From Verrucomicrobiia bacterium (lineage in GTDB: Bacteria; Verrucomicrobiota; Verrucomicrobiia; Verrucomicrobiales; Akkermansiaceae), in contig CANHQJ010000010.1 of the NCBI GenBank assembly GCA_947462875.1, positions 62,001-126,000 of the forward strand: 64,000 nt of DNA, given 5' to 3'. The notes under the pieces are model-generated. The model did no database searches and was not told where the DNA came from. It was given only the letters and a program-made list of their open reading frames with translations. Below, one piece after another: positions 1 through 64,000 of the stretch (its first letter is position 1; each line of letters opens with the position of its first letter). Made by a program: the position numbers and the translations under genes.

Positions 1-1
1 G

Positions 2-961
2 CTGATCTGGTGCAGCACCACACCTGTGCCCAATCACAACAAAGGCCAGTATGCCCGCCGCAAGGGCGCGGAGAAGGAATACAATGAAGCGGCCCGTGAA
101 GTGATGAAAGGACACCCCGAGATCCTGATCAATGATCTCGCGCGGGTGGTTGATGAATCGCCGGTTTTCGACAAATGGCGCCAAACGAAAGACGTGCATT
201 TCTATCAGAAAGAAGAACAAAAAGCCCTGGGCGATGCCGTCGCCAAAGCGGTGCGCGCGGCGCTGGACAAATCCACCAGCAGTGTCGATGAGCCGCTCGT
301 TTTGCCCGTCCGTTTTCACATCACCACGGGCGCGACCATGACGTTGAAAGGGCAGGGGATGGAGATGTGGGTGACGGCTGCCGATCTCACCGGTCCGGTG
401 CTGACAGAAATCAATCGCATCTGGAAACCGGCCAATATCAGCTTTGCGGTGGAACGCGCGCAACAGGAGCCGTTGCGGCAACCTGACAATTTCGCGCAGC
501 TCTGCGAAAGCATCGCTAACTTCAAGCGTGGCGATGAACAACGCTTCGGCTCACAGCGGACGGACAACATCGGCAAGCTGTTGGATCCGGCCCATCGCCA
601 TCCCACGGCGCTGAATGTCTATCTGCTTCCTTTCATCGGATCGACCTATCAGGGCTATGCGAACATCGGCGGCAATCATGCCGTCGTCGGCGTGTGGACC
701 GACAAGGCGACTAACGGAAAAAAACCACCGGTCAAAACCTTGCTCGTCGAGCCGGAGCCGATGAAGGTCGGCTCTCTGGCGCGCACCATCGCCCACGAAA
801 TCGGTCACAATCTTACTTTGCCGCATCCGGACAAATCGCTTGTTTCGGAGGTCGGTCGCTTGATGGGCGGCCGCAAGCATGGCTACAACCTCACGCCGGA
901 AGAAATCGCCCAGGCACGTGCCAGCGCACGGAAACATCTCGCTGTTGCCAAAAATCGTTAG
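2..961 (+). CDS. Secreted metzincin-type metallopeptidase, 5' end outside window
   Basis: The reading frame is open to the left edge, so the gene begins outside the window. A GTG at 26 is possible as a start, but the codons before it read L-I-W-C-S-T-T-P, which looks like a lipobox with the Cys at 11-13, so this is probably the mature N-terminus of a lipoprotein. The catalytic signature is HEIGHNLTLPH (first His codon at 794), an HExxHxxxxxH zinc site, followed by a Met-turn-like LMGG. That order matches metzincins, although the usual Gly of HExxHxxGxxH is Thr here. It ends 9 bp before the next gene and may be co-transcribed with it. The substrate is unknown; extracellular or periplasmic proteolysis is inferred. 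Confidence 0.75.
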   Translation: MIWCSTTPVPNHNKGQYARRKGAEKEYNEAAREVMKGHPEILINDLARVVDESPVFDKWRQTKDVHFYQKEEQKALGDAVAKAVRAALDKSTSSVDEPLVLPVRFHITTGATMTLKGQGMEMWVTAADLTGPVLTEINRIWKPANISFAVERAQQEPLRQPDNFAQLCESIANFKRGDEQRFGSQRTDNIGKLLDPAHRHPTALNVYLLPFIGSTYQGYANIGGNHAVVGVWTDKATNGKKPPVKTLLVEPEPMKVGSLARTIAHEIGHNLTLPHPDKSLVSEVGRLMGGRKHGYNLTPEEIAQARASARKHLAVAKNR

Positions 962-970
962 AAACGAATC

Positions 971-3382
971 ATGAAACATCTCTTCTCACTGACACTACTG
1001 CTGGCGGCTCCCCTGGTCGCGCAGACGCGAACGTTTCCGAAAGCCGGTGCCGATCAAAACACTCCCGCGCTGACGCAGTATTTTTCCTGGATCAACAATA
1101 CCAACGAAGGAACCACGGAAGCGCAGACGCTCGCGAATCTGGCCTTTTTCCAATGGCTTCGCGACGAATACGGCATGATCCTCGACATCTATGCCTTCGA
1201 TGCCGGATTCGTCGATGGGAAAAATTTCACCGGCATTCTCGCGGAGTCGGATCGTTTCAAACAACAATTCCCGCAAGGTCTCGACCGCGTCTACCAAACG
1301 GCGAAGAAGATGGACACCCGGCTCGGTCATTGGGGCGGGCCGGATGGTTTTGGCGATACTCCGGAATCCGAGCAAGCGCGCATCGACATGATGGTGTCGC
1401 TCTGTCGCGATTACGATTGGGCTCTCTACAAATTCGACCTCGTCTGCGGAAAACTCCGCCCCGAGAAGGAAGCGTCGTTCATCCGCATGATGAAAGAGTC
1501 GCGCAAGCACAGCCCGGATTTGATCGCACTCAATCACCGCCTGCCACTCGGCGAGGAGGGACTTTCCCTGATGACCACGAGTTTGTGGGATGGCCAGGAA
1601 ACCTATATCGATGTCCACGTCGGCAATCGCGTGACCGCGCCGCACCACCGCGTCGGCGCGATGAGCCGTGGCAATACAAAGGATTTCAACCGTCTCTTCG
1701 AAGACCATGGCGTCTGCATTTCCTCCTGCCTCGATCACTACGATGACGACATGATCCTGCAAGCCTTCGGCCGCAATCTAATCCTCGCCCCCGAAGTGTA
1801 TGGCAATCCCTGGTTGCTGCGCGATGACGAGTTTCCGAAGTTCGCACGCATCTTCACTCTCGCCCGCAACCACCGTGACATACTCATCAATGCCACCGCA
1901 CTGCCCGAGGAAACCTACGGCAAGCACGCGGTCTCGCGCGGCGATGGGAAAACGCGTTTTCTCACCCTGAGCAACCTGACGTGGGAGCCCGTTACCTACA
2001 CGATCAAGGCTGGTGAAGAGATCGGACTTTCTCTTTCTGAAAAAGTCGAGATACGCCAGCTTCACCCGAACGAAAAAATCCTTGGCACCGTCGCCTACGG
2101 AGCCAGCCAACAAATCACCGTGCTTCCCTTCCGCTCCTGCCTTGTGCTTGCCACGACCGCCGGCAGCAAGGAAATCGGCATCGCCGGCTGTGATTACGAA
2201 GTGCTAACAGATGTCGCTGGCAAGCCCGCGCAAGTCCGCTTGTTGGGTTTGCCCGGCACCACGGCGAAAGTCTCGATTCCCGCGCAACAACGGAAATTTT
2301 CAAAAGCAACTCTCGATGGCACCGATGCAAATGATCTGCTCGCTGGGAAAGAAATCACCGTCACCTTTGAGGGCACGCCGTTGACCCAACCGTGGCATCA
2401 GAAAATTTCCGAGCTCCCTCTCACCAAACTTCCCGACGATGCCGAGGCCCTGTACGAAGCCACCTGTTTCGCCGCCGATAGCAATGCTCTTGAAGCGCGT
2501 TCGGTCGAGCGTTCCGGCCCGACCAAAATACCCGCTGTGAAAGCCGCGCGTGACGCGTTTTTTCAACAGCGCACCTTCGTCGGGCGCGGGTTGTGGGATC
2601 GCTACCTTTTCGATGGAGATCCCGGCACCAGCTTTTTTGTTTCCAAACGATGGAATGCCGATCCACGCATCAACGAGGATGCGGCGCTGCGCGTGGACTT
2701 CGGCTCGGCGATCCGTCCGGAGAAAATCGAGATCATCATTCCCGATCAATTTTCGCTGATGGAAAAATTCGAAGGCGAAGGCGGCTTCGTCGCGCAGGTG
2801 TCTGCTGACTTGAAAACATGGACCAGCATTCCTTTCATCCATGGCGAAAAAACGGCGATCAAGGTCCCACAAGGCACGGAGGTTCGTTACCTGCGCATCC
2901 CTCGATTTACTCCCCGCATTTCGGAAATCAATGCCTATGTCGGCGGCAAAGCCCTGCCGCGCGAAACCTGGCGCGCCTCGAATTTGTTCGCGTCATTTGC
3001 CAGCCGGAAATTCACCAAAGCATGGTCCGCTCCGCTGACGCTGAAAGAATGTGCCAAGGGCAGCTATCTCTGCGTGGCACTGAATGGCAAACACGGCATC
3101 GAAGGCGCCTACGTGGCCTTGCGTTCCCCTGAGGGTCGCTATCTCGGCGCGCATGATCGCTCGACTTCCTTCCCCAGCAATCCTTGGGAATTCAATAATT
3201 CCAAACGCGACAGCAATTACACGTATTATTTCGAACTCAGTCCGGAAATGATCGCACAAGCATGGGAAGTTGTTGTTCTCGGCGGCGCTGAGTCCGATGA
3301 CAAACTGTTGCCTGTCGTCTGGCAGACGTCCCATGCGATTCCCTTTGACGAAAAAATTCTCACCCTAACGCCCACACCATGA
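971..3382 (+). CDS. Secreted alpha-galactosidase-like glycoside hydrolase with C-terminal discoidin-like domain
   Basis: An 803-residue protein with a cleavable signal peptide (about residues 1-17, ending LVAQ). Residues about 30-330 look like a clan-D TIM barrel. The segment ALYKFDLVCG (Asp about 156) resembles the K-x-D nucleophile strand of GH27/GH36 enzymes, and SLWDGQETY (Asp about 207) is a candidate acid/base. A beta-sandwich follows, and residues about 540-680 resemble an F5/8 type C carbohydrate-binding domain (RVDFGS...RYLRIPRF). The family assignment is by motif only; it may be an unclassified GH. The stop overlaps the next start by 4 bp (ATGA), so translation is probably coupled to the VHL/zincin gene. 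Confidence 0.65.
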   Translation: MKHLFSLTLLLAAPLVAQTRTFPKAGADQNTPALTQYFSWINNTNEGTTEAQTLANLAFFQWLRDEYGMILDIYAFDAGFVDGKNFTGILAESDRFKQQFPQGLDRVYQTAKKMDTRLGHWGGPDGFGDTPESEQARIDMMVSLCRDYDWALYKFDLVCGKLRPEKEASFIRMMKESRKHSPDLIALNHRLPLGEEGLSLMTTSLWDGQETYIDVHVGNRVTAPHHRVGAMSRGNTKDFNRLFEDHGVCISSCLDHYDDDMILQAFGRNLILAPEVYGNPWLLRDDEFPKFARIFTLARNHRDILINATALPEETYGKHAVSRGDGKTRFLTLSNLTWEPVTYTIKAGEEIGLSLSEKVEIRQLHPNEKILGTVAYGASQQITVLPFRSCLVLATTAGSKEIGIAGCDYEVLTDVAGKPAQVRLLGLPGTTAKVSIPAQQRKFSKATLDGTDANDLLAGKEITVTFEGTPLTQPWHQKISELPLTKLPDDAEALYEATCFAADSNALEARSVERSGPTKIPAVKAARDAFFQQRTFVGRGLWDRYLFDGDPGTSFFVSKRWNADPRINEDAALRVDFGSAIRPEKIEIIIPDQFSLMEKFEGEGGFVAQVSADLKTWTSIPFIHGEKTAIKVPQGTEVRYLRIPRFTPRISEINAYVGGKALPRETWRASNLFASFASRKFTKAWSAPLTLKECAKGSYLCVALNGKHGIEGAYVALRSPEGRYLGAHDRSTSFPSNPWEFNNSKRDSNYTYYFELSPEMIAQAWEVVVLGGAESDDKLLPVVWQTSHAIPFDEKILTLTPTP

Positions 3383-5196
3383 AATCCCGCTCCTTTGCCA
3401 TTCTTCTGCCCTTGATCATCCTTGCGGTGATCGTGGGGATTTTTTCCTCCACACCCGTGACTGGTGCCGCCGATGACGCGCCGCGAACCAGACCGCGGTT
3501 GCAAATCATCAACGGCAGCGATCAGGCGATCGATATTTTCTGGCTGAAGTCGGATAGCGAACGTGTGCCTAACGGTTCCGTGGAGCCAGGAGCTGACACG
3601 ATTTTCACCACTTCTCCCGGGCATCGTTTTGAAGTCGTGGGTCGCGCCGATCAATCGAAGATCACCGTCACCAGTGAGGTCATGGTGCAGGCCGTGCGTT
3701 TCGATCCGAAGGGGAAAAACGGCGTGCCCGCCTTTTACACGCAGCACATCAGTGCGAATGGATTTCCCATCGTCGCCTCCGCCAAGGTGAATCCGTACGC
3801 TCTCAAGGAAGCCGCCTATCTGGTCAACATCATGCTCGCCAAGCGCCCCGATGTGCGCGAGGCCATGATCAAGAGCGGTGCCCGCATGTGCATCATGGCG
3901 CACGATGAATACACCACCGATCTGCCGGAATTCCAACGCATGGCCAAAGGCGAAAAAAGCGAAGTCCCCGGCGTATCGGCCAAGGATTTCTGGGATGCCC
4001 GCGCGCGCGGACTCGGTGGCAGCGAGCACGATCCGCTTTGTACGGTGGCGGAGGAAAACGTGCTCGCCTTTGCCGGTGATCCGTATCAGGCCGAAAACAT
4101 TCTCATTCACGAGTTCGCGCACAACATCCACTTGCGTGGCATGCTCAATGTCGATCCCACCTTCGATTCGCGCCTGCGTGCCACCTATGATGCCGCGATG
4201 AAAGCCGGTCTGTGGAAAGGAAAATACGCGGCCGTGAATCATTACGAGTATTTCGCCGAGGGCGTGCAATCGTGGTTCGATGACAACCGCGTCAACGACC
4301 ATGATCACAACCATGTCCATCTGCGCTCGCAGTTGATCGAATACGATCCCGGCCTCGCCGCGATGTGCCGGGAGGTGTTCGGTGATACGGAGTTGAAATA
4401 CAGCAAGCCCACCACGAGGCTCGTCGATCACATGGCCGGCTATGATCCGGCGAAGTCGCCGACCTTCGTGTGGCCGGAGCGTTTGAACAAGGTCAAGACG
4501 GCGATCCGCGAATTGGCCCAGACACGCAACGCCAAGGCGCACGACAGTGAAAAGTATGAGGCCCGCATGATGGAAGGCTGGCCCGTGTTGATCAGCCGGC
4601 AGTTGTTGGAAAAGGAGCCGGACGTGACGGCAAAGGCGATGGTGCTGCTGCAAAAGCAGCTCGCGGAGATCCACCGGGTGGTGCCGAAGGAGGCAGTGGC
4701 GAAATTGCAGCAGGTGCGTTTGTATTTCACGCCCGAGTATCATAACCTGGCACCCTCCGCCGAGTATCATCCGGGCGCGGGCTGGTTGTCGGCGAACAAG
4801 CGTGATCCTGACATGGCGAAAAATGTGGAATTCTCCAATGCCCGCGTGTTTGAAGAGGATGTCCAACGCATGCCACTGCTCGTGCTTCATGAACTGGCAC
4901 ATGCCTATCACGACCGTTTTCTGCCTCAGGGACACAACAACCCCGACATCAAAGCCGCGTATGAGAAAGCAAAGGCCAGTGGCCTGTACGACCGCGTCGA
5001 GCGCCGTGATTCAAAAGGAAACACGCGCATGGACAAGGCCTACGCCATGACCAATGCCGCGGAATATTTCGCCGAGACCACGGAGGCCTATTTCGGGACT
5101 AACGATTTTTTCCCCTATACCAACGAGGAACTCAAGAAACACGACCCATTCATGCACGATTTGCTGGGAAAAATCTGGGGAGTTGCCTTGCCATAA
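3379..5196 (+). CDS. VHL-beta-like domain plus tandem gluzincin metallopeptidase domains
   Basis: A 605-residue exported protein. The N-terminus has one hydrophobic segment (about 7-28), which is a signal or anchor. Residues about 40-90 (LQIINGSDQAIDIFWLKS, then NGSVEPG and GHRFEVVG) resemble the beta domain of von Hippel-Lindau protein, known in some bacterial secreted proteins. Two homologous zinc-protease modules follow. The first has HEFAH at residue 244 and EYFAE at 290; the second has HELAH at 504 and EYFAE at 562. The pairing HExxH...ExxAE is typical of gluzincins such as the anthrax lethal-factor-like (M34) fold. Both copies keep all ligands and the general-base Glu, so both may be active. 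Substrate unknown. Confidence 0.75.
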   Translation: MKSRSFAILLPLIILAVIVGIFSSTPVTGAADDAPRTRPRLQIINGSDQAIDIFWLKSDSERVPNGSVEPGADTIFTTSPGHRFEVVGRADQSKITVTSEVMVQAVRFDPKGKNGVPAFYTQHISANGFPIVASAKVNPYALKEAAYLVNIMLAKRPDVREAMIKSGARMCIMAHDEYTTDLPEFQRMAKGEKSEVPGVSAKDFWDARARGLGGSEHDPLCTVAEENVLAFAGDPYQAENILIHEFAHNIHLRGMLNVDPTFDSRLRATYDAAMKAGLWKGKYAAVNHYEYFAEGVQSWFDDNRVNDHDHNHVHLRSQLIEYDPGLAAMCREVFGDTELKYSKPTTRLVDHMAGYDPAKSPTFVWPERLNKVKTAIRELAQTRNAKAHDSEKYEARMMEGWPVLISRQLLEKEPDVTAKAMVLLQKQLAEIHRVVPKEAVAKLQQVRLYFTPEYHNLAPSAEYHPGAGWLSANKRDPDMAKNVEFSNARVFEEDVQRMPLLVLHELAHAYHDRFLPQGHNNPDIKAAYEKAKASGLYDRVERRDSKGNTRMDKAYAMTNAAEYFAETTEAYFGTNDFFPYTNEELKKHDPFMHDLLGKIWGVALP

Positions 5197-5334
5197 GACC
5201 TCTTCATCTCCATATTTGCCCGTGAAACACACCGATTTGATTCCATCCAAACCAGCCATGCCGATCGAGAGGGCATCTTTTTACGGACTTCATTCCGCAT
5301 TGATTTCGTGATCTGACGAACCACCAACCATTTT

Positions 5335-7617
5335 ATGACACATACTCCTACCATAGCCAATCCGGTCGCTCCGCGTAACTCCGCCGCTGCTCCGTCAGCC
5401 TCAGCGGAGACAGGATCCTGTGCGCCGGGCGATCTAACGGTTGATCGCATTTTTGGCGAGAACAGCGACTTGAAACCCCAGGTATGGGGTCCTGCCCATT
5501 GGTTGAAAAAAGGCACCGGTTATACCTCCCTCGAAGTCTCCCCTGGTTTCAGCCATTGCGAGAAAGCGGATCAGATCAAGGACATTGTTCATTACGACCC
5601 CGCCAGTGGCGATCGCACCATTCTGGTCTCCGCTTCACAACTCGTTCCTGTAGGCCGGGAAATTCCCTTGATCGTGGAAAACTTCGCCTGGACGGAGGAT
5701 GCCAAAAAGCTGCTCATTTTCACCAATGCCAAACGCGTGTGGCGCGAAAAAACCCGCGGCGATTACTGGTTGCTCGACTTTGCTTCAGGCGGTTTGCGTC
5801 AGCTCGGCGGATCCGCTCCTGAGGCAAGGATGATGTTTGCCACGCTATCGCCTGACAGCACGCAAGTCGCGTATGTCTGTGAAAACAATCTCTACGTGCA
5901 AAACCTCGATGATTTGACTATCACCCCGCTGACCAGCGACGGTGGTCCCACTTTGATCAACGGCACGGCGGATTGGGTCAACGAGGAGGAATTTTATCTC
6001 CGCAACGGATTGCGGTGGAGCCCGGATGGCAGCAAGATCGCCTACTGGCAGTTTGACACATCGGAGGTGCGTCAGTATCCCCTTGTCAATCTCACGGATT
6101 CGCTCTATCCGAAAATCACCCACTATGCCTACCCGAAAGTGGGGGAAACGAACTCCGCTTGCCGCGTGGGTGTGGTTTCGGCCGCTGGAGGAGAGACACT
6201 GTGGTTCGAGTCGAATTCCGATCCGCGCAACCACTACATTCCGCACATGGAGTGGTCCAGCGATTCGAAGCGCGTGTTGTTCCAGCAACTCAACCGTCTT
6301 CAGAACACGAACCAATTCATCAGCGCGGATCCGCTCACGGGTGCGGTGGAAACCATTTTCACCGACAGCGACGAGTGCTGGGTAGAGGTCATGCGCGAGT
6401 GGCGCTGGGTCGACAACGGCGAGCGTTTTCTGTGGCTCAGCGAACGCGACGGATGGCAGCATCTCTATTCCGTCTCGATCAAGGATCAAAGCGTCCTGTT
6501 GCTCACCCCGGGCAACTTTGACGTGATCAGCCTGGTCGGCGTGGATGAGAAAGAAGGGTGCGCGTATTTCATCGCATCTCCGGACGATGCCACCCAGCGC
6601 TATCTCTACCGTGCTCCGCTTGACGGTTCCGGCAAATCCGAGCGTGTTTCCCCTTCGTCGCAACCCGGCACCCACGCCTATCGTTTTTCTCCGGATGGGC
6701 TTTGGGCATTCCATACCTATTCGCGCTTTGGTCAACCGCCGGTGATCGAGCTCATCAATCTGCCCGATCACAAGGTCGTGCGCGTTTTGGCCGACAACGC
6801 GAAACTGCGGGCAAATCTCTCGTCGCTGCGTGCGTGCCACAATGAGTTTTTCAAAGCCGAGATCGGAGACGGTCTCAAGGCTGACGCCTGGTGCATCAAA
6901 CCGCCTGATTTCGATCCTAACAAAAAATACCCGCTGTTCATTCACGTCTATGGCGAGCCTGCCGCCTGCACGGTGCTCGATCAATGGGGAGGCGATAATT
7001 TCCTCTGGCACAGCATGATGGCTCAGCTGGGCTATGTCGTTGTCTGCATTGACAATCGCGGCACTCCCGCGCCGCGCGGACGGGCCTGGCGCAAGAGCAT
7101 CTATCGCCAAATCGGCAGCCTCGCCTCCGCGGATCAAGCCCATGCCATCCGCGCCATTCTGGCGGATCGCCCCTATCTGGACGCCGCGCGTGTCGGTATC
7201 TGGGGCTGGAGCGGCGGCGGTTCGATGAGTCTCAACGCGATTTTCCGTCACCCCGACCTTTACAAAACCGCGATGGCCGTCGCATTCGTTGCCAACCAGC
7301 GTTTTTACGACACCATCTATCAGGAGCGCTACATGGGCCTGCCTGACGACAACGCGGAGGGCTTCCGTCACGGATCGCCCGTCACCTGGGCTCACCAACT
7401 CGAAGGCAATCTCCTGCTGGTGTACGGCACTGGCGATGACAATTGCCACTACCAAAATTGCGAGGTGATGGTGAACGAGCTCATCAATCACAACAAACAG
7501 TTTTCCCAGGTCGCTTATCCCAACTGCGGTCACGGGCTCGATGAAGGAAAAAATACCAAACGCCATCTTTATTCCACCCTCACACGCTACCTCACTCAAC
7601 ACATGCCCGTTGGGTAA
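5335..7617 (+). CDS. Dipeptidyl peptidase IV-like prolyl oligopeptidase (S9B)
   Basis: 760 residues: an N-terminal beta-propeller (about 60-480) and a C-terminal alpha/beta-hydrolase. The catalytic triad is visible as Ser626 in GWSGGG, Asp701 in GTGDDN and His733 in CGHGLD. The family removes Xaa-Pro dipeptides from peptide N-termini. There is no signal peptide; the N-terminus is polar and Ala/Ser/Pro-rich, suggesting a cytoplasmic enzyme, whereas many bacterial DPP IV proteins are exported. The next gene encodes an Xaa-Pro peptidase 45 bp downstream, so the pair would complete breakdown of proline-containing peptides. A 138-bp gap upstream probably holds its promoter, but I see no convincing -10/-35 pair there. 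Confidence 0.88.
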   Translation: MTHTPTIANPVAPRNSAAAPSASAETGSCAPGDLTVDRIFGENSDLKPQVWGPAHWLKKGTGYTSLEVSPGFSHCEKADQIKDIVHYDPASGDRTILVSASQLVPVGREIPLIVENFAWTEDAKKLLIFTNAKRVWREKTRGDYWLLDFASGGLRQLGGSAPEARMMFATLSPDSTQVAYVCENNLYVQNLDDLTITPLTSDGGPTLINGTADWVNEEEFYLRNGLRWSPDGSKIAYWQFDTSEVRQYPLVNLTDSLYPKITHYAYPKVGETNSACRVGVVSAAGGETLWFESNSDPRNHYIPHMEWSSDSKRVLFQQLNRLQNTNQFISADPLTGAVETIFTDSDECWVEVMREWRWVDNGERFLWLSERDGWQHLYSVSIKDQSVLLLTPGNFDVISLVGVDEKEGCAYFIASPDDATQRYLYRAPLDGSGKSERVSPSSQPGTHAYRFSPDGLWAFHTYSRFGQPPVIELINLPDHKVVRVLADNAKLRANLSSLRACHNEFFKAEIGDGLKADAWCIKPPDFDPNKKYPLFIHVYGEPAACTVLDQWGGDNFLWHSMMAQLGYVVVCIDNRGTPAPRGRAWRKSIYRQIGSLASADQAHAIRAILADRPYLDAARVGIWGWSGGGSMSLNAIFRHPDLYKTAMAVAFVANQRFYDTIYQERYMGLPDDNAEGFRHGSPVTWAHQLEGNLLLVYGTGDDNCHYQNCEVMVNELINHNKQFSQVAYPNCGHGLDEGKNTKRHLYSTLTRYLTQHMPVG

Positions 7618-7662
7618 GATCTGAAACGCCAAACATTCCCAACTTCACATCGCACACCATCC

Positions 7663-8823
7663 ATGTCCACCACACCCATAGCCCGTATCGCCGCCGGCGT
7701 GCCCCAAGTCCACAGCAGCCTGTTCTGGCGCATCCGTTTTTCCGTAGGTGACCAAGTCGTTCTTCTCGAAATCCCTAACGGAAATGCCACGGAATCCACC
7801 CTCATCCTCCGCGATATCGAAATGGGTCGCGCCAAGCAATACGCCCGTGTCGATCATGTCGCTTGCCCGCCGATGTTCGCTCCGGAGGGAGGACTCTCCG
7901 GAGACCGCGAGACCGCCAATGCCCAGGCAGCCATCGAGTGCCTGCGCCGCGCCGGTGTCACTCACGCCTATGGCGACCGCACCCTGCCTCTCATCTTCGC
8001 CGATTTTGCCCGTAAGGCTGGCATCACCATCGAGTGCGATCCCGATTGCTGGGTGAACGAGCGCCGCCAGAAATCCGATGAGGAAATCGATCACCTGCGC
8101 GAGGCCCAACGCGTCACCGAGGGCGCCATCCAGATGGCCTGCGAGCTGATTGCCAAAGCCGGCGTTCGCGCCGATGGCGTATTGTTGCACGAAGGCAGTC
8201 CGCTCACCTCCGAACGCGTTCGCGCCGCCGTCGATCACTGGCTGCTGGACCAGAATTTCTCCAATCCCAAATCCATCATCGCCGGCGGCCCCATCGCTTC
8301 CGATTGCCACAACTACGGCACAGGCGAGCTCCGCACGAGCGAGCCCGTCATTGTCGATATTTTCCCCTGCGATCGCCGCACCCGCTACAATGGCGACTGC
8401 ACGCGCACCGTCGTCAACGGCGACATCCCCGATGAAGTCATCCGCATGCATGCCGCCGTGCGCGCCGCGAAGCTGGCTGCCGAGAACACCATCCGTGTGG
8501 GAGTAACCGGCGAAGCCGTCCACCTCGCCACCATCGCCGCCCTTGCGGATCACGGTTACCCCTTCGGTCTGCCCGGCGACGACAACCCGCTGTCCTATTG
8601 CGCCATGACCCACGGCACCGGCCACGGCATCGGCCTCGATGTTCACGAGCCACCATTGCTCGATAGAAAAGGACCGCCCCTGCTTGCGGGCGAAGCCCTC
8701 ACCGTCGAACCCGGTCTCTATCGCCGCGACCTCGGTGCCGTCCGCATCGAAGACATGGTCATCGTCACGGAAACCGGTTGTCTCAATCTCAACAAACTCC
8801 ACGACGAACTCACCTGGCTCTGA
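7663..8823 (+). CDS. M24 family Xaa-Pro aminopeptidase/dipeptidase
   Basis: 386 residues with a creatinase-like N-terminal domain (about 1-130) and a pita-bread M24 catalytic domain. All five dinuclear metal ligands are visible: Asp232 in VDIFP, Asp245 in NGDCTRT, His in HGTGHGIGLDVHE, and the two Glu in VEPGLY and RIEDMV. The 13-residue spacing between the two Asp matches a known M24 subgroup. There is no signal peptide, so it is cytoplasmic. It would cleave the Xaa-Pro bond in peptides and fits functionally with the DPP IV-like gene just upstream. The start ATG was chosen because it precedes a normal family N-terminus. Confidence 0.87.
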   Translation: MSTTPIARIAAGVPQVHSSLFWRIRFSVGDQVVLLEIPNGNATESTLILRDIEMGRAKQYARVDHVACPPMFAPEGGLSGDRETANAQAAIECLRRAGVTHAYGDRTLPLIFADFARKAGITIECDPDCWVNERRQKSDEEIDHLREAQRVTEGAIQMACELIAKAGVRADGVLLHEGSPLTSERVRAAVDHWLLDQNFSNPKSIIAGGPIASDCHNYGTGELRTSEPVIVDIFPCDRRTRYNGDCTRTVVNGDIPDEVIRMHAAVRAAKLAAENTIRVGVTGEAVHLATIAALADHGYPFGLPGDDNPLSYCAMTHGTGHGIGLDVHEPPLLDRKGPPLLAGEALTVEPGLYRRDLGAVRIEDMVIVTETGCLNLNKLHDELTWL

Positions 8824-8875
8824 CGTGGTGGCGGCCCCCGGTCTCCCAGCCTTCAAACCTTCAAAAACTCTCCGC

Positions 8876-9712
8876 ATGAAAACCATCCTAACCCTCTTCG
8901 CCCTCACCCTCACCACCGCCTTCGCGGAAATTTCCATCAAGTCCGGTGAAAAACTCGCCTTCCTCGGCGACTCCATCACTCAGGGAGGGAAAAGCAAACC
9001 CGGCGGTTACGTGAATCTCGTGAACCACGCCCTCGCCACCAACGACGTGAAAATCGAGGTCATCGGCGCTGGCATCAGCGGCCACAAATCCAACCAAATG
9101 CTCGCCCGCCTCGACAACGACGTGCTCAGCAAAAAACCACAGTGGATGACTCTCAGTTGCGGCGTGAACGATGTGTGGCACGGTGCGAAGGGCGTCACTC
9201 TCGAGGACTATAAGAAAAACATCACCGCCATCGTCGAGAAAGCTCAAGCGGCGAATGTGAAAGTCATCCTCCTCACCTCCACCATGATTGGCGAGGATCA
9301 GGCCAATCCGAACAACCAAAAACTCATCCCCTACAACGAGTTCCTCCGCACCTTGGCGAAAGAAAAAAATTGCCTGCTCGCCGACCTCAATGCCGACATG
9401 CAAGCTGCCGTCATAAAAGCCAACACCCCCGGCAAAAACGCGCTCACTGGCGACGGCGTGCATATGGCATTCCCGGGCGACATGTTGATGGCCACCGGCA
9501 TTCTGAAGGTCCTCGGCCTTGATGACAAAGAACTCGCCAAAGCCCAGGACGCCTGGCTCGACATCCCCAACACCAGCAACCTCAAAGTCGATGCCTCCTT
9601 CAGCCAACGCGAAATGCAACAGCTCGAAAAAGCCGCCGCCACCCGCAACACCACCCCGCAGAATTTGGTCAACGAGGAATTCAAAAAAGTGCTGGATGGT
9701 CTGAAGAAGTGA
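8876..9712 (+). CDS. Secreted SGNH/GDSL-type esterase
   Basis: 278 residues with a signal peptide (MKTILTLFALTLTTAFA). The SGNH blocks are clear: block I FLGDSITQGG with the nucleophile Ser, block II Gly in GAGISGHKS, block III Asn in CGVNDVWHG, and block V DGVHMAFPG with the catalytic His. A C-terminal extension of about 75 residues (LDIPNTSNLKVDASFSQRE onward) follows the catalytic core. The start was placed at 8876 because an upstream-extended frame would overlap the preceding gene and lack a signal peptide. In this neighbourhood it is probably an O-acetyl esterase acting on polysaccharide; the substrate is inferred. Confidence 0.85.
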   Translation: MKTILTLFALTLTTAFAEISIKSGEKLAFLGDSITQGGKSKPGGYVNLVNHALATNDVKIEVIGAGISGHKSNQMLARLDNDVLSKKPQWMTLSCGVNDVWHGAKGVTLEDYKKNITAIVEKAQAANVKVILLTSTMIGEDQANPNNQKLIPYNEFLRTLAKEKNCLLADLNADMQAAVIKANTPGKNALTGDGVHMAFPGDMLMATGILKVLGLDDKELAKAQDAWLDIPNTSNLKVDASFSQREMQQLEKAAATRNTTPQNLVNEEFKKVLDGLKK

Positions 9713-9763
9713 AGTGGGTGAGGCCACGGTCTTCCATCCCTCCGATACCATCCGTCTCTTGCC

Positions 9764-11260
9764 ATGAAAACCCTGCTGCTTCTGCTCACACTCACTGTTT
9801 CCCTCCGTGCGGAAACGCCCAACATCCTGCTCATCCTCGCCGATGATCTCGGCTACGGCGATCTGACCTGCTATCATCCCGCATCCAAAATTCCGACGCC
9901 GAACATCGATCGACTTGCCAGCGAAGGCGTGCGCTTCACGGACGCCCACTCGCCCTGCACGGTTTGCACGCCCACACGCTACAGCCTCATGACCGGCCAA
10001 ATGGGCTTTCGCATTCCACGCGGTGGCACGGTCTTCACCGGCGCGGGCGGCCCTTCGCTCATCGCTCCGGAGCGCCTGACCTTGCCCGAAATGCTGCGAG
10101 AGAAAATGTATGCCACCGCCTGCATCGGCAAGTGGCACATCGGACTGACCTATCGCGACAAACAAGGCCATGCCATCGATAGCAGTTCGCCCGATGTGAT
10201 TCAGAATATCGATTACTCACGCCGCATCGAGGGCGGTCCGCTCGATCACGGGTTCGATCGATTCTACGGCACCGGCTGCTGCCCCACCACCGACTGGCTC
10301 TATGCCTTCATCGATGGGGATCGTATGCCCGTGCCGCCTACGAAACGACTCGACCGCGGCACATTGCCCAAACATCCGTATTCCGAAGACTGCCGCCCCG
10401 GCATGATTGCCGAAAATTTCCCCATGGAAGAAGTGGACCTGGTCTTCCTGCAAAAAAGCAAAGACTTTTTACAGTCACACGTAAAAAACAACCCATCAAA
10501 ACCCTTCTTTCTCTTTCACTCCGCACAGGCGGTCCATCTGCCCTCATTCGCCGCGCCGCAGTTCCAAGGGAAGTCCAAGGCGGGCCCCCATGGCGACTTC
10601 ATCCTGCAGCTCGACTGGATTGTCGGTGAGCTGATGAAGACCCTCACGGACCTCGGCATAGCCGATAACACCATCGTCATTTTCACCAGCGACAACGGAC
10701 CCGAAGTCGCCAGTGCGGTGCACATGCGTGCCGATCACCAACACGATCCCGCCCATCCGTGGCGCGGCATCAAGCGCGACCAATGGGAAGGCGGCCATCG
10801 CGTGCCGTTTCTCGTGCGTTGGCCGAGCAAAATCAAAGCCAGGCAAACGTCCGACCAACTCACGAGCCACACCGATGTCATGGCCACCATCGCCGCTGTC
10901 GTTGGCGCGCAACTACCCGAGAATGCCGCCGAAGACAGCTTCAACATGCTCCCTGCCTGGCTCGGCACCGCGAAGGAAGCGATCCGCCCGTATCTTCTGA
11001 CCCAGGCATTTTCCGCGCAGTATCTTGCCATCCGCCGTGGTCAGTGGAAATACCTCGATCACCCCGGATCGGGCGGAAACAACTACGAAAAAAATCCCGA
11101 ACTCAAAAAATTTCACATCCCCGACTCCGCACCCGCCCAACTCTACGACCTCTCCACCGATCCCGGTGAAACCAAAAATCTTCTCGCGGAAAAAGCGGAA
11201 ATCGCCAGAGAGCTCAAGGATTTGTTAGAAAAATCAAAAGCCGCCGGCAGAAGCCGCTGA
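9764..11260 (+). CDS. Secreted arylsulfatase-like sulfatase (FGly type)
   Basis: 498 residues with a signal peptide (MKTLLLLLTLTVSLRA). The N-terminal metal site LILADDLGYGDLTCYHP and the formylglycine motif CTPTR (Cys68), followed by YSLMTGQ, define a type I sulfatase. Further motifs are GKWHIG, the metal site FTSDNGPE, and WEGGHRVPFLVRWP. Length and order are normal for the arylsulfatase A/N-acetylgalactosamine-6-sulfatase group. It hydrolyses sulfate esters, probably on sulfated glycans outside the cytoplasm. It needs a formylglycine-generating enzyme, which is not in this window. The LamG-like gene lies 21 bp downstream, suggesting co-transcription. Confidence 0.9.
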   Translation: MKTLLLLLTLTVSLRAETPNILLILADDLGYGDLTCYHPASKIPTPNIDRLASEGVRFTDAHSPCTVCTPTRYSLMTGQMGFRIPRGGTVFTGAGGPSLIAPERLTLPEMLREKMYATACIGKWHIGLTYRDKQGHAIDSSSPDVIQNIDYSRRIEGGPLDHGFDRFYGTGCCPTTDWLYAFIDGDRMPVPPTKRLDRGTLPKHPYSEDCRPGMIAENFPMEEVDLVFLQKSKDFLQSHVKNNPSKPFFLFHSAQAVHLPSFAAPQFQGKSKAGPHGDFILQLDWIVGELMKTLTDLGIADNTIVIFTSDNGPEVASAVHMRADHQHDPAHPWRGIKRDQWEGGHRVPFLVRWPSKIKARQTSDQLTSHTDVMATIAAVVGAQLPENAAEDSFNMLPAWLGTAKEAIRPYLLTQAFSAQYLAIRRGQWKYLDHPGSGGNNYEKNPELKKFHIPDSAPAQLYDLSTDPGETKNLLAEKAEIARELKDLLEKSKAAGRSR

Positions 11261-11281
11261 CAATGTCGGCACTCCCTGTTT

Positions 11282-12106
11282 ATGAAATTCATACTTTTCA
11301 CCCTCACCCTCGCCACCGCCCAGGAGCTCCCCACCACCGGGCTGATTCTCGATCTCGATGCCGCGAAAGGCGTGACGCTACAGGAGGAGAACAAAGTCAT
11401 CGCCTGGAAAAACCAAGTCGCGACTTCTCCTGCCAAGGAATTCGTGCTTCAGGACAAAGGCCGAAAAGAACCCGGCAGCGGACGTCCCTCACTCCGTCAG
11501 AACATCGTCACACTCAACAATCATCCTTCACTCGTTTTCCGCCAACAAGAATTGGTCTGCGTAGAGGAAGACACCTTCGATTCCCTCACCACGGGAAAAG
11601 GTCATACATGGATCGCGCTCATCGCGGTGCACGAACAACGCCTCGGTCTCAAAGACGTGAATTCCTTTTTCGGTAACCTGCGCAATGGTGGCAAGTACGA
11701 GGGTGTATGGGGCTGTCTGAATGACGACAACACGCTCTGGTGGGGCACACGCAATGGCCTGACTTTCGGACGCTTCGATCCCAACAATCCGCAAATCCTC
11801 GGACCCAAGCTGGAGCCTAACAAATTTTATCTCATCGCCGGACGCATGGCGGCGGGGGAGGGCACGGTGAAGTTGGAACTTTTTGTCAATGACCCAAAGC
11901 CCATCGCCACCACCAACTTCCCTGTGAACCCCAAGGCAAACCCCTCGCGCATGGCCGTGGGGCAGGAGCGCGATGCCATCGAGCACCCCGGCCATGAATC
12001 GTTCGATGGAGAAATCGCCCGATTTCTGATCTGGGATCGCCCCCTTGATGATGCGGCGCTGCAAAATGTCATGTCCGCTCTGCAAAAAAAGTATCTCACG
12101 CCGTAA
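11282..12106 (+). CDS. Secreted LamG/concanavalin-like glycan-binding protein
   Basis: 274 residues. A short signal peptide (MKFILFTLTLATA) is followed by a single jelly-roll domain of the LamG/ConA-like type. It opens with LPTTGLILDLDAAKGV and ends with FDGEIARFLIWDRPLDDAALQNVMSALQKKY, which is the usual end of such domains. No catalytic motif is visible, so it is probably a carbohydrate-binding or surface-associated accessory protein for the sulfatase 21 bp upstream. Function by fold only. Confidence 0.7.
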   Translation: MKFILFTLTLATAQELPTTGLILDLDAAKGVTLQEENKVIAWKNQVATSPAKEFVLQDKGRKEPGSGRPSLRQNIVTLNNHPSLVFRQQELVCVEEDTFDSLTTGKGHTWIALIAVHEQRLGLKDVNSFFGNLRNGGKYEGVWGCLNDDNTLWWGTRNGLTFGRFDPNNPQILGPKLEPNKFYLIAGRMAAGEGTVKLELFVNDPKPIATTNFPVNPKANPSRMAVGQERDAIEHPGHESFDGEIARFLIWDRPLDDAALQNVMSALQKKYLTP

Positions 12107-12151
12107 TGTCAAATGGCAGCTACTGCTCGCGAATCACATTTCATCATTCGA

Positions 12152-12180
12152 TTGACACCCGTATGCACTTTGCGCATCGT
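12152..12180 (+). promoter_or_regulatory. Candidate sigma70-type promoter for the SASA gene
   Basis: A perfect -35 TTGACA (12152-12157) is followed after 17 nt by a weak -10 CATCGT (12175-12180), 14 nt before the ATG at 12195. It lies in the 88-bp gap after the LamG-like gene. The -10 is poor, so this could be an activator-dependent promoter or chance. Confidence 0.4.
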
Positions 12181-12194
12181 TCATCCATCGCAAC

Positions 12195-13742
12195 ATGAAA
12201 ACCTTACTCCTCTGTCTCAGTCTCGCACCCGGAGCTCTCTTCGCCGAGCTCACCGTGCCGCATTTCTTTTCCGATCACATGGTCCTCCAGCGCGAGCGAG
12301 CCGCAGCGATTTGGGGCAAGGCGGATGCGAATGCGGAGGTGAAAATTTCCTTCAAGGGAAAAACCGCGACCACCAAGGCCACCGCCGATGGCAAATGGCG
12401 CACCGCCATCGAGACCGGCAACGCCGATGCCAAAGGTGCCACGCTCACCATCAGTTCGGCGGGAAAAGACCTGGTGATCCAGGACGTGCTCGTCGGTGAA
12501 GTGTGGTTTGCCTCAGGGCAGTCGAACATGTCGTTCACCATGAGTGGTTCGCCGATGTATAAACCGCTGGTGGACGAATCCACCGATCCTTCCTTGCGCA
12601 TGTTCACCGCTCCGCGTGTGGCGACTGTGGAAGCCATGGATGACATCGATGGCTCATGGCAATCGGCGGACCCGAAAAATGTGTCGCGTTTTTCCGCCGT
12701 CGCCTACTTTTTTGCCCGCAAACTGCGCCAGGAATTGGGCGTGCCCGTGGCGGTGATCCACAGCTCCTGGGGCGGCAAGCCGATTGAAACATTCACCAGT
12801 CGCGAGGCACTCAATACCTTGCCATCAACCAAAAAACTGGTCGATGCCGCGATCAAGGACGATGCCGCCTTTGATCCGGCCAAAGCAAAAGCCACTTATG
12901 AAAAACAACTCGCGCAGTGGGAAAAAGCGATGGCCGAGGCAAAACAAAAGCCTGCTGCCGAGCGCGGACGCTTGCCCGTGCGTCCGCTGATGGGCCGCCG
13001 CGCTTTGGCCAGCGATGGCAAGCCCGGCGTTTTGTTCAACTCGATGATTCATCCTTTCATCGGCTACACCATGCGCGGGGCGATCTGGTATCAGGGCGAG
13101 GCGAACCGAAGCGCGGGTTCGGCTCCCTACGACCGGACCTTGCCACTGATGATCGCGGACTGGCGCAAGCGCTGGGATGATTCGTTTTCGTTTTATTACG
13201 TGCAATTGGCGAACTTCGGCAAACCCACCACCGAACCCGGCATCGAGGACGGCTGGGTCAATGTGCAGGACGCCATGCGTCGCGTGCTTCAAACGGTGCC
13301 GAAAACCGGCATGGCCGTGATCAATGAAGTCGGCGAGGCCAATGACATACATCCCAAAAACAAGAAGGATCCCGGTGAGCGTCTGGCGTTGTGGGCCCTG
13401 GCGAAGGATTATGGCAAAACGCTGGTTTACTCGGGGCCTCTCTATCAAAAACACGAGGTCGTCAAGGATGTCATCCGCATCAGCTTCGATCATGTGGGTG
13501 GTGGTCTGAAAGCGCGCGATGCGGCGCCGTTGAAACGTTTCGAAATTTGCGGGGCCGATCGCAAATGGCATTGGGCCGAGGCGAAGATCGAGGGCAAGGA
13601 TACGATCGTCGTCAGCAGCAAGGAGGTGAAGCAACCCGTCGCCGCCCGCTATGCCTGGGCCGCCAATCCGGAGGGCGCCAATCTCATCAACAGCGAGAAT
13701 CTTCCCGCATCCGTCTTTTCCACAGAAAACATCAAGCGATGA
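12195..13742 (+). CDS. Secreted sialate O-acetylesterase-like enzyme (SASA family)
   Basis: 515 residues with a signal peptide (MKTLLLCLSLAPGALFA). An N-terminal beta domain (LTVPHFFSDHMVLQRE, about 18-100) precedes the SASA esterase core. Family motifs are FASGQSNMSF with the nucleophile Ser, VIHSSWGGKPIE, and IWYQGEANRSAG. The family deacetylates sialic acid or plant-type polysaccharides. The stop overlaps the following sulfatase start by 4 bp (ATGA), so the two are probably translated together, which suggests one substrate carrying both acetyl and sulfate groups (inference). Confidence 0.87.
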   Translation: MKTLLLCLSLAPGALFAELTVPHFFSDHMVLQRERAAAIWGKADANAEVKISFKGKTATTKATADGKWRTAIETGNADAKGATLTISSAGKDLVIQDVLVGEVWFASGQSNMSFTMSGSPMYKPLVDESTDPSLRMFTAPRVATVEAMDDIDGSWQSADPKNVSRFSAVAYFFARKLRQELGVPVAVIHSSWGGKPIETFTSREALNTLPSTKKLVDAAIKDDAAFDPAKAKATYEKQLAQWEKAMAEAKQKPAAERGRLPVRPLMGRRALASDGKPGVLFNSMIHPFIGYTMRGAIWYQGEANRSAGSAPYDRTLPLMIADWRKRWDDSFSFYYVQLANFGKPTTEPGIEDGWVNVQDAMRRVLQTVPKTGMAVINEVGEANDIHPKNKKDPGERLALWALAKDYGKTLVYSGPLYQKHEVVKDVIRISFDHVGGGLKARDAAPLKRFEICGADRKWHWAEAKIEGKDTIVVSSKEVKQPVAARYAWAANPEGANLINSENLPASVFSTENIKR

Positions 13743-15226
13743 AAGCGCTGCTTTTCCCATGGCTCCTGATATTCCCCGCCTTCGCTGCGGAAACCAAAAA
13801 ACCGAACATCCTGTTCATCGCCATCGATGACCAGAACGATTGGGTCGGTCACATGGGCGGGCATCCCTTGGCAAAAACCCCCCATCTCGACAAACTCGCC
13901 GCACGCGGCACCACCTTTCTCAATGCCCACTGCCAATCGCCGCTGTGCAATCCCTCGCGCACCAGTCTTTTGTTCGGGCGTCGTCCGACTTCCACCGGCA
14001 TCTACGGTCTTTCGCCCGCGCCGCGGGATTTGCCACTGCTGAAAAACGCCGCCTCGCTGCCGCAGCACTTCGCCGCACAGGGCTACCGCACCTATGCCAC
14101 GGGGAAAATTTTCCACGGCGGCACCACCGGTGGCGGAGGAAAAAGTCTCGCCAAGGAATTCCAGGTGACCGCTCCTTTTGGCGGCGTCGGCACCATGCCA
14201 CCGCAGAAACTCGTCGGTGAAACCCCGATGGGCAATAACCGGCTCGTGGACTGGGGCGTGTGGCCGCTCGACAATGACGATACCGGGAAGGGCGATACCA
14301 AGGTCGCCAACTGGACCATCGAGCAAATCAAATCCACACCCAAGGATCAGCCCTTCTTCATCGCCGCCGGATTTTTCCTGCCGCATGTGCCGTGCTACGC
14401 CACGCAAAAATGGTTCGATCTCTATCCCGATGACGACACTGTTCTGCCAAAAGTGTTAGACACCGACCGCGACGACACGCCGCGTTTTTCCTGGTATCTC
14501 CACTGGGAGTTGCCGGAGCCGCGCTTGCCGTGGCTCAAGGAAAAAAACCAATGGCGTAATCTGGTCCGCAGCTATCTGGCATGCACCAGCTTTGTCGATT
14601 CACAAGTCGGCCGGCTCATGACCGCTCTTGACGAAGCCGGACTCGCGGACGATACCATTGTCGTGGTATGGGGGGATCACGGTTGGCACCTCGGCGAAAA
14701 GGGCATCAGCGGCAAAAACACTTTGTGGGATCGAGGTACTAAAGTTCCGCTGATTTTCGCCGGTCCCGGTGTGAAAAGAGGTCAGCGCTGTCTACAGCCT
14801 GCCGAATTGTTAGACATTTATCCGACACTCATCGATCTCACAGGCGCGCCGAAAAACAACAAGCTCGAAGGCCTTAGCCTGGTGCCGCAGCTCAACGATG
14901 CCGCCACCAAGCGCGAGCGCCCCGCGATCACCAGTCACAACCAGGGCAACCACGGCATCCGCAGCGAACGCTGGCGCTACATCCGCTATGTCGATGGTGC
15001 GGAGGAACTCTACGACATGATCGCCGATCCGAACGAATGGCACAACCTCGCCGCCAAGCCCGAGCACGCCGCCGTCATTGCCGAGCACAAAAAATGGCTA
15101 CCCCAGCCTGATCTTCCCCTCGCTCCCAAGAGCGCCGCACGCATCCTCACTTACGACCAAAAAACCGACACCGCCGTCTGGGAAGGCAAGACTACCATCA
15201 AACGCAGCGACCCGATTCCGCAGTGA
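13739..15226 (+). CDS. Secreted iduronate-2-sulfatase-like sulfatase
   Basis: 495 residues from the ATG at 13739, which overlaps the upstream stop by 4 bp; any longer frame would run far into the esterase gene. The signal peptide is MKALLFPWLLIFPAFA. Motifs: FIAIDDQNDWVGHMGG metal site, CNPSRTSLLFGRRP with formylglycine precursor Cys70, ATGKIFHGG, and VVWGDHGWHLGEK. This order matches the iduronate-2-sulfatase/choline-sulfatase group. Predicted to remove sulfate from glycosaminoglycan-like or algal polysaccharide, together with the coupled acetylesterase. Confidence 0.9.
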   Translation: MKALLFPWLLIFPAFAAETKKPNILFIAIDDQNDWVGHMGGHPLAKTPHLDKLAARGTTFLNAHCQSPLCNPSRTSLLFGRRPTSTGIYGLSPAPRDLPLLKNAASLPQHFAAQGYRTYATGKIFHGGTTGGGGKSLAKEFQVTAPFGGVGTMPPQKLVGETPMGNNRLVDWGVWPLDNDDTGKGDTKVANWTIEQIKSTPKDQPFFIAAGFFLPHVPCYATQKWFDLYPDDDTVLPKVLDTDRDDTPRFSWYLHWELPEPRLPWLKEKNQWRNLVRSYLACTSFVDSQVGRLMTALDEAGLADDTIVVVWGDHGWHLGEKGISGKNTLWDRGTKVPLIFAGPGVKRGQRCLQPAELLDIYPTLIDLTGAPKNNKLEGLSLVPQLNDAATKRERPAITSHNQGNHGIRSERWRYIRYVDGAEELYDMIADPNEWHNLAAKPEHAAVIAEHKKWLPQPDLPLAPKSAARILTYDQKTDTAVWEGKTTIKRSDPIPQ

Positions 15227-15253
15227 AAAGTGTGTCATGAGAGATTCCGGCTT

Positions 15254-15270
15254 GGAGTCAAGATGACTCC
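15254..15270. terminator. Short hairpin between convergent genes
   Basis: Perfect 7-bp inverted repeat GGAGTCA/TGACTCC with an AGA loop, in the 60-bp gap between the convergent sulfatase and the propeller-cupredoxin gene. It has no T-run, so it is a weak or bidirectional terminator candidate. Confidence 0.35.
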
Positions 15271-15286
15271 GGCGCATCTGTCATTC

Positions 15287-18200
15287 TCAGGGACTCTCTA
15301 CGATGAGCACGCCTCTCATCACTCGCCAGTGACCCGGGAAGGTGCAGATGTAGGGATAGCGCCCCGGCGTGGTGGGGGCATCGAATTTCAGTTCGGCCTT
15401 GCCATTGGGCTCTACGAGTGGTGTGGCGTGGAGAACCTTTGGTGAATCTGGAACATAGGATTTCTCCATGCCCTTGGGATCGGCAGCGAGCTTGTCCGCC
15501 AGCTCTCCGATTTCCTGTTCCGCGCCACGTTCGACCAAGACAAGGTTGTGCTGCATCAGATCGGGATTTTCCAGGACCAGTCGCACTTTTGCACCAGCTT
15601 TCACCCGTAGCTCGCGGGGGGTGAACAGCATCTGGTTCGGCACCGCTTGAACCCGCAGGACATTGCCAAGATCCGCGTGTTGTTTCTGCCATTCGGCAGC
15701 AAATGCGGTAAGTTGTTTCGGATTAGCCGCCGTCTGTGCGCCTTCCAGGGGAGCTCCTAACGGACTAAACAGATAGACGGCTGGTGGATTGCCGCGGAGT
15801 TTGCGATAGGAAATTTCCACGATGTTGCATCCGCTTTGCAAGGCCAACCGCACTTGCTGTTGGCTCGACCACTGTGAATCGAACGAGAGCACTTGCACGC
15901 CATTGAGTGAAACATCGAGGTAGCTGTGTTTCACCGAGAGAATGGCTGGTTGCTCGCGGGTGCTGCGAACAAAGGTGCGGAATTTTCCATCGCCGAGTTT
16001 TTCCCACTGAGTCACTCGTGTTTCTGGTCGTATCTCCAGCACAGGGAGGCTGCTGCCGAGTCGAGCGGCGGTGCCATGGGAGAGAGCGGTCAGCATCGGC
16101 GAGACGTTCGGATGTTTCTCGCCATCGAAGGCGCGGATCAGTGAATCGACCTGCGGCAACGAGGGCCGCAAGCGTGCGATGGCACTAACGACTTCCATGC
16201 GCACGCGTGGATGCGGATCGCGGGCAGCGGATTCGAGTAAATCAAGGAATTTGGGCAAGCGCCGGGCCTGAATGCCCACCAGTTTGACCGCTGCCGCACG
16301 ATGAAGCGGAGACTGGGATACCAGCAAGGCATCGAGCAAAGCCGGACGCGTTTCGCCGAGACCTTCGCAGACAAACAGCGCCTCCAGTATCGCCTGATCG
16401 TTGTTTTTCATGCGGGACGCCCAGGCGTCCACAGTCGCAAGCGCCGCAGAACCGAGCTTGCGCAATTCGATGCGCGCGTGATATCTCACGATGTCCTGGG
16501 GGTGTGTCAGCAATGCACAAAGCTGCTCCGCAGTTGCGCCCTCGATCTTCGGCCAATCCTTGACCACAGGCTTGCCCTGATACACCACGCGCCAAATGCG
16601 GCCCTTGCTATGATTCCACCGTTGATCGCGCATGGGGTTCTGCGCGTGACCGATGATAGCACTGGAAAAATCCGAAACGTAAAGCGCACCATCAAAACCG
16701 AAGTTCATATCGACCGGACGGAATGCGGGATTTTCCGAGGTGAGCAAATCCACACGCCCACTGCCGACTGCCGTGCCTTTGTCGTAATCGCACTTTGTGA
16801 GTGTCACCACATAAGGTCCTAACAAAACGCCATTGACCAAGCCTTGCTGATAGTCATCGGGAAAGTTCGGGCTCGATACGCTGGCCACGCCGCTGCCCTT
16901 GCTGTAGTTGATCACCGTTCCATGACCGTATTTGTGATAGATTCCGAGTGGAGTCCAGGGCAGCGATAGGCCATCGAGCACATGGCCACCGCCGTACATT
17001 TGGAACACATTCCCAGTGCGGTCGAAGGTGATGCGCCAGGGATTCGGCGTCTCGCTTTGCCACATCGATTCGATGCGTCCTGTGCGAGGATCCTTTCGAT
17101 AGGTGGTGGAATCAAAACCGCGATGCACGCCATAGGGTGTTTCGAATTGCGAGCGATGAAAAACGCCATCGCAAAACCACACGCCGCCGACGGGATCGGT
17201 AGCGACCATGCCGCCGTGATGCGAATCGGTGACATCGAGGCCGCGCAGTGACTCCGTCTTGGTATCGGCGCGACCATCGCCATCGGTATCGCGCATGAGC
17301 CAATGCCGCGATTGCTCGCTGATGAGCACGCCATCTTCGGTAAAAGCAACGCCGTCGAGCGCATCGAAGCCTTCCGCGAACGTCGTGCATCGGTCCGCCT
17401 TGCCATCGCGATCGGTATCTTCGAGCACGATGATTTTATCCTCTTGTGGTTGCCCTGGGACGGTGTGAGGGAAACTGGGCATAGTCACCACCCACAATCT
17501 GCCGCGTGCATCGAAAGCAATCTGCACCGGTGCACGAAGCTCGGGAAATTGCTCCTCGGAGGCAAACAGATTGAGCGCATATCCCTCCGCGACTTTCAGA
17601 TCATTCTGCATCTCGGCGGGTGATTTCACGATCCCCACGCCGCGATTGTATCCCGCTTTGGTGACCGGTGGCAGGGGAGCCAGCGCAATGAAAGGCGCAT
17701 CAGCAAATTTCGCACCGCGCTTGCGTGCCAGTTCGTGAACAAGAGCATCGGCCTTTTCAATGCGCTGAAGATAGAGAGGCATCTCGGCAGCGCGTTCTTC
17801 CGGGCGTTTGCGGACGCCGTAGTAAAGCACGCCATTTTTCGGACGCACGACCTCGGCGGTGTAATACGCGAGTTGCGACGCGGCGGCAGCGACTTCCTTC
17901 AGATGAGACGCGTCCACTTTTTCCGCTTTCTCGCCCGCCAGTGTTGTGGCGATGATGTTCGCTGCCATCGCATTTCCACTGTCGTTCAGATGCACTCCAT
18001 TGGTGGTGTAAGAGACCTGACTTTTTGAAGTCGGCATGAACAAATCCACAAAAGTGGCCCCGCGTGCCTTGGCGATCTCGGCGATGGCATCGGCATATAG
18101 TTTCACGTCCGCTCGGCGCGCCGCGCCTTTTTCAAAAGTGAGCTTGTTGGGAGTTTTCGATGCTTCGTTCGCTTCGCAATCCGTCGCAATCGGCGAAAGC

Positions 18201-18652
18201 AATACAAAGCGTGCGCCGGGGTGGAGCCGGGCGAGCTGATCGAGATGCCCCGCCAGCGCCGTGCGGAAGTCTGGCAAGCCTGCCGCTCCTGCGAATGATT
18301 CGTTCAAGCCATAACCAAGCACCACGACTTGCGCCGGCCAGGCAGCGAGCAATTCCTTCATGTGTGCCGCATAGCCTTCCGCCCGGAGTCGGTGGGAAAC
18401 TTCATCTCCCGTCCATGCGAGACTGCGGAAATGCAGATCTTTTTCGGGCAGCGCAAGATGGACACGAGCCTCCATTTCCCCATGCTCTAACAAACGCTCG
18501 ACCAGGGCGTTTCCGTAAAAAAGAACCGTCACCTCTTTTTGACTGAGTGCTGGCAACTCTTGCGCCATCGTCATCATTGATAAAGAAACGAGCAGAAAAG
18601 ATACGAGTGGGATCCGCAAGCGCGCGGTGAGTTTGATGAGGTTTTTCGTCAT
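15287..18652 (-). CDS. Secreted SGNH-like / propeller dehydrogenase / HEAT / cupredoxin multidomain protein
   Basis: 1121 residues. A signal peptide (about 1-31, ending MTMAQ) is followed by five regions. (1) Residues about 38-240 are an SGNH-like domain with degenerate block I (FYGNALVERL, no GDS) but a good block V (TNGVHLNDSGN). (2) Residues about 350-720 are the PVC-type beta-propeller dehydrogenase (DTDRDGKADRCTTF, DSHHGGM, DFSSAIIGH). (3) Residues about 730-880 are HEAT-like. (4) A small beta-sandwich follows. (5) Residues about 1000-1121 are a cupredoxin with a complete type-1 copper set His1035, Cys1103, His1108, Met1112. Relatives usually end in cytochrome c; here a blue-copper domain takes that place, suggesting electron transfer from sugar oxidation to copper. 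Confidence 0.8.
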   Translation of the reverse strand: MTKNLIKLTARLRIPLVSFLLVSLSMMTMAQELPALSQKEVTVLFYGNALVERLLEHGEMEARVHLALPEKDLHFRSLAWTGDEVSHRLRAEGYAAHMKELLAAWPAQVVVLGYGLNESFAGAAGLPDFRTALAGHLDQLARLHPGARFVLLSPIATDCEANEASKTPNKLTFEKGAARRADVKLYADAIAEIAKARGATFVDLFMPTSKSQVSYTTNGVHLNDSGNAMAANIIATTLAGEKAEKVDASHLKEVAAAASQLAYYTAEVVRPKNGVLYYGVRKRPEERAAEMPLYLQRIEKADALVHELARKRGAKFADAPFIALAPLPPVTKAGYNRGVGIVKSPAEMQNDLKVAEGYALNLFASEEQFPELRAPVQIAFDARGRLWVVTMPSFPHTVPGQPQEDKIIVLEDTDRDGKADRCTTFAEGFDALDGVAFTEDGVLISEQSRHWLMRDTDGDGRADTKTESLRGLDVTDSHHGGMVATDPVGGVWFCDGVFHRSQFETPYGVHRGFDSTTYRKDPRTGRIESMWQSETPNPWRITFDRTGNVFQMYGGGHVLDGLSLPWTPLGIYHKYGHGTVINYSKGSGVASVSSPNFPDDYQQGLVNGVLLGPYVVTLTKCDYDKGTAVGSGRVDLLTSENPAFRPVDMNFGFDGALYVSDFSSAIIGHAQNPMRDQRWNHSKGRIWRVVYQGKPVVKDWPKIEGATAEQLCALLTHPQDIVRYHARIELRKLGSAALATVDAWASRMKNNDQAILEALFVCEGLGETRPALLDALLVSQSPLHRAAAVKLVGIQARRLPKFLDLLESAARDPHPRVRMEVVSAIARLRPSLPQVDSLIRAFDGEKHPNVSPMLTALSHGTAARLGSSLPVLEIRPETRVTQWEKLGDGKFRTFVRSTREQPAILSVKHSYLDVSLNGVQVLSFDSQWSSQQQVRLALQSGCNIVEISYRKLRGNPPAVYLFSPLGAPLEGAQTAANPKQLTAFAAEWQKQHADLGNVLRVQAVPNQMLFTPRELRVKAGAKVRLVLENPDLMQHNLVLVERGAEQEIGELADKLAADPKGMEKSYVPDSPKVLHATPLVEPNGKAELKFDAPTTPGRYPYICTFPGHWRVMRGVLIVESP

Positions 18653-18830
18653 GGCACGGTAGCAATTTTGCCATGCCTACGAGTGAATGCAGAGCGATCT
18701 TGCAGTCATCATGACATGAGATGTTGATGAAAGTCCCCCCATGCTCCATCCCGTCATGAGGCTGATTTGATGCAAGATCGTCCTTCTGCTTGCGTATTAC
18801 CATAGCTGATACGAATCGATCACTGTCTTT

Positions 18831-19916
18831 ATGAAAACACGCCTACCACAATCACTCAAGATGATCACTTTGCTGAGCCTGTTGGCCATATCGATGGGGA
18901 CCGCTCAGACCAAGCCATGGGACAACGATCCGAAGGGCATCAAGGTGTTCATCCTCGCTGGGCAGTCGAACATGGTCGGCTATGGAAAAACTGAAGAGGG
19001 CGGGAATCCCGATTGGGTGCAGGGCCGCAAGGATGTGCCAAAGGAAATCAAGGGAGGCATCGGCTGCCTGCGTTACCTCGCCATCCACGATGAAAAATTC
19101 CCGGAATACAACTACGCCTCGCTCTTGGAAGATCCCAAGAAACCGGAAACCAGCCCATGGAAGAGCCGCAAGGACGTGAAAGTCTGGTGGCGCAACGGTG
19201 CGAGCGCCAAGCTCGGCGGCCCTATCAGTAAGGGCGACCTTGGTCCACCATTCCAAGGCGCGCATGGTGCCTGGTTCGGTCCGGAATTTGCCTTCGGTCA
19301 TATCATCGGAGATTTTTACAAAAACGATGACGTGCTGATCATCAAAACCGCGTGGGGTGGTCATGCCCTCGGCACCAACTTCCGCAGCCCTACAGCCGTG
19401 AAAAAACGCGGCGGCGAGGTAGGCGAGTCGTTCAAGGCAATCTTCTCCGAATCCCGCGAGGTTCTCGACAATCTCGGCACCGAATTTCCCGAGTGGAAGG
19501 GCAGGGGATACCAAATCGTCGGTTTCGCCTGGCATCAGGGATTCAATGATCGTGTCACCAAGGAACTGGCCCCAGCGTACAAGGACAACCTTCCCGATTT
19601 CATCGCGGACGTGCGCGCCGAAATTGGCAAGCCCGAGCTACCCTTCGTCATCGCCACCACGGGCATGGCCGCTGGCAAACCGGAACCAAGTCCTTATTCA
19701 GGTTATACCCCTGTCGAGCAAGCACAGCTCTGGGTCGCAGGCGTGGATAAGCCGAAAAATGTTTTGTCCACCGATACCCGCCCGTTTTGGCGCGAGGTCA
19801 ACCAAGCACCCAGCACCATGGGTCACCATTGGAACCACAGCGCGGAAAGCTATTTCCTCGTCGGCAAGGCGCTTGCGGACGACATGCTCAAGCTGCTCGG
19901 CAAGCCACAAAAATAA
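18831..19916 (+). CDS. Secreted SASA-like carbohydrate esterase
   Basis: 361 residues. The N-terminal hydrophobic segment (MKTRLPQSLKMITLLSLLAI) is a signal peptide. The nucleophile motif FILAGQSNMVGYG, the central LIIKTAWGGHALGTNFR and the Trp-His-Gln segment FAWHQGFNDR place it in the SASA/DUF303 acetylesterase family. It is smaller than the SASA protein at 12.2-13.7 kb and lacks its N-terminal beta domain. The 178-bp divergent upstream region separates it from the minus-strand cupredoxin protein. It ends 21 bp before the PDZ/HEAT gene. Confidence 0.83.
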   Translation: MKTRLPQSLKMITLLSLLAISMGTAQTKPWDNDPKGIKVFILAGQSNMVGYGKTEEGGNPDWVQGRKDVPKEIKGGIGCLRYLAIHDEKFPEYNYASLLEDPKKPETSPWKSRKDVKVWWRNGASAKLGGPISKGDLGPPFQGAHGAWFGPEFAFGHIIGDFYKNDDVLIIKTAWGGHALGTNFRSPTAVKKRGGEVGESFKAIFSESREVLDNLGTEFPEWKGRGYQIVGFAWHQGFNDRVTKELAPAYKDNLPDFIADVRAEIGKPELPFVIATTGMAAGKPEPSPYSGYTPVEQAQLWVAGVDKPKNVLSTDTRPFWREVNQAPSTMGHHWNHSAESYFLVGKALADDMLKLLGKPQK

Positions 19917-19937
19917 AGTCAAGGAACGCTACGAATC

Positions 19938-22349
19938 ATGAATCAAACCAAGTCGATAGCCTCAGCTGTGCTGGGCATTTTACTCCTTGCCGCTCGGGTA
20001 TCTGCAGCACCGCAAGCTCTGCCAAATCCCGATTTCACCAAAGGCGAAGCCATTCCTGCCGAGGCACCGAAAGATTGGAATCTTGGTGCCACTGGCGCAC
20101 GGGGCTGGATGTACACCAATAAGTCCACCACCACCGAAGCCCGCCAGATCTACATCACCAAGGTAGCCGCAGGTTCGCCTGCTGACGGAATCTTGAAAAC
20201 CGGCGATGTGATTCTCGGCATCGCAGGCAAACCGATTTCCTACGACCCACGCACCGAGCTCGGCAAAGCTCTCACGGCCGCCGAAGCCAAGGATGGCAAG
20301 CTCTCATTGACACGCTGGCGCGAGGGCAAAACCGAAGAAATCACAATCACGCTTCCCGTGCTCGGAGCCTACAGCAAGACCGCTCCGTATGATTGCGAGA
20401 AATCAAAACGCATCCTTGAAAAAGGCTGCGAAGCACTTGCCAAACGGATGAACGCACCGGGCTACGAAAGAGAAAACGCGATCTCTCGCTCGCTCAATGC
20501 GCTCGGTCTTCTAGCCAGCGGCGATAGCAAATACGCCGCGCTGGTCAAACGCGAGGCGGACTGGGCGGCGAATTATGCCACCGATGGATACGCGACTTGG
20601 TGGTATGGCTACGTCTCGGTCTTCCTCGCGGAATACGCGATCTGCAGTGGCGACAAATCCGTTATCCCAGGCCTAAGGAGAATCGCCTTGGAGGCGGCCA
20701 AGGGCCAGAGCGCCGTCGGATCCTGGGGTCATCGCTACGCCATGCCCGATGGCAGGCTGCTCGGCTACGGCATGATGAACTCGCCCGGCATCCCGCTCAC
20801 CATCGGCCTTGTGTTAGCGCGCGAGGCAGGGGTCAAGGACCCGGAGGTGGCCCTGGCCATCCAGCGCAGCGGCAACCTCCTGCGTTTCTTCATCGGCAAA
20901 GGCTCCGTGCCCTACGGTGATCATGAGGCCTTTATGCAAAGCCACGAGGACAACGGAAAAAATGGCATGGCGACCGTGCTGTTCGATCAGCTAGGCGAAA
21001 AGGACGGAGCTGAATTTTTTGCCAAAATGAGCACCGCCTCGCACGGTAGCGAGCGCGACCAAGGCCATACCGGAAACTTTTTCAACATGACCTGGGCCAT
21101 GCCAGGAGTCGCCCGCAACGGCCCCAACGCCACCGGAGCTTGGATGGAGGAATTCGGTGCCTGGTACTTCGACCTCGCCCGTGCCTGGGACGGAACCTTT
21201 CCGCACCAAGGCCCTGCACAACCCAAAGACGATTCTTACGGAAAATGGGATGCCACCGGCATGTATCTCATCGCCTACGCCATGCCTTTGAAAAAAATCC
21301 GCCTCACTGGCAGCAAGCCCTCCATCGTTCCAACTCTCGACGAAGCGCAGGCGCGGCAAGTCGTCCTCGATGGCCGAGGTTTCACAGGCTACGGCGCATT
21401 CACCGCCTACGATGATCTTCCTCCGGATATGCTCTTTGAGCTGTTGAAAAGCTGGTCGCCGATTGTCAGGGCACGCGCCAGCATTGCCTACGCAAAACGC
21501 CCCGGTCTTTCCATCGAACCACTGATCGCCATGCTCGATGAGCCTTCGCTACAAGCGCGCCTCGGCGCCTGCGAAGCGCTTGGTATGTTCAAGGATAGAG
21601 CCGCCGCTGCCGTGCCCAAGCTCCATCAAACCCTCAGCGCGGATGATCTCTGGCTGCGCGTCATGGCGGCGAAGGCACTCAACGCGATTGGCAAGCCCGC
21701 CATGGGCTCCGTGCCCGATATGCTGCGCATGGCCATCAAAGGCCCCACAACCAAGGACCCGCGTGGCATGGAGCAACGTTACCTCATCAAATTTCTTTTC
21801 AGCAACCGTGGCGGCTTGCTGGGGAATTCGCTCGAAGGAGTCGATCGCGAGCTGCTGTACCAAGTCGTCCGCGCCGGCCTGAAAAACGAGGACGGTCACG
21901 CCCGCGGCGCCCTCAGCCCCGTGTTCAAAAACCTCAGCTTCGAGGAACTGCAACCCCTCATGCCCGTCATCCATCGCGCGATTCTCGACAAGTCGCCCAG
22001 CGGCGAAATGTTCGACGGCACGATTCAAATGGCCGCTCTCGAACTCTTCAGCCGTAACCATGTCAGTGAAGGCATCGAGCTGGTGGCCGATCACGTCCGC
22101 CTGCAAAAAGCCCACGGCAGCCAGGTTCGCATCGTCGAGATTCTCAATCTGCTCAAACCCTACGGCGCCCACGCCCAGCGCGCCATCCCCAACCTCGAAA
22201 AGGCCATCCACTATTTCGAGAACGAGGAAAAGGATTTCCCCCGCAATCTCAGTCTGGAGAAAGCCGAAAAAGTCCGCCAAGCCATCGCCGAAATCAAGGC
22301 TAGGACTGAGAAGCCGGAGTTGAAACAGCTGGGAGCGAATGCAAAATAA
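19938..22349 (+). CDS. Secreted PDZ + alpha-toroid + HEAT protein (DUF6288-like)
   Basis: 803 residues with a signal peptide ending SAAPQA. A PDZ-like domain (about 55-150: IYITKVAAGSPADGILKTGDVILGIAGKP) is followed by a helical region (about 155-480: CEKSKRILEKGCEALAKRM, WWYGYVSVFLAEYA) resembling an alpha/alpha toroid, then HEAT-like repeats (about 490-780). This resembles the PVC-enriched DUF6288 family; I assign that name by memory of architecture. No catalytic residues can be named. It follows the SASA esterase closely and may be a scaffold or protease-like partner. Confidence 0.65.
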   Translation: MNQTKSIASAVLGILLLAARVSAAPQALPNPDFTKGEAIPAEAPKDWNLGATGARGWMYTNKSTTTEARQIYITKVAAGSPADGILKTGDVILGIAGKPISYDPRTELGKALTAAEAKDGKLSLTRWREGKTEEITITLPVLGAYSKTAPYDCEKSKRILEKGCEALAKRMNAPGYERENAISRSLNALGLLASGDSKYAALVKREADWAANYATDGYATWWYGYVSVFLAEYAICSGDKSVIPGLRRIALEAAKGQSAVGSWGHRYAMPDGRLLGYGMMNSPGIPLTIGLVLAREAGVKDPEVALAIQRSGNLLRFFIGKGSVPYGDHEAFMQSHEDNGKNGMATVLFDQLGEKDGAEFFAKMSTASHGSERDQGHTGNFFNMTWAMPGVARNGPNATGAWMEEFGAWYFDLARAWDGTFPHQGPAQPKDDSYGKWDATGMYLIAYAMPLKKIRLTGSKPSIVPTLDEAQARQVVLDGRGFTGYGAFTAYDDLPPDMLFELLKSWSPIVRARASIAYAKRPGLSIEPLIAMLDEPSLQARLGACEALGMFKDRAAAAVPKLHQTLSADDLWLRVMAAKALNAIGKPAMGSVPDMLRMAIKGPTTKDPRGMEQRYLIKFLFSNRGGLLGNSLEGVDRELLYQVVRAGLKNEDGHARGALSPVFKNLSFEELQPLMPVIHRAILDKSPSGEMFDGTIQMAALELFSRNHVSEGIELVADHVRLQKAHGSQVRIVEILNLLKPYGAHAQRAIPNLEKAIHYFENEEKDFPRNLSLEKAEKVRQAIAEIKARTEKPELKQLGANAK

Positions 22350-22353
22350 GGAG

Positions 22354-22372
22354 AAGGGATTTGCAATCCCTT
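22354..22372. repeat. Hairpin repeat of the AGGGATTT family downstream of the PDZ/HEAT gene
   Basis: AAGGGATT-TGC-AATCCCTT, a perfect 8-bp inverted repeat with a 3-nt loop, 5 bp after the stop. It resembles the palindromes at 32367-32385 and 38767-38785. It may act as a transcript-end stabiliser. Confidence 0.6.
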
Positions 22373-22455
22373 GTTCTGAAGCTAGCAAGCCCCACGACCG
22401 TGAGTTCACTTCAACACCCTCCATTCACTGAGATACCAAATACAATCCATTCACC

Positions 22456-24696
22456 ATGAAAAAACTACTCCTTTTCCTCCTCACTCTCTGCACCGCCCAT
22501 GCGGCGCCGAAGCCGAACATTCTTTTGGTCATGGTGGATGATCTTGGGTTTTCGGATCTCGGGTGTTATGGCAGTGAGATCGAGACACCGAACCTGGATC
22601 GTCTTGCGGGGAATGGCTTGCGCATGTCGCAGTTCTACAACACGGCGAAATGCCATTCCTCGCGCGTGTCATTGCTGACGGGGCGGTATTGTCGGCAGGC
22701 GGGTGATGAAAGCTTACGACGCGCGGTGACGATTCCGGAAGTGCTCGCACCGGCGGGGTATTTCACGGCGATGACGGGGAAATGGCACCTTGATCAACAG
22801 CCCACGGATTTCGGCTTTCAGCGGTACTTCGGTCATCTATCGGGTGCGACGAATTACTATCGCGGTGACAATACCTTCCGCCTCAATGGCCAGCCATGGA
22901 GTGTTCCTAACGAAGGATTCTACACCACCACCGCGAATGTCGATCACGCCATGAAATTTCTCGGCGAAGCGCGCGCGGAGAAGAAGCCCTGGTTTCTCTA
23001 CATTGCTTTCAATGCACCCCACGCGCCCCTGCAACCGTTAGAGGCGGATTACAAGAAATATCTCGGTCGCTACGATGTCGGATGGGATGCCATTCACACG
23101 GCACGGGTGGAGAAACAAAAGAAATTCAGGCTACTTCCTGCGGATCTTCCCACTCCGCAGCGTCCTGATCACGTACGCGCTTGGGATCAACTCAGTACCG
23201 AACAACGCATCTGGGAGACGAAGCGCATGACGGCCTACGCGGCACTCATTGATCGCGTCGATCAAGAGATGGGGCGTCTCATCGCCGATCTCGAAAAAGC
23301 CGGGGAACTGGCGAACACGCTGATTCTTTTTGTGTCAGACAATGGTGCGTGTCCTTACGATCGAGCGAACACGAACATCGACAAAGAACCGTATCACCCT
23401 GATACCAATTGGACCGACAGCACCGGCTGGGCCTGGGCACGCAACGCACCGTTCCGCTACTACAAACAGAATCAATTCGAAGGGGGCATTTCCTCTCCGG
23501 CGATTTTGCATTGGCCCGCAGGCTTGAAGACCAAAGCGGGCGCCATCGTGGAAAGCCCCGCGCATTTGATTGATGTCCTGCCTACTTTTGCAGCGGTCGC
23601 CGGTGCCACTGTTCCTAACACTTTTCCCGGTCGTGAGCTCACGCCACTCGCGGGCATTTCTCTGGTACCGATTCTGGCGGGAGAAATCATTGCCAAACGG
23701 CCGCCGATTCATCTGCTCTACGGCAGCGATCGCGGACTGCGTGATGGCGAGTGGAAACTGGTGAGTTTCCAGAGCCAACCGTGGGAACTCTATCACATTC
23801 CCAGCGATCGCGCGGAAACCAAAAACGTCGCCGCACAGCATCCGGAGATCGTCGAGCGCATGGTGAAAACGTGGCATGCGATGAGCAAGGACGTGCTGAT
23901 GGCACCTCCGGCCGAGCTCAAGCCCGTTGCCACGGAAGCTACTGAGCAGATCCATCGCGAGTGGACGAAGTTTTACAAAGCCGTTTCCACCACCAGCAAA
24001 AAGAAGCGAACCCCCGCGCTCAAGCCCTTCACCCCTGCCGCTGATGCGGGAGGGAACTGGGCCATGACGCCCGATCCGAAACTGCCCAACGTACTGATTC
24101 TCGGCGATTCCATTTCCATCGGCTACACCCGCGACGTCCGCGCCTTGATGAAAGGCCAGGCAAACATCCATCGTCCGATGTCCGCGAACAACAAACAACC
24201 CGCCAACTGTGGCGATACCACCATAGGCATGGCCAACATCGATGCCTGGCTCGGCGACACCAAGTGGGATGTCATCCATTTCAACTGGGGGCTGTGGGAT
24301 TTGTGCTACCGCAACCCCGCATCCAAGGAGCAGGGCAATCGCGACAAAGTGAACGGCAAAGTTTCCACCAGCCCCGAGGACTACCGTCGCAATCTTGAAA
24401 CTCTCGTCACCAAACTCAAAGCCACGGGTGCGAAACTCATCTGGGCCAGTACCACGTTTGTGCCCGAAGGAGAGGCCGGACGGTTCGTGGGTGCTGACGC
24501 CAAGTACAATGCCATCGCCGCCGAGGTGATGAAAAAGCACGGCATCGCGATCAACGATCTCCACGCCACTACCAAGGCCTTCGCGGCAGACATGTTCACC
24601 AAGCCCGGTGATGTCCATTACACCCCGCAAGGCTCACAAATTCTCGCCAAGCAAGTCGTTGGATCCATCAGTCAGGCCATGGAGATCAAAAAATAA
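22456..24696 (+). CDS. Secreted sulfatase fused to an SGNH hydrolase domain
   Basis: 746 residues with a signal peptide (MKKLLLFLLTLCTAHA). Residues about 20-500 are a sulfatase: VMVDDLGFSDLGCYG metal site, AKCHSSRVSLLTGRY with Cys66, TGKWHLDQ, and FVSDNGACPYDR. The FGly motif is C-x-S-S-R, with Ser in place of the usual Pro/Ala. After a basic linker (TSKKKRTP, about 513-520), residues about 545-746 form an SGNH hydrolase: LILGDSISIGY, FNWGLWDLC, and GDVHYTPQG with the catalytic His. One polypeptide could thus remove sulfate and an ester. A -10-like TACAAT (22441-22446) sits 9 nt before the ATG without a clear -35. Confidence 0.85.
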   Translation: MKKLLLFLLTLCTAHAAPKPNILLVMVDDLGFSDLGCYGSEIETPNLDRLAGNGLRMSQFYNTAKCHSSRVSLLTGRYCRQAGDESLRRAVTIPEVLAPAGYFTAMTGKWHLDQQPTDFGFQRYFGHLSGATNYYRGDNTFRLNGQPWSVPNEGFYTTTANVDHAMKFLGEARAEKKPWFLYIAFNAPHAPLQPLEADYKKYLGRYDVGWDAIHTARVEKQKKFRLLPADLPTPQRPDHVRAWDQLSTEQRIWETKRMTAYAALIDRVDQEMGRLIADLEKAGELANTLILFVSDNGACPYDRANTNIDKEPYHPDTNWTDSTGWAWARNAPFRYYKQNQFEGGISSPAILHWPAGLKTKAGAIVESPAHLIDVLPTFAAVAGATVPNTFPGRELTPLAGISLVPILAGEIIAKRPPIHLLYGSDRGLRDGEWKLVSFQSQPWELYHIPSDRAETKNVAAQHPEIVERMVKTWHAMSKDVLMAPPAELKPVATEATEQIHREWTKFYKAVSTTSKKKRTPALKPFTPAADAGGNWAMTPDPKLPNVLILGDSISIGYTRDVRALMKGQANIHRPMSANNKQPANCGDTTIGMANIDAWLGDTKWDVIHFNWGLWDLCYRNPASKEQGNRDKVNGKVSTSPEDYRRNLETLVTKLKATGAKLIWASTTFVPEGEAGRFVGADAKYNAIAAEVMKKHGIAINDLHATTKAFAADMFTKPGDVHYTPQGSQILAKQVVGSISQAMEIKK

Positions 24697-24733
24697 ACCA
24701 CAAGGAAACAGTCGGGCTACCCGACATGCAGGT

Positions 24734-25816
24734 TTACTTGAGCAGATCCAGTTCGCGGCGTACCGGGCCTATCGTTCCGCCCGTGATGAAACGCGCCGGG
24801 GTGAGTGTCTGGCGGAAATCGATTTTACCATGGCTGATTTGAGAGGCCCAGCGCACCACACGGCGCACCACAGGCGCAATGTCCCAACTGATGCGCGAGA
24901 TCTCCGGTCGGCACCAATCAAAGCACTGATCGTTGTCCGTACAGGCTAACGAAACATCATCCGGAACGCGGATTCGTTTTTTGGCGAGAAACTGCTGGGT
25001 TGCGAGAAACAGCACGACTTCATCGACGATAAGTGCGGTCGGCGGTGTAGAACGGAAGAGAACATCCAGGCGCGCGTGATAGTCCTCGATACTGTCCTCC
25101 CATGGCGGAAGATTGTAGTCGCCCACGGGAAGTCCGTGTTTTTTCAGTTCTTCGAGAAACGCGGTTTCGGAGGTGCCGGGCACGGGCAGTCTACGGCGCG
25201 GGCGCACCATGAGCACGATGCGGCGGTGGCCGAAGCGGATCAAGGCGCGGGTCGCCTCCAGCAGCGGCGGCAGTTTGTCCGGACCCACCGAAGGCATTTG
25301 CAAGCCGATGCGACGGCCGAACATCGCGAAGGAGGGGAAAGGTTGTTCGGAAAACCACTCGAGCACCTCGCGTGAGGCGGAGAGGACGATCCACGCATCG
25401 GCTTCGGTTTGTTTGACCATGCGTGCGACGCGTTTGACATCCATGTTGAGGTCATTGAGATAGCGAGGGGCGTAAAAGGCATTGTGGCCATCTTCCGACA
25501 ACCTGTGGTGCGTTTCGACCATGTAGTTCAAGCTGCGATCAGAATCTTCACACGCGAGAATGGCGATGCGGAGTTTGGTGGGCGTTAGATTTTTTGGTTG
25601 ATGAATTTTTCTTTTTTTTCCCGGACCCTGGGCGATGAGGAGGCCTTCTTGTTCCAAAATTTTGAGCGCTGCATCCACGGTTTTGCGATCGATGCCGAAT
25701 TCCTCTGCCAGTTGAGGCGCTCCCGGCATTAGCGTGTTCCATGCGCCGCGTAGCAAGCGAACGCGTATGAACTGGGCCACTTGTTGTGAAGGGGAGAGGA
25801 TGGTCAATTGCGGCAT
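24734..25816 (-). CDS. GntR-type HTH / LacI-type sensor hybrid regulator
   Basis: 360 residues. The N-terminal winged helix (about 1-75: QVAQFIRVRLLRG, APQLAEEFGIDRKTVDAALKILEQEGLL) is GntR-like. Residues about 80-360 look like a LacI/periplasmic-binding sensor (IRFGHRRIVLMV, RVPDDVSLACTDND). Such hybrids usually repress sugar-uptake or degradation operons and respond to the sugar. It lies just beyond the sulfatase block and is divergent from the RNA gene candidate. Its own promoter appears leaderless. It is a paralogue of the regulator at 33626. The target is inferred, not shown. Confidence 0.8.
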   Translation of the reverse strand: MPQLTILSPSQQVAQFIRVRLLRGAWNTLMPGAPQLAEEFGIDRKTVDAALKILEQEGLLIAQGPGKKRKIHQPKNLTPTKLRIAILACEDSDRSLNYMVETHHRLSEDGHNAFYAPRYLNDLNMDVKRVARMVKQTEADAWIVLSASREVLEWFSEQPFPSFAMFGRRIGLQMPSVGPDKLPPLLEATRALIRFGHRRIVLMVRPRRRLPVPGTSETAFLEELKKHGLPVGDYNLPPWEDSIEDYHARLDVLFRSTPPTALIVDEVVLFLATQQFLAKKRIRVPDDVSLACTDNDQCFDWCRPEISRISWDIAPVVRRVVRWASQISHGKIDFRQTLTPARFITGGTIGPVRRELDLLK

Positions 25817-25822
25817 GGTGAA

Positions 25823-25850
25823 AACCTACCCAAAACGGGACATGTTGCAA
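25823..25850 (-). promoter_or_regulatory. Leaderless-type promoter of the hybrid regulator
   Basis: Minus strand: -35 TTGCAA (25845-25850), 16-nt spacer, -10 TAGGTT (25823-25828), then exactly 6 nt to the ATG at 25816. Transcription would begin at or next to the start codon. No Shine-Dalgarno sequence is possible on such an mRNA. Confidence 0.5.
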
Positions 25851-25862
25851 GATGAAAATAAA

Positions 25863-25891
25863 TTGCATAGTCCGTGCATCGCGCATAGAAA
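25863..25891 (+). promoter_or_regulatory. Promoter of the intergenic RNA gene
   Basis: -35 TTGCAT (25863-25868), 17-nt spacer, -10 TAGAAA (25886-25891). It is back-to-back with the regulator promoter and predicts a start near 25898. Confidence 0.55.
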
Positions 25892-25897
25892 GAGCGC

Positions 25898-26010
25898 GTT
25901 CAGGAGTTCCGACTCCTGCAACAGGTAATTTCCCTACGGGGGAAGAATCATGCTCTCGGGCATGGTTCAGGCGGGAAGCATTAAGGGGTTTTTGCTTCCC
26001 GCCTTTTTTT
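25898..26010 (+). ncRNA. Candidate structured small RNA with four hairpins
   Basis: A stretch of about 113 nt, preceded by a good promoter and closed by a strong intrinsic terminator. It contains three compact hairpins before the terminator: CAGGAGU-UCCG-ACUCCUG (25901-25918), UUCCC-UACGG-GGGAA (25930-25944) and CAUGC-loop-GCAUG (25949-25964). No credible ORF lies within it. The next gene has its own promoter downstream of the terminator, so this is not its 5' leader. I do not recognise it as SRP RNA, 6S RNA, tmRNA or a known riboswitch. A trans-acting regulatory RNA is inferred. The exact 5' end is a guess from the -10 position. Confidence 0.6.
25969..26010 (+). terminator. Strong intrinsic terminator of the small RNA
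   Basis: 12-bp stem AGGCGGGAAGCA/TGCTTCCCGCCT (25969-25980 and 25993-26004), 12-nt loop, T-run 26004-26010. A classical rho-independent terminator. Confidence 0.88.
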
Positions 26011-26025
26011 GCCTGCGAAAGCTAC

Positions 26026-26053
26026 TTGAGTGCGGCGCGGAAACTGCTAGAAT
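26026..26053 (+). promoter_or_regulatory. Leaderless-type promoter of the DUF1080 gene
   Basis: -35 TTGAGT (26026-26031), 16-nt spacer, -10 TAGAAT (26048-26053), then 6 nt to the ATG at 26060. The predicted start of transcription coincides with the start codon. Confidence 0.6.
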
Positions 26054-26059
26054 GCGCCA

Positions 26060-27214
26060 ATGATCAAGCGTGTTCTATTTTCCGATCCACTTGGATGGGT
26101 TCTTTTTTGGATGGTGCTGATGGGCACTGCCCGCGCGGAGGATTTGTTGTCCGGTGGGTCGATGCAGTCCTTTCGCTCCGTCAAGCATTGGCACACGGTG
26201 GCGGAAGTAGCGGCTGCTCCTGATGAGACGGCTCTGAGTGCCAAAGGGCAGGGGAGTATGTTACTCAATGGGGGAGAAAAAAACACCGGCATTCCGTTTC
26301 TCCTCACCAAGGGTGAATACGGAGACGTGAAAGTGGAACTGGAATTCATGATTCCCCTCGGGTCGAATGCCGGCGTCTATTTGATGGGTCGTTACGAGGT
26401 GCAGATTCTCGATAGCTTTGGCAAAAAGGAGGTGAATGCCGGTGATCTTGGTGGGATTTACCAACGCTATGATGCCAGCAGGCCGAAGGGCCAGCAAGGT
26501 TTTGAGGGAACGGCACCGCGTGTGAACGCGGCCAAGGCACCGGGCGAGTGGCAGACCATGGAGATCATTTTCCGTGCGCCGCGCTTCGATGAAGCGGGCC
26601 AAAAACAAAAGGACGCGTTGTTTGAGAAAGTCATGGTCAATGGCGCGGTGGTGCAGGAAAATGCGACCACCAGCGGGCCGACACGATCCGCCGCCTACGA
26701 GGGAGATGCGCCGCGCGGGCCTATCGCGATCCAGGGGGATCATGGGCCGATTGCCATCCGCAAGTTTCACGTCACGTCTCTCGATCCCGTGGACCAGCGC
26801 CGCGTGGCGGAGATCGATGCTTATTGGAAAACGGTATCGCGTGCCGTGAACGAGGGGGACTTCGAGGCCTACCGCGCGACCTGCCATTCCGAGGGCGTGC
26901 TGGTGAGTGGCAACAAGCGCATGACGCAACCTCTCAGCGCGGCATTGGCGCGATGGAAGCAGGAATTCGTGGATACGAAGGAGGGGAAGATGAAGGCGAG
27001 CGTGGTATTTCGTTTTTCGCGTCGTCTCGGCGATGCCACGACGGCACATGAGACGGGCATTTTCCGCTATGAGTCACAACGCACGGGGGCGCCTGCTGTC
27101 GTCGAGTATGTGCGTTTCGAGGCTTTGCTGGTGAAGCGTCAGGATGCGTGGCAGATCGTGATGGAAAACCAACAGGAAAGCGCCAGCGAGGATGCCTGGA
27201 AGGCGCTCGAGTGA
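26060..27214 (+). CDS. Secreted DUF1080 (3-keto-disaccharide hydrolase-like) plus SnoaL-like domain
   Basis: 384 residues. The signal peptide ends TARAEDLL. Residues about 30-235 form the ConA-like DUF1080 fold (FLLTKGEYGDVKVELEFMI, GSNAGVYLMGRYEVQILDSFG, GPIAIQGDHGPIAIRKFHV). Residues about 245-380 resemble a SnoaL/DUF4440 NTF2-like domain (EIDAYWKTVSRAVNEGDFEAYRA). DUF1080 proteins are often secreted sugar-related hydrolases or glycan binders in PVC bacteria. The combination with a SnoaL-like tail is uncommon in my experience. Its stop directly abuts the stop of the convergent neighbour (TGATCA, 27212-27217), so no intergenic base remains. Confidence 0.78.
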   Translation: MIKRVLFSDPLGWVLFWMVLMGTARAEDLLSGGSMQSFRSVKHWHTVAEVAAAPDETALSAKGQGSMLLNGGEKNTGIPFLLTKGEYGDVKVELEFMIPLGSNAGVYLMGRYEVQILDSFGKKEVNAGDLGGIYQRYDASRPKGQQGFEGTAPRVNAAKAPGEWQTMEIIFRAPRFDEAGQKQKDALFEKVMVNGAVVQENATTSGPTRSAAYEGDAPRGPIAIQGDHGPIAIRKFHVTSLDPVDQRRVAEIDAYWKTVSRAVNEGDFEAYRATCHSEGVLVSGNKRMTQPLSAALARWKQEFVDTKEGKMKASVVFRFSRRLGDATTAHETGIFRYESQRTGAPAVVEYVRFEALLVKRQDAWQIVMENQQESASEDAWKALE

Positions 27215-28663
27215 TCATTTCCAGCGACCGTGCCGCAGCACTTCGGGTGGCACCAGGCTCCGCCAGCGGGGATCGCCGTGTAGCCACATTTCCCGCACCT
27301 CGTAGCTGCTGATATTCATCAGTTCCGCATCGCCTTCGGCGATCTCGCGCACTTGTCCGATTTCTAACAGGTATTCCAAGAGTTTTCTCTGTTCGGTCGG
27401 TACATTGGCGGTGCGCGCGGTGGCGATGATGTCGCAGCCGGTGCGTGCCATCGGATAGACATAGAGGCGCAGGCCGTTGCGCAGCATGCGGCCGAAGGAT
27501 TCCAGCAAGCCGCCGGGAATTTCCTCATACCATTTTTCCTGGAAGAGTTCTTCGAACAAAGGCACGCCCAGCACGATGCCCACGGGCTTGCGGGTGTGGC
27601 GCGTCACGAATTCGCTGAGGCGGAAAAAGCGCGCGTACTTCGAGATCAGCACGTGTTTGCCCAAGGCCTGCAGCACATCGGCACGGGCGAGGAAATCCTC
27701 CTTGTTCACCTTGCCTTCATGCGTCAGCAGGTTGTTCATGGTGAGCTCCATCACCTCCAGGCAGTCCTTCGTTTCCTCACCGAAGTCCTGGCGAAACATC
27801 CGCGAGCCACGCGCCAGCATGTCCATGTGCAGGCGGGTCACCGGATCAAAACTTCCGCGTTTCAGGAGCACGGACTTGCCGTAAAACACATCGGCCGCTT
27901 GCTGGATCGAACCATCGGGCCCGAACAAGGCGGCATCCGCCAGGCCTTCTTCGACAAGCGACAGGGCGCATACCCTGTCCTCGAATTCGGCAGAGGAAAA
28001 TTCCGAGCCTTGCACATGCAGCATGTCGATCTCCACGCGGCGACGGTCCAGTCCCTCCATGAGCGCATGCAGCATTTCCGGCAGCGACTCGCGTTGGTAG
28101 AAGGCGGCTGTGAGCAAATTCACGCCGAGCACTCCCAGTGCCGATGCCTGCTCGGCATTCGTGTCATCGAGCAAGCGCACGTGCAGCACGATCTGTTGGA
28201 TGCTCCCGCGCGGTTCGTTTTGAAAACGCACGCCCATCCAGCCCTGGCAGGCACTGCTATCGACATCGCGAAACCCCCGCGCCCGCACCGTATCGGCGAG
28301 GGCGAAAAACGTGGTATGATCGCCGCGTTTCTCATCGAGCCGCTGCTGCAGGATGCCGAATTCGTGATCGAGCATGGCCTGCAGGCGCTTCACCGAGACA
28401 TAGCGATCACAGCGGCCGTAGATTTCATCGCTGAAGGTCATGTCGTAGGCGGACATGGTTTTCGCCACCGTGCCCGCCGCTCCGCCCGCGCGGAAAAACC
28501 AATTCGCGATTTCCTGGCCTGCGCCGATTTCGGCGATCGTGCCGTAGCGCAGCGGGTCCAGATTGATGGCGAGCGCTTTTTCCAGCGTGCCTTTGCTTTT
28601 GGCGGCGATCAACTCTTGCGGCATGGCGGGAAGATGGGGCATTTCGCGCCTTGCGGCAACCAT
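27215..28663 (-). CDS. Conserved bacterial protein of unknown function, about 480 aa
   Basis: Soluble protein without signal peptide or membrane segment. The most distinctive region is the N-terminal stretch AINLDPLRYGTIAEIGAGQE, followed by RAGGAAGTVAKTMSAYDMTF; related proteins with this stretch occur across bacteria without a settled function. The start is ambiguous: ATG 28663 overlaps the upstream stop (TGATG, coupled translation), while ATG 28642 is preceded by AAGG and begins MPHLPAMPQEL. No cofactor motif such as a P-loop can be named with confidence. It is probably translationally coupled to the small SH3-like protein upstream. Confidence 0.7.
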   Translation of the reverse strand: MVAARREMPHLPAMPQELIAAKSKGTLEKALAINLDPLRYGTIAEIGAGQEIANWFFRAGGAAGTVAKTMSAYDMTFSDEIYGRCDRYVSVKRLQAMLDHEFGILQQRLDEKRGDHTTFFALADTVRARGFRDVDSSACQGWMGVRFQNEPRGSIQQIVLHVRLLDDTNAEQASALGVLGVNLLTAAFYQRESLPEMLHALMEGLDRRRVEIDMLHVQGSEFSSAEFEDRVCALSLVEEGLADAALFGPDGSIQQAADVFYGKSVLLKRGSFDPVTRLHMDMLARGSRMFRQDFGEETKDCLEVMELTMNNLLTHEGKVNKEDFLARADVLQALGKHVLISKYARFFRLSEFVTRHTRKPVGIVLGVPLFEELFQEKWYEEIPGGLLESFGRMLRNGLRLYVYPMARTGCDIIATARTANVPTEQRKLLEYLLEIGQVREIAEGDAELMNISSYEVREMWLHGDPRWRSLVPPEVLRHGRWK

Positions 28664-29007
28664 CAATCAACCGTTTTCAGCAAATAATCCGCCACCCAGC
28701 CTTGTTCTCCGCGCTGATTGCGGCACCAGTGCCAGCGGTGGATGTGGCGCAGAGATTCTAACGCATCTCCGCGTTTCAAGGTCAGCACCGTGGGATCGAA
28801 TGCCTCGGTGGCGCTGAAACGTCCTTCGCCCAGCGGCTCCAGAATTTCCTCGGGGACGTAGCCGTTTTTGCCATCGCGATTTTCCGCCCACACCCAGCCC
28901 GGCCATGTCTGATCGCTGGGGCCTGTCGTTACCTCATCGCCGGGTTGCAGAAACAACGGATCGCTGTCCTTGTCCTCGTAGTCGGCATTGGCCACATAGT
29001 TCGTCAT
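28663..29007 (-). CDS. Small tandem SH3-like domain protein
   Basis: 114 residues from the ATG at 29007 (MTNYVANADYEDKD). Two SH3-like halves are visible: VANADYEDKDSDPLFLQPGD...WVWAENRDGKNGYVPEEIL and ATEAFDPTVLTLKRGDAL...WHWCRNQRGEQGWVADYLL. Both keep the ALYDY-like start and the G-Y/W-V-P/A ending of eukaryotic-type SH3 domains. It is cytoplasmic. The start is fixed by the promoter immediately upstream, which leaves no room for the in-frame ATG at 29028. It overlaps the next gene by one base (TGATG). Peptide binding or scaffolding is inferred. Confidence 0.72.
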   Translation of the reverse strand: MTNYVANADYEDKDSDPLFLQPGDEVTTGPSDQTWPGWVWAENRDGKNGYVPEEILEPLGEGRFSATEAFDPTVLTLKRGDALESLRHIHRWHWCRNQRGEQGWVADYLLKTVD

Positions 29008-29013
29008 GGCGCC

Positions 29014-29042
29014 AGAGTAGAAATCCATTCGCGCAAATGCAA
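29014..29042 (-). promoter_or_regulatory. Leaderless-type promoter of the SH3-like gene
   Basis: Minus strand: -35 TTGCAT (29037-29042), 17-nt spacer, -10 TACTCT (29014-29019), then 6 nt (GGCGCC) to the ATG at 29007. Confidence 0.55.
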
Positions 29043-29065
29043 GCGATTATGGCACGGTGGCTCGC

Positions 29066-30097
29066 TCAGGGCGGCGCGAACTGGATCACCAGATTCCGGA
29101 ACATTCCATCTCCGCCATGGCGGCCGCTGCGGTCGAGGCTGACCTGGTCAAGCGTGCCGATTTGGTCCGCATCGAACACTTTCGCGGACCGATAGACGCC
29201 ATCCTGACCACTCACTTCCACGGCCAGCTTCACCTGTCCCTTGGCGAGGCGCTGCACATCGATCTTCATGTCCACGAAGCCTCCTGCCGCCGGCGTGAAT
29301 CCCATGTCTTCATTGCTCGTCAGTTCTTGTCGCGTTCCCACTTTTTCGAATCGGAAGGCGCCCTCGTCCAGTCCGGGATGGAACAAGGCGCGGACCTTTC
29401 CCACGGACACGCCGACGTGATAGGTCCCTTCTCCGCCAGCCATGCCGCCGATTTTCACATGGATGCGAAAGCGATCGGGAAACTGTTTTTCGCCCGTGGC
29501 CTCCTGCGCCGAGACGCACAGGCGTTGATCGCCTTCGCCGAGTGCGCGCTTCCCCGACAGTCGCAGCGTTTCCTCCGCGACAGAGCCGTCCAAGTTGTCG
29601 CTGCTGAGCAAACGCATGCGCCGGTAGCCCTTGCGCAGTGAGCCGGCCGGTTGGCGGAAAAATTCCACGAACATCTGGCGCGATGGATGCGCTTTGCCGG
29701 GGTTCTCGCGTTCGTACAACAATCCGGCGGCCGCCACGCGCACGAGTTGCTGGGAGTCCCATGCCTCCTGGAACGTGAGGCGGTCCTGGATGATGCGAAA
29801 GCGCAAACGCGCCTCCGCGTCCTGCGGTGCGGGCATTTGTCGCAACAGCGGCAGCACATCCTTGCCCATGCGCAGGATGTCTTCCTGCGCGGCATTCCGC
29901 ACCGAAACCTTATCTGCCCCCAGAAGTGCGATCAACTTCCTGAGGTCTTCGGGGCTTTTGTGCTGAGACTCATTGAGCTTCCGCAGCGAGTCCGTATCCG
30001 TCTTCACCTCCGCCGCCTGAAGAAACTCCAACCGCCAATCCTCCGCCGCATGAGCAGACAAGTGGCAGAGCGCGAGCATGCCCAGCGCGATCCGCAT
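29066..30097 (-). CDS. Secreted HEAT-like / beta-sandwich protein, uncharacterised
   Basis: 343 residues from the ATG at 30097, chosen because MRIALGMLALCHLSAHA is a clean signal peptide. Residues about 35-110 are helical and HEAT-like (SPEDLRKLIALLGADKVSV, ILRMGKDVLPLLRQM). Residues about 190-343 look like a ConA/LamG-like sandwich (FPDRFRIHVKIGG, VDMKIDVQRLAKGQVKLAVE, MFRNLVIQF). No catalytic motif is seen. The layout echoes the three related sandwich proteins at 50.7-55.1 kb, but sequence similarity is weak by eye. Confidence 0.62.
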   Translation of the reverse strand: MRIALGMLALCHLSAHAAEDWRLEFLQAAEVKTDTDSLRKLNESQHKSPEDLRKLIALLGADKVSVRNAAQEDILRMGKDVLPLLRQMPAPQDAEARLRFRIIQDRLTFQEAWDSQQLVRVAAAGLLYERENPGKAHPSRQMFVEFFRQPAGSLRKGYRRMRLLSSDNLDGSVAEETLRLSGKRALGEGDQRLCVSAQEATGEKQFPDRFRIHVKIGGMAGGEGTYHVGVSVGKVRALFHPGLDEGAFRFEKVGTRQELTSNEDMGFTPAAGGFVDMKIDVQRLAKGQVKLAVEVSGQDGVYRSAKVFDADQIGTLDQVSLDRSGRHGGDGMFRNLVIQFAPP

Positions 30098-30172
30098 TTT
30101 GCCCAGCCTTTTGGTCCACCCGCTCACAGGACCTAGAATGCACCAAAACAGGACGCAGGGCAATGACGATGT

Positions 30173-30424
30173 TCAGCCCATGCTTCCACTTGCGACTGTC
30201 AGCAACATGGCTAGAACCGCCAGGATCATGGCCAGCAACACGAGGCCTGCGGCGACCGCGGCGATTTTCCCAGCGGTTTTTTTCCAATGCGTGACACCCC
30301 AGAGGAACAATGTTACCGCGGTCAGTAGCAGCAGGCTGATGACAATGGTGAACACTGGTATGCCGAACAGTCGCAGCGTGTCATGGTCGTAAGTGATCAT
30401 GAGATTCAGCTGAGATTGATTCAC
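30173..30424 (-). CDS. Small two-TM membrane protein
   Basis: 83 residues with two hydrophobic helices (about 20-43, IPVFTIVISLLLLTAVTLFLWG, written here only in part as motif; and about 53-78) joined by a short basic turn (THWKKTAGK). Its start overlaps the upstream gene's stop by 4 bp, so they are probably co-translated. No known family is recognised. Confidence 0.6.
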   Translation of the reverse strand: MNQSQLNLMITYDHDTLRLFGIPVFTIVISLLLLTAVTLFLWGVTHWKKTAGKIAAVAAGLVLLAMILAVLAMLLTVASGSMG

Positions 30425-30900
30425 TTTTTCTGATCCCCGGAAAGAAGCAGTTCCCTTAATGAAAAGGCCTCTGGCTTCCTCAGATATTCATGAAGTTGAA
30501 CTGATGATAGCTTCGGTATGTGTCCTCTTGTTACCTGATCTCCGAGCACTAGAATATTTTGCCCGAGATCCGGAGGTTCGATACTTTTGCCATTCTGCTC
30601 AACGGAAAAAATGAAACTTTTCCCGCCATTTTGATGGAAGACCGATCCGGTGGTCACGGGTGATGGTTTTTTCCCATCGTAGAAAATCACGTATGCGATT
30701 TCGTCGTTCTTGCGCAATCCATATACAATTCCAAAGAGCTGCGGACCTTTTTTGGCACAGGTGTAAACATGCGTCATATCCATCAGATCCGCTTGCGGGA
30801 TGGGTTCGGCCGCGTGGGATGAAGAGAGCAAGCTCCAGGATATGACCGTGAGAAAAAAAACACGCAATTTTAGCGAGTGTCGCAAAATGTAGTGGTTCAT
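30421..30900 (-). CDS. Small secreted protein of unknown function
   Basis: 159 residues from the ATG at 30900, which gives a good signal peptide (hydrophobic FFLTVISWSLLSSSHAAEP). The mature part is rich in beta-strand-like segments (QLFGIVYGLRKNDEIAYVIF, KSFIFSVEQNGKS). No family is recognised. It overlaps the small membrane protein gene by 4 bp. Base composition around it is less GC-rich than in its neighbours. Confidence 0.55.
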   Translation of the reverse strand: MNHYILRHSLKLRVFFLTVISWSLLSSSHAAEPIPQADLMDMTHVYTCAKKGPQLFGIVYGLRKNDEIAYVIFYDGKKPSPVTTGSVFHQNGGKSFIFSVEQNGKSIEPPDLGQNILVLGDQVTRGHIPKLSSVQLHEYLRKPEAFSLRELLLSGDQKK

Positions 30901-31025
30901 GTGCGACTTCGTGGTATGAGGAAAAACATCAGGAGGCAAGCAATTACGTATGTGAGTCTTGTGGGATGTAAAGTGATGGGTTTTCCAACGGTCACGCCCA
31001 CCGTTCAGAATGCCGTCATTTGCTT

Positions 31026-31054
31026 TTGCTTGTGTGGGGATTTCACGCTAAGAA
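31026..31054 (+). promoter_or_regulatory. Leaderless-type promoter of the symporter gene
   Basis: -35 TTGCTT (31026-31031), 17-nt spacer, -10 TAAGAA (31049-31054), then 6 nt (GGCGGC) to the ATG at 31061. Confidence 0.58.
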
Positions 31055-31060
31055 GGCGGC

Positions 31061-32344
31061 ATGGTGAACTGGTTCGAATGCTGGCAAAAGATTCCGCTGT
31101 ATCTGCGCACGCTCATCGGCATGGCTCTTGGCGCTGTGGTGGGATTGTGGCAGGGGCCGGACGCGGTGACGCTGGCGAAGCCAGGCAGCATTCTCATGGG
31201 GCTGGTGCAGATGCTGGCGGCACCCGTCGCGTTCTTCGCCATCGTCCATGCGCTGGCGGGGGCGAAGATCGAAAAAGGGAAAACGCCGCAGTTGATTCGG
31301 TTGCTCGCGACCAATACCATCGCCGCCATCATCATCGGCATGTGCGTGGCCAATCTCATCCAGCCGGGGAAACGCAACGCACTGGAGCAGGAGCGGGCTG
31401 CGATGAGCCAGGAGGCTGCCAAATTGCAGGACACCATCAGCGCGGTGCAGGAGCGGGCGAAGGAAACCAAGCTCACCGACAGCATCTATCAGATTCTCGA
31501 GCGGCTGCCCAAAACCGTGCTAGGTCCTTTCACCGATGGCAACGTGCTGGGCGTGGTGGTGCTGGCGATCTTGTTAGGCTTGGCGCTGCGGCGCGTTTCG
31601 CCGGATATTCATGCGACGACCACTACGGTCAAGGTCTTCATGGATGCCTTCATTGCCATCCTGCACTGGGTGGTGCAGCTCGTGCCTTTCATCGTGCTGG
31701 GCGTGGTGGCGGCGGAGGTGGGAAAAAACGGATTTTCCTCATTCCTCAATCTGCTCTGGCTGGTGGTGGCGGTGATCCTGGCGCTCTCGTTGCAATTTTG
31801 CTACTACATGCTGCGCGTGAAGCTGCAATCCTGGGTCACGCCGCGCTTGCTGATCCGGCACTGCCGCGATGCGCTGGTGATGGCCTTTTCCACCTCCAGC
31901 TCCACCGCTACCATGCCCGTCACCTATGAGTGCCTGCGCAACAATCTTAAGCTGCGCAAGCAGTCGGCCAATCTCGGTGCGCTGGTGGGGGCGAATTTCA
32001 ACAACGATGGCACGGCCTTGTATGAATCGATGGCGGCCTTGTTCATCGCCCAGTTGTTAGGCGCGGATCTCAGCCTCGCCCAGCAATTGATCATCGTGCT
32101 CTGCGCGATGGCGGCATCGATAGGCGCGGCCGGCATTCCTTCCTCCGGCATGCTGACGATGACCCTGGTGCTCACCGCCGTGGGCCTGCCGCTGGAATAC
32201 AGCCTGCTGCTGATTCCTGTCGATTGGTTCCTCGATCGTTTCCGCACGATGATCAACGTCAGCGGCGACCTCTGCGTGGCCTGCGTGCTCGATGGCAAGC
32301 AACCGGAGTCCGGGCATGTGCCGGGAGTGAAAAGTGAGCAGTGA
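31061..32344 (+). CDS. Dicarboxylate/amino acid:cation symporter (DAACS family)
   Basis: 427 residues, multi-spanning membrane protein. The family core is intact: the Ser-rich HP1 loop STSSSTATMP, NNDGTALYE in TM7 (NMDGT in most relatives, with Asn for Met here), GAAGIPSSG in HP2, and DRFRTMINVSGD in TM8. These carry out sodium- or proton-coupled uptake of glutamate, aspartate or C4-dicarboxylates. A polar, helical insert (LEQERAAMSQEAAKLQDT..., about 107-145) lies in an extramembrane loop after TM3. It appears to be a single-gene transcript with its own promoter, convergent with hisC. Confidence 0.88.
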   Translation: MVNWFECWQKIPLYLRTLIGMALGAVVGLWQGPDAVTLAKPGSILMGLVQMLAAPVAFFAIVHALAGAKIEKGKTPQLIRLLATNTIAAIIIGMCVANLIQPGKRNALEQERAAMSQEAAKLQDTISAVQERAKETKLTDSIYQILERLPKTVLGPFTDGNVLGVVVLAILLGLALRRVSPDIHATTTTVKVFMDAFIAILHWVVQLVPFIVLGVVAAEVGKNGFSSFLNLLWLVVAVILALSLQFCYYMLRVKLQSWVTPRLLIRHCRDALVMAFSTSSSTATMPVTYECLRNNLKLRKQSANLGALVGANFNNDGTALYESMAALFIAQLLGADLSLAQQLIIVLCAMAASIGAAGIPSSGMLTMTLVLTAVGLPLEYSLLLIPVDWFLDRFRTMINVSGDLCVACVLDGKQPESGHVPGVKSEQ

Positions 32345-32364
32345 GCCGTGGATGGGATTTTGAA

Positions 32365-32389
32365 GACAGGGATTTCAAATCCCTGCTCC
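32365..32389. repeat. 25-bp palindromic repeat, copy 1, overlapping the hisC stop
   Basis: Contains the perfect palindrome CAGGGATTT-C-AAATCCCTG (32367-32385) plus flanks; the same 25 bp recurs exactly at 38765-38789. It lies at the convergent ends of the symporter and hisC and supplies the hisC stop codon (32375-32377). It probably folds as a transcript-end hairpin on both strands. Confidence 0.8.
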
Positions 32390-33478
32390 TGAGAGCACTT
32401 CATCCATCACTTCCATGCAACGGCGGTTTTGTTCCATGGTGCCGACGGAGATGCGCACCCATTCCGGCAGCATGTAGCTGCTCATGGCGCGCAGGATGAT
32501 GCCGCGCTGCAGCATCTTGCGGAAGAGGCCGTCGCCGTCGCCCACTTTTACGAGCACGAAGTTCGCCACGCTGGGCACAAACTCCAGGCCGCGGTCGCGG
32601 AATGCCTGATGGTAAAACGCCAGACCCTCGGTGTTGACGGCTTTGGTTTTTTCCATGTGGCTGTCATCCGTGAGTGCGGCGAGGGCGCCTGCCTGCGCGA
32701 TGGCGTTGACGTTGAAGGGCTGTCGTGCTTTTTGCAGGATGTCCGCGAGGCCTTTGGGAGCCAGGCCGTAGCCGACGCGCAGGGCGGCGAGACCGTGGAT
32801 CTTCGAGCAGGTGCGCAGCACGCAGGCATTGCGACCTTCGCGGACGTATTTCAGCGTGTCGGGCGCGTCGTCGAGAAATTCATAATACGCTTCATCGAAC
32901 ACCGCGATGGCGTGCTCGGGCAGTCGGTCCATGAAGCGATCCAGCGCTTCCTGCCCGACCATTGTGCCGGTGGGGTTGTTCGGGTTCGCGATGAATACCA
33001 GGCGCGTGTTTGGCGTGATGGCATCGGCCATGGCATCCAGATCGTGGACAAAGCCGGGATCCGCGACCTTCACGTACTTGGCGCCGAAAAGCGTGGCCAT
33101 CAGTTTATACACCACAAAGGCATGCTCCGCGGCGATCAATTCCGCCTGTGGATGGAGGAAACTGTGGCAGAGCAGCTCGATGATTTCGTTAGAGCCATTG
33201 CCGAGGATCACGTTTTCGCGGCCCAGACCGAATTTTTCCGCAATCGCCGTGCGCAGTCGGTAGCCGCCGCCATCGGGGTAAATGTGAGCGTCTTCCAGGG
33301 CCAGGCGCATCGCTTCTTTCGCCTTGGGCGAGGGGCCCAACGGATTCTCATTTGAAGCGAGCTTGATGATGTCCTCCGGTCGCAGTCCGAGCTCGCGAGC
33401 GGTTTCATCGATGGGTTTTCCCGGTTCATACGCGACCAAATCACAGACAAAACGATTGGCAAAATTTTCCACAGCCAT
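32375..33478 (-). CDS. hisC: Histidinol-phosphate aminotransferase
   Basis: 367 residues, full length for HisC. Motifs: LASNENPLGPSP near the N-terminus, NPNNPTGT for PLP/substrate binding, VFDEAYYEF with the cofactor-contacting Asp/Tyr, and TCSKIHGLAALRVGYG with the PLP-forming Lys. It converts imidazole-acetol phosphate to histidinol phosphate in histidine synthesis, although related enzymes can also act on phenylalanine or tyrosine precursors. No other his gene is adjacent. Upstream, TTGACG (rc of 33511-33516) with a weak -10 about 9 nt before the ATG could be its promoter. The last residues and stop are encoded by a palindromic repeat. Confidence 0.9.
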   Translation of the reverse strand: MAVENFANRFVCDLVAYEPGKPIDETARELGLRPEDIIKLASNENPLGPSPKAKEAMRLALEDAHIYPDGGGYRLRTAIAEKFGLGRENVILGNGSNEIIELLCHSFLHPQAELIAAEHAFVVYKLMATLFGAKYVKVADPGFVHDLDAMADAITPNTRLVFIANPNNPTGTMVGQEALDRFMDRLPEHAIAVFDEAYYEFLDDAPDTLKYVREGRNACVLRTCSKIHGLAALRVGYGLAPKGLADILQKARQPFNVNAIAQAGALAALTDDSHMEKTKAVNTEGLAFYHQAFRDRGLEFVPSVANFVLVKVGDGDGLFRKMLQRGIILRAMSSYMLPEWVRISVGTMEQNRRCMEVMDEVLSGAGI

Positions 33479-33589
33479 GGCGGGCGCAAGATTTCACTGA
33501 TTCGCATGACCGTCAACCACGGATTCATCCATCGGTGCGGCGCCTCTGCAGAATTGCGTAAAAAATGCTGACATGATACCATTCTTTAC

Positions 33590-33617
33590 TTGTCATACAG
33601 AAGCTAATCTGTACTAA
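33590..33617 (+). promoter_or_regulatory. Promoter with embedded palindromic operator, second hybrid regulator
   Basis: -35 TTGTCA (33590-33595), 16-nt spacer, -10 TACTAA (33612-33617), ATG 8 nt later. The spacer is filled by the perfect palindrome TACAGA-AGCTAA-TCTGTA (33596-33613). Such a site fits an autorepressing dimeric regulator, the product of the gene itself (inference). Confidence 0.55.
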
Positions 33618-33625
33618 TAACCTTC

Positions 33626-34786
33626 ATGGAAGCCAAACGCAAAAGAAAGAAACGCGCGAATCCGATGGCGAACTTGTCGCAGCACCTCGCCGGCCCTGTG
33701 GAGAAGGACAGCCGCGTCTTGCAAGCGGAGATCGCCCTGCGCCGCAATTTGCGTTCCGGCAGCTGGGAGAAGTTTGTTCCGGGCATCCGCACGCTGGCCA
33801 CTTCCTTCGGCGTCAGTCCTGCCACGATGGTCAAGGCGGTCGAGCGCGTGCGTCAGGATGGTTGGATCAGCAACGAGGGCATACGCCGGCGTTTCACGAT
33901 TCATCGCGATGTCATTCTGAAATCCAAGGGCAAGGAGCAGGTCCTGCGCACGCTGTTGCTTTTGGCACCGAAGAGCGGTCGCACCGAGCCCGCGCGTGGC
34001 ACCTCGCAGTTGCTGCTGCATCTCTGGGAAATTCTCACGCCCAATGGCTGGAGCATCCGCTTTCACCTCGATGACTACGCCTCCGGCAAACGCCGTCAGA
34101 AACAATGGGATGACTTGGTCAATTTGGAAAAACCGCAGGCCGTGGTCGCCATTCTCGGCACGCCTGCGATGGCCGCCTGGGCGCGCGACACCAAGATTCC
34201 GATGTTCTTCTGCGGTGGTGCGTTAGGCGAATTTTCCGTGCCCATGGCCGGTGTTTCCTCCAGCTTGATGTTGGAAGATGCGCTCGATCGCCTGATCGCC
34301 CTGGGACATTACAAAATCACCCTGCCCTTGTGTGAACGCGCACCGTCCTTCGCCGCGAACCTGAAAGGCACGATCAGCCGCAAGCTGATCATGGCGAACC
34401 ACGATTTCATTTCCGAGCTGAACACGCCCTCTGATGACTCGAGCGGTGTCGATGTTTTCCGCAAATGCCTCGATCGTGCGTTTGCGGTCACGACGCCCAC
34501 GGCGATCATTTGTCTGGACTGGCGCGAATACATCGCCGCGCTCTGCTATGTGCAGGAAAAGGGAATGAAAGTGCCCAGGGACATTTCGTTGGTGTGCCTC
34601 AGCCACGACCACTCGGCGGATTGGTTCTCGCCTGTGCCGAGCCACTTCATGCACCCGCTGGACAAGTTGGCGAGCACGCTGGGCAATTGGCTGGAAGACA
34701 TGTCCACCTACAATGACTTCACGCTATCCGCCAGTGTGCGCGGTACCTGGGTGGAAGGTGAAACGGTCGCGCCGCCGCGTTCGTAA
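33626..34786 (+). CDS. GntR-type HTH / LacI-type sensor hybrid regulator (second copy)
   Basis: 386 residues. A very basic N-terminal tail (EAKRKRKKR) precedes a GntR-like winged helix (about 28-90: LQAEIALRRNLRSGSWE, IRTLATSFGVSPATMVKAVERV). Residues about 100-386 form a LacI-like effector domain (LIALGHYKITLPLCERA, KVPRDISLVCLSHDHSADW). It is a paralogue of the regulator at 24.7-25.8 kb with the same domain order. A perfect palindrome sits inside its own promoter, suggesting autoregulation. Regulated genes are not evident next to it; the downstream DUF4230 gene follows after 14 bp. Confidence 0.78.
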   Translation: MEAKRKRKKRANPMANLSQHLAGPVEKDSRVLQAEIALRRNLRSGSWEKFVPGIRTLATSFGVSPATMVKAVERVRQDGWISNEGIRRRFTIHRDVILKSKGKEQVLRTLLLLAPKSGRTEPARGTSQLLLHLWEILTPNGWSIRFHLDDYASGKRRQKQWDDLVNLEKPQAVVAILGTPAMAAWARDTKIPMFFCGGALGEFSVPMAGVSSSLMLEDALDRLIALGHYKITLPLCERAPSFAANLKGTISRKLIMANHDFISELNTPSDDSSGVDVFRKCLDRAFAVTTPTAIICLDWREYIAALCYVQEKGMKVPRDISLVCLSHDHSADWFSPVPSHFMHPLDKLASTLGNWLEDMSTYNDFTLSASVRGTWVEGETVAPPRS

Positions 34787-34800
34787 CTTTTCTCCCCGCC

Positions 34801-35478
34801 ATGCAGATGCCGAAGAGTTCCCGCAGCATCCGTCTTGCGATCGCGATCAGCATCGTCATCGTGGTGCTCACGGGTGCGCTTTACCTGCTGCTCTATCACG
34901 GCCCGGCGCGCCTCATCACTCATTCGAAAAACACCACCGAGGAGCTCGGCAGGACCGTCTATCGGGCGTTGGATGAGTTGGCCAACCTGCGGCCTAAGGT
35001 CATCGTCTCGGGCCGCACCATCATCGAGGGCACTGCGGAAATCGCGGAGCTCACCACCGTCGAAAAAAACTTCGAACAAACGCACACGGTCGAGACCACC
35101 TGGCTGGGCAGCACCAAGCGGCTCAATGTCAAAGGGCGTTTCACCGCCAAAGCGGGGTTTGATCTGAAACAGGCGATCACCATCGATGTGGCGGAAGACG
35201 GAAAAATCATCCGCGTTTCCCTGCCGCCGGCGCGCATTCACTCCGTCGAGCAAACGAACGTGGAAATCCTGGAGGATGAAAACGGCTACTGGAACAAAAT
35301 CACCAAGGAGCAGCGACAGGAGGCGCTCAACGCGCTGATGTCGGACGCGCGCAAGTCCGTCGGGGAAACACCGATCCTGCGCGAGGCGGAGCAGTCCTTT
35401 GAAAAACAGATCGCCGATATCATACGCCGGCAGGTTCCCCAGGATAGCAAGGTCATCATCGAGTATCCGAAGCAGTGA
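34801..35478 (+). CDS. Membrane-anchored DUF4230 protein
   Basis: 225 residues with one N-terminal transmembrane helix (about 11-32) and an extracytoplasmic domain. The segment LANLRPKVIVSGRTIIEGTA, followed by IAELTTVEKNFEQTH, and the terminal QIADIIRRQV match the general layout of DUF4230 proteins, whose function is unknown. It lies 14 bp after the regulator and could be co-transcribed with it. Confidence 0.68.
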   Translation: MQMPKSSRSIRLAIAISIVIVVLTGALYLLLYHGPARLITHSKNTTEELGRTVYRALDELANLRPKVIVSGRTIIEGTAEIAELTTVEKNFEQTHTVETTWLGSTKRLNVKGRFTAKAGFDLKQAITIDVAEDGKIIRVSLPPARIHSVEQTNVEILEDENGYWNKITKEQRQEALNALMSDARKSVGETPILREAEQSFEKQIADIIRRQVPQDSKVIIEYPKQ

Positions 35479-35512
35479 GCGGAACATTTTGGGAAGCCGT
35501 GAGATTCCCCCC

Positions 35513-35540
35513 TTGCGCAACGGGAATGCTGCGCTAGCAT
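35513..35540 (+). promoter_or_regulatory. Promoter that fixes the start at 35551
   Basis: -35 TTGCGC (35513-35518), 16-nt spacer, -10 TAGCAT (35535-35540), 10 nt before ATG 35551. The in-frame ATG at 35539 is part of the -10 box and so is unlikely to be transcribed. Confidence 0.45.
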
Positions 35541-35550
35541 GATGCACCTT

Positions 35551-36180
35551 ATGCAGCAAAGACGTTTCCTGATCCAAGCCATCGCGGCGCTCGTCGTCAT
35601 CTGGCTCATTGTTTTTGGTGTGCGCGGCTGGGCCGGTTCGAAAAAAATCACCGCCGAGCGCATCCAGAAAGAGATCGCGCAGGCGGCCTTTGACGATTGG
35701 TCGCAAGGGGATCCGGGCAATGGCTCGCTGGCGAAAAAGCGTGAGGAAAAAATCCGCGAGATCGCCGAGCTGACGAACCGGCTCGACTTCAACGAGCGGG
35801 AAAAAAACCGTGAGAATCGCAGCGGCGAGAATTTTTTCCGGTTGCTCAGCCCGCAGGAAAGAAATCTCTTCATCGATCTGACAGTGGCCGAGAGCATGAA
35901 CAGATTCATGCAGGCTCTCGACCAGATGCCGGCGGCGGAGCGCAAACGCTTCGTCAAACAAGGGCTGGAAGAGATTGCCAAAGGAAAAACGGCGGAAGAA
36001 ATGGAACGTACCAAGGATCTGGGTGACGATGTGTTGAAAAAAATCACGGAGGAGGGGATGCGCGCTTATTTTGAAAAAGCCAGCACCGAGACCAAGCTCG
36101 ACCTCGCTCCTCTGATGGAATCGATGAACGAGGTGATGCAAGGCCTGCGTGGCAATCGTTTTGGTCCGCCGCAACGATGA
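35551..36180 (+). CDS. Single-pass membrane protein with charged helical domain, unknown
   Basis: 209 residues from ATG 35551. One N-terminal membrane helix (QAIAALVVIWLIVFGVRGW) is followed by a highly charged, mostly alpha-helical domain (REEKIREIAELTNRLDFNER, KKITEEGMRAYFEKAS) with coiled-coil character. No known family is recognised. It is in the same direction as the DUF4230 gene upstream and the pseudopilin downstream, but a 170-bp repeat-bearing gap separates it from the latter. Confidence 0.62.
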   Translation: MQQRRFLIQAIAALVVIWLIVFGVRGWAGSKKITAERIQKEIAQAAFDDWSQGDPGNGSLAKKREEKIREIAELTNRLDFNEREKNRENRSGENFFRLLSPQERNLFIDLTVAESMNRFMQALDQMPAAERKRFVKQGLEEIAKGKTAEEMERTKDLGDDVLKKITEEGMRAYFEKASTETKLDLAPLMESMNEVMQGLRGNRFGPPQR

Positions 36181-36229
36181 GAATTATCATGAAGGATTTT
36201 GTCAGAGTGCATGGGTCGGGAACGGCAGG

Positions 36230-36390
36230 GACGGATCTCCGAGCCGTCCGGTGGGGGACGCGTTTTTTGTTAGAGCGTGTTCATCATACGGTCAGACGAT
36301 TGTTTCCGAAGAACGTCAGGGGTGAAGGTTGCTTGTCTCGGGAGAAAAGTGTGTGCACACAGCCGGACCGCTCGGAGATCGGTCCCCACC
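36230..36390. repeat. Inverted pair of REP-like palindromes
   Basis: Arm A (36230-36256) and arm B (36363-36390) are inverted copies of one hairpin. Both have loop ATCTCCGAG and a GGTGGGG flank. The stem is GACGG/CCGTC in A and, read on the minus strand, GACCG/CGGTC in B: one base pair is swapped G-C to C-G, a compensatory change. This implies selection on the folded form, as in REP/BIME elements. The element fills most of the gap before the pseudopilin gene and includes the palindrome GTGTGCACAC at its proposed start. Confidence 0.7.
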
Positions 36391-36902
36391 TTGCCCGCGG
36401 CTTCACCTTGGTGGAAGTGCTCGTGACGGTGGGCATCATTGTGGCCCTGGCGGCGTTGGTGATTCCGGTGAGCCGGTCCTTCATCGGGAAATCCCGCCAG
36501 GCCGCCTGTCTCGGGAATTTGCGGCAGATCGGCATCGGCATCGAGTCCTACTTGCAGGATCACAATGACACCATGCCGAATCTGCAAGCCGGTCGCCGAT
36601 CGCGCAACGAGGACGTGCCGGTGATGGACAATACCCTGAACGAATACCTCTCCAGCGAGGACGTGTTCCATTGCCCCGAAGACAAGACCTTTTTCCGCGA
36701 GAGCGGCTCCAGCTATTTGTGGAACTCCACGCAGAGCGGACGCAACAAGCTGCGGCTCGTCTTCTTCGGCGTGAACGGCGATCCCTCGCGCGTGCCGCTG
36801 GTTACCGACAAGGAGGCCTGGCATCCGGGAGAATCCGGCGTGAACATTCTCTACGCCGATTACTCCGCCAGCAAGGAATTCAAAATGAACACTTCTCCCT
36901 GA
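36351..36902 (+). CDS. Type IV pilin-like/pseudopilin protein (DUF1559-like)
   Basis: 183 residues from GTG 36351, which has GGGAG (36340-36344) 6 nt upstream and yields a leader of normal length before the prepilin peptidase site RG-FTLVEVLVTVGIIVALAALVIPV. The longer frame from 36177 would add 58 residues translated through the repeat element and an implausible leader. After the N-terminal helix come CLGNLRQIGIGIESYLQDH and HCPEDKTFF, typical of the PVC-abundant pseudopilins with an H-x-G-like C-terminal domain (NILYADYSASKEF). Predicted to be processed by PilD and exported by a type II-like apparatus not present here. Confidence 0.8.
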   Translation: MCTQPDRSEIGPHLARGFTLVEVLVTVGIIVALAALVIPVSRSFIGKSRQAACLGNLRQIGIGIESYLQDHNDTMPNLQAGRRSRNEDVPVMDNTLNEYLSSEDVFHCPEDKTFFRESGSSYLWNSTQSGRNKLRLVFFGVNGDPSRVPLVTDKEAWHPGESGVNILYADYSASKEFKMNTSP

Positions 36903-36914
36903 GCTTCATCGCAT

Positions 36915-37817
36915 ATGTTAGAAATCAACGACCTGTGGAAAAACTTCCGTGGCATGCCCGCGCTCAAGGGCGTGTCCTTCCGTGTCGAACGCGGGCAAAT
37001 CTACGGCTTGCTCGGTCACAACGGCGCGGGAAAAAGCACCACGCTCGGCATCATCCTCGGCATGGTCGCGCCGACCAAGGGCGATGTGCTGATCGATGGC
37101 ATATCCATCCAAAAGGATCGTGGCCGCGCGCTGCGCAAGGTGGGTGCCATTTTTGAAGCGCCTTCGTTTTACGAATATCTCAGCGGCTGGCAGAATCTGA
37201 AAATTCTCATGAACTATTCGGGGCCGTTCGAGGAAAAACTCGCGCGCGAGGTGGTCGATCGTGTCGGCCTGACGAAACGGATCGATTCCAAGGTGCAAAC
37301 CTACAGCCACGGCATGCGGCAGCGTCTTGCGCTGGCGCAGGCGCTGTTGCCCGAGCCGGAAATTCTTCTGTTGGATGAACCTACCGACGGTCTCGATCCC
37401 GAGGGCATCAAGTGGTTTCGCGACTTCATCCTCGATCTGCGCAAGGAGCGCGGTATGACGGTGCTGTTCAACTCGCACCTGCTCGCGGAGGTCGAGCAGA
37501 TGTGTGATCGCATCGCGATCCTGCAAGGTGGCGAGCGTGTGTTCGAGGGACCGATCAAAGGCCTCGCGGAAGAACAAGTGCGCTACGAGATCGATGCCGC
37601 CCCGACCGCTCCGATGTCCTCGCTGCTCGCGCCTTACGGCGGCGTGGTCGAGAGTGAAGGTGTGATTTATCTGCCGCGCCAGGTCGATCCGGCGCTGGTG
37701 CTGCGCGATCTGATCGTGGCAGGCGTGAGCGTCCGCGCCTTCACGCCGAAACACCGTTCCCTGGAAGACCTTTACATGGAAATCAAAAAAGAACACCACA
37801 CCACCCGCAGCGCATGA
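36915..37817 (+). CDS. ABC transporter ATP-binding protein
   Basis: 300 residues. Walker A GHNGAGKST, signature motif SHGMRQRLALAQ, Walker B EILLLDEPTDGLDP and the switch His in VLFNSHLLAEVEQ are all present, so it should hydrolyse ATP. It resembles the CcmA/bacitracin-resistance type of exporter ATPases. A C-terminal regulatory extension (about 215-300) is normal for this group. It overlaps the permease gene by 4 bp, making a two-gene exporter. The substrate is unknown. It starts 12 bp after the pseudopilin gene. Confidence 0.9.
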   Translation: MLEINDLWKNFRGMPALKGVSFRVERGQIYGLLGHNGAGKSTTLGIILGMVAPTKGDVLIDGISIQKDRGRALRKVGAIFEAPSFYEYLSGWQNLKILMNYSGPFEEKLAREVVDRVGLTKRIDSKVQTYSHGMRQRLALAQALLPEPEILLLDEPTDGLDPEGIKWFRDFILDLRKERGMTVLFNSHLLAEVEQMCDRIAILQGGERVFEGPIKGLAEEQVRYEIDAAPTAPMSSLLAPYGGVVESEGVIYLPRQVDPALVLRDLIVAGVSVRAFTPKHRSLEDLYMEIKKEHHTTRSA

Positions 37818-38662
37818 GCTTTCTCGCACAACTCAATGGCGAGATGCGCAAGCTCTTCGCCCGTCCCCGCACCTACATCGGCTACATCGCTTTCCTCGCG
37901 ATGGAGATTCTCATCCTCGTGGTATACAAACTCGACCGCACCCAGGCCTACACCCGCAAGCAATTGCAGAACAACGGCCTGGAGTTCGATACCTACTACA
38001 GCTCTCTCTCCATCACCTTCACCATCATGCTGCTGAGCATGTTTGTGTTAGGCTCGGTGTTCTTTGCGCTGGTGGCGGGGGACATCGTGGCCAAGGAAAA
38101 CGAGGACGGCAACCTGCGGCTGATTTTCGCCCGACCCATCACGCGCCTGCGTTTGTTGTTAGTGAAATATGCCGCCGTCTGCCTCTACACCGTGAGCTTC
38201 GTTTTTTTCGTCGGCATCAGTGGCTACGTCATGGCGGTATTGGCTGTGGGCTGGGAAGGCGGCTTGTTCGTGATGGAGCCGAAGATGAAAGTTTTCGCCG
38301 CCTATCCCGAGTGGGCTGAGGGGGCCTCACGCCTCGCGCTGGGAGCGCTGGGCATCGGTTTCAGCATGATCACGATCTCCTCGATCGCCTTCATGTTCTC
38401 GTGTTTCAAAATGAAACCCGCGGCGGCCACGATCGTCACGCTGAGCATTTTGTTTGTGGACATGATCCTGCAAAACTTCCCTTTCTTCCGCCCCTATGAG
38501 GAATGGTTCGTCACCTGGCGCATGAGCGCCTGGCTGTTCCTGATGGAAAACTATCTGCCGTGGGCCAAAGTGCTGGAGTCCTTCGCCTTCCTGCTCGGTC
38601 TCAATGCCACGGTGTTCGTGATCGGCTGGCTGAGTTTCCAATCGCGCGATTTCAAGACGTGA
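37814..38662 (+). CDS. ABC-2 type transporter permease
   Basis: 282 residues with about six membrane helices (TFTIMLLSMFVLGSVFFALV, VCLYTVSFVFFVGISGYVMA, and others). The segment DIVAKENEDGNLRLIFARPITRLRLLLVKY is the cytosolic coupling region typical of ABC-2 permeases, quoted only as an approximate location (about residues 92-120). Starts inside the upstream stop (ATGA). Partner of the ATPase just upstream; the pair may export a lipid, peptide or polymer. Confidence 0.85.
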   Translation: MSFLAQLNGEMRKLFARPRTYIGYIAFLAMEILILVVYKLDRTQAYTRKQLQNNGLEFDTYYSSLSITFTIMLLSMFVLGSVFFALVAGDIVAKENEDGNLRLIFARPITRLRLLLVKYAAVCLYTVSFVFFVGISGYVMAVLAVGWEGGLFVMEPKMKVFAAYPEWAEGASRLALGALGIGFSMITISSIAFMFSCFKMKPAAATIVTLSILFVDMILQNFPFFRPYEEWFVTWRMSAWLFLMENYLPWAKVLESFAFLLGLNATVFVIGWLSFQSRDFKT

Positions 38663-38689
38663 GGCATTTTGTGCTGGTGCTGGTCACAT

Positions 38690-38749
38690 GGAGCGCGGAC
38701 TTTAGTCCGCAACTTCTTTTGTGCACGAGCGGACTAGATCCGTGCTCCC
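38690..38749. repeat. Double-hairpin intergenic repeat
   Basis: Two related hairpins in direct order: GCGGAC-TTTA-GTCCGC (38695-38710) and an imperfect GAGCGGA-CTAGA-TCCGTGCTC (about 38729-38749). Both carry the GCGGACT core. It lies in the 189-bp gap after the permease gene. It looks like a REP-type element. Confidence 0.55.
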
Positions 38750-38764
38750 ACTTTCTCGGGTTGT

Positions 38765-38789
38765 GACAGGGATTTCAAATCCCTGCTCC
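38765..38789. repeat. 25-bp palindromic repeat, copy 2
   Basis: Identical over 25 bp to 32365-32389; palindromic core 38767-38785. Here it is purely intergenic, just upstream of the terminator hairpin. Confidence 0.8.
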
Positions 38790-38797
38790 ATACAAAA

Positions 38798-38828
38798 AAA
38801 AGAGGAGCGCGGTGTGCGCTCCTCTTTT
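38798..38828. terminator. Bidirectional intrinsic terminator
   Basis: 13-bp perfect stem AAAAGAGGAGCGC/GCGCTCCTCTTTT with a 5-nt loop, with an A-run on the left and a T-run on the right. It would end both the plus-strand ABC operon and the minus-strand TlpA-like gene. Confidence 0.88.
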
Positions 38829-38851
38829 GTCATGCGGATGGAAGCCGGAGC

Positions 38852-39589
38852 TTATTGCTCCATTTGTTTTTTGAGGCGATTGATGTGACCATCGATGATG
38901 GCGGTATCGTCCGGAAACTCTTTTTTCATCTCTTCCAGTTTCTTGATCGCGCCCGCGTTGTCTTTTTTCATCATCAAGGGAACCACGTTCGTCTTGAAGT
39001 AGTTGGCGGTGGCCGCCTTTTTTTCTGCGGCCTTGGCGGCGGCTTCCACGTCATAGGTGCCGGCGATGATAGAATCGAGCAGGTCCTGTTTCATCGAGGA
39101 GGGGTGGCCGATCCAATTGACCTTGCCCTTGTGCACAATGAAGGCGCAGGGGATGCCATTTTGGCCAGCGGCCTTGAGCCAATCGTTGGCGATCACGCCC
39201 TCGCCATCGGCTGCGACGAGATAGCTCATCTTGTCACCTTGTTTTTCCACGAAGGCCTTGACCTCTTCCGGCTTTTTCTTTTCCCAGACGTTCACGCCGA
39301 TCACGGTGATCTTGTCTTTATTGGCCAAGGCGATTTCGCTGAGGTGGGGGAATGCGGCGATGCAAGGTCCGCACCAGGTGGCCCAGCACTCGACGATGTA
39401 GGTTTTCTCGGCGTCCATGGTCACGGCATCGCCTTTATACCAATCGGTGACTTTGAAGGCGGGAGCGGGGTCGCCGATTTTAAGGCCCTTGGCAGCGGCG
39501 GCGGCCGCAGGTTCCGCGTGAGCGGTCATCAGGGTGGCGGATACGGCTGCGAACGCCAGCGTGGTGGCGAGTTTGAGTGCGTTTTTCAT
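38852..39589 (-). CDS. Secreted TlpA/ResA-like thioredoxin-fold protein
   Basis: 245 residues from ATG 39589, giving the signal peptide MKNALKLATTLAFAAVSA...AHA. Residues about 40-180 carry a thioredoxin fold with active site CWATWCGPCIAAFPH and the cis-Pro region GIPCAFIVHKGK. The C-terminal 60 residues are helical and Lys-rich (KKDNAGAIKKLEEMKKEF). It is a periplasmic thiol-disulfide reductant, possibly for cytochrome c maturation. The gene lies 90 bp downstream of the cytochrome c-bearing dehydrogenase on the same strand, which supports that link. Confidence 0.85.
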   Translation of the reverse strand: MKNALKLATTLAFAAVSATLMTAHAEPAAAAAAKGLKIGDPAPAFKVTDWYKGDAVTMDAEKTYIVECWATWCGPCIAAFPHLSEIALANKDKITVIGVNVWEKKKPEEVKAFVEKQGDKMSYLVAADGEGVIANDWLKAAGQNGIPCAFIVHKGKVNWIGHPSSMKQDLLDSIIAGTYDVEAAAKAAEKKAATANYFKTNVVPLMMKKDNAGAIKKLEEMKKEFPDDTAIIDGHINRLKKQMEQ

Positions 39590-39679
39590 AAATGGTCGAT
39601 CAGTTGACAATGACTCAAGCGATGACCGCGAGAGGCATTGTCTGTTTTTTTCACGGATCCACAGGCAGACCGATGAGGA

Positions 39680-42600
39680 TCAACCGCCTTGCTGTTTGAG
39701 GGAAACCAGATACTCGATCAGGTCGGTGAATTCCTTGGTGGTGAGGCCTGCACCGAGACCGGCGGGCATCATGCTGGTGCCGGGGTGCTGTTCCTCTTTC
39801 ACGTCGGCACGCTTGATCTGGCTGGCGGTGCCGGCGATGTCGCGGACCGAAACGATGCCGTCCTGTTCGGCGGTGACGAAGCCCATTTTCATCGAGCCGT
39901 CCTTCATCGCGAAGACCGAGGTTTGGAATCCCTGGGCCACGACCTTGCCGGGATCGAGGATGGACTCGATCAAATAATCGCGCTGGAACTTCGCACCGGC
40001 GGCGCCGAGATAGGGGCCTTTTTGTTCGGCGGCGGGATCCACGCTGTGGCAGGCGATGCAGCCCTGTGCGGTGAAAAGTTTCGCGCCGTTGGCAACATCG
40101 CCTTTTTCGCTCATGGCGATTTTGGTGACTTCCTCCGGCTTGAGTTCCATCACGCGTTTGCCGCCCTGGTTGGTCTGGGCGCTCGCGATGGCGGCTTTGG
40201 CAGCCTTGGCGGCATCAATCGTTTTTTTGTTGTCAAACGTGATGCCCGCCTCGATCTGCTTGTCAAAGCCCGAGAGCTTCATATCGGCGAGGGCGAGGAA
40301 GAAGCCGACCTCCTGCGGGTTCTTGTCTGCAATGTCGCGCACTTGTTTTTTCCACTGGTCCTTGGCCAGCGGGGAATTCAGGACGGTGAGCAGGGCGCGC
40401 CAGGCGATGCGCGAGGCGCTGTCGTTGGCTTTTTTGCCGATGTCATTGAGTTCCTTGACCTCGGAACCGCGGGCGGTTTCGTTGACAAAATCGTTGATCA
40501 TCTGATCGGCGGCCTTGTCGCGTTTGGCATCCTCCAGCCAGGCGGCCAGCACGTCGATGCGATTGCGGGTGACGTCCTTCTGACCGCGCAGCAGGGCATT
40601 GTAGCACTGGATGCGCTGGTCCCAGGAGCGTTTGGCGTCCTTGGCGGCGTTGATGAGAATCGATGCGGTGGAAGGATCCACGCTGGTCATGCCGAGCGCG
40701 GTGGTGACGGGGTCCAGATTCCCGAGCTTGAGTTTGGCGACATCGAGGCGGTTTTTCGCAAAGACCTCGATGAGCGCCTTGCTGTCCGCATCGCTGACTT
40801 TGGTGAAATTTTTCTCCAGGCCGGCCTTGATGCGATCGGATGCCTCCCAGGTGATGGGATCGTAGTAGGGGCCGCGGTCATCGGGGCGGGTGTTCCACCA
40901 ATGATTGAGGTCCCAGGGTTTTTCCTTGTGCATCAGGCGGGCGAGGGCGCTGAGGGCACCGAAGCGCAGGGAGTTGTCGGTGGTGTTGGACGCGATGGTG
41001 AGCAGTCCGTCCACGGTTTCATCCGAGTGCATTTGTTGCAGGGCGAGCAGGGCGGTGCGCTGCTGCGGCGATTGCTCCAGAGCGGCGAGGCATTGTTTGC
41101 TGGCGTTGAGCTCGATCAGGCATTGCACGGCGATGTGCGGCAGCACGTAGTGTTCGTTTTGTTCGAACTTGGCGCCTTTTTTCAGCTTGGCGGGATCGTT
41201 TTCGAAGGTGGCGGCGGCGGCGAGGATGGCGGGGGCGTTTTCGGCTTTGCCGAGACGGGCGAGGCCGATCATGGCCTGGCGTTGCACGCGCGGGTTCGGG
41301 TCCTTGAGGCCATCGAGGTAGGGTTTCACCGGCACGTTGGCCAGTTCCTTCTTGCGGTCGGTCATGGCGCGCAGGGCGAACTCGCGGATGGCGGCATCGG
41401 CCGTGGCGGCGGCGAGGGCGGGATTGGCCTCGGCACCCATCAGCTGCTTGTAGGTGAAAATGGCGGCCACGCGCGCGGGCACGCTGAGTTTGCCATCCTT
41501 GATGTAAGACACGAGCGCGGTGCTGATAGCGGGCTTCTTGCCGCGGGCGATGATTTCACGCTGCGTTTCCAAACGAGCGACGGCAGAGGGGGAAATGACG
41601 CCTTTGACCAGGGCGGCATCGCTGAGTTTTTTCAGATCGGGAAACGGCTCGTGCTTGGCACCCTCGACGGTGACTTGCTGCACCAGACCGACGGCCTTGC
41701 CATCGCCGGAGTAGGAGAATCCGCCATTGCGCCAGTCGGCGAGGTAGATGCGCTGCGATCCGTCCACGTCCATATCGATGGCGCGGGCTTGGTCATGGAA
41801 CACATCCTGATCGGCGACAAAGGTGGCCTCGAAGGGCTTGAGCGGGTGACGCAGGAATTTTCCCGTGGTCCAGTCGCAGGTGTAGAGCGTATCGCCGAAG
41901 CCTTCGGGGAAATTCGGCTCTTGCAGGTAGAGTCCGCCCGTGCCCGAGCCGCCACCGTAGTCGGCGAGCGGGGCGAGCATTTCGTCTCTGAAGTTGTGGT
42001 AGAATTTCGGATAGCCGTGATTGGCGTATTGCACGAAGTGGTGGAGGCGGGTGTTCCAGCCCTTGCCGTCGTTGGTGTTATCGCGTGCGAACATGTCCAG
42101 CGTGGGGGAAATGGCGACGTCGCAAATGTTGCGGCAGTAGAGTGAGTAAGGCTCCATTTCCGAACCATCGGGACGGACGCGCACGACGCCACCGCCGAAG
42201 AGAGTGTAGACGGTGCCATCGGCCCCTTTGGCCGCGGGCATGCCGAAGTCGCCCACGGCGACGTAGAGCCAGCCATCGATGCCCATGCGCACGCCGTTGG
42301 TGGTGTGGTCCGCGCCGCGCGGGTGCTCGATGCCCCAGCCGAAGCCCTTGACCAGCTCCTTGCTTTCCTCCGCCACGCCGTCGCCGTCCTTGTCGGTAAA
42401 AGCGGAGAGGTAGGGTGGGTGGATGATGTAGAGGGTATCGCGCAGGTAGTGGCCGCCGCGTGGTGAGTGAAGGGTGGGCACGAAGTCCTTGAACTCGTCC
42501 GCCTTGCCATCGCCATTGGTATCGCGGCAGCGGATGACCTTGCCGTAGCCCTTGACGTGGCCCAAGGAACCGTTCGGGTCCGAGCTGACATACACATCGC

Positions 42601-42742
42601 CGCTCGCGGCAGCGGAGACGGCGGTGGGGTAGTTGACCTCGGGAAATTGCGCGTAGGTCTGGATCTTGAATCCGGGAGGGACCGCGATGGCGGTGCCGCA
42701 AAGAGAAAGGGGTAGCAGGCGGAGCAGGGTTGTGGAGTTCAT
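39680..42742 (-). CDS. PVC-type propeller dehydrogenase with HEAT repeats and cytochrome c domain
   Basis: 1020 residues with a signal peptide (about 1-20). Residues about 25-370 are the beta-propeller (DTNGDGKADEFKDF, DKDGDGVAEESKEL, DWRNGGFSYSGDGKA), residues about 380-850 HEAT-like helices, and residues about 880-1015 a c-type cytochrome with CIACH (His899) and the likely axial Met in SMMPAGLG. The architecture is characteristic of PVC bacteria and is thought to oxidise sugars or alcohols and pass electrons to its own haem. An imperfect palindrome covers its -10 region and start codon. The TlpA-like gene downstream could aid haem attachment. Confidence 0.9.
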   Translation of the reverse strand: MNSTTLLRLLPLSLCGTAIAVPPGFKIQTYAQFPEVNYPTAVSAAASGDVYVSSDPNGSLGHVKGYGKVIRCRDTNGDGKADEFKDFVPTLHSPRGGHYLRDTLYIIHPPYLSAFTDKDGDGVAEESKELVKGFGWGIEHPRGADHTTNGVRMGIDGWLYVAVGDFGMPAAKGADGTVYTLFGGGVVRVRPDGSEMEPYSLYCRNICDVAISPTLDMFARDNTNDGKGWNTRLHHFVQYANHGYPKFYHNFRDEMLAPLADYGGGSGTGGLYLQEPNFPEGFGDTLYTCDWTTGKFLRHPLKPFEATFVADQDVFHDQARAIDMDVDGSQRIYLADWRNGGFSYSGDGKAVGLVQQVTVEGAKHEPFPDLKKLSDAALVKGVISPSAVARLETQREIIARGKKPAISTALVSYIKDGKLSVPARVAAIFTYKQLMGAEANPALAAATADAAIREFALRAMTDRKKELANVPVKPYLDGLKDPNPRVQRQAMIGLARLGKAENAPAILAAAATFENDPAKLKKGAKFEQNEHYVLPHIAVQCLIELNASKQCLAALEQSPQQRTALLALQQMHSDETVDGLLTIASNTTDNSLRFGALSALARLMHKEKPWDLNHWWNTRPDDRGPYYDPITWEASDRIKAGLEKNFTKVSDADSKALIEVFAKNRLDVAKLKLGNLDPVTTALGMTSVDPSTASILINAAKDAKRSWDQRIQCYNALLRGQKDVTRNRIDVLAAWLEDAKRDKAADQMINDFVNETARGSEVKELNDIGKKANDSASRIAWRALLTVLNSPLAKDQWKKQVRDIADKNPQEVGFFLALADMKLSGFDKQIEAGITFDNKKTIDAAKAAKAAIASAQTNQGGKRVMELKPEEVTKIAMSEKGDVANGAKLFTAQGCIACHSVDPAAEQKGPYLGAAGAKFQRDYLIESILDPGKVVAQGFQTSVFAMKDGSMKMGFVTAEQDGIVSVRDIAGTASQIKRADVKEEQHPGTSMMPAGLGAGLTTKEFTDLIEYLVSLKQQGG

Positions 42743-42768
42743 TCGGAGCGGTATTACGCTCCGGAATG
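42740..42768. promoter_or_regulatory. Palindrome over the start codon and -10 of the cytochrome c dehydrogenase
   Basis: Arms CATTCGGAGCG (42740-42750) and CGCTCCGGAATG (42757-42768) pair with a single bulged base around the 6-nt loop GTATTA. On the minus strand the loop reads TAATAC, a -10-like box 8 nt before the ATG. It could be an operator or an RNA hairpin that hides the start. Confidence 0.45.
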
Positions 42769-42811
42769 ACGGTTTTTTACAAGCTTTTTCCGCCCTATGA
42801 CTCCTCGCGGA

Positions 42812-44641
42812 TTATGGCCCGCTGACGCGGAGGCGGACGAATTGCCGATCCAAGTAGGGCGTGGGGAAGATGTAGATGAGCTGATTGCCGTTGATCGTCA
42901 CGTTAGGCCCGAGGGGCACGGGGGTCCAGGGGGTTTGCAGATCGGTGGAGGTTTCCACCACGAAGTGCGTGGCATAGGTGCCGGCGTAGGTGGAGGCCTT
43001 CGTCCATGTGATGCTCATGACGCCGCCTTGCTTCTGAATGCCCGGCAGTGTGTTGAAGCCCGTGCTGTTCATTTGCGGTCCGACGAGGAAATACTCGATG
43101 CCGTTCGAAACCCCGTCCTGGTCATGGTCCAGATTCATCGCGCCGGAGGTGTTGTTGTTCGATTGCCACAACGAGTAGCCCGCTGGTCCGAAACCGACGG
43201 TGCCGCCATCATTGTCCTGACGGGCAACGACGGTCACTGTGCGTGGATCCAAACCCGGCGGAATGACGGAGCCAGCGGGCACATCGGGGTCGGTGTTGAC
43301 GATGTCCACGGTGGCGCTGCCAACGGGAACAAGCGCGCTCCAGTAGCCATTGGCATCGGTCACGACGGTTTGCGGGTTGTTGCCGGCATCGGTGACGGTG
43401 ACGGAAATGTTCGGCAAGTAGGGTTCGGCGGAGTCTTTGACACTATTGCCATTCATGTCGCGATAGATGCGACCGGTGACGGTGCCGGAGGTAGTGCCGA
43501 CGAAAATCATGTAGTCTTCCACTTCACCGTGGGCGGAGCCAATGAAATCTGGAGTGCTACTGGGACCGAAACGGAAGCGGGCCTGGTAGGTGCCTGAGGC
43601 ATTGGCGGGAACGTTAATGGGGACAGGGATCACGAAGCTGCGGGCGCCTGTCCATGTGGTTTCGCCTTCGTCGACGAGATAGGCATTGACGTCCAAGCTC
43701 GAAAATCGTTCGATGTTGGGAGTATTGTTCTTAAAAACTGCATCTCTGTTCCAATCGATCCAGCAACGAAGAATGGCAGAGGAGGGAGGATTCTCAGTAT
43801 CCCAATCCCATAAGGTCAGAGTGACGGGAACGGTGACCGCGCTGCCCGGTGTCATCACAGGAAATACCGCACCATCTTCATCGTCCGCATTCAGTCCTCC
43901 CGACTGGTTTTTATCGTCCTGACTGGTGACAGGGGAGGGTTGTGAGGCAGTTTCCGGATCGATCGCGTTGCCCAAATACATGTAGGCAAGGTAGCCACCA
44001 CTGAGATTTTTCGTCAGGTTCACAGCGTGTGATGCAGCGGGATACGCCGCAGGGGCATCGCTGTGATCGAAGGCCTGAACATAGGTGTAGGAACGTACGT
44101 TGTCGTCATCGGTAGGCTGGGAGTTGGTGTAGCCGGGTGGAGAGATATTGCAATTGTATCCGTTTTTGTACGACTCCGTATCGAAAGAATTCTGCGTCAC
44201 CTTGTAGGCGATCGTGATCGTCTCGCGGGCGCCGCCGGGAATGGTGGCTTTTTGCGTGCCACGGAAAGTGTTTTGTGCGGGGAAGTATTCCCAACTGAAC
44301 CAAGCCGCGCCGGGACCCGTTACCGCGGTGATCGCCTGAGCCGCATTTGCGGGATCGGCCACATTCGGGACGCCGTAGGACAGGCTGATGGTAAGCAGCA
44401 TGGGCTGATTGGTCACCCACACGATGTCCGAGCTGCCCGTGTTTCCCACATCAAAGATCAGACTTCCCGTGCCGTTGAATTCGGCAGGTAGCATGGGAGC
44501 GGGGGAAACAAACCCCTGAACCAGATAGGGATTCCAGCTGCCTCCGGGTGGCGGTGGATTGCTTTGCTGTGCGGAAACGGCACCCGTGAGGATGAGAAAT
44601 GCCAGTGCGTGGAGGGCCAGGTGCTTGATACGGAATGTCAT
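42812..44641 (-). CDS. Secreted surface protein with GEVED and SdrD-B-like domains
   Basis: 609 residues with a signal peptide ending AVSAQQSN. Residues about 30-190 form a beta-rich N-terminal domain. Residues about 200-390 contain repeats of calcium-type D-x-D clusters and the GEVEDYMIFVG signature of GEVED domains. Residues about 395-480 resemble an SdrD B-like repeat (GRIYRDMNGNSVKDSAEPYL, VTDANGYW). The end carries a DHDQDGVSNGIEYFL thrombospondin-3-like segment and a beta domain (FVVETSTDLQTPWTPV). Probably an adhesin or envelope structural protein. The upstream region is AT-rich with TTTACG-17 nt-TACAAG as a possible promoter 13 nt before the ATG. Confidence 0.7.
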   Translation of the reverse strand: MTFRIKHLALHALAFLILTGAVSAQQSNPPPPGGSWNPYLVQGFVSPAPMLPAEFNGTGSLIFDVGNTGSSDIVWVTNQPMLLTISLSYGVPNVADPANAAQAITAVTGPGAAWFSWEYFPAQNTFRGTQKATIPGGARETITIAYKVTQNSFDTESYKNGYNCNISPPGYTNSQPTDDDNVRSYTYVQAFDHSDAPAAYPAASHAVNLTKNLSGGYLAYMYLGNAIDPETASQPSPVTSQDDKNQSGGLNADDEDGAVFPVMTPGSAVTVPVTLTLWDWDTENPPSSAILRCWIDWNRDAVFKNNTPNIERFSSLDVNAYLVDEGETTWTGARSFVIPVPINVPANASGTYQARFRFGPSSTPDFIGSAHGEVEDYMIFVGTTSGTVTGRIYRDMNGNSVKDSAEPYLPNISVTVTDAGNNPQTVVTDANGYWSALVPVGSATVDIVNTDPDVPAGSVIPPGLDPRTVTVVARQDNDGGTVGFGPAGYSLWQSNNNTSGAMNLDHDQDGVSNGIEYFLVGPQMNSTGFNTLPGIQKQGGVMSITWTKASTYAGTYATHFVVETSTDLQTPWTPVPLGPNVTINGNQLIYIFPTPYLDRQFVRLRVSGP

Positions 44642-44734
44642 AGGAGGGGGCGCTCTTGTAAACTAAAGCAAGATATGCGTAAAGTATGTATTTTGTAAAT
44701 TTTTCGAGCTCACTTGCTCAGACCGGACATCGCT

Positions 44735-46891
44735 TCACGGCTCGCCGCGGGGGAAAATCGAGGCGATGTCGGTCTCGATTTTTTCATCCACCCATCGCTC
44801 GAGCGCGCCTTTCATGGCGGCGAGGACCTCGGGGTGCTGGGCGGCGACGTTGTGCTCGCAGTGCTTGTCTTGCGCGATGTGGAAGAGCCGGAAATGGCGG
44901 CCGCCATCGGCGCGCGGGGTCATGATGAGTTTCCAGCGCTCGGTGCGCAGCATGCGCTCTTTGGCATCGACGAGGCGTTGTTCATACTCGGGCTTGAGCA
45001 CGAAGTGGTAGTCGTAGCCGTCATCGATGAACGTGAGTTCGTCCATGGGCGGCAGGGGTGGGCGCTGGACGTTTTCCACGCGGAACTGGATGAAGGGAAA
45101 GCCGGTCTCGGCATAGAAGGGCTGCGAGCGGGCGGCCCCGGGATTCCCGATCCATGGGGCGAAACTTTTCCCTTCCCAGCCGGGGGCGGGCTTTTGTCCG
45201 AGCAGTTCCATCAGGCTAGGGGCGATGTCGATGCTGCGCACGATGTGCGGGAATGTCCGGGGTTGCTTGCCGGGAATGTGGACGATGAGCGGGATGTGGT
45301 TTGTCTGATCACCGCCGTGGAAGCTGAGACCGTGGCCGAGGGTGGCACCGGGTTCGTAGAGGTCATCGCCGTGATCGGAGCTGATGATGACGATGGTGTT
45401 CTGGTCGAGGCCGTATTTTTTGAGGGCGTCGAGCAGGCGTTTCACGCAGTCATCGAACTGCCGCGTGCAGCCATCATAGAGCGCGGAGATCTGACGGGCA
45501 TCCGCCGGGGTGAGTTTGTTCCATTTGTTTTCCAGATCGGTGCCGCCGATGAATTCATCGATATCGAAGTCCACCGAGGTTTTGTTTTTCCCCTGATAGG
45601 CCGGATCGGCAAACATGCTGTTGTAGGGTTCCACCGAGCGGTAGGGGAGATGGTTACAGGAATAAAACACATGGGAAAAAAACGGCTGACCGCTGGCGGC
45701 GACCCGGGCGAGTTGGTTTTCCACGCGCTTGGTCACCACTTCCGGTGTGACGAACTGGGCGAAGGACTCGATTTCCGGAAACACGAGAAAGCCGAGATCG
45801 TGATCGAAGTAGAGCGGCACGATGAAGTGTGCCATGATCACGGCCTGGCTCATGTAGATTTTGAAGCTATCGAACGAAGACACGCTCACCTCCTGATGGC
45901 CGAGCGGCATCATTTGGAAAAATCCCGCGCACCAGTCGCCGATGGCGGAGGTGTGGTAGCCGGCTTGGGCAAGCTGCGCCGCGAGAGGCTGGGCAAGTGC
46001 GGTGGTTTGGGCGACCTGGTCCTTGCCCGGATACATCTGACGGAAGCCGTGGCTGTGCGGGTAGAGAGAGGTGTGCAGGCTGGTGTTCGACTCCAGGGTA
46101 GAGGCGATGGGCGTGAAGCAATGGGTGAATACCTGCGACCGCACCGCGAGTCCATCGATGGTGGGGGAGACGCCGGAAGCGGCGGGGCCATCGCTGCGGT
46201 TCGGACGGTAGCCGGTGAAGCCGAGCCGATCGCCGCGCAGCGAGTCCGAGCCGATCATCAGCACGTTCCATGTTTTCTGCTGCGGGGAACCGATTTGTTT
46301 TGTCGTGAAAGGAAGCGCGCTGGACTGGCGCAGCGTCCAGGCGCTGGTGAGCAGCACGATGAGGATCAAGGCCACCCAGCGCAGTCGCGGCCGGTGTTGC
46401 CAGCGCTGCCAGTGCCACGCCAGGGCGAACAGCAGGGCGGCGATGGGCAGCAGGGTAAAGACAGCGGCATTCAGCCAGCGCGGGAACCAATCGCAGAGGT
46501 GATAGTACCATTGGCCGTATTCCGCTTCGCTGAGGAAATACGGACGGGTGGCACTGAGGCGCAGGACGAAAAACACATGCACCAGCCACAGCAGGGCCAC
46601 GGCGCGGGCGATGGACCAAGGGCCACGGCGTTCGCAGCGATTTTCCCACAGCGTCCACCACGGCAGAACCGCGATGACGGCCGCCAGCCCCAGCAACGCG
46701 TAGGCGAGACCGATGTAAAGGTTTTGTCCTAACAGGAATGCGAGGTGCTGCTCGCGGGCGAGGGCGCTGAATTTGTTTTCCATGCCGCCGGAGCTGGTCG
46801 CGAGGCGCACGATGCCCACGCCATAGTGAAACAGCAGGAACAGGAGCAGGCCGGTCAGGAAATGCCGGATTCTGGGCGCGTTGGGAGGCAT
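44735..46891 (-). CDS. Membrane-bound sulfatase-superfamily transferase with Thr nucleophile
   Basis: 718 residues. About five membrane helices in the first 210 residues are followed by an extracytoplasmic alkaline-phosphatase/sulfatase fold: GSDSLRGDRLG metal site and VIISSDHGDDLYE metal site. Aligned on L-x-T-x-x-YPHSHG, the formylglycine position of sulfatases (CxPSR) reads TLESN, so the nucleophile would be Thr. That is the pattern of lipoteichoic acid synthases and phosphoethanolamine transferases, not of sulfatases. It may modify envelope glycolipid with a phospho-group. It follows the single-pass protein gene by 4 bp. Confidence 0.78.
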   Translation of the reverse strand: MPPNAPRIRHFLTGLLLFLLFHYGVGIVRLATSSGGMENKFSALAREQHLAFLLGQNLYIGLAYALLGLAAVIAVLPWWTLWENRCERRGPWSIARAVALLWLVHVFFVLRLSATRPYFLSEAEYGQWYYHLCDWFPRWLNAAVFTLLPIAALLFALAWHWQRWQHRPRLRWVALILIVLLTSAWTLRQSSALPFTTKQIGSPQQKTWNVLMIGSDSLRGDRLGFTGYRPNRSDGPAASGVSPTIDGLAVRSQVFTHCFTPIASTLESNTSLHTSLYPHSHGFRQMYPGKDQVAQTTALAQPLAAQLAQAGYHTSAIGDWCAGFFQMMPLGHQEVSVSSFDSFKIYMSQAVIMAHFIVPLYFDHDLGFLVFPEIESFAQFVTPEVVTKRVENQLARVAASGQPFFSHVFYSCNHLPYRSVEPYNSMFADPAYQGKNKTSVDFDIDEFIGGTDLENKWNKLTPADARQISALYDGCTRQFDDCVKRLLDALKKYGLDQNTIVIISSDHGDDLYEPGATLGHGLSFHGGDQTNHIPLIVHIPGKQPRTFPHIVRSIDIAPSLMELLGQKPAPGWEGKSFAPWIGNPGAARSQPFYAETGFPFIQFRVENVQRPPLPPMDELTFIDDGYDYHFVLKPEYEQRLVDAKERMLRTERWKLIMTPRADGGRHFRLFHIAQDKHCEHNVAAQHPEVLAAMKGALERWVDEKIETDIASIFPRGEP

Positions 46892-46895
46892 GGGT

Positions 46896-48014
46896 TCAGT
46901 CGGTCAAAGTAGTCGGCGCATCGATGCGATAGATGTCCTCGCTGATCAGCGCCTGGATTACGACGGACTGGCGTGCCTTGAATTCCGGCGAACCCTGGAG
47001 ACTGAGAATCATTCGTTGGGAACCTTTCGTCAGAGCGTTCTGGAGGGATCGATGCAGCGGGCTATCGCGGAGTATGTAGCCATACAAGGTCGCCTCGACT
47101 CCCGGATTGCTCAGACGGTAGGAGGCCCAGCGGCTCTCATCCATGAATTCCCCTAGGTAGCGTGGGGACTCTTCGACCATGACGCGGAACGACATGGCGT
47201 GTGGGGGAGGGGCTTGTACGTACTGGCTCCAAGGCGCCGGCTGGTAGTCCACATGGCTTTCCCAATCGATGCGCACCTCGGTATCTGAGATTTGTTCGAG
47301 CAGCAGAGCCTCGCCACGGGTTTGATCTATGACCGCGAGCAACTGCCAGAACGGCCTGCCCTGCAGTGTCAGCGGGCGCATTTTTGTCAGCAATTCGCAG
47401 GGTTGCGGTGTCAGGGGAGTGTTTTGATAAAAGGCCTCCATGCGCGCCTGCGTGGCCTGCGGATGGCGCACGAAGCGCACTTTTTCCTCAATGCTTTTTG
47501 CGGCGAGGTAGCTGCGCACGGTGGATTCGATTGACTTGATCAATTCACGCGCCGCGGCGTCTTCTGTCTCGAGCGGATGGAGCGGCGTTTGGGCGGTGAT
47601 CAGCTCCTGATCTTTGTCAACCAGTTGATAGACGATGACTGCCACGCAGATCAGGAATCCCATGAAAACAGCCACGAATCCGGCGGGGATTTTCCCTTGT
47701 TTTTCCCCCCATCCTTTTTCCAGGGTGTCGCCCGTGGAGACGGTGTCATGCATGATTTCATCGATGGTGTATTCGATGCTTTTTCCCTCGAAGTGACGGC
47801 GCTTCTTTACTTCCTCGACGATGGTCGCGGGCGTCTCGATCGGTGGCTCGGGTTGATCCACGACGCGCAATTGTGGTTCCCTGATCTTGCGTTGCGAGCC
47901 GATGGGGCGATCCGCACGTTGTTTTTGAATTCGATCGAGCATCGGCGTATCTTCGTCTTCGGAAAACGAATTTTCGTCTTTGTCAGGCGTAAGGGTTGGC
48001 ACTTCTGGTTCCAT
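46896..48014 (-). CDS. Single-pass membrane protein, unknown, partner of the transferase
   Basis: 372 residues from ATG 48014, which starts 12 nt after the -10 box; upstream extensions read through the divergent promoter region. A polar, acidic cytoplasmic N-terminus (about 1-130: DKDENSFSEDEDTP, KKRRHFEGKSIEYTIDEIMH) precedes one membrane helix (FVAVFMGFLICVAVIVYQLV), and a C-terminal extracytoplasmic domain (about 165-372) follows with no recognised fold. It is co-transcribed with the transferase gene 4 bp downstream. Confidence 0.65.
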   Translation of the reverse strand: MEPEVPTLTPDKDENSFSEDEDTPMLDRIQKQRADRPIGSQRKIREPQLRVVDQPEPPIETPATIVEEVKKRRHFEGKSIEYTIDEIMHDTVSTGDTLEKGWGEKQGKIPAGFVAVFMGFLICVAVIVYQLVDKDQELITAQTPLHPLETEDAAARELIKSIESTVRSYLAAKSIEEKVRFVRHPQATQARMEAFYQNTPLTPQPCELLTKMRPLTLQGRPFWQLLAVIDQTRGEALLLEQISDTEVRIDWESHVDYQPAPWSQYVQAPPPHAMSFRVMVEESPRYLGEFMDESRWASYRLSNPGVEATLYGYILRDSPLHRSLQNALTKGSQRMILSLQGSPEFKARQSVVIQALISEDIYRIDAPTTLTD

Positions 48015-48026
48015 ACTCGCGTAATG

Positions 48027-48055
48027 ACTATAACAGAAAATCTTGTTCGACGCAA
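48027..48055 (-). promoter_or_regulatory. Promoter of the single-pass protein/transferase operon
   Basis: Minus strand: -35 TTGCGT (48050-48055), 17-nt spacer, -10 TATAGT (48027-48032), ATG 12 nt downstream at 48014. It is the best -10 match in the window. Confidence 0.62.
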
Positions 48056-48081
48056 TGTTATATCTTGTGGTAAACACCCCC

Positions 48082-49182
48082 ATGCCAGCGCCGCGCATCC
48101 TCATTCTCACTGCCGCTTTCGGCGAGGGCCACAACAGCGCCGCCCGCAATTTGGCACTGGGTCTCACCCGCATGGGCGTGGAGAGCCGGGTGGTGGATCC
48201 CTGCCGCGAGGCGGCACCATGGGTGACGCACTTCCTCTGCAAGCTCTACCGATGGGTCACCACTCACACGCCGCGCCTGTGGTATCGCATCTATCTGTCC
48301 ACCGATGACATGGATTTTTCCCGACAGCGCTTCGGCTTCATGCGCAAGCCGGAAAAGTATCTGGCCCGCCTTGTCGAAGAATACCAGCCCACCGCCATCG
48401 TCTGCACCTATCCGCTTTATCCGTATTTCCTCGACCGCATTCTCTCCTCATACGCCGTAAAGCCACCGGTGTACACCGTGATCACCGATTCGATCGAAAT
48501 CAATGCCTCGTGGAAAAAAGCGCCCACCACCGCCTGGTTGGTGACGGATGCTTACACGCGCGATGCCCTCATCCGCTCCGGTCTGGCTCCCGAAAAACTG
48601 ATCGATACCGGCTTTCCCGTGCATCCGGCCTTTGCGGAAATGACGGGCGTGGATCGGCATGGCCCGGTGAAACCGTTTCGTGTTCTCTATTTCCCCACTT
48701 CCAAAAAACCGCACATCCGCCGCACCTCGCGCGCGCTGCTCCAGGCCTCGCCCGATGTGCAGCTCACAATTGTATTAGGCCGGAACATCCGCCTGCTGTA
48801 TCGTCGCGCCAAGGAACTCCAGCGTGAGTTTCCCGGTCGCATCAAGCTGCTCGGCTGGACGAAGCGCGTGCCGGAACTGCTCAACAGCCATCACCTCGTG
48901 GTCGGCAAAGCGGGCGGTGCCACCGTCCACGAAGCCATCGCCGCGCAATGCCCCATGCTCGTCCACCACCTCGTGCCCGGTCAGGAGGAGGGCAATCTGC
49001 GCTTGTTGGAAAAACTCGGCGGCGGCGCCCTGGCGGAAACCCCTGAGCAAATCCGCGCCATCACGACCGACCTGCTCGCCGATCAGGCCGCGCAGTGGCG
49101 TGCCATGAAACAAAAGCTCGCGCTCTATCACCGCAACTCCGGTTGCTACCAGGCCGCGCGGACCATCATCCAGGGGTCGTAG
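48082..49182 (+). CDS. MGDG synthase-like glycosyltransferase (GT28 type)
   Basis: 366 residues from ATG 48082; longer frames start inside the divergent promoter region. The N-terminal half has RILILTAAFGEGHNSAARNLA, quoted as the first strand and Gly-rich loop of the MGDG-synthase N-domain (GEGH). The C-terminal half has the nucleotide-sugar site GKAGGATVHEAIAAQCPML, followed by VPGQEEGN. It probably transfers a sugar to diacylglycerol to make a glycolipid. The divergent operon encodes a membrane transferase, so this region may build and modify envelope glycolipids (inference). Confidence 0.82.
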   Translation: MPAPRILILTAAFGEGHNSAARNLALGLTRMGVESRVVDPCREAAPWVTHFLCKLYRWVTTHTPRLWYRIYLSTDDMDFSRQRFGFMRKPEKYLARLVEEYQPTAIVCTYPLYPYFLDRILSSYAVKPPVYTVITDSIEINASWKKAPTTAWLVTDAYTRDALIRSGLAPEKLIDTGFPVHPAFAEMTGVDRHGPVKPFRVLYFPTSKKPHIRRTSRALLQASPDVQLTIVLGRNIRLLYRRAKELQREFPGRIKLLGWTKRVPELLNSHHLVVGKAGGATVHEAIAAQCPMLVHHLVPGQEEGNLRLLEKLGGGALAETPEQIRAITTDLLADQAAQWRAMKQKLALYHRNSGCYQAARTIIQGS

Positions 49183-49209
49183 CTGTTGGCAGGATGCCGC
49201 ATTCTACAC

Positions 49210-49237
49210 TTGTCGTGTGAAGCCGCACCGGTAGCAT
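49210..49237 (+). promoter_or_regulatory. Promoter of the enolase-superfamily gene
   Basis: -35 TTGTCG (49210-49215), 16-nt spacer, -10 TAGCAT (49232-49237), 10 nt before ATG 49248. The ATG at 49236 lies in the -10 box and is therefore an unlikely start. Confidence 0.48.
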
Positions 49238-49247
49238 GTGCGGCATC

Positions 49248-50693
49248 ATGGACACGCAGTCGATTTCCCGTCGTCAATTCCTCGCAATCGGTAGCCTGGG
49301 AGTGCTGGGGACGGCGGCGGCGCAACCGACACCCGCGATCAAGATGGCGAACACCACCGGCATACGCATCGAGCAGGTGCGATTCGAGTTTGAGGAATTC
49401 CGTTACCGCAGTCCGTACAAATTCGGCGGCATCGCGGTGGATCGTGTGACCTTGCTCAATGTCACCATCGACGTTTCCACGTCGGCAGGCAAAACGATCA
49501 AAGGCTTCGGCTCGATGCCGATGGGCAATGTCTGGTCCTATCCCTCGAAGGACATGAACTATGACGCCACCTTGCAGGCGATGAAGCTCCTCGCCGCTCG
49601 CATTGCCACGATCACCGGCGAGTTCAAAGAGCGTGCTCATCCGATCGAAATCAATCATGTGCTGGAACCCCAGTATCTCAAAGCGGCGGCCGATCTCACG
49701 CGGGAAAAAGCCCTGCCCACGCCCATTCCCAAACTCTGCACGCAGGTGACAGCCAGCGCCTTCGATGCCGCGCTGCATGATGCGATGGGAAAATCGTTAG
49801 GCGTGAGCTGCTACCAAACCTACACGCCGGAACTGATGGGCCACGATCTGTCGCGTTACCTCAATGCCGATTTCAAAGGCGAGTCGCTGGCCGATGCCGT
49901 GCAGGCGAAACCGCGCGACTGGATCTGGCTGTTTCATTCCGTGGGGGGAGTGGATGCCGTGGCGGATTCCGAGCTTACGCAGCGGCTCAACGATGGCATG
50001 CCCGAGACGTTGGGCGAGTGGATCAAGTACGACAAGCTGGAGCGCATCAAAATCAAGCTGCAAGGGGAGAATCTCGAATGGGACATAGCACGCACCGTGG
50101 CGATTGACCGGGTGGCGCGCGAGGTGCGTCCGGAAGTGGAGTGGAAGTACTGCAGTGATTTCAACGAGCGTTGCCCCGATGCGGACTATGTCATGGAATA
50201 CCTGCGCAAGGTCAAAGAACAGGCACCGCAGGCCTTCGCCAGCATACTGTATCTGGAGCAGCCGACACAACGCGATCTGAAGGCGAACCGTGGCAACGTC
50301 ATGCATGCCGCCGCGAAAGAGCATCCGGTGGTCATCGATGAATCGCTTACCGATTTGGAGAGCCTCTTGCTCGCACGCGAAATGGGCTATACCGGTGCCT
50401 GCCTCAAGGCCTGCAAGGGCCAATCCCACGCGGTCCTGATGGCGGCGGCGGGGAAAAAATACCGGATGTTTCTCTGCGTGCAGGATCTCACCTGCCCGGG
50501 CGCCTCGCTGGTGCACTCGGCGGGCATCGCCTCGCACATTCCCGGCCTGTCCACCATCGAGGCGAATTCCCGCCAGTACGTGCCTGCGGCGAACGCGGGA
50601 TGGGAAAAGAAATTCCCCGGACTCTTCGCGAGCCACGATGGCAAACTGCACACCAAGGATCTCACGGGAGCGGGGCTCGGGGCCGTGGGCTGA
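49248..50693 (+). CDS. Tat-exported enolase-superfamily (mandelate racemase-like) enzyme
   Basis: 481 residues from ATG 49248. The N-terminus [18 protein letters not shown] is a twin-arginine signal. The capping domain is followed by a barrel with the KxK pair in RIKIKLQG, metal ligands in [15 protein letters not shown] and VIDESLTD, and a late K-x-C segment (ACLKACKG). These are the hallmarks of the mandelate racemase/muconate lactonising group, which abstracts a proton alpha to a carboxylate, as in acid-sugar dehydratases. The exact substrate cannot be told. Export via Tat is unusual for this superfamily but seen in PVC bacteria. Confidence 0.8.
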
Positions 50694-50702
50694 ATTTCGT
50701 GA

Positions 50703-50728
50703 GGCAGCTTCCCGCCGGAGCAGCTGCC
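50703..50728. terminator. Hairpin between convergent genes
   Basis: GGCAGCT (50703-50709) pairs with AGCTGCC (50722-50728) around a 12-nt loop, between the enolase-superfamily gene and the end of the four-gene operon. No T-run, so a weak candidate. Confidence 0.35.
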
Positions 50729-50749
50729 GTGGCTACCCGCGCCGTGTGA

Positions 50750-52138
50750 TCATTTTTTCGCTGGAGGCGGATAGAGGTTGAACTCGATGCGTGTGAAGGC
50801 GGCGGGATTGAACTGCGCGGTGCCGAAGTGCTGGCTGGTGCCGGTGATCTTGCCGTCTTCCGCGATGCCTTCCAGGCGGAAGGTGATGTAGTTGCCATCG
50901 GCGAACCAGGCGCGCACATCGCCGTTCTGCAGCAGGCGCTCGTCGTATTCCGAGGGCGCGAGGGCGAGCTTCTTGATGCGCGAGACAGGCAGGCGGATTT
51001 CATTGAAACGCGTCTTGAGAGTGAGTTCGCTCTGTTCGATTTTTTCGACCTTGCCGAGCACGATATCGCCATTGCGGAGGATGATGCGTTGCTCGTCGTC
51101 CTTCGGATCGGGGTTGTCGATGGGATTGCTCGGAACGCCGTTTTCCGCGCTGGGGAGGGTGCCGTCCCAGGTGGTGAGGAACATGCGCGAGACATTGACT
51201 TTGTAGCCGTTGCCAGAGCTCTGGCGGAGGTGGATGCAATTGCCGGCGAGGAAGGGCTTGTCCACATCGTTCCACTGCTGGACGAGGGTCTCATCCGAGT
51301 AGAGCGCCATGAGACCGGTGGTGGTATCCACAAACAGGCGCAGCTCGGATTTCTCCTTGCTGCGGAAGGCCTGATCGCGCTTGTATTCGCCGATCATGCC
51401 GCCATTGCGCATCATGCCGCCGAGCGCGTTCGCATCGGTGGAGCGCTTTTGCAAATACGAGGTGCCGTTGTCGAGCACGAGCATGTAGTGGTTGTCGGGC
51501 GTGTCCTCTGTGGCGCTATCGGCTCCGAAAAGGATTTGCAGACCGAAGCGGTTTTTCCAGGAGGCGGTGAAGCGGAAGCAGTAGCGCTCGGGGATTTTTT
51601 TGAAGTCCCTGGCCAGCGAACCACTGCCGCCGCCGGTGTAGGAGTTCTTCTCGAAGGTCCATGATTTTTCCGGGAAGATTTGCCAGTCATCCTCCTTGGC
51701 GGGACCGGTGTAAACGGCGGGGGAGACATCGGTGATTTCCAGATCCTTCACCATGTTGCGGTTGAGCTTCAGTTGGCCGGCATACCAGGTGTTGAGAATG
51801 ATGCTGTCCTGATTCACCGCCACGAGTTCACCCTCGATGACGTCGCCGGAGATGTTTTCGTTTTGCTGGCGGAGGTCGGGATTGAAACGGATGTGGGCGA
51901 TGTGGTCCTGGGCGGGTGGCGGAGCGATCTGCGCGGGGAAGGTGATGTCCTGCACCTGATTGAGAAAGAAGGGAGTTTCTTTTTTCAGGGTCGGGGATTT
52001 CCATTGCAGCATCGTATCATCGACACGGCCGAGATTGCCTTGCAGGCGATCGCCATTGGTGAAATTGAGCACGGGAAGCTCCGCTGCGGTGAGGACGCAG
52101 GGCAGGGCGAGCAGTGCGCGGGAAAGGAAAAGGTTCAT
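50750..52138 (-). CDS. Secreted beta-sandwich protein with NGD repeats, paralogue C
   Basis: 462 residues from ATG 52138 with the signal peptide MNLFLSRALLALPCVLTAA. N-terminal beta motif FTNGDRLQGNLGRVDD, then ITDV... and a central ConA/LamG-like sandwich (about 150-340: KKIPERYCFRFTASWKNRFG, LQILFGA, ELRLFVDTTTGLMALYSDE). A second NGD motif RIILRNGDIVLGKVEKIEQS lies near residue 370, and LLQNGDVRAWFADGNYITF near 420. It is the last gene of the operon and clearly homologous to the next two genes. No enzymatic residues recognised; a binding or surface role is inferred. Confidence 0.7.
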   Translation of the reverse strand: MNLFLSRALLALPCVLTAAELPVLNFTNGDRLQGNLGRVDDTMLQWKSPTLKKETPFFLNQVQDITFPAQIAPPPAQDHIAHIRFNPDLRQQNENISGDVIEGELVAVNQDSIILNTWYAGQLKLNRNMVKDLEITDVSPAVYTGPAKEDDWQIFPEKSWTFEKNSYTGGGSGSLARDFKKIPERYCFRFTASWKNRFGLQILFGADSATEDTPDNHYMLVLDNGTSYLQKRSTDANALGGMMRNGGMIGEYKRDQAFRSKEKSELRLFVDTTTGLMALYSDETLVQQWNDVDKPFLAGNCIHLRQSSGNGYKVNVSRMFLTTWDGTLPSAENGVPSNPIDNPDPKDDEQRIILRNGDIVLGKVEKIEQSELTLKTRFNEIRLPVSRIKKLALAPSEYDERLLQNGDVRAWFADGNYITFRLEGIAEDGKITGTSQHFGTAQFNPAAFTRIEFNLYPPPAKK

Positions 52139-52157
52139 GGCATGAAATGGGGCAGAA

Positions 52158-53468
52158 TTACGGGATGCGCGTGATTTCCGCGATGAGCGACGCCGCGATT
52201 TCCAGATCGCCCAGTTCCGGGTGCTTGGCGCGCAGCACACCGTCAGCGAGCGTGAAGGAATCGACATGCAAGGTGCCGGTGCCGTGCAGCTTGAGGCGGT
52301 AGGGGTGGGGAGTTTCCTTGGCATTTTCTCCCGCGAAGTAAATGACGGCCACCTTCGATCCTGGCAGCGGCTTGGGCGAGGGGTCGTGTGGATTTTCAAA
52401 CAGCACCTGCAGGTCCTTGCCGGGCGTGATGGATTTCAGCGTGCCGGACGAGCGATTGGACTCGATGTCGAACAACACGTCGCGCTTGGTGTCGGTGCGT
52501 TTTTCCATGCGTGCCTCGGCGCTGGCGGAGCCCCAGTTCGAGAGGCGGATGTCGGTGATGGTGTGGCGGTCTTCCGTGCCCGACGTGGAGACGAAGCTGA
52601 TGAGATTGCCCGAGGGCATGGGGCCGGTTTCGGCGGGGTCGATGATGTTATTGCGCATTTGTTTGCCATTGACGGCGAGCTGGAGCAGGCGGTTGCTGCG
52701 ATCCACGCGGATCTCCACTTCCATCTTGCTGTCCTCGACGTCATCGGGCGTGAAGTCATTGAACGAGGCGAGCGACGTGTATTTTTTGCTGCCCGTCGAT
52801 TGCCGCTTCAGCTCCAGGCCGCCGCTGTTGAACTGGAGAAAGTAGCAGTCCGCCGTGCCGTTGCCATCCGCCGAGGTGGAGGCGAAAAGGCACTTGATGC
52901 CAGCATTGCCCGTCCACTCGACGGTGAAGTTGAGAATGTAGCGCTCGGGGAGTTTTTCGAACTTGCGGTGAACGGAACCCCAGGCCTGCGAGACCAGTGC
53001 GTTGTCGAACTTCCACGCTCTGCCGGTCTGCCATTCGTTTTGATTGGGGCCGCGGTAGAGCACCATGTTTTCGCTGGTGCCGAAATGGAGGCAATCGATG
53101 GCGGTGCGGGCCACGGATTTTTTGCCCGACCAGGGCGACTCGAAGGAAAGTGTTTTATCATCGAGCTGCTCGACGGTGACGGGCAGCACATCGCCATTTT
53201 TCAGATAGAGAATGTTGTTGGTGCTGGCGGGGGCATCTTTGCTTTTTTCGAAGACGATCGATTCGAGCTGGTCACCCTGGAATTGCAGCAATTCGGGCGA
53301 AAGCGGAGAGCGCAGCGAGATCTCTTTTTCGGCGGAGACGGATTCGACGGTGCCCGTGATTTTTCCCTGGGCCCCGAGGGAGATCTCATCGGCGCAGAGC
53401 GAGCCGGCAGCAAGCAGGCTGCCGGCGAAAGCGAATCCGGTGTGGAGAAGTGGAAGGTTCGACATCAT
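52158..53468 (-). CDS. Secreted beta-sandwich protein, paralogue B
   Basis: 436 residues with a signal peptide ending SLCADEIS. The layout matches its two neighbours: an N-terminal repeat (LYLKNGDVLPVTVEQLDD), a central sandwich (FEKLPERYILNFTVEWTGNA, IKCLFAST, MEVEIRVDRSNRLLQLAVNG), and a C-terminal beta region (KRDVLFDIESNRSSGTLKSI). The first NGD motif is degenerate (GAQGKITGTVESV). The start overlaps the upstream stop by 4 bp. Function unknown; see the operon finding. Confidence 0.7.
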   Translation of the reverse strand: MMSNLPLLHTGFAFAGSLLAAGSLCADEISLGAQGKITGTVESVSAEKEISLRSPLSPELLQFQGDQLESIVFEKSKDAPASTNNILYLKNGDVLPVTVEQLDDKTLSFESPWSGKKSVARTAIDCLHFGTSENMVLYRGPNQNEWQTGRAWKFDNALVSQAWGSVHRKFEKLPERYILNFTVEWTGNAGIKCLFASTSADGNGTADCYFLQFNSGGLELKRQSTGSKKYTSLASFNDFTPDDVEDSKMEVEIRVDRSNRLLQLAVNGKQMRNNIIDPAETGPMPSGNLISFVSTSGTEDRHTITDIRLSNWGSASAEARMEKRTDTKRDVLFDIESNRSSGTLKSITPGKDLQVLFENPHDPSPKPLPGSKVAVIYFAGENAKETPHPYRLKLHGTGTLHVDSFTLADGVLRAKHPELGDLEIAASLIAEITRIP

Positions 53469-55072
53469 TTGTCGGGAGCGAGATTTTTTTCCTGATTGTT
53501 GTCCATCGTTTCGAGGAAGGGATTTTCATCGCTGAATTCAAGCGAGATGGCGGTGCTCAGGTCCACCGTCAGTTGCGCGGCGGTGGGATGGGTGAGCTTG
53601 AGCGCGTTTTTCTCCGAAACCAGAGGCAGGCCGCTGATTCTGCCCGAGGGGTAAAAACGGGCGGTCACCGTGCCCTCGGCCGGCTCCTTGGTTTCCGATT
53701 TGTCATTTTTCGCAAACACGATTTCCGAAATTTCCGTGAGCGGGATTTCCAGTTCGCTGTAGGTATTTTTGAAAAAGGCCTTGTTGTCCTTGATGGCGGT
53801 GATTTCGCCCGAGTAGCGGTCGGTGCCATTGCTGAGCAGGACGATGTCGCGCTTTTCGTGGCTCATGCTGTAGGCGCTGTCCTTGATGCCATTCCACTCG
53901 CTGATCACCAGATCGGAGAGGCGCATCGGAGCATTCGAATTGGTGCACTGGATGGCGAAACCATTGCCCAGCGGCGGAGCGGCGGCACCTTCTTCCTTGG
54001 CTTCCTCGGCATTTTTCAAACGATCGATGTCCTCCCACTGCGCGGCATACTGGCCGTTGATGAAAAGCATGAGCAGGCCTTTTTTGCGATCGCTGCGCAC
54101 CTCGATGGTCGCCTCGCCGGAGTCGGGAAGCTGCACGCTCGATTGGGTGTGCACCATGCGCTGCGAAATGGCCTGGCCGTTTTCGTCGTAGCCGCAGCGG
54201 GTGAGCGAGAAGTACGTTTGGTAGATATTCAGCACCAGAGCGTTGCCAAAAGTGCCTGCCTGGTTTTGCGGCATGCCGTTGAAAAACACCATCGGTTGGC
54301 GTCCATTGATGCCCGCTTTCTTGCCTTCCTTTTCCTCGCCTTCTTTCGGCTCGGGGGGCGGCATGAAATCGGCGTGCAAGGCGATGTTCGCATTGAGGCG
54401 CTCGCGCCAGGCCATGCGGAATCGCAGCAAAGTGCTCTCGCCGAGGCAGTTCTTGCGTGCGAGCGGCTGCATGCCTTTGAGGTGATACCAGGCGCTGCCC
54501 GCGTGTTGCCAGGCGGCGGGCTCTTTTTTCTCTTCCTTCTCACCCTCGGGCTTGTCCTTTTTCTCTTCCTCGGGATTGGCGTCGGCTTTTTTCACTTCCA
54601 CGCGCACGCCGCCGCTGCTGTTTTTGTCTTCGTATTTGAGAATTTCCCAGCCATCCGGCGAAAAAGGTCCGGCATACTGGAGTTTTCCGCCGAAGGGATT
54701 CGGGTTGATGGCGGCGACGCTTTCCGAGGGCAGGGTGATCTCGCCCACGGCATGACTGCGGATGCGGGTGCTTTTGTCGTCGAAGCTCAGGACTTCGCCG
54801 GGGATTTGATCGCCATTCTGCAGGGTGATGAAGGCATAGGAGCTCGGGTCTGTCTGCGGAAGGGCACCGCGCAGGATGACGTGGCGGACGTTTTCGGATT
54901 TCAGCGTCAAGGGGGCGTTGAGGTCATCGCGCGACCACAAAATGGCATTGCCCTCGCCGATGCCCTGGTAGTGGCCGTGGAGTTGGTCGCCATTGGTGAA
55001 GCGGAGGATGTCATCGGGCGCGGCGAAGGCGGCGGTCGATAACGCGAGGAGCGATAAAAAGGTGCGGTTCAT
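53465..55072 (-). CDS. Secreted beta-sandwich protein with charged insert, paralogue A
   Basis: 535 residues from ATG 55072, giving signal peptide MNRTFLSLLALSTAAFAAP. N-terminal motifs LRFTNGDQLHGHYQGIGEG and ITLQNGDQIPGEVLSFDD are a tandem pair. A long Glu/Lys-rich insert (about 175-200: NPEEEKKDKPEGEKEEKKE) precedes the sandwich (LLRFRMAWRERLNANIALH, ATIEVRSDRKKGLLMLFING). A further repeat SNGTDRYSGEITAIKDNKAF follows near residue 435. It has the longest sandwich domain of the three paralogues. It starts 17 bp after the toroid gene. Confidence 0.7.
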   Translation of the reverse strand: MNRTFLSLLALSTAAFAAPDDILRFTNGDQLHGHYQGIGEGNAILWSRDDLNAPLTLKSENVRHVILRGALPQTDPSSYAFITLQNGDQIPGEVLSFDDKSTRIRSHAVGEITLPSESVAAINPNPFGGKLQYAGPFSPDGWEILKYEDKNSSGGVRVEVKKADANPEEEKKDKPEGEKEEKKEPAAWQHAGSAWYHLKGMQPLARKNCLGESTLLRFRMAWRERLNANIALHADFMPPPEPKEGEEKEGKKAGINGRQPMVFFNGMPQNQAGTFGNALVLNIYQTYFSLTRCGYDENGQAISQRMVHTQSSVQLPDSGEATIEVRSDRKKGLLMLFINGQYAAQWEDIDRLKNAEEAKEEGAAAPPLGNGFAIQCTNSNAPMRLSDLVISEWNGIKDSAYSMSHEKRDIVLLSNGTDRYSGEITAIKDNKAFFKNTYSELEIPLTEISEIVFAKNDKSETKEPAEGTVTARFYPSGRISGLPLVSEKNALKLTHPTAAQLTVDLSTAISLEFSDENPFLETMDNNQEKNLAPDK

Positions 55073-55089
55073 GGCAAACAGAGGGTATT

Positions 55090-56067
55090 TTATTTTTCGT
55101 AAATGGGCAGGAAGCGGTAATTCAGAGCGAGAGAAAGGAGAGCGCCGGAGGTATTGAAAGCGTAGCCCATGCGGCCCGGCCAGGAGCCATCGGGCGATTG
55201 CAGGGTGGCCATCAGCTTGATGTTTTTGGCATTCCATTCTTCCCAGACTTTCTGGTCGGCATGGAACAGGGCCTGCGACATGTAGTATTCGAAGTAAAAC
55301 GGATAATACGGCTCGCGGTAGTTGATGTGATTTTTCAGGTAGGAGAGGCTGGCGGCGTAGCCCTTGCCGTCCTTTTTCTTGGCCAGCGACAGGCAGAGCG
55401 ATCCGATGGCGGTCAGCGTCGGCTTGCCACCACCGGCGGAGGTGTAGCCGTAGCTGCCATCGGCACTGCGGCAGCGCTCCATGTAGGTGAGGGCGTTCTT
55501 GATCGCTTCATCCGGCACGGAAATGCCCGCATTGCGCGCGGCGAGCAGGGCGACGATCTGGCAACCGGAGACGGTGGTATCGGCGTCCGAGGCATCGGGG
55601 GTGTAGCGCCAGGCCTTGAAGCGATTGCGTTTCTGCGCGGAAAGGATGAGATCGACGGCTTTTTTCAGCGCCGGGGCGAGTTTCGGGTGATCGATCATGC
55701 CATACGCCTCGCACAGCGCCAGGGTGGCGAAGCCATGGCTGTACATGCTGGTGCCGATGTAGCCGTTGGTGGAGTTTTGCTGGGAGAGGATGTAGTTGAT
55801 GCCGCGCTCGATGTTTTTCGCGTAGGGGCCGTGGTTCGGGTCCTCGCCGTGGGCGAGAAAGGCGATGGTCGCCAGTCCGACGACTCCCGGTTCATTTCCC
55901 TGCGAGTCTTCCCAGCACCCTTCCTTGGTTTGTTTAGTGGCGAGAAAGCGCAGGCCGCGCTCATACATCTGCTCCACCTGGGCGGGGACGTTGTCGTCCT
56001 GCCGGCGCGGCAAATCCTGTGCGAATGCCGATGTGAGCAGGACCAGTGGAAGTAGGGTGCGGATCAT
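55090..56067 (-). CDS. Secreted alpha6/alpha6-toroid (prenyltransferase/squalene-cyclase-like repeat) protein
   Basis: 325 residues with signal peptide MIRTLLPLVLLTSAFAQ. Repeats with the Q-x-x-x-G-x-W/Y pattern are visible: ATKQTKEGCWEDSQ, LSQQNSTNGYIGTSM, CRSADGSYGYTS, LQSPDGSWPGRMG. These are QW-like motifs of terpene-cyclase, prenyltransferase and alpha-macroglobulin/TED-type toroids. The acidic DxDD or Cys-Gln thioester active sites are not obvious, so it is more likely a binding or structural protein than a cyclase. It is the first gene of the four-gene operon and its stop is 17 bp before paralogue A. Confidence 0.75.
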   Translation of the reverse strand: MIRTLLPLVLLTSAFAQDLPRRQDDNVPAQVEQMYERGLRFLATKQTKEGCWEDSQGNEPGVVGLATIAFLAHGEDPNHGPYAKNIERGINYILSQQNSTNGYIGTSMYSHGFATLALCEAYGMIDHPKLAPALKKAVDLILSAQKRNRFKAWRYTPDASDADTTVSGCQIVALLAARNAGISVPDEAIKNALTYMERCRSADGSYGYTSAGGGKPTLTAIGSLCLSLAKKKDGKGYAASLSYLKNHINYREPYYPFYFEYYMSQALFHADQKVWEEWNAKNIKLMATLQSPDGSWPGRMGYAFNTSGALLSLALNYRFLPIYEK

Positions 56068-56178
56068 GGAGATGGAAAGGGACGGAAATTCACTGCGATC
56101 AAAAGCACACTAAAACAATCTGGCTCCTCTGGCAATGGCAGAATTCCGCATGTAAGCGAATTTGTGAGCGGTTTTCGT

Positions 56179-56574
56179 TCAAGTTTCTTGCGGGGATTCC
56201 GGCTGGTTCCGCATGAAATCGGCAATTTGGAAAAAAAAGCTGTCGAGCCACTCGCGGGAACGGCCGGAGATCCCCGTTTCGTCCATGGCCTGCGCCATCA
56301 GCGCCAGCCAGCGATCGCGCGCGGCGGCATCGATGCGAAACGGCATGTGGCGCATGCGCAGGCGGGGGTGGCCGCGTTTGAGCACGTAGGTCGGATCCTG
56401 CGCGATGCGGAACCACAGGAACTCGCGCAGCCGCTCCTCGCTGCCTTCCCAGTCGTCATCGGGATACATCGGGCCGATGAGGTCATCGTGGCGTACGAGT
56501 CGATAAAACGCCGCGACCATCGCCGCGATGCCGGGTTTGCCGATCTCGGCGATGACAGTGGATTCGTCGGACAT
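56179..56574 (-). CDS. Group II truncated haemoglobin-like protein
   Basis: 131 residues, the usual length for a 2-on-2 globin. The proximal His is in LRMRHMPFRID, and FYRLVRHDDLIGPMYPDDDW covers the B/E helices, quoted as the region about 23-42. The W in DRWLALMAQAMDE is the conserved TrpG8-type residue of group II. It probably binds oxygen or nitric oxide, for detoxification or oxygen supply in the cytoplasm. It stands alone, convergent with nothing, between the operon and trpD. Confidence 0.82.
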   Translation of the reverse strand: MSDESTVIAEIGKPGIAAMVAAFYRLVRHDDLIGPMYPDDDWEGSEERLREFLWFRIAQDPTYVLKRGHPRLRMRHMPFRIDAAARDRWLALMAQAMDETGISGRSREWLDSFFFQIADFMRNQPESPQET

Positions 56575-56714
56575 AAAAAAATCTGCACACGCATTCAGCC
56601 ACGAAGCCGGTCCAGCGAAAAGAGTTTTTTCCGCGAGGTGAGGGGCGCGCGTGAAAATATCCGCGTCATCTGCTGTTCAGGCGCGTGGGATTCTGCTACA
56701 CATCGCTTGTTGCC

Positions 56715-57758
56715 ATGGACTATCTCATTCACCAACTGGAAGCAAAGCAGGAGCTCTCACCGCGGGAAATCGAAAGCGCGGCGGAGTTTTTGCTGGATGG
56801 CTCGGCTTCTTCCGAAAAAAAGGCCCATCTGCTCGAAGCGCTGTCCATGAAGGGCGAGACGCCCGCCGAGATTGCGGGATTCGTGGAAACGTTTCTCCAG
56901 CGCGCGGTCAATCCGCACATCCAGTTGCTCGATCTGCCCGGCCCCACGCTGGATCTCTGCGGCACGGGCGGCGATCAGTTGCACTTGTTCAATGTCTCGA
57001 CCACCACGATGTTCATCGCTGCGGCGGCGGGCGCGATCGTGGTGAAACACGGCAATCGCGGCATCACCTCGAAGTCCGGCGGCGCGGATGTGCTGGAGGC
57101 GCTGGGTGTGCGCCTCGATCTGAACGCGGAGGAATTCCGCCACTGCCTCGACAAAGCGGGGCTCGGTTTTCTCTTCGCGCCGAACTATCATCCCGCGTTC
57201 AAGGCGGTGGTGGAGGCGCGGAAAATTCTCGGCGCGAAGAAGGTGCGCACGATCTTCAACCTGATCGGCCCCTTGCTCAATCCGGCGCGGCCCGAGTGCC
57301 AGCTGGTGGGCGTCTATGATCGCGGGCTGTGTCCGGTGTTTGCGGAAATTTTGCAACGGCTCGGTCGCGATAGCGCCTGGGCGGTGCACGGCAGCACGCA
57401 GTCCGGCGCGGCGGTGGATGAGGTCAGTCTCATGGGGCCGACGTGGATTTGCAAGGCGGGTGCCTATCAGGATCTGGAAGATGAGGAAATCACGCCACAG
57501 GATTTCGGGCTGAAATGCGCGTCGGTCGATGCCCTGCAAGGCGGCGATGCGAGGGAAAACGCCGTGATTCTCGAAGCGATCCTCAGCGGTGAGGAAACCG
57601 GTCCGAAGCGTGACATGGTGCTGCTCAATGCAGGTGCCGCTCTGGCCTGCGCGGGCCTGGCGGATCACATCGGCGATGGCATCGAGATCGCGCGCGAGAC
57701 GATAGTCGATGGCTCGGCGCGGGAGAAGCTCCGCCTGTTGCAGCGTTACGCGAAATGA
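56715..57758 (+). CDS. trpD: Anthranilate phosphoribosyltransferase
   Basis: 347 residues from ATG 56715 (MDYLIHQLEAKQELS), the normal family start; a longer frame from 56685 lacks homology-like sequence. Motifs: LCGTGGDQLHLFNVSTTT for PRPP binding, KHGNRGITSKSGGADVLE, NLIGPLLNPARP and the metal site VDEVSL. It transfers phosphoribose to anthranilate in tryptophan synthesis. No other trp gene is adjacent. Its stop abuts the purN stop (TGATCA, 57756-57761). Confidence 0.93.
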   Translation: MDYLIHQLEAKQELSPREIESAAEFLLDGSASSEKKAHLLEALSMKGETPAEIAGFVETFLQRAVNPHIQLLDLPGPTLDLCGTGGDQLHLFNVSTTTMFIAAAAGAIVVKHGNRGITSKSGGADVLEALGVRLDLNAEEFRHCLDKAGLGFLFAPNYHPAFKAVVEARKILGAKKVRTIFNLIGPLLNPARPECQLVGVYDRGLCPVFAEILQRLGRDSAWAVHGSTQSGAAVDEVSLMGPTWICKAGAYQDLEDEEITPQDFGLKCASVDALQGGDARENAVILEAILSGEETGPKRDMVLLNAGAALACAGLADHIGDGIEIARETIVDGSAREKLRLLQRYAK

Positions 57759-58346
57759 TCAATCGAGCAGCGCCGGTGCGATGCGGCGCACGGCCTCCGG
57801 GTAAATGCGATGCTCCTCCGCCTGAATGCGCGCGTGCAGCGTGGCGTAGGTGTCATCGGGATAGACCGGAACTTTCGCCTGCAAAATGTGCGGGCCGGTG
57901 TCCATGCCGGCATCGACGTAGTGCACGGTGCAGCCCGCTTCGGAAACGCCCGCATCCAGCGCCTGCTTCCAGGCTTCCAGACCGGGAAACGCGGGCAGCA
58001 GGGAGGGGTGGATGTTGATCACGCGTTGCGGAAAAACGGCGAGCAGCGGCGCCTTGATCAGGCGCATGAATCCCGCGAGACAAATCAGGTCCGCCCCGGC
58101 ATCCCGCATCGCTGCCGCGACCTCGCGCTGCGCCTCTTCGGGAAACTTGTTGGCAAAGCCACGGCAGTCGATGATCGATGCCGGAATGCCGACGCCGCGG
58201 GCCCGTTCGAGGATGCGGGCGTTCGGCACATCGCTCATCACCAGGACGATTTCCGCATGCAGCTCGCCCGACTGGATCGCATCCAGCAGGGCTTGAAAAT
58301 TGGATCCCGTGCCAGAGCCGAGCACGCCGAGACGAATGGTTCGCAT
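57759..58346 (-). CDS. purN: Phosphoribosylglycinamide formyltransferase
   Basis: 195 residues, full length. Motifs: LGVLGSGTGSNFQALLDAI at the phosphate-binding N-terminus, the catalytic NIHPSLLPAFPG (Asn-His), and YVDAGMDTGPHILQ with the catalytic Asp. It formylates GAR using 10-formyl-THF in purine synthesis. A promoter with TAGCAT 5 nt before the ATG predicts a leaderless mRNA; the tRNA-Cys gene lies just beyond that promoter on the same strand. Confidence 0.94.
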   Translation of the reverse strand: MRTIRLGVLGSGTGSNFQALLDAIQSGELHAEIVLVMSDVPNARILERARGVGIPASIIDCRGFANKFPEEAQREVAAAMRDAGADLICLAGFMRLIKAPLLAVFPQRVINIHPSLLPAFPGLEAWKQALDAGVSEAGCTVHYVDAGMDTGPHILQAKVPVYPDDTYATLHARIQAEEHRIYPEAVRRIAPALLD

Positions 58347-58351
58347 GCGCG

Positions 58352-58380
58352 ATGCTAGGAGAGGGGCGGGAGAGAATCAA
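58352..58380 (-). promoter_or_regulatory. Leaderless-type promoter of purN
   Basis: Minus strand: -35 TTGATT (58375-58380), 17-nt spacer, -10 TAGCAT (58352-58357), then 5 nt to the ATG at 58346. Confidence 0.55.
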
Positions 58381-58393
58381 CAGCATTTGCTGC

Positions 58394-58468
58394 TGGAGGC
58401 GGAGATGGGAGTCGAACCCATTCATGTCGGTTTTGCAGACCAATGCCTTCCCACTTGGCTACTCCGCC
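58394..58468 (-). tRNA. tRNA-Cys (anticodon GCA)
   Basis: Minus strand, 75 nt with encoded CCA (58394-58396). Acceptor stem GGCGGAG/CTCCGCC, discriminator U as usual for Cys, anticodon loop CTGCAAA with anticodon GCA, T-arm TGGGTTCGACTCCCA. All stems pair properly. Confidence 0.96.
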
Positions 58469-58594
58469 GTTACCGGCAATTTCGGGAACAATCTGTGGCG
58501 ATGCCGTGCATCGCGGGGCGAGACCGTAGCCCCAGCGTCGGGGATTTGTCAATCAGAAAAGCAGGGAAATTTTGGGGCGGGGTCAGCAAGGGAT

Positions 58595-60280
<1,686 letters not shown>

Positions 60281-60378
60281 GGCGCATCAGCCACCTGCGT
60301 GGCGGGCGGAGGATAGACGGCGAATCCCTGCCTTGGAAAGCATAATCCGGCAGCGCCGCGTGAATCGTCAGAGAGGCA

Positions 60379-60407
60379 TCGACAAAGCGAATCACCCGCG
60401 CTAGTCT
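60379..60407 (+). promoter_or_regulatory. Leaderless-type promoter of the amidohydrolase gene
   Basis: -35 TCGACA (60379-60384), 17-nt spacer, -10 TAGTCT (60402-60407), then 6 nt to the ATG at 60414. Confidence 0.52.
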
Positions 60408-60413
60408 GCGCCC

Positions 60414-61325
60414 ATGAAACGAACAATGTTTGCCCTTTTCCTCACGGGGCTCGCAATGGCGGTGCAGGGGGAAGAGGAGCTGATCGATTGCCATGTGCAT
60501 TTGTGGACCCTCCAGCGGCCTGCGGGAGTCACGTGGATCAAAAAAGACGATCCGGTTCTCTATCGGGATTTTCTCCCCGCCGCGCACGAAGCGACGGCAA
60601 AGGCGAATGGTGTCACGGGAGTGGTGATCGTGCAGGCGGGGCAAAGCCTGCCGGACAATCAGTGGAATCTCGATGTCACCGCGCACAATCCCACGCTCTA
60701 TCGCGGTCTCGTGGGCAATCTTTCCGAGGTCATCGGCACGGAAAAATTCGCGCCTCTCTTTCGGGAACTGTCCAAGGACAGGCGCTACCTCGGTTACCGG
60801 CTCTCCGGTCGCTACCAGGAAACGCTGACCGATGCCTTTTTCCGCGATCTCGAGCTGACGGCGGAGCTGGGCAAGTCCGTTGATTTTCTCGCCGGTGGCT
60901 ATTCGCTGAAAGACATCGACGTCATCGCCAAACGGGTGCCGCGCCTGCGCATCATCCTCGATCATTTCGGCAACCTGCGGCTCGATGAAAAGCCGCTCGA
61001 TCCCGCCTGGGTGGCGGATTTCCGCGCTCTGGCCAAGCACCCCAACGTCTATTGCAAGGTCTCCGCGCTGTTCGGTCGTTTTGTCAAACAACCGGCTCCG
61101 CGCGAGTTGGCGGTGTATCGGCCGATTCTCGACCTTGCGTTCGAATGTTTCGGCGAGGATCGTTTGGTTTTCGGCAGCGACTGGCCGGTGAGTGAAGCGA
61201 CGGCGGACTACGCCGCGCTACTGGCATTGACCCGCGAGTACTTCGCGCCAAAAGGACCGGTCGTGAACGACAAATTGTTTCATCGCAATGCGGTCAAGTT
61301 TTACGCGATTCCGCCGGTGAAGTGA
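60414..61325 (+). CDS. Secreted amidohydrolase_2 family (TIM-barrel) hydrolase
   Basis: 303 residues with a signal peptide ending MAVQGEEE. The metal site IDCHVHLW (H-x-H) is at the barrel start, RIILDHFGN supplies a further His, and VFGSDWPVS carries the conserved Asp, all typical of amidohydrolase_2 proteins such as lactonases (L-fuconolactonase, L-rhamnono-lactonase type). A sugar-lactone hydrolase role fits the glycan-degrading context but is inferred. Convergent with the Nramp-related gene, 16 bp apart. Confidence 0.82.
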   Translation: MKRTMFALFLTGLAMAVQGEEELIDCHVHLWTLQRPAGVTWIKKDDPVLYRDFLPAAHEATAKANGVTGVVIVQAGQSLPDNQWNLDVTAHNPTLYRGLVGNLSEVIGTEKFAPLFRELSKDRRYLGYRLSGRYQETLTDAFFRDLELTAELGKSVDFLAGGYSLKDIDVIAKRVPRLRIILDHFGNLRLDEKPLDPAWVADFRALAKHPNVYCKVSALFGRFVKQPAPRELAVYRPILDLAFECFGEDRLVFGSDWPVSEATADYAALLALTREYFAPKGPVVNDKLFHRNAVKFYAIPPVK

Positions 61326-61341
61326 GAGAGGCATTCGCCGA

Positions 61342-62874
61342 TTATTTGATGACATTGGTGTAAAACGCATAGCCGCCGGCGATGAGCAGACCCACGCAGC
61401 TCGTCCAAAGTCCGATGTCCCACAACCGTCCGGGCTTGAGGCGTTCATCGCAGCGGCGGTAGCGGAAAAACAGCGCGGCCGTGCCTAACAGCGGCAGCAT
61501 CAGGGCACCCATGAATCCTCCCGCGAGGACCAGTTGTTTCGGCGCCTGGAAATACGCGTAACTTCCCAGAAACAACAGCGGCAGCGCGATGGAAAACGTG
61601 CGGATCCAGCGGCGGCGCGAAGGTTCGTCTTTGGCGGACAGACCGAACACGCGCAGCGCATCGGCGCAGACCAATGAGTGGCTGGCGGTCGCCACAAAAA
61701 AGGTGGAGTAGAGCACTGCGAAGGCGCCGAACAAAAACACCGCCTGTGCCGCGGCGCCGAAAACCGGCACATACATCTGGCACAGCGTGCGGATCATTTG
61801 TTCGCCATCAGGATCGAGACCGGTGCGACCGAGGATCGCCGCGCCTAACAGATAAAACGCGATGGTGGCGAAGGTGTAGACCACCATCGAGCACCAAGCG
61901 TCCCATTTCAGCACGCGGATCCAGCCGCGCGCACGGCGCTCCCAGTCATCGGAGGAATCGCGCGGGCCGGTCCATTTCGCGTAGCCTTTTTCCAAGCACC
62001 AGTATGGATACTGGATCAGCTCGGTGGCACCCACGCCGATGATGCCAAAGGCGGCCAGTGCCACGGACAGGCCCTTGCCCTCGGGCACGCGGAAGCTCAG
62101 CCCGCTGAGAAAGTCCGCCCAGGAAACGCGCCACTCCGGCAGCAACTGCAGATAGAGAAGATTGAAAATGGTGACGAAGGTGAATGACGCCACCAGAAAC
62201 GTGGAGACATTCTCGATCATGCGGTAGCGGCCCAGCACCAATAACACGATGGATACGAGTGTCACGATGGTGGCCCAAATCAGCGCGTCATGCGAAGACA
62301 CCACCGGCTTGTCCTGCTGTTGCGCGATTTCCTCCCGAGCCGCCGCGTATTGCGCATCGATCGCTGCGAGCTGCGTTTTCATGGACTCTTCGTTTTCGAA
62401 CCGATGCCGTATGCTTTCCGCCACCTGCAAGCGGATCTCCGCATCCTGGCGGGCGTTCATTTCTTTTCCCGCTTCGGTCAGGGGCGCTGAAATCGTGAGC
62501 GCCTGTCCCACACCGCCGATGATGCCACCGAGCTGGATCAGTGCGACCACCGTGAACACCAGCCAGAACCAGCAGATCCAGTTCACGCGCTTGCGCGGGC
62601 CCGGCACTTCGTTGAGCCCCTCCAGGGTGGTGCGGCCAGTGGTGATGCTGTAGCGGCCGAACTCGATTTGTACGAAGACCTTGATCAGGCAGCCGATGAT
62701 GATGAGCCAGAGCAACACGAAACCAGCCTCCGCTCCCACGGCGGTCGTGGCGATCAGTTCACCCGAGCCGACGATGGAGCCGGCGATGATCAGGCCGGGC
62801 CCGAGTTGGCGCAGGATTCCGCGTGTGGTTTGCGGCGGCTCTTTGCAGCCGGAAGCATCTACGGGTTGATTCAT
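61342..62874 (-). CDS. Nramp-related transporter with non-canonical metal site and coiled-coil insert
   Basis: 510 residues from ATG 62874; about 11 membrane helices. TM1 reads GPGLIIAGSIVGSGELIATT where classical Nramp proteins have DPGN, and the TM6 region ATELIQYPYWC lacks the usual M-P-H. The typical Nramp metal ligands are thus absent. Between two membrane helices there is a polar helical insert of about 70 residues (about 135-205: EMNARQDAEIRLQVAESIR, MKTQLAAIDAQYAAAREE). The substrate may not be Mn2+ or Fe2+. The start is supported by the promoter 7 nt upstream. Confidence 0.75.
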   Translation of the reverse strand: MNQPVDASGCKEPPQTTRGILRQLGPGLIIAGSIVGSGELIATTAVGAEAGFVLLWLIIIGCLIKVFVQIEFGRYSITTGRTTLEGLNEVPGPRKRVNWICWFWLVFTVVALIQLGGIIGGVGQALTISAPLTEAGKEMNARQDAEIRLQVAESIRHRFENEESMKTQLAAIDAQYAAAREEIAQQQDKPVVSSHDALIWATIVTLVSIVLLVLGRYRMIENVSTFLVASFTFVTIFNLLYLQLLPEWRVSWADFLSGLSFRVPEGKGLSVALAAFGIIGVGATELIQYPYWCLEKGYAKWTGPRDSSDDWERRARGWIRVLKWDAWCSMVVYTFATIAFYLLGAAILGRTGLDPDGEQMIRTLCQMYVPVFGAAAQAVFLFGAFAVLYSTFFVATASHSLVCADALRVFGLSAKDEPSRRRWIRTFSIALPLLFLGSYAYFQAPKQLVLAGGFMGALMLPLLGTAALFFRYRRCDERLKPGRLWDIGLWTSCVGLLIAGGYAFYTNVIK

Positions 62875-62881
62875 CGCGCGC

Positions 62882-62911
62882 ATGCTGGTCACTCCGCTTC
62901 CGGGGAGTCAA
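62882..62911 (-). promoter_or_regulatory. Leaderless-type promoter of the Nramp-related gene
   Basis: Minus strand: -35 TTGACT (62906-62911), 18-nt spacer, -10 CAGCAT (62882-62887), then 7 nt to the ATG at 62874. Confidence 0.45.
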
Positions 62912-63047
62912 TGGCTATTGTTGGCATGCATCGGTTCTTCGTTTGGTAAGAAACGATGAAAGCGGACTGCAAGATCGGACAGTGCCTGAGCGTATCGGGG
63001 AGGGCATGGCGATGCCCGATGGCATGTGCCTGAAACATGGATTTCTG

Positions 63048-64000
63048 ATGAAACATTCCCTCTTTTTTTCTCTCGCTCTCACGTTTTTTTCCCAGGGCAG
63101 TGCGAGTGCCGCACTCTCTGAAAAGGAATTTCGTGAGCCACCGATGGCTGCCAGGCCCGCGGTGCTGTGGACCTGGCTGAACGGCCATGTCGATCGACCG
63201 CAAATCACGCGCGAGCTGGAGGAGATGAAAGCGAAGGGCTTGCGGGGTGCCATCATCTGGGACCTGGGCAGCATCGCCGATCCGCAAAAAATCATTCCCG
63301 CCGGGCCGGAGTTTCTCGGCAAGGAATCGCTGGGAAACATCCATCACGCGATGGCGGAGGCGCAGCGCCTGGGGCTGGAGCTGGGTTTGGTCGCCTCCAG
63401 CAGTTGGAATGCGGGCGGCACCTGGATCAAGCCGGAAGAGGGTAGCAAAGCCCTGTTGTGGAGTGAATCATCGGTGGAAGGCCCGCGCTCGTTTTCGGAA
63501 GTGCTGCCTCTGCCCCAGAAAACCACCAAGCTCTATTAGGACGTCGCCGTTTTCGCCGTGCCGGCAAGCGCGGACAGGTCCATCGCCAGCGCGGAGGCAT
63601 CGATACGGCTGGATCCGAATCTCGATGCCGATGGCCGGCTGACCTGGAACGTGCCCGCGGGCCGGTGGCGCATTCTGCGTTTCGTGAGCAACAGCACGGG
63701 GGAAATTCTCAACTGCCCCAGCCCGAACTCGCGCGGACTGGTGATCGATCACCTCAGCGCGGATGCCACGGACGCGCACATCACGCACATGCTCGATACA
63801 CTCAAGCAAGGCCGCAAGGACTACGGTCCTCTGAAAATGCTGATGCTCGATAGCTATGAAGTGCGCCCCGGCACCGACTGGACGCCGCAGTTTCTCAAGT
63901 CCTTCGCGGGAGTGTATGGCTATGATCCCACGCCCTGGCTGCCGGTTCTTGCGGGATGGACCATCGGGAGCAAGGAATTGAGCGAACGTTTCCGCCACGA
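63048..64000 (+). pseudogene. GH106-like (alpha-L-rhamnosidase) gene interrupted by in-frame TAG, runs off right edge
   Basis: From ATG 63048 there is a signal peptide (KHSLFFSLALTFFSQGSASA) and the GH106-type start PPMAARPAVLWTWLNGHVDR, then ITRELEEMKAKGLRGAIIWD. At 63537-63539 a TAG stops the frame after KTTKLY. The same frame then stays open to the edge (461 nt) and keeps family sequence: DVAVFAVPASADR, VPAGRWRILRFVSNSTGE, MLDSYEVRPGTDWTPQFL, YGYDPTPWLPVLAGW. There is no frameshift; a single Tyr-like codon (TAC/TAT) changed to TAG would explain it. Either a recent pseudogene, a recoded stop or a sequence error. The 3' end lies outside the window. Confidence 0.8.

Follow-up and report, generated by a model that had tools for sequence, protein, structure and literature searches.

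The question raised by this locus is what four exported proteins, encoded in one tightly packed run, do together. The window, a stretch of 64,000 nucleotides, carries them between positions 50750 and 56067, all on the minus strand, in the order TOR (55090-56067), A (53465-55072), B (52158-53468) and C (50750-52138). The genes are separated by 17, -4 and 19 bases, as originally claimed. A tentative answer is that the four form the exported arm, most likely periplasmic, of an envelope machine of the MoxR/Bat type.

The toroid and the three sandwich proteins

TOR (325 aa) is an exported single-domain (alpha/alpha)6 toroid with the fold of domain 1 of squalene-hopene cyclase, while A (535 aa, with a Glu/Lys-rich insert), B (436 aa) and C (462 aa) are exported NGD/sandwich proteins. 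Each has a signal-peptide-like N-terminus, judged by eye rather than with a predictor, and from these starts the proposed export of all four is likely. A promoter scan returned one site where 1.3 were expected. Sites resembling terminators outnumbered expectation (16 against 8.6) and mostly fell inside genes; one of them (50728-50746) lies past the end of C, but on the other strand.

A, B and C are paralogues across nearly their full length, far beyond chance. The original prediction had grouped them in this way, and hhalign gave a probability of 100 for all pairs (A-B, E 5e-50 over 408 columns; A-C, E 4.6e-55 over 429 columns; B-C, E 3.7e-54 over 402 columns); the profiles did not prove unrelated. 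None of the three has a named family above the Pfam or NCBIfam cut-offs, where weak matches fell below. The copy nearest to most single-copy NGD/sandwich forms outside the class, C, was modelled with AlphaFold2 (pLDDT 84.4, pTM 0.74). The model predicts a lectin-like sandwich with two small barrels before it and two after, namely barrel repeats 1 (residues 21-69; 51932-52078) and 2 (residues 79-138; 51725-51904), the ConA/legume-lectin-like sandwich (residues 137-327; 51158-51730), and repeats 3 (residues 348-396; 50951-51097) and 4 (residues 405-456; 50771-50926), all on the minus strand. The layout of the NGD repeats first described is corrected in C to four barrel repeats, the last of them degenerate. 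Compared with Sm D1 and Hfq-like profiles, the NGD repeats gave values of 0.7-2, and the best match of the repeat profile was 0.29. Among 63 C orthologues, LSM matched one at 0.0021 and RimP matched 13 at 8e-5, both listed without cut-offs. Trp, Gly and Tyr account for many of the residues that are invariant in C.

The ConA-like sandwich core is backed by the model of C and its structural matches. The fold was confirmed with a Z of at least 8 in 741 of the 1000 chains top-ranked by Foldseek, the best being 17.3 for residues 137-327 against 1oq1 (rmsd 2.4, 171 residues, 16% identity). In this region C resembles ConA-like sandwiches such as 1oq1, a B. subtilis galectin-like fold, CBM66 and ERGIC-53, and it differs from them in its four flanking small barrels. 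The first seven Foldseek rows, and many below, were clostridial neurotoxin receptor-binding or NTNH chains. A toxin relation was rejected and the likeness read as shared fold only, because the query TM-scores of the neurotoxin chains were just 0.23-0.29 and one neurotoxin-type chain (Z 15.7) stood among dozens of lectin-type sandwiches matching C.

The AlphaFold2 fold of TOR matched 2sqc with Z 26.3, rmsd 2.8 over 273 residues and 17% identity; other class II cyclases scored within Z 1 of this match. The QW-type repeats reported earlier were recovered by Pfam SQHop_cyclase_C (1.5e-9; 37.8 bits, the cut-off being 26.1). The model predicts the fold of a squalene-hopene cyclase domain, and TOR carries an invariant His/Asp/Tyr/Arg set. 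The original view that no active site is obvious held for the thioester motif; the toroid is not featureless, since invariant polar residues are present. A thioester protein of the alpha-2-macroglobulin/C3 kind was considered and rejected, the CxEQ motif being absent by reading; TED_complement scored 0.052, below its cut-off.

Conserved residues were located by comparing 43 TORs, six of which were picked partly for YR near the end. At the start of inner helix 2, Y109 and H111 (residues 108-111, M-Y-S-H; 55735-55746, minus strand) are identical in 43/43. Before inner helix 3, within residues 153-165 (WRYTPDASDADTT; 55573-55611, minus strand), W153, R154, Y155, P157 and D163 are identical in 43/43 and D161 in 41/43. 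Residues 258-265 (55273-55296, minus strand), at the start of inner helix 5, include Y258, Y261, Y262 and Q265, again identical in every sequence. The C-terminal tail NYRFLPIYEK (residues 316-325; 55093-55122, minus strand) is near-invariant, and its core R-x-[LI]-P-I-Y is kept in both paralogous TORs. Squalene-hopene and oxidosqualene cyclases have a C-terminal YR..FP tail resembling the YRFLPIY of TOR.

Gene neighbourhoods in relatives

The four genes were expected to stay together, and a synteny survey found them in the order TOR-A-B-C on one strand in 62 of 70 related loci rather than scattered. Six of the remaining eight are cut by contig ends, and one locus (L151) is without A. The pair c1-c1s also lies upstream in 53/70 loci. 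Among 40 loci hand-picked from the order, an NGD/sandwich protein follows TOR in 38 and c1 is on the same stretch in 35. In sister families, one fused two-module protein takes the place of A, B and C. One locus (L098) has c1 and the fused protein without TOR, another (L106) has TOR and the fused protein without c1, and one stretch (L125, genome G019) has no recognisable operon parts. Outside the class, an NGD/sandwich protein occurs without TOR on the stretch in 9/20 loci.

In relatives TOR-A-B-C comes after c1, a DUF4175-like membrane protein that has a long coiled part. Wherever enough DNA was seen in other families and beyond the class, the run extends upstream as MoxR-DUF58-BatA-c4, where c4 is a vWA/amidotransferase-like membrane protein; the DNA upstream of c1 was covered in few genomes. 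This upstream block is unbroken in G021 (L122/L103) and G003 (L123/L104), and small genes are interspersed in G108 (L121/L102) and G004 (L124/L110). In G083 (L094) the run opens at the contig start with just part of MoxR, and in G102 (L126/L101) the run starts at DUF58, where the contig ends. Outside the class, L267 and L270 read MoxR piece-DUF58-BatA-c4-c1-TOR-NGD, and L256 runs from DUF58 on. Continuous runs from MoxR or DUF58 to TOR were found in L094, L101/L126, L103/L122, L104/L123, L256, L267 and L270. BatA was identified by Pfam in L094 (8.7e-16) and G108 and by BLAST elsewhere. The fullest order observed is MoxR ATPase-DUF58-BatA-like-c4-c1-small exported protein-TOR, and then either a single fused form or between one and three NGD/sandwich proteins.

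In the window's own genome the set is split over three places. Inside the window TOR-A-B-C does not have MoxR, c4 or c1 beside it; c1-c1s is at C9 and MoxR-DUF58-BatA-c4 at C19 (AAA_3 2.3e-62, DUF58 2e-47). The same genome has two paralogous operons with the order MoxR-DUF58-BatA-c4-c1-like-TOR. Their c1 relatives matched DUF4175 at 8.2e-7, just above the cut-off, and at 0.0023, below it, and the c1 of the TOR-A-B-C operon itself gave no DUF4175 match. The genomic link of TOR-A-B-C to a MoxR/Bat-type operon is well supported.

In Akkermansia, TOR, c1, c4 and the NGD/sandwich proteins occur together in the same 13 of 23 genomes and are absent from the same 10, the absence of the NGD protein in G114 being taken from separate searches. 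Among 19 other genomes of the family, c4 and the NGD proteins are each present in 19/19. The joint absence may go back to one loss event within a clade of small genomes. A five-gene version is present in G057, probably Akkermansia muciniphila MucT, where the genes lie at about 2,410,617-2,417,741 and 165,259-169,436; in the Akkermansia set TOR is accompanied by two NGD proteins. Neither MoxR nor DUF58 lies beside the Akkermansia BatA-c4 pair in the two stretches L221 (20 kb) and L274 (15 kb), so that another operon would have to supply the ATPase there; G010 (L222) has a separate operon with MoxR-DUF58.

The relatives' operons resemble the Bat (Bacteroides aerotolerance) and Cmd MoxR operons in combining a MoxR ATPase, DUF58 and a BatA-type membrane protein. 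They differ in the addition of c4, the DUF4175-like c1, TOR and one to three NGD/sandwich proteins, and the window's genome differs further in that the parts are split apart. The Cmd operon is Rhizobium RL3499-RL3502; its make-up follows in part PMC5700661, where envelope defects are reported for RL3499-RL3502 mutants. A literature search with most subscription journals outside its reach did not find the TOR-A-B-C operon named.

A proposed exported arm and its alternatives

The original prediction could name no function for the four proteins, and this can be narrowed to the exported component of an operon of the MoxR-DUF58-BatA-DUF4175 type. A periplasmic location is likelier than the extracellular one first proposed, given the membrane-type N-termini of c1, the BatA-like protein and c4, judged by eye, and the ResA/TlpA-like thioredoxin domain on most fused forms. 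The analysis shows homology, gene order, shared presence and absence of the genes, fusions of modules and folds; a mechanism and a physical complex are what we infer from them. A heteromeric complex of the four is plausible because of the two-module fusions in sister families and the joint presence or absence in the 23 Akkermansia genomes. The cytosolic MoxR ring would act through the membrane vWA proteins and c1 on this periplasmic complex, assembling or remodelling it. At its rim, the toroid of TOR would present a conserved polar pocket. A, B and C would serve as lectin-like arms, equipped with SH3/Sm-like barrels, and would bind one another, the wall or a surface glycan. The purpose may be envelope integrity under stress.

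Such an arrangement has parallels. A MoxR ring is described as remodelling its target through a vWA partner in NorQ/NorD and RavA/ViaA (PMC9976466), which share the MoxR-vWA chaperone pairing. NorQ/NorD is described there as most likely a cytosolic pair whose target is known, whereas the presumed target here is an exported assembly. The Bat proteins were proposed as an envelope complex in PMC3557215; the same source reports no growth, shape or oxidative-stress phenotype upon bat deletion in Leptospira biflexa, which counts against the present reading. AdvA, a DUF4175 protein, is described as a critical division protein in PMC7481262. A bolder version, somewhat unlikely as a whole, is that this MoxR/Bat branch ends in an exported effector composed of a cyclase-derived toroid held in a lectin/barrel scaffold with at most three arms, driven from the cytosol via the DUF4175-like and vWA membrane proteins, in which the invariant rim His/Asp/Tyr/Arg set would bind or modify a ligand in the periplasm such as a wall glycan or a lipid-linked one.

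The possibility was considered that the arm keeps periplasmic proteins reduced or isomerised, with the fused thioredoxin as the active part, A, B and C as substrate-binding arms, and a separate thioredoxin in this family. A C-terminal thioredoxin motif, WC[GA]PC, is present in 17 of 19 fused NGD/sandwich proteins, and both fused proteins scanned matched Pfam AhpC-TSA/Redoxin (L092, 1.2e-20; L102, 3.8e-22); L102 also matched ResA at 2.7e-24, yet below that model's cut-off. A reducing-power hypothesis for Bat appears in PMC3557215, and an exported TlpA-like protein, identified by eye, is encoded in the window (38852-39589). However, the motif is absent from the fused proteins L100 and L106, Pfam assigned no thioredoxin domain to the window's A, B or C, the TlpA-like gene is 11 kb distant, and the Leptospira bat mutants are described as not oxidant-sensitive in PMC3557215. 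This explanation is rather doubtful.

Less likely still is a stand-alone complex that binds or processes glycan, in which lectin-like A, B and C would hand a polysaccharide to TOR acting as an (alpha/alpha)6 glycoside hydrolase or epimerase. At Z 14.3-17.3 the sandwich of C is similar to 1oq1, CBM66, levanase and sialidase accessory domains; GH76 and sugar epimerases are also among the matches of TOR, at Z 22.6-24.9; and a sulfatase gene lies near TOR-A-B-C in the window (44735-46891). However, the conserved neighbours are MoxR/Bat-type parts rather than sugar genes, and the likeness of TOR to GH76 and epimerases is at the level of fold. Moreover, A, B and C matched no carbohydrate family above the Pfam and NCBIfam cut-offs, and Laminin_G_3 was touched weakly by one of 63 C orthologues.

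A role for TOR as a terpene cyclase that produces a hopanoid-like lipid, which its automatic names imply, is highly improbable: its best fold matches are squalene-hopene cyclases, SQHop_cyclase_C hits it and a DxD-T motif is kept, but TOR has one toroid domain where squalene-hopene and oxidosqualene cyclases have two (about 620-730 aa), is exported judging by its N-terminus, scores 37.8 bits with the hopene_cyclase model against a cut-off of 431.1, and apparently lacks DxDD at the matching helix. The catalytic acid of such cyclases belongs to a DxDD or DCTAE motif. By helix order, D161-A-D163-T sits before inner helix 3 and not 2, and DADTT was set aside as the DxDD motif because of this order; the place of DxDD in squalene-hopene cyclase would be taken by SMYxH in TOR. 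A search of 38 genomes from the order found no hopene cyclase that reached E 1e-60 or passed the cut-off; it has no positive control, since 0/14 control genomes passed the cut-off either.

Meaning for MoxR/Bat operons and Akkermansia

Exported proteins that accompany one branch of MoxR/Bat operons can now be named. In Akkermansia, a tractable gut bacterium, the set occurs complete or not at all. One study takes Akkermansia 'terpene cyclase/mutase' genes as hopanoid genes (PMC7671984), and the suspicion here is that these genes belong to the TOR toroid family. The function of the Bat proteins is called elusive in PMC3557215; the exported-effector reading, if true, would assign a molecular output to MoxR/Bat operons.

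The four-gene unit and the relationship of A, B and C

The unit lies on the minus strand and comprises the exported toroid protein TOR (55090-56067) followed by the three exported NGD/sandwich proteins A (53465-55072), B (52158-53468) and C (50750-52138), with spacings of 17, -4 and 19 bases. An N-terminus resembling a signal peptide was read by eye on each of the four. A search of the window's genome for C relatives (E <=10) returned four matches, all at C10:112753-117054, which are the operon's own members only; TOR had nine matches in this genome. A truncated haemoglobin gene (56179-56574; Bac_globin 2e-22) precedes TOR on the minus strand, with 111 bases between them, and a homologue adjoins the operon in two loci of the window's genus (L072 and L073).

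Profile comparison by hhalign drew on 45 aligned sequences for A, 46 for B and 63 for C. The probability was 100 for every pair, with E values of 5e-50 over 408 columns (A-B), 4.6e-55 over 429 (A-C) and 3.7e-54 over 402 (B-C). A FastTree phylogeny built on 64 modules gave one clade each for A, B and C across the nine genomes that sampled the family (the window's and eight others, none of Akkermansia; local support 0.949, 0.955 and 0.991), indicating that the three copies predate the split of these genomes. The deeper nodes were weakly supported. L089, from another family (f6), has three copies, of which one grouped with A (0.772) and a second with C (0.878). Akkermansia has two copies, and these fit the pattern uncleanly: one group stood beside B (0.825), and L100 was the neighbour of the other (0.885). 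Proteins from outside the class mostly joined C in a clade of 29 (0.951), but the three of L271 did not.

In loci of families f2, f3 and f4, a single protein of 928-1403 aa takes the place of A, B and C. The 19 fused proteins, two of them in L102, contain two NGD/sandwich modules, whole or partial, most clearly in L106 (residues 6-423 and 426-878) and L100 (residues 93-505 and 511-969). A C-terminal WC[GA]PC motif is present in 17 of the 19, and Pfam confirmed a thioredoxin-motif domain in both fused proteins scanned (L092 and L102). The window encodes an exported protein, TlpA-like by eye (38852-39589), 11 kb from the operon, and this thioredoxin may or may not stand in for the domain of the fused form.

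Conservation and joint presence

One scan of genome contigs with C orthologues yielded 70 loci, in which finding C is hence uninformative, unlike finding TOR, A, B or c1, a putative DUF4175-like membrane protein. By title these are mostly Akkermansiaceae or other Verrucomicrobia, including Luteolibacter, Haloferula and Roseibacillus. Six-frame analysis showed TOR-A-B-C ordered on one strand in 62 of the 70, with c1 and the small exported protein after it, c1s, also upstream in 53 of the 70. Six of the remaining eight reach a contig end (L132, L133, L135, L165, L184 and L196). The two exceptions are L151, which lacks A, and L146, where B and C are preceded by 1.8 kb that holds no A.

Within the order, A matched 66 and C 53 of 141 genomes (E 0.001). 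Forty loci were hand-picked from these matches; TOR followed by an NGD/sandwich protein was found in 38 (L091 and L098 lack TOR) and c1 in 35, its absence being confined to the three loci of the window's genus, L091 (contig start) and L106. At 1e-6 the C profile matched 52 of 288 genomes of the phylum; half of these (26) belong to the order and the other 26 lie outside the class, with none from the class's other orders. One locus was taken from each of 20 of the 26 genomes outside the class. TOR stands beside one to three NGD/sandwich proteins in 11 of these, with c1 in ten (L263 is cut at TOR), and nine have an NGD/sandwich protein and no TOR on the stretch. L262, L265 and L268, which belong to a family outside the class (f26), have one NGD/sandwich protein and no TOR; a queG-like gene and a conserved exported protein, both named by eye, were seen nearby.

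In Akkermansia, TOR, c1, the putative vWA/amidotransferase-like membrane protein c4 and the NGD/sandwich protein are all present in the same 13 of 23 genomes and all absent from the same 10. For G114, which lies outside the phylum sample of the C profile, the NGD absence comes from the order-wide A and C searches. A single loss in one clade may account for all ten negatives. Since c4 is elsewhere on the chromosome in G010 (2.21 Mb vs. 2.97 Mb), the joint presence is not only a matter of physical linkage. All 19 other family genomes searched contain c4. The positive genome G057, which we take to be probably Akkermansia muciniphila MucT, carries c1-c1s-TOR-NGD-NGD at 2,410,617-2,417,741 and BatA-c4 at 165,259-169,436. 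TOR is tandemly duplicated in G080 (C1:2922548-2924471), and in G010 a 77-aa C-terminal piece of TOR lies ahead of the full copy (L086:6747-6980). The records behind L127-L129, metagenome genomes from the window's genus, bear the title Akkermansia muciniphila; their genus differs from that of the presumed MucT and the titles look misassigned.

The larger MoxR-DUF58-BatA-c4-c1 operon

Upstream of c1 in genomes of the order, the run MoxR-DUF58-BatA-c4 is uninterrupted in G021 (L122/L103) and G003 (L123/L104) and is interspersed with additional small genes in G108 (L121/L102) and G004 (L124/L110). In G083 (L094, whose BatA is PF07584, 8.7e-16) the contig start leaves just a piece of MoxR, and in G102 (L126/L101) the run is seen from DUF58 on. 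Outside the class, L267 and L270 read MoxR piece-DUF58-BatA-c4-c1-TOR-NGD; L256 agrees with them from DUF58 onwards. In the window's family, f1, the gene before c1 is variable, with a metallo-beta-lactamase-fold gene in six loci, and in the genomes checked the MoxR set is located away from c1/TOR-A-B-C. In G100, MoxR-DUF58-BatA-c4 (L220) is separate from c1-c1s-TOR-A-B-C (L077). The window's genome has the system in three places: MoxR-DUF58-BatA-c4 on C19, stopping 257 bases short of the contig end, c1 and c1s on C9, and TOR-A-B-C in the window; the C9 c1 is 57% identical to that of G100. Neither MoxR nor DUF58 lies beside BatA-c4 in the Akkermansia stretches L221 (G010) and L274 (G057), and this speaks against any strict tie to MoxR in this genus. 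A ParB-like gene, named by eye, adjoins the pair in both.

The window's genome also contains two paralogous operons, on C18 (L216 genes 3-8) and C2 (L217 genes 2-8), each MoxR-DUF58-BatA-c4-c1-like-TOR, in which no NGD/sandwich gene was detected. By eye, the C2 operon has an extra SASA-type hydrolase-like gene before TOR and transglutaminase-like and thioredoxin/TPR-like genes after it. One of the c1 relatives matched DUF4175 at 8.2e-7 (27.9 bits, cut-off 27.3) and the other at 0.0023, below cut-off; BLAST linked them to c1 (21-23% identity, 1e-7). The c1 protein itself gave no DUF4175 match and reads as a putative membrane protein. By eye, c4 appears to be a vWA protein, with a GATase1_like match (0.0076) below cut-off.

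Folds, known relatives and a proposed mechanism

The TOR model (pLDDT 89.3, pTM 0.87) has a short N-terminal helix and then twelve main helices. The best fold match was squalene-hopene cyclase 2sqc (Z 26.3, rmsd 2.8, 273 aligned, 17% identity), and further class II cyclases came within Z 1 of it; epimerases and GH76 rank next. Model residues 28-324 align on chain 8-630, presumably domain 1 of the cyclase. In 43 TORs (37 of the order and six from outside the class, the latter selected by length and YR near the end), the invariant residues include Y109, H111, E120, W153, R154, Y155, P157, D163, Y258, Y261, Y262, Q265, T306, L320, P321, Y323 and E324, and D161 is kept in 41. Most invariant residues are retained in the two paralogous TORs. 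Many of the invariant positions fall in the first turn of an inner helix (2, 3, 5 or 6), which, judged from helix order and not coordinates, probably places them on one rim. Mean column identity was higher for TOR (68%, 49 sequences) than for C (35%, 63 sequences). The C model (pLDDT 84.4, pTM 0.74) is almost all beta, with a ConA-like sandwich recognised at residues 137-327, for which 1oq1 was the best match (Z 17.3, rmsd 2.4, 171 aligned). The four flanking repeats of 48-60 residues look like SH3/Sm-type barrels, for which the profile evidence is weak.

No paper among those listed by the literature searches names such an operon. In PMC7671984, Akkermansia terpene cyclase/mutase genes are called hopanoid genes, and ox-bile raises them slightly (log2 0.21-0.27). 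G057 has TOR-like matches (L276-L279) at 2.414 Mb, two adjacent ones at 1.345-1.347 Mb and another at 0.617 Mb. With G057 as the presumed MucT, these roughly fit, by rough position only, the order of AMUC_RS10605, RS06010/RS06015 and RS02875 (PMC7671984); the RS03775/RS03780 pair had no counterpart among them. A search of 38 genomes from the order, eight from Akkermansia and G057 not included, yielded no hopene cyclase at E 1e-60; the cut-off was not passed in any control genome. In the cited work, Bat is of unknown function, with a complex proposed and a deletion silent in Leptospira biflexa (PMC3557215), BB0173 and a Rhizobium operon are treated (PMC5700661), and AdvA is a DUF4175 protein (PMC7481262).

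Gene order, homology, joint presence, fusion and folds were observed for the TOR-A-B-C system; its location, contacts, ligand, energy coupling and envelope role are what we infer. A MoxR ring presumably works via a vWA partner, on the model of NorQ and NorD (PMC9976466). In the proposed mechanism, DUF58, the BatA-like protein, c4 and c1 would form the chain, with TOR and A, B and C as its exported end. The conserved residue set suggests that TOR binds or alters a ligand, and A, B and C would be arms docking TOR to each other, the wall or a glycan.
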